This document shows, one piece after another, positions 1-64,000 of a stretch of DNA of 64,000 nt. A program made the position numbers and the translations under genes. The notes beneath the pieces were generated by a model. The model did no database searches and had not been told where the DNA came from. It saw nothing but the letters and a program-made list of their open reading frames with translations. The stretch is from Sporodiniella umbellata. Its lineage: Eukaryota; Mucoromycota; Mucoromycetes; Mucorales; Rhizopodaceae. The stretch lies in NCBI GenBank assembly GCA_025677835.1, contig JAIXMR010000090.1, positions 22,501-86,500 of the forward strand, written 5' to 3'. Numbering within the stretch: position 1 is the first letter of the stretch; the number at the start of each line of letters is the position of its first letter.

Positions 1-869
1 TTTCTGCAACAATTGCTGTTTTAGCTGATGGTGTTGAATCTGAGAGGGGGGTGCGGAAGAGGTGGAGGCGTTGGACTTACGTTTGGCTTCAGAAGAGGGT
101 GGTACGGACGGACCTGGACGGTAACCATAGTTACCCCACTCAGGTCTCTGGGGATGGCCTGAGGAAGGTGGGGTGGGTATTCCTCGACCGTACTGTGATC
201 CGTTCAGATAGGCAGCATAGTGAGGAGAAGGCTGGGCAGGCGATTGTTCGGGTATTGGCGGTGCCACGAGCCCAGGTGGTCCTTGCGTATGCGCGTTCAT
301 AATACCGCCAAAATAGTTGGAGCCAGGCCCGATCGTGGGAGGTGGCTGATGAGGTGCCTGTGATGGTGGTTGCTGTTGCTGGGGAGTGGGAGGGGGAGGA
401 ATAGGATGTAATGGAATAGTGGAAGAACCTGAGGGCATACGTGTTTCGATCTGTTGACGAAGCCTGCTGATCTCATCTTCATATCTAAGGAGACACACAT
501 AAAAATAATCATAATAAATATACCCCCCCTCCTAGACAAATCCATCGATAGAAAGTAAAAATAAAGCTTACTGTTTCTTTTGGTTTTGCTGAGTACGTTC
601 GAGTTCAAGTAGACTCTGCTGAAAGCTATTCATCTCTGATATTTGTTGATTCACTAATTCCATAAACGCTCATTAAGAACCAGATGAACCTTCATGACTT
701 GTTTATATATATATATATAAATACTTTTATGTTCAAAGTCATCTCGCTGTGTTTTGCACACATACAGTTCTTGTGATAATTGCTCAAAATCGTTTCGTAT
801 TGTCTCCAACATTTCTAAAATGCGGTTTTGTGGTGCAGGCACCATAGGTCGATGGTTGTAAACTGACAT
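1..869 (-). CDS. TUP1: Tup1-type transcriptional corepressor, N-terminal part (cut by window edge)
   Basis: Corepressor that oligomerises through an N-terminal helix and is recruited by DNA-binding repressors. Three exons are visible: 869-725, 653-572 and 484-1; the gene continues beyond base 1. The start MSVYNHRPMVPAPQNR and the following helix (ILEMLETIRNDFEQLSQEL) match the fungal Tup1 tetramerisation domain. Exon 3 continues the helix (QYEDEISRLRQQIETR) and then becomes a Pro/Gln-rich linker, as in Tup1 before its WD40 propeller. The propeller itself lies outside the window. Both introns (724-654, 571-485) have GT...AG ends and keep frame; exon 2 encodes Gln-rich helix. I chose the ATG at 869 because the conserved N-terminus begins exactly there; an in-frame upstream stretch is low-complexity. 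The WD40 part cannot be checked here. Confidence 0.88.
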
Positions 870-906
870 TCTTTTTTTTTTTCTTATTATTTCTGAATTA
901 TATTCC

Positions 907-935
<29 letters not shown>
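907..935. repeat. A29 homopolymer
   Basis: An uninterrupted A run about 40 bp upstream of the TUP1 start. A second run of 34 A lies at 1449-1482. Confidence 0.9.
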
Positions 936-937
<2 letters not shown>

Positions 938-968
938 AAGAAAGAAAACGGTATGAATATCACTATTA

Positions 969-971
<3 letters not shown>

Positions 972-1036
<65 letters not shown>

Positions 1037-1049
1037 GTTATTATTATTT
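972..1049. repeat. ATT trinucleotide microsatellite
   Basis: About 25 copies of a TTA/ATT unit with one or two GTT interruptions, in the TUP1/CP2 intergenic region. Confidence 0.9.
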
Positions 1050-1448
1050 TTACGCGTTTCACTAAAGCTGAATTTTATTACACAGCGTTTATTCTGATTC
1101 TAACCTCCTTTTTTCTGGGTTGAATAAATAAATACAAATGCCTGGGCTATTTTCTGTTAGCGTTGAGACTTTTATAAAAAAAAAAAAAAAAAAAGGGAGG
1201 GCGGGGAGAGAGTAATCTCTAGGTGTGTGTAAGTTTGACTAAAGAGCGAAAGAAAGAAACGTAAAAAAAAACTGCTTTTTGTTATTTTCCACAGACTTGG
1301 ATCTCTCTTTTTTCTTTTACAGTACGTGTCAGCCAAGAATAGAGTAAATCTTGAGTGAAAACAAAGGGAAATAAGAGAGGAATGGCTTGAACATTGGAGT
1401 GAAGGTGTGTGACAAAGACCTTGATGAACGCCACTTTTTTATATACTG

Positions 1449-1483
<35 letters not shown>

Positions 1484-1916
1484 GTATACGCCACTTTAAA
1501 CTCTGTAGAGAATCCACGTCATCGTTGTTTGAAGGGGAGAGTGCGTGTGGTCTGTACTACGATTGAGGCCAGCAACTCCGCCCTGCTACGTTTCATTGAA
1601 TCCCAAAAGCGTGTGCCTAGGTGGATGTGGGTAAATCAAGTTGTTTGAAGCGTTGTTTTAGTCACAAAGATGGCAAAAAAAAAAAAAAAAAAAACAAAAG
1701 AAAAAAAAAAAAACGCGTTCAAGGTTCGTTTGATGTTTTTATTTCAATCCCCCCCGTCTCTTTGTTTTAACCCCTTTTTAAGGTTTTTGAACAAAGACAA
1801 TAAAAATAAGGGATCAGCCTAAAAAAAAAAAGAGATGCTTTGTAAAGGCTTTAGAAATAACAATGTCACTCATTGTAAGTAAACAAGATTATTTCTGGTT
1901 ATGGATTGTTGACAGG

Positions 1917-1947
<31 letters not shown>

Positions 1948-2033
1948 TTTATATGGCCTTCTTCTTCTCAACTCTTTTTTCCTCTCTTTTTTCTTTATTC
2001 ATTTTTTTTTTTTTTTTTTTTTTTTGAATTTTG

Positions 2034-3304
2034 ATGGAAAACCAATTGAATCCACAGAGGATGACGGTTGAATCGCGTACGTCCTGTACAAGGTAAAGAG
2101 GAATGAGATGAGAAACAAAGGGACTGACAACAAGTGTAGACGGATTCGTTACGACGTATGTTTAGAAGGTAAATAAGAAGAGCCAAGATTGTTTGCTGAA
2201 AAGTTGTAGCGCCCACAGCAGCGGCACAGAAAGCGGATGAGGGGCCAATGACCTATCTCAACAAGGGACAGTACTACACGGTTGTACTGAAAGACATGGA
2301 TCGCTGGGAGGGAGAGATTACGAGTAGTTTGGTATTGACGTTTCATGAAGAGATCCATCGGGCAGATACAAGCAATTTTTGGAAATTTTGGTTAAGCCAT
2401 CAACCGGAAGCAGAAAGTGCGCGAGCGATCGAGTTGGGTAACAGAGACAACCGTTATGCTATTTGTTTAAACCACCGTTTTTTTTTTTTTTTCTAGATCC
2501 GACGAAATCCAATACGACGCAGATGATCGATTCCGGTCTCTTTGATCGGGTAAGTTTTCGTTGGTATGGACATGTGGGTGCTACGGTTCATGTGAGATTG
2601 AATTGTCTGTCAACGGATTTTTCGCGTATTAAAGGGGTGAAAGGGATTCCGCTCCGGCTGCAGATCGAGAGCGGAGCGGAAGAAGGGAGAGAGAAGATGT
2701 ACTGCCGAATCAAACTCTTTCGGGACAAAGGGGCTGAGCGAAAGAACAAGGATGATACAAAGCATATCGAACGTCAGCTGGAAAAACTGAGGGGGAAACA
2801 TGGCGAGCCCCATCCGTTCTGGCTGGCTTATTCCCCCATCACGCCCGTCACACTGTTTCGCGAATGGGCCGAAGCGGAGGCTCTGCCATCCCTCTGTCTG
2901 AGCACAACCACATCACCGATCGGACCTGATCCACCCCATCGACGCCGACGTGTGGCTAGTAAAATCAATAAGCTTTCATGATTAGGATTGTTAACCAACT
3001 CTTCCCTCTTTTTTTTTAACTAGAACTCAGTTTGTTAGTCAGATTTGAATCGCATGATGTCTATCGAGCCATCTACCTTCAACAGCTGACAGTTCAAGAA
3101 CTGACCGAGAAAATCCTTGAAAGAACCCATTACACGCAGCCGGTCAAACAAGTCTTTCGACGTTTTAAACAACCTGAACGTGAGGAAATCTTGGTGCAGA
3201 TGGAAGATGCCATCGTACAACAGATGAAAGACGAACAAGACCTTCTTGTCCATACGCAGGAAAACAAAGATGATTTTTCTCTCACCTTGATCCTGACCTT
3301 TTAA
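2034..3304 (+). CDS. CP2/grainyhead-family transcription factor
   Basis: Sequence-specific DNA-binding factor of the CP2/LSF/grainyhead family; fungal members have been linked to cell-wall and conidial separation genes. Five exons: 2034-2092, 2140-2168, 2210-2437, 2497-2958, 3024-3304 (352 aa). The DNA-binding core contains TYLNKGQYYTV (about residue 44) and NCLSTDFSRIKGVKGIPLRL followed by CRIKLFRDKGAERK, the family signature. The last exon encodes the separate C-terminal module (SHDVYRAIYL ... EEILVQMEDAIVQQ) seen in fungal CP2 proteins. Exon 2 is only 29 nt. Intron 1 carries a CTGAC branch site. The ATG at 2034 is the first Met in frame with the spliced product; it follows a long T run, so an upstream non-coding or coding exon cannot be excluded. 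Confidence 0.88.
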
Positions 3305-3975
3305 GAATAAACGCTCCAATGCATGACTTTTTTTTTTTTTTAATGATTTTACTGTTGATGCATAGCCTATGCTATCCAAGCGTTTCCAAACGGGTGGTCA
3401 TGCATGATTTCCCCTCCCCCCCCTCTTAAGCCAATGATGCTCATGTAAAGCTTGCTGATGAATAAGCGCATAGACAAAGAATGGATCACCGCATAAAGGA
3501 ACGTTTGATCCAAACATTACCTGATAGACGCGTTCATTCAAACCCTGCTCATACCAACAGAGGGTCTTGTCTTTTCTTACCCCGCATCACACGGTTCCAT
3601 TGACAAGCACTTTTTTGACGTCACCCTCATTTTTGATGAGTTATAAAAGGAAGAAAATGATTAGAATGGAAGCGATTTCTAGAATTCAACTTCAAAACAC
3701 ATGGCAGAGAGACAAAGACCGAAAAAACGGATCTACAGAACCCAGGGTAATCTCGACACAAGCTGAGTCATGGATGGAAAAAAAAAAAAAAAAAAAAAGT
3801 ACACACACAAGGGCAGATTTCGTGCTAGAGTGATGGAATGATGCCATGGTTATTTTCCCAGATTAGAAAAATGGAGAGAAAGAGTGAAATGCTTTTGGAT
3901 AGAACCTCTTTTTTTTTTTTTTTTTTTTCTCACAGCAAGCGAAACGCTACCAACGGACCTTCAAACCCAGCCCAC

Positions 3976-4018
<43 letters not shown>

Positions 4019-4311
4019 GATTAGTTTTTCCGTGTGGGTTTGCATAGACGCAGAAAAATAAAGTATGATTTTTACCTAATTTGGTCATTCGCTTCTGTCT
4101 GCAGATGTGGATATAAAAAGCATTTTTTTTTCTTTTTTTTTTTTTTTTTTTTTTTTTTTTCTTTACTCTCTCTTTTTTTTTTTTTATATCTATTTTTTCT
4201 TTTCTAAAAGAAAAGTCAACCGAAAACCCACCCTCGTTATTTATCGTTTTGTTATCATCGATTTTGTTTAAAGAAGAAGACTACAATAAACGTAGTCATA
4301 GGAATAGTAAG
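3305..4311. other. gene-free intergenic region with CA repeat
   Basis: Contains T/A runs and a CA microsatellite at about 3978-4014. Open frames in it (for example 3567-3833) run into homopolymers and show no family features. Probably the CP2 3' region plus the arrestin promoter. Confidence 0.55.
3978..4014. repeat. CA dinucleotide microsatellite
   Basis: About 18 CA units, perfect, upstream of the arrestin gene. Confidence 0.9.
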
Positions 4312-5448
4312 ATGATATCGACCTTGATTGGAAACAAGGACCCAAACCTTCAATTTGAAATTCTGGTCTATCCGCAATATCAAAACGAGCATGGACAGCC
4401 GATGTGTTATCCAGGCTCAGTGATGGAAGGGGTAGTGAAGGTGACGAATAGGGTGCGTATGCCTCTTCATCATATCAAGCTTGTATTTAAAGCGACCGAG
4501 CGAGTGAATTACGACGCGATGGGATGGGAAAAGAGCAAGACGACCGACGATCGATTGTTTGCGGTACGTACGGTACTGTGGGGATTGCCTGTGGGTACAC
4601 ATGTACCTTACGAGCTATGGCCTGTGTTAGAGACGGGAGAACATCTTTTTCCGTTTACTTGTCAAATGCCTGTCATCAACTTCCCACCCAGTTTTGGTCA
4701 TCACCTGATCGCCACCGCCTTTCATATGATCGTTTCGGTTGAACGCCCATCCCAGGCACCTCTGCTATCTAAGCCTATCACGCTTCAGTTTCACCCTATC
4801 ATTGAAACCATGCCGGTCAAGAATCTTCATGCGCTCGTACAAGACATCCGCCTGACCCAACACCTCTCAGCCCAGGTCTCGATCCCTCGCCTGGCGTACG
4901 ATGTGTACGAACCCGGCCTGACCATACCACTCCATCTCTTGATCTCCCAACCCTATCAAGAAGCCAGTCATACCTTATCCCATCTTCAAGCCTCACTCAA
5001 ACGTACTTACCAAATCAACTATAAATCTTTCTCCCGGCGAGAAACGACCACCCTCGTCAGTCGTTCGGTTCAAAAACTCGCCTCCAACACACTCACCTTG
5101 GCCCTCAGGCCCCAGCTACCCCTCGAACCTACCCTCACTTACTCTCATCATCTCTCCATTCAATATCGACTCGTCTTGACCGCGAAAGTACGCCACGGTC
5201 CTCTCAATCTCAAAAAGAAACTATTGGACTTGCCCATCACCCTCGGTACTTTACCTCCTGGCATCGCTGCTCCCAGACAGCTCGAACCTTATTCATCTCT
5301 GGTCGAGAACAGAGCCCATGCTTTCTCAAAACCTACCTTTCTCAGACCAGAACCCATTCAGGATGACGATTGCTTACCTCCTTACGAAAGTGAATCCATT
5401 CCACCTTCTTATCATACCATTCTACCTTCCATCCCTTCTGTCTATTAA
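4312..5448 (+). CDS. alpha-arrestin (arrestin-related trafficking adaptor)
   Basis: Single-exon protein of 378 aa with an arrestin-like N domain (residues about 10-150: GSVMEGVVKVTNRVRMPLHH ... VPYELWPVL) and C domain (about 165-325). The tail carries LPPYESES and PPSYH, proline/tyrosine motifs of the PPxY type that recruit Nedd4/Rsp5 ubiquitin ligases in yeast alpha-arrestins. The inferred role is to bring the ligase to plasma-membrane transporters for endocytosis. Start: the frame is open back to 4249, but only through non-ATG codons, and the first ATG is at 4312. The arrestin fold starts soon after (about residue 10), which supports this start. The stop is followed at once by a CT repeat and a T25 run. 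Confidence 0.85.
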   Translation: MISTLIGNKDPNLQFEILVYPQYQNEHGQPMCYPGSVMEGVVKVTNRVRMPLHHIKLVFKATERVNYDAMGWEKSKTTDDRLFAVRTVLWGLPVGTHVPYELWPVLETGEHLFPFTCQMPVINFPPSFGHHLIATAFHMIVSVERPSQAPLLSKPITLQFHPIIETMPVKNLHALVQDIRLTQHLSAQVSIPRLAYDVYEPGLTIPLHLLISQPYQEASHTLSHLQASLKRTYQINYKSFSRRETTTLVSRSVQKLASNTLTLALRPQLPLEPTLTYSHHLSIQYRLVLTAKVRHGPLNLKKKLLDLPITLGTLPPGIAAPRQLEPYSSLVENRAHAFSKPTFLRPEPIQDDDCLPPYESESIPPSYHTILPSIPSVY

Positions 5449-5450
5449 AT

Positions 5451-5495
5451 TCTCTCTCTCTCTCTCTCTCTTTTTTTTTTTTTTTTTTTTTTTTT
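5451..5495. repeat. CT repeat followed by T25
   Basis: Ten CT units then about 25 T, starting two bases after the arrestin stop codon, so it is probably in the 3' UTR. Confidence 0.85.
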
Positions 5496-5546
5496 CACCG
5501 GATGATGTGTTGATAAAAACGATGGGTTTATTCAAATGTATATGTA

Positions 5547-5582
5547 TATCTATCTATCTATCTATCTATAGATAGATAGATA
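5547..5582. repeat. palindromic TATC/GATA microsatellite
   Basis: Five to six TATC units turn directly into GATA units, giving an inverted repeat that can form a perfect short hairpin. Confidence 0.85.
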
Positions 5583-5703
5583 TGAGGGTATTTAAGATCA
5601 AAAAGATGAAGTGTAAATAAATAGATTCAAAAAGAGGAGGGGGGGCCATAAAGAAAATAATAAAAAATTATAAAAAAAAAAAAAAAAAATTATAAATGAA
5701 AAA

Positions 5704-5708
<5 letters not shown>

Positions 5709-5768
<60 letters not shown>
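5709..5768. repeat. TG dinucleotide microsatellite
   Basis: About 30 TG units; a purine-rich tract with G8-G10 runs follows at about 5834-5872. Both lie just downstream of the Nrg1-like stop codon. Confidence 0.9.
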
Positions 5769-5769
<1 letters not shown>

Positions 5770-5881
5770 AAATGATAAGCGTTTGCTTTTTTTAAAAAAA
5801 AGAAAATAAATTTACATAGTAAAGGCATAGATAGGGGGGGGGAGAAAAAAGAGAGGGAGGGGGGGGGGGGAGGGCTTATGC

Positions 5882-6461
5882 TTAGTAGGTATAATGTTTT
5901 GCGCCGTGAGGAGCATGGACGATGGGGAATAAAAATGGTTTTTGGTGTGTAGGTGACAATGCCATGGAGGGAAGGGGAGCGTAGGGAGGCGAGGGCGGTA
6001 ACGAGGGATAGGCGGGCGGTGAAGACGATGGCACTGGCCACAGAGGAGATGGAAAGGCGGGCGATGGCAAATAAGGCTCAGGAGGGGTGAGCGGTGCAGA
6101 GGTGAGATAGGGATTGGGGTGGTTGTAGTAATAGTATCGGTTTCTTCTGGACTTGGAAGAAGTATGGGTTCTATAATGTTGCATCATATTGTCCTGTCGA
6201 GAGAATCGACTGTGACAACCTGGATATAAACAGAAAAAGTTCTTTTCTCCCGTATGGATTCTGAAATGTCTCGCGAGATGGCCACTAAAAAAACAACAAA
6301 GATCAGTACGTGTTGGCGCCCCCTCAAGAGACTTACCTAGTGGTAAAGCTTTTGGGACATTCTGTGCAATGGTATTTGCGTTTCTTTTGAGTGTCTTTTT
6401 CGTCGTTTAACAAATTGACTTGTTTTCCTTTTGAGTTCACAACAGATAAATGGCGAGTCAT
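5882..6461 (-). CDS. Nrg1-like C2H2 zinc-finger repressor
   Basis: Two exons, 6461-6337 and 6284-5882 (175 aa), joined by a 52-nt intron that splits a Ser codon inside finger 1. The two tandem C2H2 fingers read YHCTECPKSFTTSGHLARHF and FFCLYPGCHSRFSRQDNMMQ, with a TGEKN linker. This is the spacing and recognition-helix set of the yeast Nrg1/Nrg2 group, glucose- and filamentation-related repressors that recruit Tup1-Ssn6. The C-terminal tail is Pro/Ser-rich with several PSPP-type runs. The start is the first ATG of the exon (6461). A possible 5' non-coding exon ending in a GTAAGT donor lies near 6577. The protein is shorter than yeast Nrg1. Confidence 0.78.
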
Positions 6462-6685
6462 GTTTGGGTTCAAGAAAGAAAGAGAATGGATAGGGTAAAA
6501 GAAAGCAGAAGTATATAAAAAAAAAAAAAAAAAATACTCGCTTTCTTTTATAGACAATCTGACAGAATACCTACTTACGCAGCATTTCAGTGCCAACAGA
6601 CTCTTATTTCTTAACTTGGGATCGCCCTTTATTAATAAACGTGGTATTACAGGTGCTATATAAAAAAAAAAAAAAAGGTGGCGAA

Positions 6686-6716
<31 letters not shown>

Positions 6717-7070
6717 GCCTTTTCTCTATTTTTATTAAAAACGTGGGAGATGCATTGATTTCCCGCTAAATGATTGTAATCACTCTTTTTTTTTTTTTCT
6801 TTTACAAATAAAGGGTTCTTTCATTGAGTTTTGTCTCCCTCTCTTTCACAGTCGACTTGTGTTTCACACGTCGACGCTTTGGGAACAAAAGGAGGCTTTC
6901 AGGATAGAATTTTTGGAAAATAGAATTAGAATTTATCCTAGCCAATCAAAAACATACATTCGAGAATACTCTACACGCACACCTCGTTCAGATAGGACTT
7001 GTTCACCTCATCAACAAATCCATGATAATTACGAGTACAATAAATAAACAAAACAAAAAAAAAAGCAGCT

Positions 7071-7103
<33 letters not shown>

Positions 7104-8009
7104 GTAACAATTCAACATCTATGAAATGAAGAAAACTGGTTTTTTAACAAGTCCGTTTTATTCAAAGAGTGTTTTGTTTAGAAAAAGAAAATAGATTGAA
7201 AATGACCTCCAATTGACTTTGAACTGTAACAGAAGGTAGAGAAGAAAGGATGCACGAATCAGAGATATCAAGATTTCCTTAGCAGGTAACAAGTACAAGA
7301 AAGGTGAGTACAATTTATGTCATTTGAACTGTTTTTTTTTTTTTTTTTTTTTTGGGGGACACATCCAGCTACAGAAATCGTTCTATAGAAGCGTCTATTG
7401 AAAACAGGCCACTGCCATTCAAACGCGATGGACCTAAACACATGGCGTTTGGAGACAACAGGGACAATGATTTGAACTCAGTAAACAATGAAAACGCATG
7501 TGCTCAAAAGGTGATGACGAGAGCTCATCAAAACACTTGGGCTGTTCTTTATTTTTATCCTGAAATGTTTTAATTGCTGTATTTTAAAAAAAAAAAAACG
7601 ACCCTTTTGCAAGAAGCTCTTCAACACATGTCGTATTCGGTCGATCAATATGAGTTACAAAACAGAATGCATTGATAAAATGTCACTTGCGTCTAATAGA
7701 AAATATCCTGGAAAGAATGCTTGCTTGTTTTATCATACCACCTCAATCTACTCATTTTCGATTCGTCTAAAAGAAACCCTTGTTAACGAACGATACCTGC
7801 TTTTATCGATATACCTCAACCATGTCTCTACCATACTTGATTCATTTAGAGAACACATTCTATTCACTCAAATCGAAAAACAATAATAAAAAAGGATGCA
7901 TGCACACAATTATTGTCATGCAACGCTATTAAAATCTATCTTTGTAAAAAACTTCAATGTTATTTTGCCTATTTTGGGCCCTTTGTTTGGTATATTTTAA
8001 ACCAACCAC

Positions 8010-8052
<43 letters not shown>

Positions 8053-8805
8053 GATTGTGTCACGCTTGTGGATTTACACAAAAAGGGTTCAATAAGGTCT
8101 TTTTCTAAAAATAAATCCAAAAATCTTTTTGTGGAAACAACCAAGAAAGAACCGTATTCACTCTCACGTTTTTATTACTATTCTTATTCTTATTCTTATT
8201 ACTGCCTTACCCTTTATCTGGTTATGGTAACCCACCAATCAAAGAGAGAAAGTCTAGAATAAGCATCGCATCGAAATCAGGTACCATTTTAATATAAACA
8301 AGAAAGGCGTTGATTGGTCTGTGGAGATCTTTTATAAGCTTTGTGCCACCACCTATGAGAATAAGCTGTCTTCAGTAGAACAATAGAGCAAAGTATTTCT
8401 CCATACCTCGTTTTATTCTTTTTTTTTTGGTTTTTTTTTGGCTTTTTGGTGCTTTACATGTGTTTCTGTCCAATGTCTATCTTTTTTTTTTTTTTTTTTT
8501 TTTTTGGTTGGATGGATTACAAAGTCTATCCGTTTACCCCAAATGACTCTTATTTAGACTTTTTTTTTTTTTTTCATAGCCTTTGCTAACATTACTACAA
8601 GCTCCCATTCTAATGTTGATGTATTGTTTTAATTTATTTTAGCACCAAAAAAGAAGGTTAGCGCCTTCAAGCACACGTTTGCAAACTGAGCCACACCTTA
8701 AAATCTATACCCACCTTGACAAGACATCCCTTCATCCTACTTGGTTTTAATCAAGAACACAAGCGATAGGAGATAATCTCAATTCTAAACAGACGTTGGA
8801 ATTGA

Positions 8806-8838
<33 letters not shown>

Positions 8839-10243
8839 CGGGACGTATACAGTCTTGTTTTCCGGAAAGGAGATAATAATAATATAAAAAATGTCTGTTA
8901 TTGTTTTACATTGCAGCACAGGAGCTATCTCCAAAAAAAGGAATCAAGGTTTCCAATCACTGACCAAAAATACTTATAGACTTTCTAATCTATGCTACTA
9001 AATAGTTTCATGGATATAAATCTTGACTCCTTTCTGTAAAAGGCGAACGCTTATATTAGGTTTCTTCATTAATTTTACTTTGGTGAACCTTAAAAAAAAA
9101 AGGTTTTCTTTTTGACAGCCTTACTTTGATTCAACTATTCTCCCCCCCATGATAAAACATATGTCTATTGAGGTTTTAATATAAAAAGCTTTTTTTTTTT
9201 TTTTTTTAAGGAGGTGAAAAATAAGCAGAAAAGTTAAACTTTACTTTTTCCCTCCTTTTTAAAAGTTTGGATACTAGATGAGCTCTTTTTTTTTTTTTTG
9301 GCTGAGAGGTTTTAGAAACCAACTATCTACGCGATTTATATCTCGTGTAACAACACGCTAGACCAGAATATGCTTGCTTTTGAACCAATAAAGACTTTTG
9401 TTTGTGCATTGACACGAGATTCTATTATAAAACCATACCTAACGCTTAAAAAGACATTGTCGTGCTTTGTCTGTAACGAGACTGAATCTTAAAAGAAGTG
9501 ATATAAGTTTTCCCCTGTTTCTTTGGTAGCCATAGAGTGTTTTTTTTTTTTAAAAAAAAAAAAACTCGTCTACTTTGGTTTTTACTTCAAAAATGCATAC
9601 ACATGTATGTATGTATAGATATCTAATTATTAAATGTCCCTTCCCTTCCCCCCCCCCTTTTTTTTTTTTTTTTTCAAAGAACAAGCAATACGTATTAGAA
9701 TAACGCCAGTTTTATATACATAATCCATTCACGTAATATATCCAAAAAAAAAAAAAAAAAAAAAAAAGCGATTACTTTTTTTTTTATTAACAAAGTAGTA
9801 CTCACCAAAAGAGTAAAGAGAATACTCGTAGAAACAATCAAGAAAAGTGTTTATAAAATAGGCTATCCTCTATCTCTCTCCCCCCCCCCCCCTCCTTTCT
9901 TTTTAATGAGTACAAAAGATGGCTTTAATAGTACGTTGGTATGATAAGCGACAACCACTGTTTTTTCTTTTTTTTGTTAGTGTCTCGGAAACAACAAGTA
10001 AAAAACAGTTTTTACAAAAATGTTTGTGATCCCTCCCCTTGATTTTGTTACTACTGACTGTGTATGAAAAAAGTTAATGGCCATGAGACAAATGAAACCC
10101 AGCTATTATAGAACATTGTGTTCTTTATTGTCTTTATTCATTTTTTTCCTTTCTTATACACACGCTTTTTTATTTTTATTTTTATTTATTCTTATTCGTC
10201 TCTCTGCCATATATACATCTGTAATTTATTTTTTTCTGCAGGA
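6462..10243. other. 3.8 kb gene-free divergent region
   Basis: Between the 5' ends of the Nrg1-like gene and AP-2 mu. It is AT-rich with more than a dozen A or T runs of 12-35 nt (for example near 7080, 8011, 8482, 9742). Open frames of 60-100 codons at 6859, 7352, 7650 and 7957 contain no recognisable domain, and the last is mostly poly-Lys from an A run. No tRNA was found by eye. A 5' UTR intron acceptor of AP-2 mu ends at 10241. Confidence 0.5.
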
Positions 10244-11938
10244 ATGATCAGTGCCTTTTTTATTTATAATCAAAAAGGTGAAGTACTCATTTCAAGACTT
10301 TATCGACATGACCTTCGGTAAGGAGAGGAATGGGGAGATGTTTTCTTTTTTTTTTTTTTTTTTTCTCGACATTTCTTAAAACAGCCTCTCTCTCTCTCTC
10401 TTTTTTAAATGTACGGTTCTATAGACGATCAGTGGCCGATATATTTCGAATCCAAGTGATATCCAATACCGATGTTCGATCACCCATTGTGACTATTGGG
10501 TCCACCTCTTTTTTTCATGTACGTCATGAGAACCTATATATTGTTGCAGTCACCAAATGGAATACGAACGCTTCACTTGTTTTTGAATTCTGTTACCGAG
10601 TGGTCAACATCGGTCGAAGCTATTTTGGAAAATTTGACGAGGAAGCTGTAAAAAACAATTTTGTATTAATTTATGAACTTTTGGATGGTAAACAAACAAA
10701 ATAATTGAACAATCGACTGATGCATTTCTCTACTGCTTTCTAGAAATTCTTGATTTTGGATATCCTCAAAATAGCGAGACAGACACTTTAAAGATGTACA
10801 TTACTACCGAAGGTGTGAAATCAGAAAAGGCCATGGTAGAGGAATCAAGTCGAATCACCATTCAGGCTACGGGGGCTATATCTTGGAGAAGAAACGATAT
10901 CAAATATCGAAAGAATGAAGCGTTTATTGATGTGATTGAAAGCGTGAATCTTATGATTAGCAACACAGGCACTGTCTTGAGAGGCGATGTGTCGGGTCAA
11001 ATCTTGATGAGAGCTTATCTTTCAGGTACTCCTGAATGTAAGTTTGGACTCAATGATAAATTAGTACTTGATAAAGATACAGTGAACAGAACAACGTAAG
11101 AAACTATCATCGTTACTACCAAAACAAAAAAAAAAGAAAGCTGATGCTCTCCTTATGATAGAGCTCGTCGAACCAATGCTGTTGAGATAGATGATTGTCA
11201 ATTTCATCAGTGCGTTAAATTAGGTAAATTCGATACAGACAGAAGTATAAGTTTTATTCCCCCTGATGGTGAATTTGAACTGATGAAGTGAGTATCGAAA
11301 GGATTCCTCTATTTGTATACTGACTGTCAAAAGGTATCGTACTACGGAAAACGTCAACCTGCCTTTCAAGGTACATCCCGTCGTCACAGAAATTGGCAAA
11401 AGTCGAGTGGAGTACAGCATTACAGTCAAAGCGAATTTTTCGCCCAAACTTTATGGAAATAATGTTGTACTCAAGATACCCACACCACTCAATGCAGCCA
11501 AGGCCGAGGTGAAGGTTGGACCTGGTGGAAAAGCAAAATACAATCCATCTGAAAATTGTATAGTTTGGAAGTAAGTGGCGGCAAGAACGAGGGAGAAACA
11601 AACGAGAGAGAGAGAAATCTAACCACATTAAAAAAAAAAAAAAAAAAAAAAAGAATCCCTCGTTTCCAAGGACAGACAGAATATACCTTGAGCGCAGATG
11701 TAGAGCTTTCCGCCACGACTCATAAACGCGTTTGGTCTAGACCGCCTATTTCAATGGACTTTCAAGTACTCATGTTTACTTCCTCTGGGTTACTCGTTCG
11801 ATTCCTGAAGGTGTTTGAAAAAAGCGGATATCAATCTGTCAAATGGGTACGATATATGACAAAGGCTGGGTCCTACGAAATTAGAGTAAGTTTCATGATC
11901 TTGAAGGCGCTTAAATTAAACCTGTTCTGTAGTTTTAA
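10244..11938 (+). CDS. APM4: AP-2 clathrin adaptor, mu subunit
   Basis: Medium chain of the plasma-membrane AP-2 complex, which binds Yxx-phi sorting signals during clathrin-mediated endocytosis. Seven exons: 10244-10317, 10425-10687, 10744-11095, 11162-11287, 11334-11570, 11654-11885, 11933-11938 (429 aa; family about 435). Residues 1-140 form the longin-like domain ([20 protein letters not shown]). The mu homology domain follows, with [13 protein letters not shown], whose Phe and Asp are cargo-pocket residues, and [15 protein letters not shown]. The Thr of QATGAISW corresponds to the kinase-regulated mu2 threonine. The last intron leaves only Phe plus stop; if it is retained, the frame runs to 11969. 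The ATG is two bases after a TGCAG acceptor, so a 5' UTR intron is likely. Intron 5 ends in A23-G. Confidence 0.93.
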
Positions 11939-12039
11939 TATCCCATGGAACACACCATTTTCTTTATAAAATAAAATCAAAAAAAAACCGGAAAATAAAA
12001 ACAAAAACACGCAAGATGCCAAAACTTTCCCTCCCCTCC

Positions 12040-12071
<32 letters not shown>

Positions 12072-12640
12072 GGCTTTACCTCTAAGCTTTACTGAATGTG
12101 ATTCCAATCTCTATTTTTTTTTAAAAAAAAAGTAACTTGACATTGTACTGTCTTGTGTTTGATCAGGTATGGAGGTCATATTCCATTGTAAAAAAAAACA
12201 AACTTTAAACTCAAGCTATTTGTTTTCCGCTATTTGTTCTTTTTGAAAAAAAAAAAAAAAAAAAAAAAAAAAAACACCTAAGCTGGACTGTATCCAACGT
12301 ACGCACATCGCGTAGAGATAAGTCTGATAAGCTTTATGTGGAAACCAGATAAGGCTGTATTTTACTCCTTTAGCAAGCAACTATAAAAGAAAAACAAAAA
12401 AACAAAAAAAGCGTTGCTTGTTTTGGTTTCGAAATGGGGTGAAATATACCTGCCATTTTTTTTTTTCAAGAGACAACTGGCACACAAACTGAGCCCCAAG
12501 CTTTCCCAGGATTTTATTCTAATCTGTCACTGCTTTTATATTATCTAAACAAAACAACAGCAAACAATAATAACACGGCTTTTGCCTCAAAAAAAAAAAA
12601 AAAAAAAGAGGATTGTGAAACGATAGGGTGCTCTCCTTAT

Positions 12641-12682
<42 letters not shown>

Positions 12683-13098
12683 ATAAACAAAAAACCTTCT
12701 ATAGGGCAAAGAGAGGGAGAAACCCTATTCCGTGGTTCAGTATGCACGTGGAAGGGGAAGCAAAGAGAGGCTTTTTTTATTATTATTATTTTCTAATAGC
12801 TCACAAAGAATCCATGTTGATTTATAAACAGTAGAGACGCCCTATCCCAAAGTGGACTGTCAGGGGAATCAAGTTCAAACTTTGAACCAATAAGGTTACA
12901 TGACTGAATAAAATCTCTATTTTTTTCTTTTTTGCTTTGAAAAAACACTCATTTTGTATGGTTCTTCTTTTTTTTTTTTTTTCTTGTGTCTCATTGCTCT
13001 CTGTACCTCCTCTCTTTTCTGAGTCTTTTTGATTTTCTGTTTTAACTTCTTTTTCTTTCTTTCTCTCTTTTTTTTTTTTCCTATCATTATTTGGCAAG
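11939..13098. other. gene-free intergenic region
   Basis: Contains AP-2 mu 3' sequence and the carrier promoter. It has long T runs (for example about 12042-12071 and 12644-12681) and a T-rich tract just before the ATG at 13099. No gene was seen. Confidence 0.55.
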
Positions 13099-15276
13099 AT
13101 GTCTGATACAGTCAGTCGGTTAGAACAATACCGTCGAGCTTTTCAAAAACATGCTAGCGGAGAGACAGGCGGAGAGAAGGTAATGAGTCGAGAGGACTTC
13201 TTGACGGCTATTGCTCCTGGAGAAGATTTCAAAAAGATCAAACGAGAGCAGTACGAGCTATTGTATCGTTTAGCAGATCGAAAGAAACAAGGCTCGGTCA
13301 CATTTGATGACTTTGTGATCTTTCAAGACTTGCTATCGAAGCCCGATGCTGAATACGAGGTGGCGTTCAGGATGTTTGATGTGGCCGGGACAGGTAAGGT
13401 CACTTTTGACCAGTTCAAACAAGTACTCTCAAGCCATATGCCAAGTGACGCGGTACCTTTTGATTTTGACTGTGACTGGCTCAAGCTGTACATTGGCAAC
13501 AAAGAGGGCCACCATGAGTTGAGCTACCAAGAATTCACTCAGCTCATCAAAGGGCTACAGGGAGAACGTCTTCGTCAAGAGTTCAAGCATTACGATAAGG
13601 AGCAGACCGGATTTATCTTGCCTGAGGATTTCAAAAAGATTATCTTGGACGTGGCCAAGCATAAACTCTCGGATGATGTGATCGACCATCTGCCCAGTCT
13701 CTGTAATCTTTACAGCGGAAACAAAGTCAGCTTCTCGACCGTGGTAGCCTTTCATAACGTGATTCGCAACATTGATATGGTAGAATCCGTCATCATAAAG
13801 GCAATCGAAGCTAGCAAAGACAAGAAAATCACCAAAGCAGATTTCTTAAAACATGCTCATGAAGCGTCTCGTTACACAGCTTTTACACCGATGGAAACAG
13901 ATGTCATCTTTCATTTTGCAGGTGTAGATGATAACTCGGGTATGTTGGGGCTGGAAGACTTTGCTCGCGTGTTGGACCCTCGCTGGACTCAGTCGAATAC
14001 CGTCGAACCTGTACTGGAAACAAAAATAGCGGAACCCAAAGGTTTTTTTTGGAATCTTGTCGAAAGCGCCTACTCTTTTACCTTGGGCTCAGTCGCAGGC
14101 GCTGTCGGCGCTACTGCAGTCTATCCTATTGATCTTGTCAAGACCAGAATGCAAAATCAACGTTCGAAAGTAGTGGGCGAACTTCTTTATAAAAACAGTA
14201 TGGATTGCTTCAAAAAAGTACTGAAAAACGAAGGATTCACGGGTCTTTATCGTGGTCTCGGACCTCAGTTGGTGGTAAACGAGAATGTCTTTTGTAGAGG
14301 AAATCCTCATTGACTGTTTCTAAATCATAGGGAGTAGCACCCGAAAAAGCAATCAAGCTGACTGTAAATGATCTTGTCCGAAGTCATTTCAACACAAGAG
14401 AAAACGGAAACATTTTATTTTGGCAGGAGATGATTGCAGGTGGATCGGCAGGTGCTTCACAAGTGGTAAGTTTTATCGTTTATTTTGTCAAGAAAGATTC
14501 AGACAATAAAATAACAATCTCAATCATAATAATCATCATCCTCATTAACATCATCATCATAATAAAAAAAAAAAAAAAAAAAAAAGGTGTTTACAAATCC
14601 CTTGGAGATTGTCAAGATTCGTTTACAAGTACAAGGTGAACAGGCCAAACACATGGCAGACGTACCTCGCCGTTCTGCTCTTTGGATCGTGAAACATCTG
14701 GGTATTGTGGGTCTTTATAAGGGTGTGGCTGCATGTTTGTTAAGAGACGTTCCGTTTTCTGCCATTTATTTCCCTGCCTATGCTCATTTGAAGAAGGATG
14801 TATTTCATGAAGGACCTCAGCACAAGCTGACAATCTCTGAGCTCTTGATGGCCGGTGCCATTGCAGGTATGCCTGCTGCTTATTTCACCACACCAGCCGA
14901 CGTGATCAAAACCCGTTTGCAGGTCGAAGCCAGAAAAGGCCAGACAACCTACAACGGTATTGCCGATGCTGCTCGAAAGATTTATGCGGAAGAAGGATTC
15001 AAAGCGTTTTTCAAAGGAGGTCCTGCGCGTATCCTTCGCTCATCGCCTCAGTTTGGTGTCACATTAACCGTCTACGAACTCTTGCATCAACTCATTCCAC
15101 TTCCAGGCCATGGTATTGCTGGTACAGCTGCTCCTAGTCAACAGATAGCGGCAGAGCAGACAGAAGTCGCCATGCAAAACCAACTGTTTCGATCAACAAA
15201 CGCTCTCAAAATGCTACTGGATCTTGATTACAGATTTGGTGTATATCAACCACAAACAGCAAAAAAAATAGTATAG
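13099..15276 (+). CDS. AGC1: mitochondrial aspartate/glutamate carrier with EF-hands
   Basis: Calcium-regulated inner-membrane exchanger of aspartate for glutamate plus a proton, part of the malate-aspartate shuttle (aralar/citrin group). Three exons: 13099-14274, 14331-14465, 14587-15276 (666 aa; human AGC about 675). Residues 1-310 are an EF-hand array, for example [14 protein letters not shown] near residue 94. From about 330 come three mitochondrial-carrier repeats with the Px[DE]xx[KR] signatures [16 protein letters not shown] and PADVIKTR. The last repeat is followed by an amphipathic C-terminal tail. Intron 1 (56 nt) splits repeat 1 after [11 protein letters not shown]. Intron 2 ends in a run of about 22 A before the acceptor G. 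Confidence 0.94.
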
Positions 15277-16580
15277 ACCAAACCTGTAAAAGTTTTCCCC
15301 ATTTTTATCTTTATCTTGTGTATGAACACATAAACATTTTATTTTCTTGTGGCCTTGCCCTTTATCTACTTTTTTCTACAAAATGCTGGAATCGATCACA
15401 AAGATGAAGGTGATTCTTCAGAGTTACAAAAAGAATCGAGTCTTTTATGTTTCTGACAACCATAGGCATGTCTTGATCATTTGCATAGTTGTACTGCATC
15501 TTTCAAAGGGAATTTAATATTAAGAATCTCATCAAAACCGAGTAAAAAATCGTTGCAATGCCTCAGACACGCTTTTGACTCTCCTTTTTTTTTTTTTCTT
15601 TTAAAACAACCAAGTTCAAAAAGCAAAAGAGAATTACAGGACTGTACTCAGATACCGTTGTAGTCTATTTTCATTCCCATCACAATTGTAAATATGGTGT
15701 GAAATTTTTATGTTATCGTCATCGTAAGAGCACTTCGATTGCGCGACACAGATCATAGGATCTAGCCGCACTTTAGCGAAAATGCCAAAAACTTCCTAAT
15801 TTGGAAAGTTTGTGTACGCTTTAATTATCCTGTTAAATCCGGTCCGGACATGCCTATTGGTGCGACTCAAATGATGACGTATTTGCAAATCTGGACCGCA
15901 GCATATTCAGTACGACATCGCTACATCCGCCCTGTATTTCATTGCCCCCGGTCACGACCCTAAAATTTTTCAAACCTTGGTCGTAAAAAACTTGATTAGA
16001 GTGAAAAGTACATTAAAGAGCTCAATTTTAAGCCTTGTATTTTTATTTCTAGTAAATTCTTTATTATCTTTTTATAAGAAAAAATAAAACCCAAGCAAAA
16101 GAATGTCTGAATCACTAAAAAAAAAAAAATTATAGAAATATTAGTCTTTGTTAAGGACAAAGGTTGAATTGTGTCAAAACCAAAAAAAAAAAAAAAGGGT
16201 TTGAAAGATTAAAAAGAAAGAGCTCAGAGAGAAGATAGGTTTTTTTTCAATAACTACTCAGAATCAGTAGTTTCAGGATTTTCAGTGTGTGATACATTGT
16301 TATTCATCAGCGCTTTTCTTTCTGTTTCTCTCATACTTTTTTTTTTTTTTGGGTCGTTTTGGACACATTGCTTTTTGTAGAAAGACTTTTTAAACTTACA
16401 TTTTTACTACTTTTAAAATAAAAAAAAAAAAAAGGAAAGACAAAGGAGACTGACAACACGACTTTTATATAAAAAAAAAAAAAAAGAAAAGGTGTGGCTC
16501 GTTTTAAACAGAGTCACTTTTTCAAAAAAAAAAAAAAAAAATTATTGAGTCATGTCAATTTTCTACTCTTTCAAATCGAT
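15277..16580. other. gene-free region with a GC-richer island
   Basis: Mostly AT-rich with A/T runs. Around 15720-15965 the composition rises in G+C and homopolymers disappear. This segment holds short inverted repeats (a hairpin at about 15789-15811 and GGTCC-type arms at about 15841 and 15890). No open frame with family features; no RNA family recognised. Confidence 0.45.
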
Positions 16581-17741
16581 ATGCAAGATTTTTTACCGCC
16601 ATTGAATCGAGGTATTCAAGTGTTGGACAGGAGTTTGTTTGATGCGGTATTTGAGACATGGGCTATACGAGTGCCTGCTTTAGAGTTAAATTCTGTGGTT
16701 ACTTTTCTTGAAAAGTAAGCTTTGTAACAGCCATTGTTCTTTCCTTTTATACATGTTTTTTTTTTCTTAGTGAGTTATTGAACTTGCCTCGACTTTATAA
16801 CGTTGTGTCTGATACAAAAGATACCAAACTAGTTTTACTAAGTCTTACCGTACAAGGTAAACACCATTTGAAAATAAAGGAGACTAAAAAGACAAAGATG
16901 TGTCTGAGTTGAGTCAAGACAGACAAGACTTTATTCAGAGATTTGAGTTGGTGAAATACAACTTCAAGGTTACGTATAATTATTGGACCACAGGTAACAT
17001 ATAAGAGCCGGTAAAAAAGATCTAAGAAGGTTTATTTTGAAAACAGAACAAATTTTGTTTTCCGTAATGCCTGATGGAGAGTCCGAGACGCCTTCTTCCT
17101 ATACCTCGACAGGTCATATTGCCCATTTGAATTTAAAACCAGAGCACGAGCCCTATAAAGGCTTGATAGCACAGGTGATATTGGATGTAATAACCAAAAA
17201 AAAAAAGACGCGTTTCTGTTTGTTTTTGTTGGTTAATCATAAAAAGGATAGAAAAACAAGAAAATCAAAAGTGTGGTCAACAAAACGAATGTGATTGATA
17301 ACACTTTCCGTAACTTTCAAATGGAACTTTTAGCAGGCGAAAAAGAGATGGTGACTGAATTGGTAAGCCATGGATTTATCAAATTACCTGTGTGATAGAG
17401 ACTGAATCTATACGTTCTAGAGAGAGAACGAGTGTCGTTTTCGGTTTGACTTTTCCAAAGTGTATTGGAATTCAAGACTTCAGGCTGAGCACCGTCGTTT
17501 AGTTGGGAAATTTAAAAAGGGGGACGTGATATGTAAAAAAAAAAGAAAGTAGGCCCAGTTTTTTTTTGGCTCATCCTTTTCTAGGTGATGTGATGGCAGG
17601 TGTAGGTCCGTTTTCGATTCCAGCGGCCAAGAAGGGATGCAAAGTGTACGCAAACGATCTGAATCCTGAGTCTTTTGAATGGCTTTGCAAAAACATCCAA
17701 CTAAACAAGGTTCGTATTTTCTTTTATTGGGGCCGTTCATC

Positions 17742-17774
<33 letters not shown>

Positions 17775-18261
17775 CTAGCTGGTGGAAGGTATCGAGCCGT
17801 ACAATCTGGACGGACGCGAATTTATTAAGAAGATGACCTGTGACGTGTCAATCAGACAAGTGGATCATTTTATTATGAATCTGCCTGCAACCGCGATTGA
17901 ATTCTTGGGTACTTTCTTATCGCTACAGCCAGATTCTCAATCTTCTCCCCTATTTCTTTAGATGCTTTTCAGGGGATTTATAAAGATCTGCCTTCTTCTG
18001 TTCCGCTTCCGATGGTGCATTGTCATTGTTTTACAAGAAGCTCCGATCCGGCCCAAGACATTCAAGAGGTAATTCTTTCTTTTTCCTGTTTTTGGCCTTA
18101 CACATTCATAGCGTGTCACTCGAGCGTTGGGATCTCCGACAGAGGGGATCATGCTTGACTGGGTACGTACAGTAGCGCCCAAGAAAGAAATGTATTGCGT
18201 CTCTTTTCGGCTGCCTGCGAGAGTAGCTTTTCAGCCTGAGATGACCCCCAGCAGAAAATAA
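16581..18261 (+). CDS. TRM5: tRNA (guanine-37-N1)-methyltransferase Trm5
   Basis: Class I SAM enzyme that makes m1G37 next to the anticodon, preventing +1 frameshifts; acts in cytosol and mitochondria in yeast. Ten exons: 16581-16714, 16771-16856, 16898-16993, 17047-17186, 17252-17362, 17421-17532, 17585-17709, 17779-17908, 17962-18068, 18112-18261 (396 aa). Motif I is [17 protein letters not shown], motif [12 protein letters not shown], and the catalytic-loop region is [14 protein letters not shown]. The N-terminal half has the Trm5-specific [11 protein letters not shown] and the [12 protein letters not shown] stretch. A longer frame to 16494 has no ATG at its start and runs through poly-Lys, so I start at 16581; a mitochondrial targeting extension on an upstream exon is possible. 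Nine introns in 1.7 kb is dense for this window. Confidence 0.92.
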
Positions 18262-18740
18262 ATCCAAAGAAAAGTCGATATTTGTACACGGTAAGATCAT
18301 GGTTCATCACCCGATATATTCTAGACTTGCACGAGAAACATCCCTTTTATGTGGCAGGTGTAAACATTGACCTTTTTAAAAAAAAAAAAAAAAGAGTGAG
18401 TGAGGATGTCAGTGTCATTCTATATGCTATATGCACTGCTATGTGCGCTAACCTATGTACATCTATGTGAGTGTGTGTAGGTGGGTTTCTTACTGCCCTT
18501 TCTATTATCTTTTATCTTTCTCCTTTTTTAATAATCTCTTTTCTCCCTTTTTTAAATTTTTTTTTTATTTTTTATTTTATTTTTTTTTTTTTTTTGAAGC
18601 GGAGGCAAATCTCTTTGCTCTCATTTCACTTCTTTTTTTTTTTCTTTCTCTCTTTTTTTACTATAAATTTTTTTTTTTTCCCCCCAAAAAACAAACAAAC
18701 AAAAAAAAAAAAAAAAAAAAAAAACAGTACAAAAAGAGTA

Positions 18741-19465
18741 ATGATGAACAAGCCAATAGAGAACGGCGATAAGATCAAGCGCAAGAGACTCAAGGTGATC
18801 AGTGCCTGTGGAGAGTGTCGAAGGAAAAAGACGAAATGTAACGGAGAGTATCCTTGCACGGGGTGTGTGAAGGCCAACGTTGAATGCAAATATATTATCA
18901 ACGAAAAGCCGGGGGTTCCTACGTCGATTATCCGCGAGCGGCTGAACAACAACGTTCATCTGATTACACAACCAGTGCGCAAGAAATCTGCATCGCCGCC
19001 TGCACCCACCCACACGCACCATATCGAGTCAATCGAAGAGCGACTGTCTACGATTGAAGATATCCTACGGAACTTGCTCGGTTCTTCCGATCGACACAAG
19101 CATATGCTGGACACCCTTGACACCTACCCTGCTTACCACAGCCCAAGAGTACTTCACCGGGATCTTTACCCCCCTTTCCATGTTCCCGCTATCCAAAACG
19201 GGCTGCTGTCACGGGAAAAAAGAGCTCGAGAAGAGGAGGAAGAGGAGCCCAGACCTCAGCTGGCTCCTATCAAATCCATCCACACCGTCGGCACCCCCAC
19301 CCTCAGGAACTTGTTAAACGATGATCTTCCTCCTCTTTCTCACCCTTCCCTGCCTCCCAACTCTAACGCCCCCTCTTCAGCATTTCATAGATTATCGCCC
19401 AACACTAATACACCTTTTCATAACGACACTTCATTTACGGTTACGCATAGCCCCACCACCACTAT

Positions 19466-19496
<31 letters not shown>

Positions 19497-19550
19497 GCTA
19501 CTGCTGCTGCTGCTGCTGGAGAGCATACAGCACCTTCTCCTTCCTCTTAA
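18741..19550 (+). CDS. Zn2Cys6 binuclear-cluster transcription factor (small)
   Basis: Single exon, 269 aa. The N-terminal cluster has Cys23, 26, 33, 39, 42 and 49 in the CX2CX6CX5CX2CX6C pattern of Gal4-type fungal regulators, preceded by a basic stretch (KIKRKRLK). A short helix (IESIEERLSTIEDILRNLLG, about residue 95) may be the dimerisation element. There is no fungal_trans middle-homology domain; the rest is Ser/Pro/His-rich, ending in a poly-Thr/poly-Ala tract encoded by ACT and GCT repeats. The frame is open upstream to 18471, but that part is Phe/Lys from homopolymers. The tandem ATG at 18741 sits just before the basic region and is the likely start. Target genes unknown. Confidence 0.78.
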
Positions 19551-19803
19551 TACACTCTATTCTTATTCTTATTCTTATTACTTTTATTATTTTTATTGCT
19601 ATTATAATATCATCCCTCCCCCCTTTTTTTCTTTACATACAACACTATATGTATATCACTCTATAGATAGATAGATAGTATCCTTGTTATTACTACTATA
19701 GTTTATCGTTATGTACTTTTTCTTTCTAAAAATAAGGGGCTTTTCCACACGACTACCACTAGTATTACTACTACTTCTTTCAACAGACGATCCCTTTTTC
19801 TTT

Positions 19804-19834
<31 letters not shown>

Positions 19835-19915
19835 GGGAGAAAAATAAAGCCAGTGTATTTTTTTTTTTTTTTTTTTTTGGGAGAAAAAAAGGGGGATAGA
19901 ATCAGGAGAGGAGGC
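19551..19915. other. convergent 3' intergenic region
   Basis: Between convergent stop codons of the small Zn2Cys6 gene and the presenilin gene. It contains TTA/TTC-type repeats, two long T runs (about 19806-19834 and 19858-19878) and a GATA run. Nothing else was seen. Confidence 0.6.
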
Positions 19916-21474
19916 TTATAGGCCAATCATGCCAAAGATACAGATGTTAGCCACAAAAGGCACCAATACTGTTTTAGCCACAAAGTAAAACAACATGCCA
20001 AAAGCAATAGAGATGGGTAAGGCTGGTAGGGCTTTTTGATAGATGGCCAAAAGAAAGATGGTGGCTGTCAAGCCTGTCAAGACCGCAATCGTACAACAAA
20101 CGGTGGTGATCCAATCAAACATAGCGGCTCGAGCCACCAACACACTGTAGAAAACAAAGTCACCCAATCCCAACTTGAGGCCAGTGCGTTCTTCTTCTTT
20201 TTTTGGGAGTTCATCCAGCCGTGGACAAAAAAGGGTTATTTATTTGTTTTTCCTTTTTCATCGCTTTGCTTACCAGTGTCTTTGTGTAACGCTGGTTCTT
20301 CCAACCGCATGAATCCGTCCTCTCTTGGACTCTGCATATGTTCTGTACTGGCCATCATGAACCAGACAGCATTTACCGAGTAAAGCAATGCAGGCACATC
20401 TCTCTGTTGTCTTTTGGAACTTTCGATCAATAGCTTTAAAGGCCCAAATGGACAGAGCACAGCAATCAAATCTAAGATACATCAACCTATCAATACATAC
20501 ACAATCAAAGTATGAGCGTACCCCAGACAGCCAACAAGCCCAACAAAATCCAGGTGGTCCATTGTTCTAACCCGGTCAGAGAAAAAGCCATCAGGGAGCT
20601 CATCAGTGTAAGATAGGCTTGTTGTAACCAAAGAGGTCCTTTCCAAAAGATGGACACCAAGCCTACAATGGCAAAATTCCAAAGAGCAAAGACCAACGTA
20701 GGATAATCCAAAGGGATAAAGAATACCTGCACCAGATTCCTAAACAGAAAAAGGTTGGCCCATGTCACATACATGTCTATTCTATCTACAATAGCAAGAG
20801 GTAACTCATAAATCCCAACAAGAGCAAGACAACCACCATAAAAAAACCGATCAAGACCTTGATCCATCCTTTCTTGAACAAAAACACAATCAGGATAGTC
20901 ACACCAATGATCTGGGCAATGATCACGATCGCCGTAATAAACGAATTGCCAATGGAAGGGCTTGTGCTGGCACTGGTCGTACTCACCGTACCATAGTTCG
21001 GTCGGGTAGGACTTTAGATAGGCCGTTAAAGATCCGTTGCGAGTGTCACCTCCTTACCTATAATCGCTTTCTCCACTAAACGAAACCTTGACCCAGAAAA
21101 TACTAAGTAGGATACAGGCTACCACAGGTTGAATGATATGGTAGATCTGTTGGGTATAAAATATCAAATCTTCATCTTTTTCTTTGCTTGTTTTAGAAGG
21201 CGTTGAAAGATCTTGTAAAGGTATATCGTCTATAGAAAACGATTGGTTTCCTTGATTTCTTTAGACTCTTTTTTTTTTCAAAAAAAAAAAAAAAAAAAAA
21301 ACCTATGAAATTCTGTCGGTTCTGAATGGCAGCTTGACATGTCTTGTAATGTTCTTGTTGCCAATGGCTTGTTTGACATTCCGTACAACAATAACGAGGT
21401 CCTTCTGAGCCACAAGAAGAACACATAAAGGCTGCTGGCTTTTGACATTCAATACAACTCAACTCATCGCTCAT
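19916..21474 (-). CDS. predicted MYND-finger/presenilin fusion, GxGD intramembrane aspartyl protease
   Basis: Presenilin is the catalytic subunit of gamma-secretase, cleaving membrane proteins within the bilayer. Exons: 21474-21303, 21229-21058, 21011-20790, 20739-20522, 20471-20274, 20193-19916 (419 aa). Exons 2-6 encode the presenilin core: catalytic Asp262 in LLAVWDLIAVLCP, Asp339 in KLGLGDFVFYSVLV, and the C-terminal PALP at 384-387. The large loop between them is short (about 60 aa). Exon 1 encodes a complete MYND zinc finger (Cys7, 10, 18, 21, 29, 33, His42, Cys46). Exon 2 has no upstream Met in its frame before a stop, and exon 1 joins it in phase (G|AC). The exon 1 donor is GT followed by about 20 T, so it is weak. 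The alternative is a separate MYND protein ending in a poly-Phe tail. Presenilin identity is firm; the fusion is inferred. Confidence 0.82.
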
Positions 21475-22057
21475 CGATAGAGTCAATCAATTATAACAAA
21501 AAAAAAAAAATATAATAAAATAATAATAATTTGTAAATTAAAAATACAATCTATTTTAGAGGAGTATTAAAAAAAAGGTACCAGAAAAAAAAAAAAAAAA
21601 AGGCATTCTTGGTCATTTCTTTAAAACACTAGACAAGTATGGGTTATACACAAAAAAAAAAAAAAAAAAAAAAAAACCGTAGAGGATCGTTACCTTTAGA
21701 GAGAAAAAAAAAGAAAATGCAAAAGTTTTTATTAGGCAAAAAAAAAAAAAAAAAAAAGGAATAAAATATAGAGAAAGAGAGTGAGAAATAGGATTTATAG
21801 ATGTTATAGATAAATATATAAGAGATAAATGTGTAATATAAAAGGAATAGTAGTAGTGATAGTAATAGTAGTAGTAGTAGTAGTGGTAATAGTAGTAGTA
21901 GTAGTAGTAGTAGTAGTAATAAGAATGCTTTTTTTTTCTTTTCAGTAGGGGCTTTTTGAGAGAGTATATATCTGTTAGTGTGTATCTATAGATTTTTTGT
22001 ATGTGTGCATAATGACTTTTAAAAGACAATATGGGAAGCAACGATTCTTTCGAGTTC
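21475..22057. other. intergenic region with TAG/TAA repeats
   Basis: Lies between the 5' end of the MYND-presenilin gene and the 3' end of the SH3 gene. It has four A runs of 15-24 nt and a degenerate AGT/TAG trinucleotide repeat at about 21846-21920. The minus-strand open frame here is Tyr/Phe-rich repeat translation and is not a gene. Confidence 0.6.
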
Positions 22058-23206
22058 CTATAAAAGGGAATGAGCAAAGGCTTTGTCTAGCTTATTCTTT
22101 ACCTGATCATCTACTGCGGAAGGTTTGATGGGGAGGTCATCAGGGTCTTGAGAGACGAGGGTAGAAGGTGAAGCGGGTTCATTTGACAGTGGATGATGGG
22201 GTGTCAAGGGCGGCGAGAGGGGTTCGGGATGCATCAAGGCGGGCATATAACGTGTTTTATGTGCAGAGCGTACAGCAAAAGAGCTCTGGGGACGATTCCA
22301 AGGATGGAATTCATAACCACCGCCTTCTTCCCAGCGCGAATCTTCTCGCGTTTGAAGAAAGTCTACGCCATGCGCGACAAGTAGGTAAAGATCGTCCAGT
22401 TCGCGATTAATAGGAGCAGGGGGAGCTATGTTCTCCTGAGAAACCCCTTCTTCTTCTTGCTCCTGAGGATTGTTTTCTCCTGCCTTCTCCTCTTCTTGTT
22501 CTATCATCCTCACGACAGGATCCATTTTTACTTCTTCTTCCTTTCTTGCCTCTTTTACCACCACCGGCTTCTCCACTGGCTTGGGTCGAGCTTCCTGAAC
22601 AATGCATGGTTCAAGGGTGGATACAGGGTGTCTTTTGGCATGCGAGCCCCAGCCGACGAGCCGTTTGAAATGATGTTTGAGACTTTTCTTTTCGGAAGTG
22701 AGCGCTGTATTGGATTTGGTCATTGAAATAACGTCTGTGGTGTTGGGGATAGAAGAGCGTCGATGAAAATGAAACAGGGAAGAGCTATTTATACCCCTTT
22801 CTTCAGAACGTGTTTTCTCTTTAGGGGCTGAGTCCATGAGGATATCGAGGATACTGGGTCTTCGTTCTTGAACAAAATGATATTTGTGTTGATGACCTGC
22901 CTTGCGCAAGATAAACAAAAGTTCACTGGCGATCCCATTGCTCGACAGGCTCTGGAACACCTCAGACATCTCTTTCTTATGATTCAAACCAATTTCTATT
23001 GCTCCTCTTTTCAGTTAACATCAATCCATCCATCGTTATAAAAATATGTACAAAATACAAAAAAAGATATCAAAAAAAAATTTTTTTTTTCAAGGAGCAA
23101 ACTCTGTTTCCCGCTGTGTATAGATCAGGAGAAACAAAAACAAAGAAACAGAATGCAGCGTATAGAATGTAGTATACAGAAATGCAATGTACACAGAAAT
23201 GCAATA

Positions 23207-23239
<33 letters not shown>

Positions 23240-24273
23240 TATCAAAACAAAACCCCAATGCTGTTTCTCAATACAAACAATAACAAAAGAATAATAAAAT
23301 AAAAAACTTTTTAGCATACCTTTGCCATGACGGCTCTTTACAAACATTTCGTAAGTCTTGTGCTGGTTCGATAGGTTATGTTCTGCATCAGGCACATGAA
23401 ACTTTTCCAGGGCCATTTGGATCACTTGACCTATTGTGAATTCGTGCTGAATACCAATGACTTTATCCATCCGGTCCATTTCGTACGGCTTTCTTTTGAA
23501 CGTATCGGGATAGAGCGCGACTTTGATGTACGTCAAGCTTTCATGAGCGCGCTTGATTCTTTGGTGAAGGTAGAAACGGATCACAGCGTCTTCCCCATGA
23601 CTTGTTTCTTCATAGTGGCTGAAACTGCTTGAACGCGGTCGTTTGCCTGCACTGCCCACAGACTGTTGAGAGATACGTCGGTAGTTGGAAAGTGAAGGCA
23701 TGGGCGTAGTAAACGAGTTGGTCAGGGTCTTGAAGATCGACAGCGGTTTATCCTGGCTGGACAAGATATAGCCATCTCCGTCTAGACCCTGGACCGCCAC
23801 ATAGTGTTCGATCGGGGTCGAGCCCTCTTCTTCCTTCACCCCAAATCGGTCTTTGGCCCAACTGACCAAGGCTTCGGTCGATGTCTGGTGGTTGATCAAA
23901 AACGGATAGAACAAGGTTCCCTGGCCAATGTTGCCTGAAAATACCCGGATCTCTTGGGAACCCTCCTCTTCTTCTTCTCGGCTTATGTCTTCTTCCATAT
24001 TCATCTCCACATAATGAGAGTCGGCCTCAACAGAACCTTCAGAATCCGTGTCGTCCCCTTCTTCTTCTTCTTCTTCTTCTATTTCTGATTCAACCTCATA
24101 ACAAAATACTTTGCAGTCCCCTCCAATTGTTACATGTCGACTTTGGCCAGCTAACGGGTGAAGATTGATCAAGGGGATATCGTGAAGTGAAGGCGATGTG
24201 ATCTCTCTATTTCGATGTTTATTTAACCTAGCCAGCCGCTCATAAGGTGTCTAAATAGATGACGCGTTTAGAG

Positions 24274-24304
<31 letters not shown>

Positions 24305-24631
24305 TGGGCCCAAAGGAGAGAAAGAACGACTCTTAGGAGACAGTTTATATCTTTTTACCTCGATGTTTTCGGCTGGAATATAGCCCACTTCTCTGGTATT
24401 CAATACTTGGACGAGCCACCAATAGATATTTGTGTCTTCCATCAAAACTAGAGCATCACCTTTCATAACGGAAGCTTGACCTTCTACAGTAGCAGTAAAC
24501 GTATGTAGCGCGTAGACAAGATCAAAGTTGATATCCTCATCTGGTATACTGGGTGAAGAAGAGCAGGAATCTTCCTCTGGACTAAACTGTTCTTCGTCGC
24601 TTTCTTGTAGACAGTCTGAATCGATTGACAT
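22058..24631 (-). CDS. Bud14/Tea4-like SH3-domain protein
   Basis: Three exons: 24631-24359, 24250-23320, 22995-22058 (713 aa). The N-terminus is acidic. An SH3 domain spans about residues 36-91 (NFDLVYALHTFTATVEGQAS ... YWWLVQVL ... VGYIPAENIE). Splicing restores IETPYERLARLNKHRN right after it, the extension typical of yeast Bud14 and fission-yeast Tea4/Wsh3. Those proteins bring PP1 phosphatase and formin regulators to growth sites and set cell polarity. Next come long Glu-rich acidic runs and a region near residues 300-400 (RIKRAHESLTYIKVALYP ... IGQVIQMALEKF) that looks like a Ras-association or ubiquitin-like fold. The C-terminal exon is Pro/Ser/Glu-rich. Intron 2 is long for this window (324 nt) and holds a 29-nt T run and a short direct repeat. 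I did not find a clear RVxF PP1-docking site. Confidence 0.8.
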
Positions 24632-25659
24632 TAAAACGATCTTTATTCTTCTCGGACACCTTATTCCAAACGATTTTGTTTTTTTTTTACTTGTAAAAAC
24701 AGAAAAGAAAGAGAGGAATAAACAACAGCAATAAATAAATAACAAAAATAACAATAAACAAAAAGAATCCTTTTTTCTCTTTTTCTATTCACTCTTGATT
24801 TTGCAAGAGCTTACTTTTTATTAACACAATAAGGAGAAATAAAAAGGATAAAATAAAGCGTACAAAAAAACTAAGGGCTCTCCCAACATGAATGTACACT
24901 TCTTGAGAAGATTAACAAATAGGAAGCACTTTTACGTCTGTTTTTTTTTTTTTTTTCATGAAAAAAAAAAAAAAAAAAAAAGAGCGCGGTCGTGTTTATG
25001 TTGTCTGTTTACAAGTAAACATGCCACTTTGAGAAAGTAAAAGAAAACTAAGGAGATTGTTTTGCTCACGCCTGTTCTTTCCATTAACAATCTTTCACTC
25101 TCCTCTCTTTCTCCTTTATTTTCAAAACAACAATAACAACCCCTCTTCCTATTTATATAATCTTTGATGTCTTTTTTGTTTTTTTTTGTTTTTATTGTTC
25201 CAGAGTGAAACCATAGGACGGCTTGTCTCACCGGAAGACGGTAGGTAATACCTGATACTTTCTTGGGTCAAGACAAGAGAGGGTATGTGCGCAAGAAGGT
25301 TTTTGTTAACCAAAGTTTCAAACAAACCATTTTGGGAAAACAGGATGGTTTGAAAAAAATCCTCTTAAAATAGAGTGGGCTACCCAACCCGATCCAGTTT
25401 TGTGAAGGGTTGACCACACAGTTCATCCAACATATTCTTACCAAATGCTATCGCCCTCTTCTTTAAGAGGGTGCCTTGGTCATCTAAGTTTAGGTTGAGT
25501 ACAGCCAGTATCTCTAGACAGTAAAAACTCCCTAGTTGTCAAAAAAAAAAAAAAAAAAAGGCTGTATAAAGTCAAAGGTCTTGAAGTCTTTTGAACTAGA
25601 GCTTTTTCATTATAAACACATCAAGCTGGGTGTATTACAGTTTCTGGGTTTCCATTTGT
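24632..25659. other. gene-free region with a possible remnant of the CSC1 3' end
   Basis: Holds the promoter of the SH3 gene and A/T runs near 24941-24980 and 25541. At about 25195-25260, minus-strand reading, there is a short segment similar to the last codons of the CSC1 gene at 25675-25740 (shared ACTCTGGAACAA and nearby bases). It may be the decayed tail of a duplicated copy. No intact gene. Confidence 0.4.
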
Positions 25660-28636
25660 TTATTTATTTGTATTTTGTTCCAGAGTAGAACCATAATGTC
25701 TTTCAGGATGATGATAGTAGGTGCCTACGGAGAACTGATTTTCGTTTGATTTGTTTCTTTCCGTCAAAAGAGGCTGTTGTTCTGTTCCTTTGAAAGACTC
25801 TTCGTCCTCCCGAGGCGCACGTGTATGAGTAGATGCTTTGACAGGTAGCCAAAGCTGAGGCAGTTTGCCCAAGAGGGCTGGATGTCCGTATTGTCTCATG
25901 CCTGTGTTCAGGATGCCATTCAAGAGGGTCATGGGTGGCTCTCTAAAATCTGTAGAGCTTCTTGCCCTTGCAACATAATCATCTTCATCCAGTACGGCTT
26001 TGCCTACTCTTCGATGGGCTGTCGCGTCCCTCCATCGAGAGTTGGATTCTTCTCCTGCCTGAGGTGTACTTGGAGCCGAAGTGGTGACAGGTCCCAACTT
26101 CTCGGCCAGGAGCTGTAGAGGAAGTGTGCTGGCATGATAGCTCTTGTCCATAATCACTTTATAGCCCACAGTCATAATCAAGAGTGGGACACATAAACCT
26201 GCCATGGTAAATGCTTTGTTCAAAGTAAACAGACCTGCCGATGTTAATTCAAACATCACTAAACCCACAATGATACGTGAGAATACCAATGGCCACATAC
26301 GTCCTGCTACCTCATAAGAATGAAAAAACACTATTCACAGAAAGAATTAGGACTCCAAACAATGAAAGCGCTTTGTACCATAGGTTAACTGATATTTGCA
26401 CACCAAATAAGACATGGCAAAATAAATCACACCAAACACAAGAATAAGCGGTGAGATGATAGAGTACACAAGTACCACCACAAACACAAAGACTGGGATG
26501 GGATAGCCCCAACCAAAGTTATACATGCGAGGTGCATAGATTTCGGCAAAGTCACGTGGTGTCTTGCACAGGAACAAACGATAGAATTGCTGTACCAGGA
26601 TCGGACCGATTTGTAAAAGCTGAATAGGACATCTATAGAAGAGGTTACTCTATCTATCTATCTATCTATATATTTGTGTGTGTTTTACAACATGATGCCT
26701 TGAAGAACAATGTAATTCATATAAAAAGGAGCTACTTCTGGAAGTTTTGAAGCAAAGATATTAGCAATTTTGGTAGGGTCTTCAAAGATATCTTTTTGAG
26801 ACTTGAATAAGGTACTTGCGACGGTGATAAACAACAAGACATTGAAGAACAAGAAAAAGAACTGTCTATAATAAGAGTTTTCTCCCTTAGGATGGGTAAC
26901 GATTCCATCTCGACTTACTTTGCAAAACAGGATTCTTCTGATTCGCTTCTTGTAGTAAAGCCTTCGATCACACTTAGACCTAACAAGCAAGTGGTCAATG
27001 TCTTTTTTTTTTTCTTTGGGAGGGGGTTGTTCATTGGATTTACTATTAAAGATAAGAGGCAGAACAGAGAAAAAGAGGACGACCCCCAAGGTAGGTATAA
27101 AACCCGCAACGATCTGATTCAGTATTTTGTTCTTTTCAGCCAATTTAAGTAGCCAAGGAAAGTAAGCTTTGAGAGATTTGGTGGAAGTCAAGGCCGAAAG
27201 GTAGTTACAGGGGATAGACCAAGAAAAGACCAAGAAGAGTAAGATCAACATGACCACTGCCTTACGTATCCACCTTTCTCGAGCGTGCATAGCGATATTT
27301 TCCCACAAGACATCTCTTGGTTCAGGCGCAAGTTGGGTACGAAGCTGAAAAGGAGTGGGTGAGATCAAGACTTGAGAGGCAATGTACTGAAAGAAGAAGA
27401 GTTATTGGATCCATAGAGACAGAAAGTACTTACGGCACTGATGGTTTCTTCAAAAGTAACAAAGCCCACACTGGTTGCTTGAAACTTGCCTTTTTTTCGA
27501 GCCTTGATGACCAAGCCATCTGCTTTCTCAAATTTCTCAGTATAGAGTTGAATGGCATCCTGGGCGGGACCACACCAAGCCTGTTTGACCTGGGGTCGAT
27601 CCCGATGCGAGACCAGGCTAGTGCTCTGGTTGAGTTCCTGGGGGTTATCCTGACAAGGGTTGCCCAGGTAGCGAGCATAGGAAGTCTCGAGTAGTCTGAG
27701 ATACTGTGTTCTTTCCTTGATAGTCTCCAGCAGACGGTTGACGTGGCGTATAGTATGAACCGACTCGACCACGCCGATACCAAGTTGCTCGAAATAGTCA
27801 GCCAGCTTTCGATCGGATCTCAATTGGGGCGGGATGCCAGTGACGAGCAAGGTACGTGAAGAGATGGATTTGATCTTTCTCAACAGGAACTCACGTCGAA
27901 TGCGCACATAATCTTTATAGTTGAGAAAAGTAAAGTAAAAGGTAGCAAAGACAAACATGTAGGTAAAGAAGAGATACACCCAGAGATAAGACATGCTGTG
28001 TGTGCCCAGCGAGGCTCCGTGAAGCTGGGTGCCGTTCGGGTGGGTTCCGTTGGCAAAGTCGCCTCCCATCTTACTGATCGGATACAGAACAACGGTGCCA
28101 AAGAAACCGCAGAAAGAAAACAGTTTGACGCTCATCAATAGAAACTGAAGCATGACGACGGCATCCAATCCCACTTTTTCCATCATGACCGAGTCGTCAA
28201 GTTTTAAGAGGGGTATAATCCAGCCAAAGAAGCTGGTCGGTAGCTCTTCAGGCGCATGTCTACAAAACAGTGAATACCCCCTATATATGTGACCAAAACG
28301 TTACTTTTTCATCCGAAGTCTTGGTGAATAGATATTTTTCCATCTAAAACAGACGTTGAGTGGGTGGGGGAGGAGTTTTTTCTTTCTTTCTTGAAACGCT
28401 CATATCGTCCTTTACCTCAAACGTAAAAAACAAAACAACAGAAAACAGACAACACCCACCGTAGTACACAAGATGAGTTGGGTGGTCAGACCGGTGGGTG
28501 ATTTAGCCGTTTGTGCAGGAGAGCCGGGTAAAGGCTCTTCATCCTCTTCACACAAGAACTTAAAAATACCGTAACAAGGAAATCCTGTGGTGGTATTGGT
28601 TGTTTTCGACAGATTTTGATAGACAACGCTTTCCAT
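25660..28636 (-). CDS. CSC1: CSC1/OSCA/TMEM63-type calcium-permeable mechanosensitive channel
   Basis: Eight exons: 28636-28416, 28343-28305, 28259-27434, 27386-27044, 26979-26919, 26865-26689, 26632-26379, 26330-25660 (863 aa). It has the order of the family: N-terminal TM helices, a cytosolic RNA-recognition-like domain (SRTLLVTGIPPQLRSDRKLA, then SVGFVTFEETISA), then the RSN1_7TM block. Landmarks in that block are GFFGWIIPLLK, APEPRDVLWENI, FEGFTTRSESEES-like sequence, KTPRDFAEIYAPRMYNFGW and SPLILVFGVIYFA. Family members are osmosensitive or mechanosensitive cation channels of plasma membrane or organelles. Two exons are very short (39 and 61 nt). The hydrophilic C-terminal tail (about 200 aa) is not conserved. 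Start: first ATG ahead of the glycosylation-like NLSKTTNTTTG segment and TM1. Confidence 0.92.
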
Positions 28637-28781
28637 CCCCTTAACCAAAAAAAAAAAAAAAAAAAAAAAAAAGGAAAAAGGAAAAAAAAGAGTTGGGATA
28701 AATAAAAATGCTTGTGTCATTCTTTTGCATAACGTTTGAATCCAAAGCTTTGATTGGCTAGGAGTGTTTCAAATTCGTTTA

Positions 28782-31247
28782 TTAGGATGATTCAAATTGG
28801 ATATGTTCCTTGGTGGCAGACGGCTTCGCGTCATGATCGATAGGCATCCGACTCCAGAAACGTTGGATGATCAAGCCCTTTTTGAATTCAGCCTTGTCTT
28901 GATCAACATAGACGCCTTCTTTATCCAAAGGCACCTTGGCCGCCTTGAGAAGTTGCACACCCTGACCGGAAGCAGCGATAGGCTTACCATGACGGAAAGC
29001 ATCGAGAAGGAAGACGGAGGGTTCATCGAAAGGATATTCAGGCTGAGGACTGGTCAAGCGTTCAAAAGTCTTGTTCTCACCCGAAGGCACATAGACTGCA
29101 TCAAAAAGCACAGAGGGTGCGGTGGTATAGGTTTGGGTGATGTTGAGATCCGTGCCTAGGCTGGGGCCGATCAAGTCCACATAGGCACCTTCGCCTTCCA
29201 GATAAGATTGCATGGACCGGACATCGTCCGCATCGATCCCTGGGCCGGTCAGAATAGCTACCTTCTTGGTCTTGATATGGTTGGGGCGTTTGGCGTTGTG
29301 GATAGAAAGGCCTGGCGCGGTCTGGTTACGGCTCTCGGCGCCTGTCGAAGGTTCTTCAATCGCAATCCCGCGCGCCACACGACGGGCAAGGTTGTTGTCG
29401 ACCTTGTTCAAAATATCCACCATGTTTTGACGTACGGTCTTGCTAAGACATTTGCCCAGCTCGAAACGAAAGTTATCCACCACCTGTTGCTGCTCAGGGG
29501 TGGTCAGACTGTGATAGAACAGTTGGGCCTGTGTAAAGTGGTCGGCGTACTTGCCATGTTTTCCACGTTGCTTACGGCCACCCACTTTTTCAGGGTACTC
29601 GAGATAGCCTCCGTCTTGACCGTCCACCATGGCTGGCGTGTTCTTTTGTAACGCGTTGGGGTAGTAAGCCACACTGCCATGATGGATCTGGGTCTGCATA
29701 AAACCGTCACGCTGGTTGTTATGGACCGGGTTCAAGGGCCGGTTGATGGGCAGCTGCATATAGTTGGCACTGCTCATACGATTGATCTGCGTGTCTGTAT
29801 AGCTGAACAGACGACCTTGGAGTAAAGGATCGTTGGTGAAAGTAATACCACGCACAATGTGGCCTGGATGGAATGTGACTTGCTCGGTTTCTGCAAAGTA
29901 ATTGGCTGGGTTGCGGTTCAGTGTCATCTTGCCCAGCATTTTCACAGGCACCAGGTCTTCAGGAATAATCTTGGTAGAATCCAGAAGATCAAAATCAAAC
30001 TTGTGTTCGTCTTCTTCTGGTACAATCTGTACACCCAATTCAAATTCAGGATAATCCCCCTTTTCAATCGCCGTATAAAGATCGTTACGATGATAATCAA
30101 TATCTTTGCCTGCAATCTTGGATGCTTCGTCCTTATATATATAAAAAAAAAACGGGGTTGGTCTTCAGAAAAGTAGTGTGATGTGCTTTTTCTTTAATTA
30201 CCCAAACCAAGTTGGATAAACCTTGAACAGGTTTCCAGTGGAACTTGACAAACACAGCTTTTCGATCTTCGTTAATCAAGCGATAGCTAAAAGTACAAGT
30301 TAGCTTGGTTTGTAATGCACGCATGTTTCTTACGTATGAACGCCAAAACCTTCTACTTGACGTAAACTTCGAGGGGTACCACGACCTGAGATCGCCCAGA
30401 GAACGGTGTGGATAGTCTCGGTATGTTGAGAAAAGAAATCGTAGGCGGTGTTGTGAGCAGTGCCTGCCTGAGGTACTTCTTTATCAGGCTCACCTTTACC
30501 AGCATGGATCAAGTCAGGAAATTTGATGGCATCTAAAAAGCAATCAGTCTCTGTTATGTTTTTTTTTTTCTTTAAAAAAAAAAACATTTACCTTGGATAA
30601 AGAAAGGTGCAATAGCGTTACCAACTAAGCAAAAGGTCAGATAGGGTACGTGTGTTTTAACTCTAACACTTACCAAGATCCCAAAGACCTTCATTTGTAT
30701 AGAAACGCGTAGCAAACCCACGAACATCACGTACAGTATCAGGCGAGCCACGCGATCCAAGTACGGTAGAGAAACGAACAAAGACAGGCGTCTTTGCGCT
30801 AGGATCACGAAGAAAAGAGGCAGCGGTGATATTAGACCAGTCTTGGTAGGATTGAAAGTAACCATGAACACCTACGCCACGAGCGTGAACGACACGTTCA
30901 GGAATTCTATAAAAGAGGTGAGTTTGGTCCTAGGCAAGGTATTGGGTTTACCTTTCATGGTCTATTGAGTGGAATGGTTAGTTTATCAGGAAAAAAAAAA
31001 AAATAAGTAAAAGCTTACCAAAGTGAAAGATTTTTTCACGAAGCATAAAGTCCTCGAGAAGGGCAGCGCCTCGATCGCCAGCCGTCAAAGAGTCTGTGTT
31101 GTTGATTTTGGCACCAAACTGGGTGGTTTCTTGGGTGCCAGCATCGTTGACATTCACGTCCACTTTAGAGACGGGAGCAGTTAATTCAGCATAAGCAAAT
31201 GGACAACTCATCAATGCAAGTAGTAAAAAGGGAGTGGTTTTTTTCAT
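28782..31247 (-). CDS. secreted large-subunit (clade 2) catalase
   Basis: Breaks down H2O2; large-subunit catalases are tetrameric haem enzymes with an extra C-terminal flavodoxin/GATase-like domain. Seven exons: 31247-31019, 30961-30952, 30906-30674, 30624-30592, 30532-30334, 30286-30202, 30131-28782 (712 aa). Residues 1-20 are a signal peptide ([20 protein letters not shown]). The distal His87 lies in VVHARG, Asn160 in GNAIAPFF, and the proximal haem ligand Tyr374 in RLFSYTDTQ. The C-terminal domain starts with [17 protein letters not shown] (about residue 550). Exon 2 is a 10-nt microexon (ACCATGAAAG) that completes [17 protein letters not shown]; without it the motif and frame are lost. 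Length agrees with fungal large catalases (about 700-730 aa). The export signal suggests an extracellular or wall role. Confidence 0.93.
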
Positions 31248-32981
31248 CAGAACAAAAGAAAGGCGTTCACCAAAGCTACTATTTATGTAGATTCAGGATA
31301 GAAAAAAATAGAACAAAAAAAAAAAAGAGATGTCTTGGTCTTACTTTCTATTTATATTCTAGACACAACATGGGCTTGTTCTATCATCTTCACCAAGACA
31401 GCGTCCTTTTTCGGAGAAAACTTTCATGCCGACCTTAGCCCTCCAATCGTCTGGTCTATTAGTCAACCGTCTTCCAATCGTTTGGCCCATTAATAAACAG
31501 TAGCTTAGTCATACAGCCATCGTCGGATTGACATCGTGTTTCCGATCTATTCAGATTTTTAAATCCCACACAGAATCCTTGCCATGGCCTGTGGATTTTA
31601 TCATTGCTTTCGCTGCTACCCGGCAAAAAGTTTTGTAGCATTCGCTGATAATGACAGCATTCAAACGCAGAAGGTCTTGCATTGTCCTTCACGAGCTAAC
31701 CACTACTTGAGCATATACACACACATGGCAATACGCCATTTCAATTTTCTTTTTTTCTTTTTATTGGAAAGTTGCTTGGAATCGTTGATAAGCGTCATAC
31801 ATACGATGTCGTATCACTGCTTTTTTTTTTTTTTTTTTTTTTTTTTCAATCTATCTGCATTTAGTGGACAGTCAATGTTTCTTTTTGGGATAAATGCAGA
31901 AAAATAAGAATGAATGTGCTGGGGTGAGTGAAAGTCTCAGGGGTGAATTCTAAAGTCATGATTCGATCATATTGTGTAAAATCAGTCTATCGTAACGTGT
32001 CCCAGATTCTTGGATCGCATATTGAGTTTCAAAAAAAAAAAAAAAAAAGGGAGCAAACTCCAATATCGAAAACTGCCTTAAGCTTTAGTGCCTTGAAGCA
32101 AGCTATCTTGGGTAGGTCTTCAAATCGCAAACTATAGGTCACTGGTTAAATATCTCCATCTTTTTCTGGCGTGCAAAGACAGTTGCTTTGTACTGACTCT
32201 CAATAGTAAATAGCCCGCAGTAGCCAGACAGTTGTGTAACCACTGCGTTATGAAAGTCATCCTAAATCCCATTCGGCCTGTATCATCCAGCAACTGTTTT
32301 CTTACAGTAAAAGCATCGATGGTTGAAGATTAGCTCATTCTAGGCCAAATTATTGAAATATCCCTTGTAAAAAGAGTCACCTTACCTAGATTAGTGTGTA
32401 TGTGTTGAAGGCGGCTCATGAAACAAATGTTGAACCACCATATCAGGTTTTTATTAAATCGGATATTACTTCATCTTTGCGGTGAATATAATAAGAAAAC
32501 CTTGTCAGAATCTAATTCTCTCAGCTCAAAACAGCAGTGAGAAACGATAGGCATACACGTACCCTTTTGAAAAACGAAATGCAGTGCTAGGTTTGAAGAT
32601 GGTTTTCTTTGAAAGTCGAGGCATTTTTTGTTGTTTCATTTACTTTAGGGTTTCAATCTTGGTCTGAAAAAGAGCATTACACACAATGACACCATAATCA
32701 CCGCCTTTCCTACATCAGTAAGCTTTTCGCACGGCCTGCCTAACACACTGCAAGTCTTTGGCACAATTCTCTGCCTGTTCTCTATTTCAGAGATATTTAT
32801 ATATCGTCTTTATTAAAACAAGTTTTTTTTTTTTTTTTTTTTTTTTTTGGGAAATGACTTCCCCAATGTATGTCTTTTCGGGTTGACTTTGATCCACTTT
32901 ACAGCAGCCTATTTTCTGCGTAGTCGTATATATCTAGAGACAATATACATACAGAGAGAAGACTGCTTTCCAGCCATTTAT
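31248..32981. other. 1.7 kb gene-free region
   Basis: Catalase promoter side (to about 31.5 kb), then sequence with near-balanced composition and few homopolymers (32.1-32.8 kb), and a T27 run at about 32822-32848. Open frames at 31459, 31584, 31928 and 32847 show no family features. I see no RNA gene. Confidence 0.5.
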
Positions 32982-34391
32982 TTAAAAGATTTCTTCTTCC
33001 TCTATGGCTTTTTGTATAGCTTTCTTGGCTTCTATTTCTTCCATTCGAATACGTTCCACCTCTTTACGTAAAAAGGAAGTAAGTTTCAGTACGTTTTTTT
33101 CATATCGAGCAGACACGGGTATAATGGGGATATTCTTGACTTGTGATACCAACTGCTGTAGGTTTTCTTTGGCCAGAGCTACTTTATCGGCCTTGTTGGC
33201 CACAATCAGCGATTGCCGTTCGGTCAAACCCGGTTTGTAAGCTTCTAATTCATCTTGCAGTGTTCTCAGATCATCCCAAGGGGCAGGGCCACTGACATCA
33301 ATCACGTATACCAAAAGCTTGGCCCGCTCTACATGACGAAGAAAAGCATGTCCCAGACCAATGTTCATATGAGCTCCTTTGATCAGTCCTGGAATATCGG
33401 CGACTGTAAGCTGGTATTGATCTGCATAGTCCACAGTGCCCACAAAAGGATGTAACGTGGTGAATGCATAGTTGGCCTGTTTAGGATGTGCATTGGAGAT
33501 AGAGCCCAGGAGAGTGGATTTACCAGCGTTGGGCAATCCTACCAGTCCAATGTCAGCAATCGTCTTTAACTCAAGTTCGATCTGTTTTTGCTCTCCTTTT
33601 CGACCGCGCGTAGCCCACTTGGGAGATCGGTTTTCAGTGGTTAGGAAATATGGGTTACCATAACCTCCAGTCGCTCCTCGACAGACAATCACCTCCTGGC
33701 CTTCCTCTGCCAAGTCGATTTCCACAGTATCACGTTTCTCTTGATGCAATCGCCAACGGTTGTATCGATCCTCTTCATCCAATAACTTCTCTGCCTGTCG
33801 AAAGAAATTCACTTTGCCTTCAGGCACGACCTGATCTTCCGACCGTGGATAATAAACCCATCTTGCTTCACGCCGTCTTGCTTTTTCTTCAGGATCCAAT
33901 TCTCCCTCTTCCTCTTCCTCTATCCATGCATTGCGTACAATAGTACCCACAGGCACTTTAATAACCAAAGGGTCCCCTTTTTGCCCTTGCCGACCGCCTC
34001 CCAAACCGTTCTGTCCTCGCTGGCCTGAGCATAGCTTACCCATCCGACGAAGGGACCCTTCATCTGCACACGCTCGAATAATCACATCCCCACCGCGTCC
34101 TCCATTGCCACCATTGGGTGGGCCTTTAGGTAAAAACTTTTCTCGTTGAAACGAAATACAACCATCCCCTCCATCACCACCCTTGGCTTTGAATCGAATG
34201 AAATCAACAAAATTACGATGCTGTCTGTCATTACTAAAAAAAAAAAAAAAAACGGTATCATCCTCAGGTCATACCTTGCTTGTCATTTTAGGATCATAGT
34301 AACGATTGGAACTACTCGTTGAAAAATTTGCAGCTGAAGATCGGCTGAGCGATCGTAACGGGAAAATGACTTGCTTTGTAATGACTTGCAT
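32982..34391 (-). CDS. MTG2: mitochondrial Obg-family GTPase (ribosome assembly)
   Basis: GTPase of the Obg/CgtA family; yeast Mtg2 assembles the large mitochondrial ribosomal subunit. Two exons: 34391-34275 and 34220-32982 (451 aa). Residues 1-35 (MQVITKQVIFPLRSLSRSSA ...) are basic and hydroxylated without acid residues, a mitochondrial presequence. The Gly-rich Obg fold follows (KGGDGG ... GGNGGRGGDVIIRA). The G domain has GLPNAGKST (about 267-275), DIPGLI and NKAD. An acidic/charged insert (IEEEEEGELDPEEKARRREA and onward, about residues 138-200) interrupts the Obg fold; bacterial Obg lacks it. The nearer acceptor at the end of the T run would give an immediate TAA TGA, so the acceptor used must be the downstream GACAG. 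Confidence 0.92.
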
Positions 34392-34461
34392 TGATATAAA
34401 TAGAAAATAAAAAAGTCAAAATAAACTCGAGCCGAAAAAAAAATAAAAGGCTTTTACAGTG

Positions 34462-35198
34462 CTTCTACTGCCATTTGGACACGATGTGACATTATTGGTC
34501 AAGATTTAAAAGCCATTTGGTCGCTTTTTAATATTTATTTGGTCACTTTTTATTTTTATTTGGTCACTTTTTATTTTCATTTGGTCGCTTTTTTATTTTC
34601 ATTTGGTCATTTTATTATTTTCATTTGGTCGTTACTGAGATCTTTATTTTGCTTTTGTAACGAGTCACAATGCGAACACTGATTTTTTCCATGAAAAAGG
34701 AGCAAGCTCAAGAAGTATCGAGTTACTTTGAGGAATCATTTTCCTTAACCGGCTTGACAGATCTTCAAAAGCATATTAAAAAGCCTGGACATTCAGGTTA
34801 AAGCAAGATCTTCAGCCGACACGGAGATGGAAGAGGCTAAAATCAAGAAGGGAAGAGTTTCTCAATATAATTTCTATACACTCGAAGATTGTGAGCGTTA
34901 GTTTTATTTTTTGAAGATCTGTCAAACCGATGCTTCTTGAACTTGCTTATCAATAATAGCGCCAACACCTTTTTCATGGAAAAAATCAGTGTTCGCATTG
35001 TGACTCGTTACAAAAGCAAAATAAAGATCTCAGTAACGACCAAATGAAAATAATAAAATGACCAAATGAAAATAAAAAAGCGACCAAATGAAAATAAAAA
35101 GTGACCAAATAAAAATAAAAAGTGACCAAATAAATATTAAAAAGCGACCAAATGGCTTTTAAATCTTGACCAATAATGTCACATCGTGGCAGTAGAAG
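34462..35198. mobile_element. 737-bp fold-back MITE-like element
   Basis: Two inverted arms, 34462-34700 and 34968-35198, appear identical except for one 8-nt indel (ATTTGGAC at about 34473-34480, absent from the right arm). Each begins with CTTCTACTGCC at its outer end. Each arm contains six copies of ATTTGGTC spaced about 21 bp apart (subterminal repeats). The 267-bp centre keeps weaker inverted similarity and no transposase. The structure fits a non-autonomous fold-back DNA transposon. I could not find a clean target-site duplication; TAC near both ends is the best, weak, candidate. It lies between the divergent MTG2 and RPP0 promoters. Confidence 0.8.
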
Positions 35199-35607
35199 TA
35201 CGATACTTTTTCTTCGTTCCAAAAAAAAAAAAAGAAAAAGAATCAGTAGCTTCAAACCTAAAACAAATTTCACTTTTTTTTTTCTTTTTGTAAAACAACA
35301 GTTTCTTTGTACAGGACAAACTTGATTTTATGCTAAGACAAATGTTTTGATTTGCCTAGTGTTATCAATGGCAGTGAAATTTTTTTTTTTTTTTTTTTCA
35401 AAGAAAATTTTGCCGGAGCGTTTGAGAAAGACCGGATCGGAAAAAAAAAATGGCGTCCTTATAAGGATGTCTGTGGTGCAAACTCAATGATCTTTCTCTT
35501 ACTTGCCAGGTAAACAAAAAGAAGACTATTAAGTTTAGGCATCCATCCATCCTAATTGATATAATGTATAGTTCTTTAAAAAGTTCCTCGAACAGTAAAT
35601 CTTAAAC

Positions 35608-36537
35608 ATGTCGAAGAGAGAAAACAAGGCCGTCTACTTCCAAAAGCTCACTGAATACTTGAACGAGTATCAATCCATCTTCATTGTCAATGTTGACAAT
35701 GTCAGCTCCAACCAAATGCACCAAATCCGTGTATCTCTCCGTGGTGAAGCTGTCGTTCTCATGGGTAAGAACACCATGGTCCGTCGTTGTTTGAAGGGTT
35801 TGATCACTGAGCGTCCTGAATTGGAAAAGCTTTTGAACTTTGTCCGTGGTAACATTGGTTTCGTTTTCACCAACGCTGATCTCAAGGACATCCGTACCAA
35901 GGTTGTTTCCAACCGTGTTGCTGCCCCCGCTCGTGCCAACGCTGTTGCCCCTGCTGAGGTTATTGTCCCTGCTGGTAACACTGGTATGGAACCCGGAAAG
36001 ACCTCTTTCTTCCAAGCTTTGGGTATCCCCACCAAGATTGCTCGTGGTACCATTGAAATCGTCTCTGATATCACTTTGGTCCAAACTGGTGAAAAGGTTG
36101 GTGCTTCCGAAGCTGTTTTGTTGAACATGTTGAACATCTCTCCCTTCACCTACGGTATGTCCGTCGAACAAGTTTTCGACAAGGGTACCATCTTCTCTCC
36201 TGCCGTTTTGGATGTTGAAGAAGATGCTTTGGTTGCCAACTTGATGAGCGCCATCCGTGAAATCGCCTCCATCTCTTTGGCTGTCGGTTACCCCACTTTG
36301 GCTTCCGTTCCTCACTCCCTCATCAACGGTTACAAGAACTTGTTGGCTGTCTCTGTCGCTTCCGACTACACCTTCCCTGGTTCTGAACAAATCAAGGAAT
36401 TCATCGCTAACCCCGATGCTTTCGCCGTTGCTGCCCCTGTTGCTGCTGCCGCTTCTGAATCTGCTGCCCCCGCCGCTGCTGCTGCTGAGGCTGAAGAATC
36501 TGAAGATGAAGATATGGGTTTCGGTCTCTTCGATTAA
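35608..36537 (+). CDS. RPP0: 60S acidic ribosomal protein P0 (uL10)
   Basis: Intronless CDS of 309 aa. P0 anchors the P1/P2 stalk that recruits translational GTPases. The N-terminal rRNA-binding domain ([20 protein letters not shown]) and GKNTMVRRC lead into the typical [20 protein letters not shown] region. The C-terminus is an Ala-rich hinge and the acidic [14 protein letters not shown] tail shared by all P proteins. Codon use is strongly biased to C-ending and GGT/GCT/GTT codons, unlike the neighbours, as expected for a highly expressed gene. The 5' leader may contain an intron (GCCAG acceptor-like site near 35511). The stop is 93 bp from the stop of the convergent Zn2Cys6 gene. Confidence 0.96.
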
Positions 36538-36630
36538 ATGCATTGCAATAAACTCTAAAAAGATCACTTTTGATTTTTTGAATGTAATTTTAAACTAGCT
36601 GTTTTTTTTATTATTATTGAATCTACTTTT

Positions 36631-38949
36631 TCAAGACGGGTAGTGCAATTCTTCCAATTTGACATCTTGATCTAACGTGACTTGGTCCGGGCTGATAAAA
36701 GGCCACGGGTGCCAAGCAGTCAAAGTACGTGCGTCGTACTCGTTAGGGTAATCTACAAATTGTGGCGTCCATGAAGATAACGCTGAGTCCGTTGTGCCTG
36801 ACCTTGTGTGGGGCATAAATTCTTGTTTGAATTCTTCTTTTCCAGGTTCAAAAAAATCCTCAGTTGACAGCTGAGCATAAGGTGGTAAGGCCGGTTCGTC
36901 AAGCCTGATGTTGTATACAAGCATAAGGGCCGAGACTGTTTGATACGCGCGCTGTGTTTTTTGTTTGTGTTTTAAAAGAACGAGAGCATGCGCCAGTCGT
37001 TGAAGACGAAACGTGTCGCGAGTTTGTAATACAAGGGCGAGATGTACAAGGCATGACTGAAATATGGCATAGACAAAGAAGGCTGGCAACGGGAAGTGAG
37101 ACTCGCTCGTGTTTTTATCTACAATAACCAAGATGTTATAGGCGGCTGTCTCGCATGTTCTACGCGACGCTTCAGCAAGTGATGATGATTCTGTACTTTC
37201 TACAAAGGGTCTATGTAATAATAGTAACGCTGTGTAATAGTACACAAGCAAGTTCTCTTGTGAAAATTTAGTAAAAATTAAAAGTGTCCACCAATCATGG
37301 CGTAAATAAATATTTCTAAAATTATATAAATTTACCCTTTTGAGCGTAGGACAGCGTATCAAGTGCAAACGTTTCCGATTTCCAGTGTCTCAAGTAACTG
37401 TCTAATACATTTATTTTTGCAGAGTCTTTGCAAGACGAATCTATGCAATTCAGATCGCCTCTGGGAGAATAAATTGAACCAAGGATATTACCTAATAAGC
37501 TACAGATTTGGATCAGAGAAAGAAAACCTTGGTGAGTGGGCAGTTGATTATTTGTTTCATAAGCTAGGGGTAGGTCAGTATCAAAGTCTACGTCGAGTAT
37601 CATCAGGGGCTTTCCAGTACGGGAGCTGATCAAGCGATCCAAAACGTAGCATACGTAAAACGTTCTGTGTCTATTTTCTCTTTCTTCGATAGGCAAATCC
37701 CAATGAGTACACGATCGATGTAGTCCAATATCCTGCGCCATTCGAATAGCTTCTCCCAGTATGGTCCACTGTACAGAGTCATTATCCTCATCACCCATAT
37801 CTAAATAGACTACCATCAACAATGCAGCTTGTATATGACTCATATGCGCACGAGTAAGGCCTTGCAAATGTCGCATCACCTTTCTAAAGTAAATTCTGGC
37901 ATAAACCTCTTGTTTTCTAAATAGCTCAGGAAAATGACGTATAGCAAATTGAAAAGAAACAGCTAAAACGGCATGTACTAGAATATCTTGGTTGTTCGGG
38001 TCAAACTTTAGTTTGTTGACAATAGGAAAAAAGGAATCAAAGTAGTCGAAATATCTATCAGATAACATCAGTGTTTTTGCTTTACTTGGTTTTGTTTTGC
38101 TTACAAGCCACAAGCCTTTCGTATCAATGACAACGAAGGTAACGGCTCACTTTTTGTGGCAATATCATAAGCATGAGGCTTATTTTTAAAAATAGTACTT
38201 GTGAACGAAAACCCAATATCTAATTTTGAATAATTATTGTCGAACACAGAGTTATTCAATTGGGCAAAAAGTAGCTCTTTGCGTGGTAATAATTGAATTT
38301 CAATATTTTGATGTTCTGGACACCTTAGAGCAGACTGTGCTTTCAGAAGGCTGTGATCCAAATAAATGCCTGCTGATCTGCCAGAATACTTGATTCTATC
38401 ATAGTCCAAACTGCACAGGTTCTCTAAAGTGTTTGCTGTAGGTTGTTTACTATTTCTTTTTGGCCTTGGGAGCAACTTGGCTATCTTCTCTTCGGGTATT
38501 ACGTTTGAAAAGTCATTGTCTTGTACGTCTTTGATTGATTGATTTGTTAACTCGGCAATCAACGTCTCCATTTTTCTACATCGTTTCTCAAGGCCCTCGA
38601 TATAGCTATTGTTTTGATGGTTTCAATTAATAAGCGTTTGTTGTATTTCTATACATAAAAAAAAACTACTTTACACATTGGGTGGGCCTCTTTTTTTACG
38701 TACAGTAACAAATTCGCAATTGAGACCCCACTAAAGATATATTTAGCTGATACTTGGCTACGTATATCTAACTATATGTCTATAATCATTTACTGCTCTA
38801 CAGTTGGAACAGGGTATGGTATGGTCCGCGTTGCAACGAGACTTTCGCCTTCTACAAAAATCGCAACTTCGTTTTGCTCTTGTACGTTTAAGAGGCGCCT
38901 CACGATCTAATTCAATCGGATTGCCTTTTCCAGGTGTGACAGTATTCAT
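36631..38949 (-). CDS. Zn2Cys6 transcription factor with fungal-specific middle homology domain
   Basis: Five exons: 38949-38794, 38730-38675, 38605-38105, 38054-37336, 37256-36631 (685 aa). The zinc cluster uses Cys29, 32, 39, 47, 50 and 57; the last Cys comes from exon 2, so splicing is needed to complete it. The linker KKRGPPNVYIEGLEKRCRKM is the usual KRGPPKGYI-type connection to a dimerisation helix. The middle homology (fungal_trans) domain spans about 235-520, with YFDYFDSFFPIV, RMAQDIGLHRSCTHWDLP and ENRHRTFYVCYVLDRLISSRTGKP. A DNA-binding regulator similar to Mucoromycota xylanolytic/Cat8-like factors; targets cannot be told from sequence. The ATG is the first in the exon, just upstream of the basic region. 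Confidence 0.88.
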
Positions 38950-40498
38950 GAAAAAAAAAAAAACGGAAAAAAGGAAAGAAAGAAAGAAATGTGCGGTAAT
39001 TTTACAATAATTAGAGTTTTTATTTTCTTCTTTTTTTCGTTTTGTATTATGTTTTGTATAAGCGTATATTCACGTGAGCTATGAGCCCGTCGCCGTTTTC
39101 CTCAATGTGCACTCTCTATATTATGCCTACGTATTGTTTTTTGCTTCAAATTTAATGTAAGTCGAGCATTACTTTTTAGCTGATATGGACTTTTTTTATA
39201 AGCATTAAATATTGGGAAATATTTTTCGGTACAACTTAACAAAGCCTTTAGCTTTTTGAGCTTTCATATCAGGCGCTTGACAAAAAAGAAAACCTGATCC
39301 CTCATTGACTTTTTTGTATTTTTATTGTTTCTTTTGTTTTGGAGAGATGCCCCATGGCTTGAATCAATTGCTCTGTTCGGGTAAGACAAGGTTTTTCTTC
39401 AAAAAAAAAGGAAAGAAAGGAAAGAAATATGTAATAAATAAGGTTTGTACGGTCTTGTCTAAATGTACAACTCTTTATTAAAAAGCCGCCGAAGCATCAC
39501 AGCTATGTACTTAGTTTCTCAAGTGAGATAGAGCTATACAAACGTTTTGGTTGTGTATTGCCCTTACAGATCAGATTTTCCAGAGAGCTAGACATTCCAA
39601 ACTCATGAGCTTTTTTTTTTTTTTTTTTTTTTTGCCCAACTACAAATGATATGAATTAAAGAGTGTTGCAGTGTGTAAAACATTGTTCTTTGTTTTTTTT
39701 TAAAAAAAAATCCGAGAGACAAAAAGTATACTCTCAGGCTAATAAAAAACTTGACGCAAGCCTAAATATCATAGTGCGTAATGTTGTAAATTGACGGATA
39801 CTTAGAAACTTTTCTGATTTGGTTTTCTTTCAACATATACGTAGGCTCTAACATAAGCGCCGAATTGCTCCCGGTCCTTTTATGAAGAACTAAAAGCTTT
39901 ACGTATCTTCTACTCTCGACCTAAAATTGATTGGAATACAATATCTAGAAGATTGACAAATGTAACTTGCTTTTGCAACTATAGCCAAGATGGCTGTTGT
40001 TATATATTTATATTTGACAGTTTGTTTACTCTTTTTTTTCTTTTCGTAAAATATAGAATGAAGGCTTTGTCAAAATGCAGCTGTTTTGATCCACGGTAAA
40101 CCTCTTTTAAAACTTGGTTAAATATCAAGCCTTTTGATTGACTGTTCTCCTTAGCTTCCGGTGGACCCTGCATATTGATATGTCGGCATATCAACTCTGC
40201 AGAATTTAGATGTTTCATAGTACGCGTGTCACTTAGTAATTTTCAACCAGGCAAGGTTTCAGATGACTATGACATGCTACTGTCAGTCTTTGAATTCCAG
40301 TTCCATAGCTACAAAACAGCTTCCCAACAAACCACGCATTGAACATTCTTTTTCAGTTTTTTTTTATACCCGCTTTGGTATTAGGCTACCAGTAATGGTT
40401 TTTTTTTTTTTTTTTTTTTTTTTTTGGCATGCAAGGTACCGTTGCATCTTCAGTATTTGTAAAACCATCGTATTTAAAAACTCTTATTACATCTTTCC

Positions 40499-40529
<31 letters not shown>

Positions 40530-40808
40530 AAAGTATACTATACTAGAACGTATATGAATAGTAAAAACAAAAAGGACAAGCCTATAAAGTGCAAATATAG
40601 AAAAAGGTTTCATATTTAGAGAAACACAGTAATTTGCCGTATACAACTTTGCTATGATTAAAAAAAAGAGCTAATGATTTCCGTTCACTTAAAACGAAAA
40701 TAGCTCAAGACGTCAACAAAAACTTAGGATACTGCAAACGTTACATATATCTAGTAAACAAACATATATTTCTGTATATATTCATATGAACAATATGTTA
40801 TTAGGGGA
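38950..40808. other. 1.9 kb gene-free region
   Basis: Upstream of the Zn2Cys6 gene and downstream of the coiled-coil gene. It has T runs near 39611 and 40399 and an A run of about 28 at 40499-40527. Short open frames (40000-40218 minus, 40263-40619 plus) are mutually overlapping low-complexity frames. No gene recognised. Confidence 0.5.
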
Positions 40809-43800
40809 TTAATTTTGTATTTCATCTTGAAGCTGATGGATCAACCTATAAACAGAATAAGATTAGGGGCTTTTTTTTTCTTTATTTTATTTTATTTTTT
40901 TTGGCAAGAAAGCTTTGTAGTGTTTTTCCGTACCTCAAAAGTTGAGCATTTTCCTCTTTAGTTTCATCTAATGCTTGTTTAAGTCCCTGGTTATCGTTTT
41001 TTACACTCTGTAGTGTAGTATTTTGGTCTTTCAGTTTTGTCTGTTTAAGGTCAGTCTCTCTATTTTTCTTTTTATTTTCGTTGTTTACTTACTTCTGAGC
41101 CTTCAAACATGGCAGCCATTGATTCTATTTGTTGTGCTTTTGCTTTTATAGACTCTTCTTTTGCTTTGCAATCAACCTCTAACGCCTTCAGCTTTTGTCT
41201 AAAGTCGTCATTTACTTTTTCCATATCTTTTTGTTGAGACGCAGTAACTGTTTTGAGACGGTAGGCAAATCCTTCAATTTCTTTATCTTTTTGGTCAAGG
41301 AGCTGCTGGAAAGTAGCTTGAAGTATTTTGACCTCCTTTTGGTGTTGAACCACTACGGATTGAATCTTGAAGCACCCTCGTTTAATAAAGTTTCCCCTTT
41401 CGTTATTGAATTTGTATATGTACCTTTACTGAAGAAAATTCGCTGTCTTGTAAATCTCTTTCTTCGGATGCCTCTTTAATCTCTTGATCTTTAGCTTTAA
41501 TCATCTTGTCATACGCTAGTTTGAACGTACGCAGCTCTTCTTGTGCATCGTGATCGTGATTTATTTGCGACTTCAATTGGGCAATTTCTTCGTCGCGTTT
41601 CTTGATTTCTTCATCCTTCAAACCACATACATTAATCATTTTTCCGCACACTTCCCAGTTTACCTTTGAGGCAATTGGTTGATGACGGGCTTCTTCTTTA
41701 GAAGCCTGTAATTTTTGCTCATAATAATCCTTGAGTCCTATTATCTCTTGCTCATGTTTTGACTTGAGCATTTCTGTATCATCGTTAGAAGAGACATTTC
41801 TCATACTTTGCTCTTTTTCTTGATAACGCGCTTCTAGCGCAGCTAGATCTAGTTCTGATTTTTTCCGCGTTTCTTCTACCAAAGCTACAGAAGCACTGAG
41901 CTGTGTTTGAAGTTGCTCTGTAAGTTGAATATGCTCTTGTATTTGTTTTTCATTGCGCATTTCAAATTCTCGGGTAAGCTTGGCCTAAAAATACATAGTA
42001 GAAATAATGGTTAACTCTTTTTTCTAAATGAAAAAAAAGAGGGGCAAGGCCCGTTTACCTCAAGCTCTGTCCGAATGGCTTCTGATTGAAGTTCAAACTT
42101 AGATAACAAGTTGTTATGAGCTTCTTTGCTATCTCCTTCTAACTCGCGGACCTTGGCTTCATGACCCTTGTTCATTTGATCGATCAACAAGGCATGCTTG
42201 GTTTCAATTTCGCTCTAGAAAAAAAGTCAATTAGTAAAAACATTAAATATACAAAAGGCTACCATACTTTAATTTTTTCAACGTGTTCTGCTGTAGTAGA
42301 GTTTTGCTTTATTTGATCAAGCTCTTGACGGTGTATATTCTTTATATTCTGAACAAATGTTTGATGATCTAGAACGAGTTTTTCGATAGAGGATTTATGC
42401 TCTTGTTTCAAATCTTGTATTTGCTTCTCATGACTCTTTAAGACCTCATGATGTGACTGTGTCAACGACTGCAACTCTGAGCTACTAGATATCTTGAATT
42501 CAGATTCAATGTTTTCCAATCGTTTTTTATGTTGCTCTTCCATAGCTGATATTGCTGCAGCATGTTCTTCCCGCAGTTTGGTGGTAATGGATTCGTGTGA
42601 CTCTTGCTTCTGAGCCTCCCAGTTTTGATTGAGATTATGAATTTCTTTAAGATGGAGATCGGCGAGAGACTGAATATGGGATTCATGCTCCTCTATCAAT
42701 AGCTGTTCCTTTTTCTCCCATTCTTGCCTCCATTGATCCCATTCTATTTCTTTGCTGTTTTCTTTTATTTCTAAAGATTGAATGACTTTTGAATGGGATT
42801 CGCTGAGCTCCTGGCGCATCCTTTCAAACCTCTCTTTTTCTTGATCCAGTAAACGCTTTTCAGCTGTTTCCAGGGCCAATTTCTGCTCTGTTTTCAATTT
42901 TTCTATGTCTTGAGCCTGGGTTGCCTTGAGTTTCTCAATTTCCTTCTCGTAGGCTGTAACAACATCAGCTAGTTCACTACTGCCACTATTTTTCAAGGTC
43001 TCAATTTGTTGCGCAGAATTTTCCAACTTCTCTTTATGCTCCTTTTTAATATCTAACAATAATTGCTGATACTGGTCGGCGGCTTGTTTTTTTTCTTTTT
43101 CGTGCCTTTCTTCAGCTTCCTCAAATGCCTTTTGGTTTTGCAAATCGATATCGTTCAGTTTTTTAGCGTGACGCTGATCAATAGCACTGACTTCGTTTTC
43201 ATATTCTGTGTGTTTGTTGCTCAATTGTAAAGTGTGTTGATCCTTCAGTTTTTGCATAGATTCTTCATGCGATTTTGAAAGAACATCAATGCTTTGTTGG
43301 CCTTGTTCATGACCCTGATGTAATAGGACAATTTCTTGAGCATGCAAGCTTTTGATCTCTTCTATTTCTTTTTCAAAGCGTTTTTCGGTTTCTGATTGTT
43401 GTAATTGAATCTGTTCGAGCTTCTTGATGTGGGAAGTTTTTAGTTGCTCGGTTTCGGTTTGCAATTGCTCTTTAAGCTCAGCTATTTCATTGATCTGAGA
43501 CTCGACTCGTTCAAGCTGCTGCTTGTGTAGTTCCTGTAAAGAATGAATGGTTGATGCATGACTTTCTTCTAGAGATTTATGTTGCATTTGAATATTTTGA
43601 AGCTCTTGAGCATGATTATCTTTGATCAGTTGCAATTCTTTTTCAAAGCCCTGTTTGGTACTAGAAAAGCTATTCTCACTTTGCTGCTTCAAACTCAATT
43701 CGGCCGCAGTAATAGCTTTCACCAATTCCTCCTCATGCTCCTTTTTTAGCAAATCGTACTTCGATCGTTCTTGTTGGAGAGACTCCTCGTGGCTCTTCTG

Positions 43801-46800
43801 GAGGGCCTCTAACTCAGAAGTGTGTTTCAGCATCCTCTGGTCGTTTTCTGATTTGAGCTGAGTTTGTAGTACATCTAATTGCTTTTTGTATGAATCCTCG
43901 AGTGATTGAAGAGCAGATGTATGATTTTCTTGAGTAGAGCTATGGTTCAAATGAGTTTCAGCAAGCTCTTTAGCATGCAACAACTTCATTTTCTCGATCT
44001 CCTGCTCCCACTTTTGTTGAATATCTACTATATTACTTTCGGCCTTGGCGTTCATATGCTGAGCATTTTTAGCATGAGCAGCTTTCAGTTCTTCAATTTC
44101 TTTTTCGAGAGCAGATTTTAATTCTAAAGCGTCACTGTCGCTCTGAGACTTGATATGCTCTTCAATAGATGTCATTTGCTTCTGGTGCAATTCTCGTAAA
44201 GATTGAATGGCTAAATCATGCTCCTTTTCAAGGCCTTCGTAGTGTATCTGGGCAGACCCTAATTCCTCAATATGCTGTTTTTTAAGCATTTCGATCTCTT
44301 TTTTATGAGAAGTTTCCAGCTTATCGATATCGTTGTCATTTTTACTACTCAAACGCTCTTCAACGGCGGCTATTGCTTCTTCTACTTGCTTCTGATGAAG
44401 CGCTTCAATTGATTTAATAGCAGATTCGTGATTGCCCTTTAGGTCTTTGTGATGTAATTGTATAGCATCTATATCTTCAGTGTGTGCTTTTTTTAGAGCT
44501 TCTATCTCTTTCTGGAGAGTTGTTTTTAATTCAAAAATTTCACTACTGAGCTTGCTATTGAAAATTTCTTCGGCCTCTTTGGACTGCTTTTTGTGTATTT
44601 CCTCCAATGAATGAATAGCAGCTTGGTGTTCCTTTTTTAAAGCATCTTGTTGAACTTTGGCGGCTTCAAGCTCTTCAGCATGAGTTTTTTTGAGCTGTGA
44701 CAGTTCTTTTTCAAGGCTATTTCTCAACTCTGAAACATCGCTACTACTTTGGGAATTGAAGCGTTCTTCAGCATCCTCAAGTTGCTTTTGATGGCTTTCT
44801 TTAAGTAGCATAACACTGGATCTATGCTCCTCTTGCAAAGACCTATGTTTCTCTTGAGCAGAGCCTAACTCAACTTTATGTAAAGCTTTAAGCCTTTCGA
44901 TTTCGCTCTCAAGACTCGATTTTAGTTCTGATAGCTCACTGTTGTTTTGAGAGCATAGTTTTTCCTCTGCTTCTTTCAAAGCTTCGTTCAAATGCGTAAG
45001 ATGCGAATCTTGAAGCGACTGAGTAGCAGATTCGTGCTCCTTTCGTGTTTTTTCATGCTGTAACTCGAGCCTTTGAAGCTCTTCAGTGTGTATCAGTTTG
45101 AGCTGTTCAATCTCTGCTTGCAAGCCGTCTCTTAATGCTAAAGTGCTAGTGTCGTTCTCAGATCGGATACGCTCTTCGGCTTGTTCAACAGCTTTTTTAA
45201 TCTGCTGCTCATGTGTAACTGCAAGGGACTTAAGTACTGACTCTTGTTCTTCTTTTAGGTTATCATACTGTGCTCCAGCTGTTTCAAATTCTTGTTGGTG
45301 AGCTTTTTTAAGTTTTTCGAGGTCTGCTTCAAAATCTGCTGCAGAACCAGAAATATGACGGCTATGCTCTGACCTCAAGTGCTCCTCAGCAGCGGCAACA
45401 GCTTCTTTTAACTGTTGCAAATGCGATTTCTCAAGTAACTGAGTGGCGACTTCATGCTCGCTACGTGTTTTCTCCTGATCTGATTGAATCCTAGCTAACT
45501 CCTTTGTATGGCGTTCTTCTAGTTGGCTTATATTATCAGCCAATTGCTTTTCAAGTGCTTTTATTTTTGTTTCTGCTTCCTCTTGACTTGACTGAGCAAT
45601 GTTTGCTTGACGTATCTGAGAGGTGTGTTTTTCTGTAAGATCATCTAATGTGCTTTTGTGTTCTATCTTCATCTCTTCAACAATTGTTGTATGTGCTTTT
45701 TCCAAGGCTTCCCGTTCTCGTTCGCGCTCAAGAAGAGCTTCGTTTCTGAGTTCTTCCAACTCAGTCGCATGTGCTTGGTTCATTTTTTCCACCTCCTGTT
45801 GATGTATTTTCTGAAGAGCCTCTTCTGTTTCCTGACGAACAAGAGCCAGCTGTTCATCACGTTCACGGAGCAAAAAATCCACTTTTTTTTTATGTTCATT
45901 TAGAAGATGCGTTTGTTTCTCAGCTTCTGCTTTCAGCTCAGACTGAAGCCCTTTCATACGATCAGTATGTTCTGTTTGAAGATCTTCGACTGTTTTTTGG
46001 TGAGCTTTTGACATGGTGTCTAGTTTCAGTTCAAACTCTTCGCGGAGTACGCGCTCTCTTTCAGAGCTTTCGTCTTGACTGCTTTTAAGGGTAGCGGTAT
46101 GAGAAACCTCAAGCTCTTTAATAACAAGAGCATGTGATTCCTCAAGCTCTTTGACTGTGTGTGCATGTTTTTTATAAAGCTCCTCCACATCCGCATTATG
46201 TGTACTTTTGTCAGATAGCTCTTTTGCATGCAGTTCCTTTAATGCCTCCAGTCTTTGCTGAAACTCGGTATCCAAAAGTGCCTATTACCCAAAGCAAAAG
46301 TTACAAACAGTACTAGCTTTTGATTGTATCTGTAAAACTTACTTTTTCCTTCCCTTTTGCTTCTTCGATAAGCTTGTCGAACTCTTCCTTCAGCTTTTCC
46401 TTTTCGCTCTGGTGATCTTTGCCCTGTTTTTCTAGCTCTTCTTGAATACTCTTTTGTTGCTCATGCAAGGACTGCACGAGTTGATCATGCTGAGACTTTG
46501 TTTCAGCAATTTGTGCTTCAAATTCAGTGCGGATAGATACCTTTTTGCACAAAAAACATCAGGGCTGTATTTTGCAAATAAAAAGTGTTTACCTCAGCCT
46601 CTTGCTTTATTTTTCTAATCTCAGCCTCATTAATTGCAGCCTGTACTTGGTCAATTTCAGCCTGATGATTTTCTTTAAGCAAGGACATCTCTTGTTTATA
46701 ATTTTCTTCAATCAGACTCATTTCGGCCTACAGTACAAGGGAAGGGATTAATATGTCTTGGCCTATTCCTTTCTTTAGTTTATTATTTACTTTGAGGTCT

Positions 46801-48317
46801 TTAGTTATTTTATCGATTTCTTCTTGATGATGCACACTCATTTCTTCAATTTGAGCCGTAGACTGTGTTTTGAGCGTTTCCAGCTCATTTTGTTGCGAAT
46901 TTCTAGAATCCAGCGCTGCATGTTCAAATTCAGCAATCTTTTCCAGAAGCTTATTCTTTTCCTCGCTCGGATCTGTATTGGATTCCTGTAGCGCTTTTAG
47001 GGTATCGTTTAAGGTCTGCATTTGGTCCTCATAGTCCTTTCTCATAGACTCTATTTCAATGGTATGTTGCTCATTCAACTGCTGATTCAATTCCGTCAAT
47101 CTAGATTGATTTGAGCCTTGTGTATCCTAGCAACAGCGATAAAAAAAATAAGCACCATGTTTCTGCCTCTGATCTTCTCTTACTTTAGCACCTTCAAGAA
47201 GCACCTCCATCTCTTTTTTAACTTGTGCCACATCAGCCTCTTTTTGCTCTATACAAGCTAAAAGTTCGGCTTTTTCTTCTCTCCAGGCCTCTTCAGCATC
47301 TTGAATTAGTGTATTTTTTTTTTCTTCTAGAGCAGCCGAGATGGCCTGGTCACGATCTGCCTCCAGTTTGCTTATCTTTCCTTGAAGCTCTTCTAAGCTC
47401 TCTTTTCCAACAAACTTTGACTCGATTTGATCTTCTGAGATACTTAAATCCTGCTCTGGAGTAGCGAGACCCGTTTCAAGCTGAACTAATCTTTCTTTTA
47501 ATGAGCTTAAATCGCTTTCTTTACTGTCTATCAAAGCTTGTTTTTCAGATAACTGAATTTCCATCTCCTCATTCTAACGTATAAAAGATAAGAGGGAGCT
47601 TTTTTCTGAGAAATTATTGAAATTTACTTTTTCTTTGAGAGTCTTTAGTTCTGCTAGAAGCTCACTCGGTCTTGTGGAAGCTGTTGCAGTAGGCGAACGT
47701 GTAGTGTTCATCGAAGTAACAGACGGGGCTCTTCTAGCAGTAGAAAGAACACCAGTTCGAGCACTAGTAGTAGATTCAGTTGGCGATAAGACCCTTCGGG
47801 TGGCTGTAGAAGCGGTGGAGCTGGGCCTAGATGGTACAATCGACTTTCGAACAGATGGCGTAGAGCCAACCGACGATCTTGAAGTAGCTGATGCAGTAGT
47901 ACTCGTAGTACTTGGCTTAAGAGGAGGCGCTCGTGTAGCAGGTGTTTTAGAGGCACGTACAGAAGTGGCCGTCTTGGAAGCTGGGGCTGAGGCTGTTACT
48001 GGTGTTTTAGAGGCAGACGTTGCAACAGAAGGGGTCCGAGGTGTTTTAGAGGCCGTAGTTGAAGGAGCTCTTGTTAGTGTTGAGTTAGGTGTTTTTGAAG
48101 CCGTAACAGAGGGTGTTCTAGAAACCAGTGGCGTTTTGGAAGCACGTACACTGGAGGTTGCGGTGCTTGTGGGTGCTTTACTAGGCCGGACTGTCCGTGC
48201 GGTAGAGGCAGTGGGAGTTGGAGAGGTTGGACTACCTGCTGGTTTTTTATTGACGGCAGTCAACCCGGCCGCTGCCAAAGAAGAAATACGGTTTTTCACA
48301 CTCGGGCTGTCACTCAT
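40809..48317 (-). CDS. very long coiled-coil protein with repeat-built rod (2,298 aa)
   Basis: Not recognised as a named family. Exons: 48317-47628, 47573-47184, 47126-46791, 46727-46593, 46540-46343, 46281-42268, 42214-42059, 41984-41424, 41365-41093, 41040-40934, 40845-40809; nearly all introns are phase 0. Residues 1-230 are basic, Ser/Thr/Pro/Ala-rich and contain about seven ASKTP or RASKTP copies (possible proline-directed phosphosites, microtubule-binding-like composition). From about 230 to the end the protein is continuous heptad-type coiled coil. Exon 6 alone (4,014 nt) carries tandem repeats of 66-70 residues around EIE-LK-xH-xEL and EAEE-x-SQ. It is rich in His and poor in Pro. By architecture it could be a cytoskeletal, golgin-like or spindle/septal scaffold; no motor or GRIP domain is visible. 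Confidence 0.8.
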
Positions 48318-50908
48318 ATTTTGCACGAAACAAAGAAAAAAAAAAGAAAAAAAGCAACAGGAACAGGAACCGAAAAAATATATTCTGAGTTTCAACTTGC
48401 TTTCAACTCATTTTGACATTTAACGCATTTGTAAAAATAGAGAGCAAATTATTTACAGCAAGTTTATTAAACAAATTCCAGTATTTATGTAGTCCTAAAA
48501 TGTCTAACGCCTTATAAGATTAAAAATAGGAGTAGAATCGCCACTTTCAATTCTCAACAGCGAAACGAGAATATAACTTGAAAGACAGAAGTAATGATGT
48601 TTGGTTACAGCCCAAATACTCAATAAATCTGCGTAATTATTATTATCGTCCAAGCATATACTTTTACGCAAATTCAAAAGATGCTAACGAACTTCTAATG
48701 TATCGGCTTTCTGTACTTAATTTTAGACACAATCCAGATTTTATATAGCAGCTTTGACCATATGCGGAAAAACGATCACTTGAATACAGACGGCCGCAGT
48801 TTCATTGTTTTTTGTTTAATAGATATGCCGCCTGACTTATGTTAGGTTTCGGTGGATATGGATGCTTTACTATCCAGCCGTCATATAGTATTCAATGATA
48901 TATCGGCTTCAGGATAACCTAGAGATAATTAAATGCTTTGTACACTTTAGTTCCCACTGTAACGTTTTCAAGGTTTAAACCTTATTAACATCTAATTATT
49001 CGGGTTTTATTTGCGCTATTTATTTCACTTCGAAAAGTGCTGGATTGTTAGCGCAAGGGTCTAAACCAGGATGACTGCTTTCAAAAATAAAAGTTTTAAT
49101 CCCGTTATACAATTTTTCTAAGAAATATTGCGTTATTAATATTGAAGAAGGTTTATTGTCACAAGCATTTGTGTATGACCATGAACATTTCTGTTGAAAA
49201 CGACATAAAGATTGATATGTTTTTTCCTACAAACCTTTGTATATTTTTACAGGTATTTTTTAGTGTCGTTTTTTTTATGTGTTTTGAAAAAAATTTCCTT
49301 CTCTGTAGCGACTTTGCTTTTGTAGCTGTCAAGATTTTACGTTAAGAATAGGTCTTCAGATATTAAGTAAGCAAAGCTTGTTGCTAACGTCGAACCTATT
49401 TTAGTCATTATATCACTTAGCTTATAATCAATATGAATTGCAGCTTTGAGAAGTTCACAGTAAATTTGAATATACATTAAACTATTCTCTTACCCCCAAT
49501 TTCCATAGCTTGTTCAAGTAAAGTAAATTCGGTGCAAGATATTCTTCAAAAAAGATACATCCTGTGCATCTACTTTGATCACATATAATTCAGTAAAAAC
49601 ACAGCTCATATAGCTTTCGATGCACAGAGAAAGGTATGCGCAAGTTTACTCGTTGTGCACCGTAGAGATATCTACGAAAGATAGATTTACCTTTTTCTAA
49701 TAGTGGAAAAATTACCTCCAGAATAAAGATAGAACTAAACGCTTGATTTTCTCTAACAAAGTATTAGAATTGACTTTTATATCGCTGCGCAAGCAATACA
49801 ATCGAACAATAACTATAAGGCCAGGGTTGATAAAAAGTCTTTTAAAAAATAGAGTATTCAGTATACTGGAATATGGCGTCATTAATTACTTGTTTATTTC
49901 GCTAAAGCAGGAAACGATCTGCAGTATGTAACGGACACTCTTATTTTCTATATTTTTTATTTAAAAAGCTTTCCACAACACATTACGTTTGCTTCAAAAT
50001 ATGTACTTAAGTCCTTGTGCTTCAATCGAGGCTATTGTAAGAGGATAGCATATGTTGCTTTTTTTTTTTAGTGCCAACAAAAAAAAAACTGAAACTTTCT
50101 AAAGTATCGTCTTGTAATAGATAAAATCTTTTGTAACAATCGGCTGTGTTCATGTGTTTTACTGACGTACTGTGCAGTGAAAAATGTTGTTTCAGATTGA
50201 AGTCAGAGTAGCCAAGACTTTTGCCTTTTTTTATTTCTGTAACAATACGAATAAATACAATACAGATTATCTCTGTAGCACTCTGATAGTCCATATATAG
50301 CTTTTCTACAAAAAGAAAAAAGGCTGTGCAATTTAAAACCAAATTTCTTCATACTTTATATTAATTAAACTAAAGAAAAGACGATTTTACCATAAAAAAG
50401 AAAAACAGACAAAGAGGCTACTTGGTTGCTGTGGAGAACGTATATGAAGTCTGTATATATAACAGTTCCCTCTCATACAACAAAACATTGTTTCTGTCTT
50501 AGTGTGTTGTATACCAGATTGAAAACCACTATTTGTTTAAAGTCTAAACAGCGATAAAACCGAGCTTTGTACGCACTTCAGGCATTATATAAGCCTTTGC
50601 TGTTAAAAAAACCCCCCCGGTAAGCCCCAGAACTCTACGTCAAACCGCAGAATATTCAATCTTATTAGGAAATGCAAAACAAAAAATAAAACGGAAAAAG
50701 AGATCTGTTTTGTCGTGACAAGAGAAAAATGGATTTGAGAACGTAAATCTTGCTATAGGCCATAGCGTGTCCTAAGAGCGACACAAGGCATACACCGGCA
50801 TACTCTATGCATGCTAAAAAACGGTTTACTATGAAAGTTTTGGAGTATCTGTTTTAAAGGCCGCAAAGACACTTAGAGTGTCTACCTAAAGAGTAAATGG
50901 ATGACTAA
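48318..50908. other. 2.6 kb region without a recognised gene
   Basis: Starts with the promoter side of the coiled-coil gene. Unlike other intergenic stretches it has few long homopolymers and reads as ordinary AT-rich DNA, so it could be old decayed sequence. Frames at 49142-49345, 49743-49931 and 50022-50342 have no recognisable features. It ends at the left arm of the large inverted repeat. Confidence 0.5.
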
Positions 50909-51289
50909 AAGAAGACTTTGGATTGAGAAACCGAATGAGTGGGGTAACTCAAAGTCTAGAAAAGTGCGAACGACTGAGTTTTGAATGGATAATAAATTAA
51001 ATGAGCAGTTGATTGGTGCGTGGGTTCCTACCAGAAGAAGAATGAGTTTTTTTTTTTTTTCACCACGGTAGTGTAGTACAGCGTATTTTGAATTCTTGGT
51101 GTGAGAGGAACAGTGACTGAGGGTCATGTGAACATCAAAAGAACCAGAGACGTTTATGGTCAAGTTCCGATATAACGTCTTTTTTACAACTTTCCTTTTG
51201 AGTGTGTGTTGTATTTCCCTTATAGAGTAAATCGATGATTTGTGATTCAATCCAAAATGAAATTCATTAGCCTTTTTGAACATACGCAT
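50882..51289 (-). CDS. hypothetical protein, left palindrome copy
   Basis: Open frame of 135 codons reading outward from the palindrome centre, starting MRMFKKANEFHFGLNHKSS. Identical to the right copy until residue QSLL, then ends with its own tail (LVIHLLFR) because the arm stops at 50909. A possible 36-nt intron (GTG...TAG around the A/T run) keeps frame whether spliced or not. No family recognised. It may simply be a chance frame; the matching frame in the other arm is not independent evidence. Confidence 0.25.
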   Translation of the reverse strand: MRMFKKANEFHFGLNHKSSIYSIREIQHTLKRKVVKKTLYRNLTINVSGSFDVHMTLSHCSSHTKNSKYAVLHYRGEKKKKLILLLVGTHAPINCSFNLLSIQNSVVRTFLDFELPHSFGFSIQSLLLVIHLLFR

Positions 51290-52460
51290 TTGTTTGTTTA
51301 TGTCTCCTTTCTTGCCCCTTCTAGGAAAACCACAATAAATACAGGGGGTCAGAGCGAGATAGGGTTTCTTTATCTCAGATACAATTAGATTTGAGTAACA
51401 AAGATAGAGTTCCTATCACTCGCTTTCTATAAAAGAAACAAGAGAAAACCAGTTAGGCTGGGTGAAGCGGAAAAATAATAATAATACCAAATACATACAA
51501 AAAAAAAATCAGTTCACTTTCAAAACCGACCTACCTCATACGCGTCGCTCCATCTATTCTTATCTATAAAAGATAATGAAACATACAATCAGTAATAGTT
51601 TTTTTTTTCTTTGGTCTCTCTTTTTTTTTTTTTTTTATCAACACTCGTTCTGCACACGTATCCCTTACAGGTTCTAGATTTCTCAAAACTAGGACGCGTT
51701 TTTTGACCCAAATTAAACCGTGTTTTACCCATTTACGCCCAAATACACACACACACACACCATTTATTTTCCTTGTGTGGGAATTGTGTTGCTTTTTTTT
51801 TTTTTGGTATCTTTTGATTAGTCAAGCTTATTTGTGTTACCTTAGTACTATGCCAGAATCGGTTGAGAAACAAAAGTTTATCTTTGTGTTTGGTCCTGTT
51901 TTCTGCCAACAAAGGTCATGTGCACCAAATTTCTACCATTCATTATTACTGTGCCTTGCACCGTGAAAACAGGTAAAGTAGAGCCAAAAAAAAAAAAAAA
52001 ACAAAGAGGAAAAAAAAAAAAAAGAGGACGGAGATTAACAGCCGGAGTTTTGCTAAAGGTAGGACTTTTTAAGCTATTTTGGTAAGAAAAGTTACCAAAA
52101 CCAATGGAAAAAGATCGTCGACTTAACCAGCCTCTGGAAAAATAAAATAAAACAAATGAAAAGCCGATTTGAACCAGTAAAAAATCTTCGGGGATATTCC
52201 ATATATAACGTTTCACAGTGAAGAAAAACTACAGCCAACCCTATGGAAATTGGCGTTTTCATAAAAATAGTTGTCACCTTTATAGAAATAATTGTCGACA
52301 ATTGAAAAGATAAATGTCACAAACTCAATTGTTTTTTGTCGTTCTGGTCAAGAGTATTTGTTCATGCCAGCTAATTAAATTTGGCGCTTAAGTTGATCAT
52401 AGATATTTGTCGTTTTAAAAATAATCATTCAAGATATATATTCATATATTAGAATAATGT
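50909..52460 (-). repeat. left arm of a large inverted repeat (~1.55 kb)
   Basis: Reverse complement of 54386-55937. Outer end is at AAGAAGACTTTGG (50909) and inner end at AATAATGT (52460); matching stops abruptly at both. Arms seem almost identical by eye, including a T14/A14 run, an AC8/GT8 repeat and other homopolymers. At least one 1-nt difference exists (16 A at about 51986 against 17 T at about 54845). Spacer is about 1.9 kb. No flanking direct repeat was seen. Confidence 0.9.
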
Positions 52461-52496
52461 CAATATTTAATAATGTATACACATATACAACACAAT

Positions 52497-53512
52497 TCAT
52501 TCGAAAATATCCGTATTTTCAAATTGATAACGAACCGTATCTTTATCCCCAACATGGTCCAGAAAGTTGTTCTCTTGACATAACTTTTTCAACACATCCT
52601 TTTGATTGTCATATTCATTATAAGATAAATAAGTAAAAATGCCAATGATTTTACAAAGTTAAAGGCATTTACCTGCAGCGTAGCCAACAAATCAAAGACC
52701 GAGATCGTATTTGCCCTTGCACTTCTTAATTCAATAACTTGCCATTTCGTTGTACTAAAGAGACTACATTTTGTCAATGTAATTTTGTCGCAGATAAACT
52801 GAATTCCATAAGATGCCAAATTTTTAGCGGTATCAGAAGAAACATTCTGGTACTTTAAAATTTCATTACGTAAGGAGTTGCTAGTCATGATTATGAGTTT
52901 CCAGGTATCTTGCAGGGAATGGTCAGTATATTCAGTAGAAAAGGAACCAGACGATTCCATGATTACTACTTTGAACCCATTCTTGCACCCGACACCATCT
53001 GCAAACAGCCTTTCGGTACTGCTATTCCAGACATTTGGAATGACTTGGCTGTTGGCATGAGAAAGCGTTTTTGATTTGCACCTTATGCATAATATTAACA
53101 ATATCAGTATATTTCAATCGTATTCCAATTAACGTGTTAGCTACTTACCAGCTAAATATGAACCCTTTGTTCATGATACAGAAATGCTCAAAGATAGTTA
53201 TAACGTATTCTGTTCAGAAGGTCCTCTCATGGCCTATGTTGAAATCAAGCCTCTGGAATAATCCCAAAAATCGGTCAAAATAATAGTAATTGCCGAAAAA
53301 AAGTTGATACACAACGAGCCCCAAACCAAAGCTTTATTCTTGAAATGCCACACATTCAGAGAAAAGTTTTCGAATTGCACATCATCAGCCATCAAATCTT
53401 TCAACAGCTTAAGTACGTTTGGAAACTTTCCTAAACATTGCAAAGCCTTTTGATCAGCACAATTGTTATTTAAAACACCTCGCAAAGAGAGTGGCATCGA
53501 TGACAAAAGCAT
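52497..53512 (-). pseudogene. decayed copy of a lineage-expanded hypothetical protein family
   Basis: Exon-like blocks 53512-about 53310, 53252-53149, 53081-52673 and 52598-52497 can be joined with GT...AG introns. They give a protein with EMS-type landmarks such as VVIMESSGSFSTEY, DTWKLIIMTSNSLRNEI and WQVIELRSARANTISVFDLL. From memory this layout (MESSG ... LR ... IELRSA) resembles an abundant uncharacterised protein family in Mucorales genomes; I cannot confirm it here. The second block has an in-frame TGA at 53216-53214 and the first junction needs an unusual GTTTGG donor, so I call it a pseudogene. The real stop (52499-52497) is only 37 bp from the inner edge of the left arm. Confidence 0.5.
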
Positions 53513-53769
53513 ATTTTATAAGGCGATATGGCACTTGTCTTGTACGCTTTCAATATCTGTAGTTAATAAGTTTGGTAAATTAGGGTTATGGTTTATTAAT
53601 CTTGACAGCCCCATCAATTTAGTTTCGCCTGCATCTGACAAGACTGAAAAAATAAACAAGAAAATATTGATAAATAACATATTAAGCATGGTAATGAACA
53701 GCTTTATTACGTGAAACGACCTGATAAAAGAAAAATAACTTTACTTTGGTATATACAGAAAGGAGACCG

Positions 53770-53770
53770 G

Positions 53771-53797
<27 letters not shown>
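53770..53797. repeat. GA dinucleotide microsatellite
   Basis: About 14 GA units in the palindrome spacer. Confidence 0.9.
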
Positions 53798-53804
<7 letters not shown>

Positions 53805-54385
53805 GGAGGGGAGCGCCATGGGGGGAAGCGGAAAAGGTGAGTGGCTTCATCAAGACAGTCTTTATAAATGAGCACATTCCTTACTTATCAAACTTATTCT
53901 AACAATAACTAAAAAGCAAAGCCAAGGTAGAGACGGAGAAGAAGAGGCGCGCACTACATATCTTGTTGTTCAATATATCTTCTTTATTGCTTTACAATAG
54001 ACACCCACCTTATTATGAAGCAATAAATATCTCCCAAAAGGAAAAAGATTACACAAAATTTGTTAGTTGACCACATCGTGATGAGAGGTGTAACTAGATG
54101 AAACGGATAATGATAAGAGCTAGGGCAATTTCGTATATGTGAGACAGCGTTTGGGTTATTGTTCCCATGTTACCAATATAGGGTCCACAATTGCCAGCGG
54201 ACCGTACTGACGATAGAGAAGAAAGTGGATAGGGAGACAAATTCTTTAGGAACATGGAGATATCTGAGAGCACTGTATATAAATTCGGGTTGAATTAATG
54301 ATGCCTGCAACGATGTGCTCATCAGCGACCTCTATGGTTTCTGTAACCACTCAAAGCGCCAGATTGTTAAATGTTACAAAAAAAC

Positions 54386-55937
54386 ACATTATTCTAATAT
54401 ATGAATATATATCTTGAATGATTATTTTTAAAACGACAAATATCTATGATCAACTTAAGCGCCAAATTTAATTAGCTGGCATGAACAAATACTCTTGACC
54501 AGAACGACAAAAAACAATTGAGTTTGTGACATTTATCTTTTCAATTGTCGACAATTATTTCTATAAAGGTGACAACTATTTTTATGAAAACGCCAATTTC
54601 CATAGGGTTGGCTGTAGTTTTTCTTCACTGTGAAACGTTATATATGGAATATCCCCGAAGATTTTTTACTGGTTCAAATCGGCTTTTCATTTGTTTTATT
54701 TTATTTTTCCAGAGGCTGGTTAAGTCGACGATCTTTTTCCATTGGTTTTGGTAACTTTTCTTACCAAAATAGCTTAAAAAGTCCTACCTTTAGCAAAACT
54801 CCGGCTGTTAATCTCCGTCCTCTTTTTTTTTTTTTTCCTCTTTGTTTTTTTTTTTTTTTTTGGCTCTACTTTACCTGTTTTCACGGTGCAAGGCACAGTA
54901 ATAATGAATGGTAGAAATTTGGTGCACATGACCTTTGTTGGCAGAAAACAGGACCAAACACAAAGATAAACTTTTGTTTCTCAACCGATTCTGGCATAGT
55001 ACTAAGGTAACACAAATAAGCTTGACTAATCAAAAGATACCAAAAAAAAAAAAGCAACACAATTCCCACACAAGGAAAATAAATGGTGTGTGTGTGTGTG
55101 TATTTGGGCGTAAATGGGTAAAACACGGTTTAATTTGGGTCAAAAAACGCGTCCTAGTTTTGAGAAATCTAGAACCTGTAAGGGATACGTGTGCAGAACG
55201 AGTGTTGATAAAAAAAAAAAAAAAAGAGAGACCAAAGAAAAAAAAAACTATTACTGATTGTATGTTTCATTATCTTTTATAGATAAGAATAGATGGAGCG
55301 ACGCGTATGAGGTAGGTCGGTTTTGAAAGTGAACTGATTTTTTTTTTGTATGTATTTGGTATTATTATTATTTTTCCGCTTCACCCAGCCTAACTGGTTT
55401 TCTCTTGTTTCTTTTATAGAAAGCGAGTGATAGGAACTCTATCTTTGTTACTCAAATCTAATTGTATCTGAGATAAAGAAACCCTATCTCGCTCTGACCC
55501 CCTGTATTTATTGTGGTTTTCCTAGAAGGGGCAAGAAAGGAGACATAAACAAACAAATGCGTATGTTCAAAAAGGCTAATGAATTTCATTTTGGATTGAA
55601 TCACAAATCATCGATTTACTCTATAAGGGAAATACAACACACACTCAAAAGGAAAGTTGTAAAAAAGACGTTATATCGGAACTTGACCATAAACGTCTCT
55701 GGTTCTTTTGATGTTCACATGACCCTCAGTCACTGTTCCTCTCACACCAAGAATTCAAAATACGCTGTACTACACTACCGTGGTGAAAAAAAAAAAAAAC
55801 TCATTCTTCTTCTGGTAGGAACCCACGCACCAATCAACTGCTCATTTAATTTATTATCCATTCAAAACTCAGTCGTTCGCACTTTTCTAGACTTTGAGTT
55901 ACCCCACTCATTCGGTTTCTCAATCCAAAGTCTTCTT
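54386..55937 (+). repeat. right arm of a large inverted repeat (~1.55 kb)
   Basis: Reverse complement of 50909-52460; same length. It ends at AGTCTTCTT (55937), 13 bp before the TATA box of the amino-acid transporter. The arm includes a GT8 microsatellite and several A/T runs in matching positions with the left arm. Confidence 0.9.
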
Positions 55938-55955
55938 GGTTGTGGACGGATATAA
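55557..55955 (+). CDS. hypothetical protein, right palindrome copy
   Basis: Same frame as in the left arm (MRMFKKANEFHFGL ...), 132 codons, but its tail after QSLL is GCGRI because the arm ends at 55937. The stop codon (55953-55955) lies inside the TATA box of the next gene, which argues against a functional C-terminus here. No family recognised. Confidence 0.25.
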   Translation: MRMFKKANEFHFGLNHKSSIYSIREIQHTLKRKVVKKTLYRNLTINVSGSFDVHMTLSHCSSHTKNSKYAVLHYRGEKKKKLILLLVGTHAPINCSFNLLSIQNSVVRTFLDFELPHSFGFSIQSLLGCGRI

Positions 55956-55957
55956 AA
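55951..55957 (+). promoter_or_regulatory. TATA box of the amino-acid transporter gene
   Basis: TATAAAA about 114 bp upstream of the ATG at 56071, in unique DNA just outside the right palindrome arm. Assignment is by sequence and position only. Confidence 0.55.
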
Positions 55958-56070
55958 GGCGAGCAAGAATAAGATGAAAAAAAAAAAAAAAAAAAAATTT
56001 GTCTTTATCTAACACGAAAAAAAAAAACGCCTATTTTTTTATATATTTCCTTTCATCTTTAAACAAATAA

Positions 56071-57387
56071 ATGAAATTAGAGAATTATACACCTTCCATA
56101 GCAAGTTCTGACAAACACAGTAAGGTCGAACAAATAACCATTGATCGCGTTGAGGAGGACAATGGAATCATTCAGAATGAATTTGGTCATGGCAATGGAA
56201 GCTTTCTTACTGCCTATTTTAACATTGTTTGCGTGGTTGCTGGTACGGGTACACTGGGTCTTCCAAAAGCCTTTGCCCAAGGTGGTTGGCTGGGTATCCT
56301 GATTTTGATTCTCGCTTATGCTATGGCAGTTTACTCTGGCATTGTTCTCATTCGTTGTCTTTACTATAAACCCGGTCAACGCCTTCACGATTTCAAAGCC
56401 ATTGGTACCGCTGCATTTGGAAAAGTAGGCTACATTGTTGCCTCTATTCTTCATCTGCTTAATCTCTTTGGCTGCCCTGCACTCTATATTGTACTGGCCT
56501 CTAACAACATGACCTATCTCTTGCAAGGCACTCGTGGTGAATTGACTTACAAAACTTGGGCCATCATCTGGGGTGTCTTTTTGCTTATTCCTTCCTTAGT
56601 CATGCGAACTTTGAAAGAAGTCACTGCTATTGCTGCTATCGGTGCTATTTGTACTATGATAGCTGTCTTTGTGGTTGTGATTCAAGGCCCCATGTATCGC
56701 TTTGCACACCCCGAAATCGTAGTCGAACACAACTCGGTCATTTGGGAAGGTTTCCCTATGGCTCTTTCTACTATTGCTTTCTCTTTTGGCGGTAACAACA
56801 CTTACCCTCATGCTGAGCATGCTCTTAAGAAGCCCCACCAATGGAAATGGGCTGTTACCACGGGCCTTACCACTTGTGTCTGTCTTTACTTCTTGGCTGC
56901 CGTGCCTGGTTACTGGTCTTTCGGTACTGCTACCAAATCCCCTATCTACAACTCTTTGCCCGATGGCACTGGCAAGCTCCTCTCTATGATCGTCATGACA
57001 ATTCACGTCATCTTGGCTGTACCTATCTACAGTACCTCTTTCTCACTCGAGTTTGAAAAGTTTATTAACTGTACTGACGAGAGATTTGGTAAGTTTGGTT
57101 CTTGGGTTGGACGCTCCATCATCCGTGCTTGTACTATGGTCATTCTTGTGATTCTTGCTTGTTTTATTCCTTTCTTTGATGATTTCATGGGTTTAATTGG
57201 TGCCTTGGCTAACTGTGGTCTTGTATTTCTTTTGCCTATTCTCTGTTACCTCAAACTCACAGGTGTACGTAATAAGCCTTGGTATGAACTGGCTTTCTGC
57301 GCTCTTACTCTTTTCTTGGGTATCATCGGTTGTGTCTTTGGTACTATCGATTCTATCAAGTCTCTTATTGCCGACTTTAAGGCTTAG
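56071..57387 (+). CDS. amino-acid transporter of the AAAP (Aa_trans) family
   Basis: Intronless, 438 aa. After a hydrophilic N-terminus (about 45 aa) there are about 11 hydrophobic segments. TM1 carries the AAAP-type unwound motif VVAGTGTLGLPKAFAQGGWL. Other landmarks are FKAIGTAAFGKVGY, AFSFGGNNTYPHAEHALKKP (the conserved Pro/His region of TM5-6) and FFDDFMGLIGALANCGLVFL near the end. Members are proton-coupled transporters of neutral or broad amino acids in the plasma or vacuolar membrane; the substrate cannot be told. Codons are biased (GGT, GCT, CTT/TTC), suggesting good expression. Its core promoter abuts the palindrome. The stop is followed after four bases by a CT repeat. Confidence 0.9.
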   Translation: MKLENYTPSIASSDKHSKVEQITIDRVEEDNGIIQNEFGHGNGSFLTAYFNIVCVVAGTGTLGLPKAFAQGGWLGILILILAYAMAVYSGIVLIRCLYYKPGQRLHDFKAIGTAAFGKVGYIVASILHLLNLFGCPALYIVLASNNMTYLLQGTRGELTYKTWAIIWGVFLLIPSLVMRTLKEVTAIAAIGAICTMIAVFVVVIQGPMYRFAHPEIVVEHNSVIWEGFPMALSTIAFSFGGNNTYPHAEHALKKPHQWKWAVTTGLTTCVCLYFLAAVPGYWSFGTATKSPIYNSLPDGTGKLLSMIVMTIHVILAVPIYSTSFSLEFEKFINCTDERFGKFGSWVGRSIIRACTMVILVILACFIPFFDDFMGLIGALANCGLVFLLPILCYLKLTGVRNKPWYELAFCALTLFLGIIGCVFGTIDSIKSLIADFKA

Positions 57388-57388
57388 G

Positions 57389-57427
<39 letters not shown>

Positions 57428-58293
57428 ATAGAAAACAAACAAAAAGCAACAACCTCAGATACTCTTCTATTTTCCTTACGTGTATATAATACCCCCCCTT
57501 TTCTATTCTATTATCCCCCCTTTTTTTTTCTCCTCAAAAAGAGTATATACAATAAAATTCCTTTTTTTCCTCAAAAAGAACATGAAACAACCTTATCTGT
57601 TTGTATTACACTATGAGTTCTCACACATCGCCTTTTGTATTGAAATATCAAGAAAATAAAAATGGCTCCATTAATTTTTTATAAACAATAAATGACATAT
57701 TTTTTCCCACCAGGGCAAATATATTAATCTATTTGTACTCAAAATAAAGAGCTTTTAATAAAAGTAAAACCACGCAAAATGAAAGCATGTGTGTTTACTC
57801 TGTTTTTTTTTCTCTGGCAAACAGATGTCTTGCCGAGAAAATGAGAGTGAGGTGGGGCATTTGAAGTGTAAAAAATTCAAAAGCCATTACAAACCTCTGG
57901 ACTTGAACTGCTTTTATCTAGTGTTCACTCTTTTCTTTAGTGCATGTAGATTAAATACCCAACTCAAAAAGCAACCAAACCACTCACTAACCTCCTATAG
58001 ATAAAAGAAGTATCAAAAACAGTAGAGACTATTGATTGCAAAAAAAAAAAAAAAAAAAAATACTCTTTTCAAGTTTCGCCATAGTAAACGGTGGCTGTTA
58101 TCAAGCTGCACTTTACTTTGTGTGCTATGGCTGAGCATGGCTACAAATATGTCCCTGATATGTGTTCACGTGATCTTTTGAAGCGCGCATAAACGCTGTA
58201 ATTGAAAACTCGTCTACTCTGCAATGAGAGGCATAGATACTTTTTTTTTTTAGTGAAAAAAATAAATAAAAAAAACCAACGACAATAATAATC
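57388..58293. other. intergenic region with CT repeat
   Basis: Begins with about 16 CT units (57391-57422) right after the transporter stop, then pyrimidine-rich sequence, AATAAA-like sites near 57552 and 57690, and an A21 run at about 58040-58060. The frame at 57789-58004 has no features. Holds the Gid9 promoter. Confidence 0.6.
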
Positions 58294-59844
58294 ATGAATG
58301 GCCTTAAAACAGAAAAAATCATTGAGCTTGAACCTTCTTTTATGAAAGTAAAGCTGACCTCTTTTTCTTTTTGCAAAAGCTGACTGAATTGCTTTAGGTG
58401 CCTTATGAACAACTTCGCAAGACATTCAAAAATGAGTACAAGTACTTGGAAAAAGAACTTTTAAATCTCCAAGATATTATTGAGCGCTGTTTGAGGTCTA
58501 ATGCACCTATTGAAAAAACGCAAGAAACCGTAGAGATTCTGATGAGACAGATTGAGAAAATAATTGAAAGAGTAACTATATAGACTTTTACTGTCCCCCT
58601 AACGTTTTGTTTAGATGAATTTGTATAGAGCCGAGGGCGAGCTGGATAGTCGGAGAGTAGAGAAGAGAGTAGACAACTTGGGTGAGATTGACCAGGTAAC
58701 ATCCTCTAGAACACCTGAATTTGTGGCCTGGTCCAAAACACGACTGAATCGAGGTATAGTAGACTATCTCTTGAGAGAAGGTCTATCCAACACAGCCAAA
58801 GAAGTAGCGGAGGAAGAAGGGATTGTGGTAATCTTGTGATTTCATAGTGATCGTCCGAAATACTTTGTGAGATTAAACCTTTTTTCTAATAGGACTTGGT
58901 CGATATCGATTTATTTTCACAGGCAGAAAAAATCGAGCAAGCTTTGCAAAACCAAAATTGCAAAGAGTGTCTAGTATGGTGTGCAGAAAACCGATCTAGT
59001 TTGAAAAAAACAAAAGTAGGGTTTTTTATCAGCATATATATATGCATGTGTATGTTGTATGCTTACCTCTTTTATTGTTGGCATTGAAGAGTACGTTAGA
59101 ATTCAATCTAAGATTACAAGAGCATATTGAACTTGCCAGAGCTTCCAAAGGAATAGAGGCTATTGGCTATGCTCAAAAGCATCTGACACCTTGGAAAACG
59201 ACAGAGGGTCTAAGAATTGGTCAAGCCATGGCTTTGTTAGCTTACAAAAGTAATACCCAATGTCAACCTTATAAGGTAAGGTTGGGAAAGGCTCAAAATC
59301 ATATCGCCTTTTAACACACTCAACATCCACCATCAATATAGGCTTTCTATGACCCAAGACGATGGTCGGAACTTATTGAACAGTTTAGAGCAGATTATTA
59401 CGCGCTTTGTTCGCTCACGCCCCATCCTATGATGTCCATTACACTTCAAGCAGGACTCTCTGCTCTCAAAACTCAACAATGCTACGAGCACGATAATAAG
59501 AATGTGAATTGTCCCGTATGTGATGAAAATACCCTCGGCAAATTAGCTGAAAAACTACCACTGAGCCACCATGTCAATTCAACTTTGGTCTGTCGCCTGA
59601 GCGGAAAAATAATGAATGAGGACAATCCTCCGATGTTGTTACCTAACGGGAGAGTCTATAGCCAGACGGTAAATAAAATCACTTTCTAGGTATATTCTGC
59701 TCACTTTTCTTACCTTTTTTTTTTTTTAAAAAAAAAAAATAGGCTCTAGGCGAGTTAGCAGCTAAAAACGACGGAAAGATCATTTGTCCTCGAACTGGGG
59801 ATGTATTTACACCCAAAGATCTGCGAAAAGTGTTCATCTCTTAA
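58294..59844 (+). CDS. GID9: Gid9/Fyv10/MAEA RING-type E3 subunit of the GID/CTLH complex
   Basis: Subunit that forms, with Gid2/RMND5, the catalytic RING pair of the GID/CTLH ubiquitin ligase; in yeast the complex removes gluconeogenic enzymes when glucose returns. Seven exons, all joined in phase 0: 58294-58347, 58398-58571, 58615-58827, 58893-59015, 59090-59275, 59342-59668, 59743-59844 (392 aa; human MAEA 396). A coiled N-terminus (VPYEQLRKTFKNEYK) is followed by LisH (RGIVDYLLREGLSNTAKEVA), CTLH (VDIDLFSQAEKIEQALQN, TLEFNLRLQEHIELAR) and the CRA region. The Gid-type degenerate RING has CPVC ... LVCRLSGKIMNEDNPPMLLP and IICPRTGDVF. Intron 6 ends with about 13 A before TAG. Confidence 0.94.
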
Positions 59845-59962
59845 GAGCAATAAAAGATGTTTAAAGAAATAGGAAAAGCATTTTCTAGTTGATTATTAAC
59901 AAAAGAACTGTTCTTTTTTGTGTGTGTTTATTATTATTGTTTTGATGCTTAAATGTGTTTGT

Positions 59963-62394
<2,432 letters not shown>

Positions 62395-64000
62395 TTAATA
62401 GTCGAACGACTCCAACATTTTAACCATGGCATTCAAAATATCCTGATTGTAGTCAGTGAGATCAATTTTGGGATTTTTCATCTTTTCAGAAAACCAGTGG
62501 GTCAACTCAGCTCTAAAGAATTTAAGTATGACAGAGGTTCTTGCAAAACAGTCAAATGAGAGCCAGCCATCGATAGCAAGCCTTCTTTGCTTATGTTTGA
62601 TTTCTATATCTGTTGCCAGTAACATGACTATGGCAGGAGAAATGGAGGCTGCTTCCCAGATAACAGCTTTATCATTTTGATAGTCGCTGCTGCTCATCAC
62701 CACTGTATTGTAAACATAGAGTTCAGACATCAAATCTTTTTGGCGTCGGAAAAGCATTGAAGAAGGATGTAGCTTGAGGTCAATCACTTTGTTCGCCATC
62801 ATATCAGTTTCTCGCACATACTCTGCTATTTTGGGATAAAGCCCTGCCGAGAGAGCCGCGTTGATCACAGCTAATGACTCTTTATATTTGTCATATGCAG
62901 AGGGCACATCACAAAGTCGGACAGTTCGTTTGATATCATATCGATTAATAGAAATATCCATTTTGTTTGTTTTGACAAATCCACTATTTATCAATAGCCC
63001 CAAGAATTGACGCTTCATTTCCTCAATTGTCTCCAAGTTTTGCTGACTCAAAAAGTTTTCTTTACAAAACTCTTGCATATGACGCGTTGATCCAGGTTTT
63101 CCTCTAATTGAGATCAGCTTTTCGCGCCATGCACTATAAGCCATATACAGAGTCAAGAAATCTGAATCTCCGCATTGAAATTGAGACCGAGCCATATCCG
63201 CTTCAAGCTCTTTCCCAAAGGGTCGAACAAAGGGTCCCTTGAAACTCAGGCAGGCCGCGATAGTCAAAATAGGGTCTAGACATCGAAAGATGGCGCCAAA
63301 TAGAATCATTTTGCCAACATGCATATCTACAGGCAAGTTGACCAAATGTGTTCCCAAAGGTGTCAGTGTTTCATTCTTTGTGAGCGCATTGACTTCTTGT
63401 AAACTCTGAATGGCGTTTTCAATAGCCTTTCGAGAAGGTGCATCCAATGCGCTACCCAAGACATCCACAATGGATCCCAATTTGTATACTTTGATTCTCA
63501 AACACAACTCTTCCAGAGGCAGTCGAAGTATCTCGGGTGTTTCATAGTCCGACATCTAACCCATCTTAATATTTTGATCGCAAATTCTTGAAAGATTACC
63601 TGTTCAAAACGGTCCTGTGTAAACAGATGAAAACAAACGCCTTCTTGTACTCGGCCTGCTCGACCTCTTCTTTGTTTTGCATTTGCTTTTGCGATATGTT
63701 TTTGTAAAAGTCTTGATACCTTTCGTTTGTCGTCATAACTACTCACTCTTAGTTTTCTTGCAAGTGTCAACGTTAGTTTACCTAATGGTTCTCGACATGC
63801 CTGTGTCGATCACAACCGTGACATCGCTAATAGTAACACCTGTTTCGGCAATATTTGTTGAAAACACTATTTTGCGAACACCTTCTGGAGGAACTTCGAA
63901 GGCTTTTTCTTGATGGTCGGATGAGAGTGTAGAGTGTAAAGGAATCAACAAAAACTTGTCTGTTCCAAACTGAGGATGGCTTGAAGCCAAGTCGTATAAA
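62395..64000 (-). CDS. DEAH-box RNA helicase, C-terminal part (cut by window edge)
   Basis: C-terminal half of a DExH helicase of the DHX29/DHX57/YLR419W type; the ATPase lobe lies beyond base 64000. Visible exons: 64000-63782, 63747-63600 and 63555-62395. RecA2 motifs are present: IPLHSTLSSDHQEKAF, motif V FSTNIAETGVTI, VVIDTG, and motif VI AKQRRGRAGRV with FHLFTQDRFE. They are followed by the winged-helix/HA2 ratchet (APSRKAIENAIQSLQEVNAL, TPLGTHLVNLPVDMHVGKMI) and an OB-fold region (SPAIVMLLATDIEIKHKQRR). A role in translation initiation is likely for DHX29-like members but not proven here. The first visible intron (63781-63748) is just 34 nt; it is required because the two flanking frames differ. 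Confidence 0.88.

Follow-up and report, generated by a model that had tools for sequence, protein, structure and literature searches.

A predicted MYND-finger presenilin in Sporodiniella umbellata and its probable single origin in fungi and aphelids

We analyzed a 64,000-nucleotide stretch of the Sporodiniella umbellata genome (hereafter called “the window”), and found that its minus strand carries, from 21474 to 19916, one presenilin gene of six exons. The predicted spliced protein has 420 residues, with a MYND-type zinc finger placed before the presenilin core. Presenilin is the subunit that does the cutting in gamma-secretase, the membrane protease that gives rise to the Alzheimer's peptides; much about the role of this enzyme is still to be learned in organisms other than animals and plants. 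We consider it likely that the protein is the presenilin of a complete gamma-secretase with a cytosolic MYND finger, which was probably joined to it once, long ago, and has been kept, and which would serve in peptide docking. The preliminary description of this DNA had joined the MYND exon and the presenilin exons into a single predicted protein. The gene model confirms this observation, and its interpretation as a MYND–presenilin is supported by the occurrence of the same fusion in relatives.

Exon 1 (21303..21474; this and all of the following gene features lie on the minus strand) contains the ATG start and the finger (residues 7-46) in 57 codons plus one base, and aligns over its full length with the Rhizopus arrhizus protein P0001. 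It ends in phase 1 and joins in phase to 21229 through intron 1 (21230..21302), a 73-base GT...AG intron with a T22/A10 tract. With its ATG, its complete set of C4-C2HC ligands and this intron, the MYND exon is complete and in phase with the presenilin frame, as originally claimed. Exon 2 (21058..21229) encodes the linker motif DIPLQDL and the first transmembrane segment. Exons 3 (20790..21011) and 4 (20522..20739) encode core regions corresponding to positions 43-113 and 104-185 of the Pfam family PF01080, and exon 4 reaches the first catalytic Asp (WD), the codon of which is split by an intron. Exon 5 (20274..20471) supplies the remainder of this codon, LIAVLCP and the cytosolic loop (PF01080 177-256), and exon 6 (19916..20196) supplies the second catalytic Asp in KLGLGD, the PALP motif and the stop codon (PF01080 327-408, 144 bits); the acceptor of the last intron, at 20197, is a choice made in the exon model. 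The presenilin frame was also correctly said to lack a Met of its own: a TAA at 21263-21261 lies in this frame upstream of 21229, and no Met occurs before the end of exon 2.

The spliced protein matches the Presenilin family (PF01080) with an E value of 6.7e-110 (368.1 bits; cut-off 34.3) and, besides this family, only zf-MYND (PF01753); the signal peptide peptidase family PF04258 gave no match at E 1e-3. Both catalytic Asp motifs and PALP are present in the predicted spliced protein (VWDLIAVLCP, KLGLGD, PALP), as in the presenilin/gamma-secretase family (MEROPS A22A). By sequence, the top solved structure for the core is human presenilin-1 (PDB 5a63 chain B, E 7.3e-72), and all four presenilin matches in a profile search of the genome fall within the 21474-19916 gene. 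The finger, CIECQKPAAFMCSSCGSEGPRYCCTECQTSHWQQEHYKTC, matches the full C4-C2HC zinc ligand pattern. Against a cut-off of 22.7 bits, zf-MYND scores 21.1 when the spliced protein is scanned, 24.6 with the unspliced reading and 25.7 in a six-frame search of the genome. The finger is therefore borderline if judged on Pfam score alone, and it is the relatives that confirm it. A chance match of a 40-residue finger was ruled out by the conservation and the kinship of the presenilin fingers, as described below.

Could the region instead be split between a gene for a small MYND protein and a separate presenilin gene whose true first exon was missed? The MYND frame is open, when unspliced, to a stop at 21193 (alternative reading 21193..21474, 93 residues, if intron 1 is retained), and the donor of intron 1, GTTTTT within a stretch of 22 T, is weak as compared to the other four donors of the gene (GTAAGG, GTAGAT, GTACGC and GTAAGC). 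Against these features stand the kinship of the presenilin fingers to each other and the Mucorales alignment, where the window is one of 14 rows and 10 of the 14 have DIPLxDL directly behind the join. Above all, many other genomes have models with the same order in one protein, and we therefore hold two separate genes to be very unlikely indeed. Within the single gene, the weak donor may cause partial retention of intron 1, yielding the 93-residue MYND-only product, and a second in-phase acceptor read from the sequence (CAAG ending at 21251) would add 7 residues if used. T-rich introns are not strange here, because an intron of the nicastrin gene in the same genome has a GTAAG donor followed by 13 T (boundary inferred), and the window holds many such runs (36 of T and 40 of A of at least 14 bases, the longest 38 bases).

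The linker pattern [DEN]I[PAQ][LMI]x[DN]L, which includes the DIPLQDL of the window, is present in 11 of the 47 aligned rows, 10 of which belong to the Mucorales (14 rows, window included). A different linker motif, AQx[IL]N, lies within the first 300 residues in 21 of the 151 relatives, mostly in an RGN-x-AQxIN-like context. Its carriers are chytrids, Glomeromycotina, Umbelopsis, Calcarisporiella and Syncephalis (for example P0106:61, P0117:95 and P0031:260), and a stricter form of the motif was not found in the window. This motif could possibly act as a second cytosolic docking site.

When the spliced protein was used as the query, 7993 candidates were scored and 1949 matched; the following counts refer to the best 120 of these. 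According to their precomputed Pfam annotation, 79 of these 120 have zf-MYND and Presenilin in one protein, Mucoromycota included, and 41 have PF01080 without PF01753; the two-domain layout proposed from the window thus recurs in single proteins elsewhere. The closest among the matches listed is P0001 of Rhizopus arrhizus, aligned over 100% of the protein with 67% identity and with 29 of the 40 finger residues identical. The 79 two-domain carriers include Rhizopus, Mucor, Phycomyces, Lichtheimia, Umbelopsis, Mortierella and their kin, as well as Rhizophagus, Gigaspora, Basidiobolus, Syncephalis, Catenaria, Blastocladiella and many chytrids, and also the aphelid Amoeboaphelidium protococcarum. 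Rows for alignment were picked by hand from the best 120, one or two per lineage and not at random, giving 60 in the main alignment; a rescan of these 60 members found both domains in 52, the choice having included seven without a visible finger. When the ligand pattern was applied to 151 relatives, the finger was intact in 81, partial in 14 and absent in 56.

Several of the 56 fingerless models begin in, or just before, the presenilin core. In P0110 (R. stolonifer) and P0020 (Parasitella), the N-termini resemble an out-of-frame reading of the finger exon: aligned to frame 2 of this exon in the window, they score 89 and 48, respectively, and the best of 300 shuffles score 42 and 35. As these two exceed their shuffles, some absences of the finger are cut or misframed gene models; in the same test, P0026 and P0081 fell below the best shuffle (28 versus 37 and 33 versus 39). 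The finger is likely to be truly absent in Gonapodya (P0115) and Piromyces (P0122), because their models have long N-termini with no finger. Hyaloraphidium is not informative, since its model starts within the first transmembrane segment, and the model of a second aphelid, Amoeboaphelidium occidentale (P0079), has no finger. The four animal presenilins among the matches listed (tick, chiton, limpet and ant) have PF01080 only. Together with Gonapodya and Piromyces, they indicate that the finger is not needed for presenilin as such. No named non-opisthokont was among the matches listed, either in the best 120 of 1949 or in the best 120 of 125 from a later relative search, which were nearly all fungal, and the aphelid finger used alone as the query for further MYND-presenilins retrieved itself as the single match. 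Extra domains occur in P0031 (Rhizophagus irregularis; GGACT) and P0125 (Batrachochytrium salamandrivorans; ARM/HEAT), which may be merged gene models.

A layout common to many early-branching fungi and an aphelid is expected to be old and probably useful. Was it formed once? The six-frame search found 12 zf-MYND matches in the genome, the presenilin finger and 11 others, and 75 of the 81 intact presenilin fingers of relatives align better to the presenilin finger of the window than to any of those 11. The Amoeboaphelidium protococcarum finger, for instance, scores 105 against the window presenilin finger and 63 against the best other. Consequently, one old fusion is likely: the finger was probably joined to presenilin a single time, no later than in the last common ancestor of the sampled fungi and aphelids, and maintained thereafter. 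Repeated capture of MYND fingers by fungal presenilins would instead draw on the six exceptions (P0042, P0048, P0051, P0087, P0116 and P0126), which score equally well (P0051 is a tie) or higher against another finger of this genome, as in Rhizoclosmatium P0126 (71 versus 80) and Nowakowskiella P0087 (61 versus 75). The control of this kinship test consists of the other MYND fingers of one genome, and a 40-residue domain carries little signal. Given the preference of the other 75, as well as the position of the finger N-terminal to the core in the intact rows with a printed position, we regard several independent fusions as improbable. When the window protein is compared with six relatives, the core is 74-84% identical, the finger 60-72% and the linker 26-56%, with the finger above the linker in every one of the six comparisons. 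The conservation of the finger is thus evident from the sequences themselves.

The age of the single fusion favored here is less firmly fixed. In the core tree (48 tips: 46 relatives, the window and human PSEN1; the N-terminal alignment has the 46 and the window), the window groups with Rhizopus arrhizus with a support of 84. The deepest splits have supports of 39 and 43, and the position of the aphelids, nested within the fungi, has a low support of 58-72; the tree therefore gives no firm date for the fusion. Should outgroups prove to be without the finger, the fusion would unite aphelids and fungi as a shared derived character.

Does the genome encode the rest of the protease? Nicastrin (E 1.7e-17), Aph-1 (E 1.7e-27) and PEN-2 (E 3.7e-10) are all matched in the same genome above their family cut-offs, as had been suggested for examination alongside the presenilin. 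Because all three partners accompany the presenilin, a full gamma-secretase in Sporodiniella umbellata is likely. The preliminary description had also treated a presenilin in a fungus as notable in itself; the presenilin is present here, but gamma-secretase in non-Dikarya (early-diverging) fungi has already been reported (PMC10406608). A signal-peptide-peptidase-like gene (120537-121801 of contig C165 in genome G000; L012:1016-2280) ends approximately 45-65 bases before PEN-2 on the same strand, the gap depending on the PEN-2 start codon chosen. It reads GLGN, and the signal peptide peptidase at L011 of the same genome reads GLGD. The GLGN gene may encode an inactive protease next to the gene for a gamma-secretase subunit, with an assembly error as the alternative. 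A third match to a signal-peptide-peptidase-like gene lies at L013/L014 (G000:C128).

How might the finger work? Human-family presenilins have nine transmembrane segments and a cytosolic N-terminus. As the human N-terminus is cytosolic, a cytosolic position is expected for the finger too, with about 35 residues separating it from the first transmembrane segment. All 82 intact fingers, that of the window among them, retain the Gln and Trp residues of the peptide groove. The corresponding residues are Q529/W533 in DEAF-1 and Q546/W550 in BS69; the Gln and Trp of the DEAF-1, ETO and BS69 fingers grip a proline-containing peptide (PMC3555993, PMC4742278), and MYND fingers differ in their binding partners (PMC3555993). 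The same pair is present in the ZMYND10, ZMYND12 and ETO fingers found in the PDB sequence search, and it therefore marks MYND fingers generally rather than a known partner. Its conservation shows that the predicted domain is a competent MYND finger, and says nothing about what is bound.

A cytosolic peptide-docking module is the most likely role. The gene product would be the presenilin, the catalytic subunit, of a complete gamma-secretase of the fungus, with the MYND finger built in. A cytosolic partner, or the tail of a substrate, would offer a short proline-containing peptide for the finger to bind, and docking would either recruit this protein to the membrane-bound protease or position the protease in the cell. 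A more specific proposal, which we offer tentatively as a possibility, is that fungi and aphelids have a gamma-secretase of their own kind, an addressable intramembrane protease whose MYND finger selects substrates or partners through short proline-containing peptides in their cytosolic tails, and that this enzyme is as old as the fungal radiation and was lost together with presenilin in the Dikarya. The main rival to peptide docking, which we judge rather unlikely, is that the finger serves assembly, stability or placement (folding, trafficking or turnover) by giving trafficking or chaperone proteins a point of attachment, and does not recruit substrates. ZMYND10, the top solved structure by sequence for the finger (E 1.9e-6), is a dynein-assembly cofactor, which speaks for this rival. 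The Caenorhabditis elegans MYND protein CHB-3 is likewise reported to mediate guanylyl cyclase localization to sensory cilia (PMC2991246). A ciliary role, however, fits poorly with the Mucorales and Mortierella, which keep the finger, and with Gonapodya and Piromyces, which seem to be without it. The former two lack cilia and the latter two come from flagellated groups, a distribution that argues against a ciliary role and not against placement in general.

In comparison with the gamma-secretase of human PSEN1 and PSEN2, the window protein shares the core, both catalytic Asp residues, PALP and the three partner subunits in the genome. In contrast, it has the N-terminal MYND finger, a shorter loop between the sixth and seventh transmembrane segments, and Trp rather than Tyr before the first catalytic Asp. 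This Trp is present in 147 of 152 sequences, window included; WD in place of YD was considered as a hallmark of fungi and rejected, since the Trp is shared by the four invertebrate presenilins among the matches listed. Having been retrieved by similarity to a Trp-bearing query, these four say little about animals at large. The window finger matched those of ZMYND10, ETO/CBFA2T1, DEAF-1 and ZMYND8 in the PDB sequence search and has the peptide-groove Gln and Trp of the ETO, DEAF-1 and ZMYND11 (BS69) fingers. It differs from all of these in being carried by a polytopic membrane protease, whereas theirs belong to transcription or dynein-assembly factors. The finger had been proposed to stand in place of the usual presenilin N-terminus. 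The finger is indeed present, but the N-terminus is not wholly replaced, because about 35 linker residues, and more in many relatives, stay between it and the first transmembrane segment.

That no MYND presenilin had been described was true of the open-licence literature searched, where no title or abstract start among the papers listed describes the fusion, but not of the protein databases, where the layout is visible, for example in the UniRef “MYND-type domain-containing” entries P0021 and P0023. The two matches to presenilin or secretase in the study on early-diverging fungal gamma-secretase (PMC10406608), one of them in its reference list, make no mention of a MYND finger. A binding module on the cytosolic side of a fungal gamma-secretase would offer a direct handle on its partners, its substrates and any role apart from catalysis, and the fusion suggests that a folded domain can be accommodated at the N-terminus of presenilin. 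Elsewhere in the window, on the plus strand at 18471-19550, a reading frame contains a Zn2Cys6-like motif, CGECRRKKTKCNGEYPCTGC, recognized by eye only.
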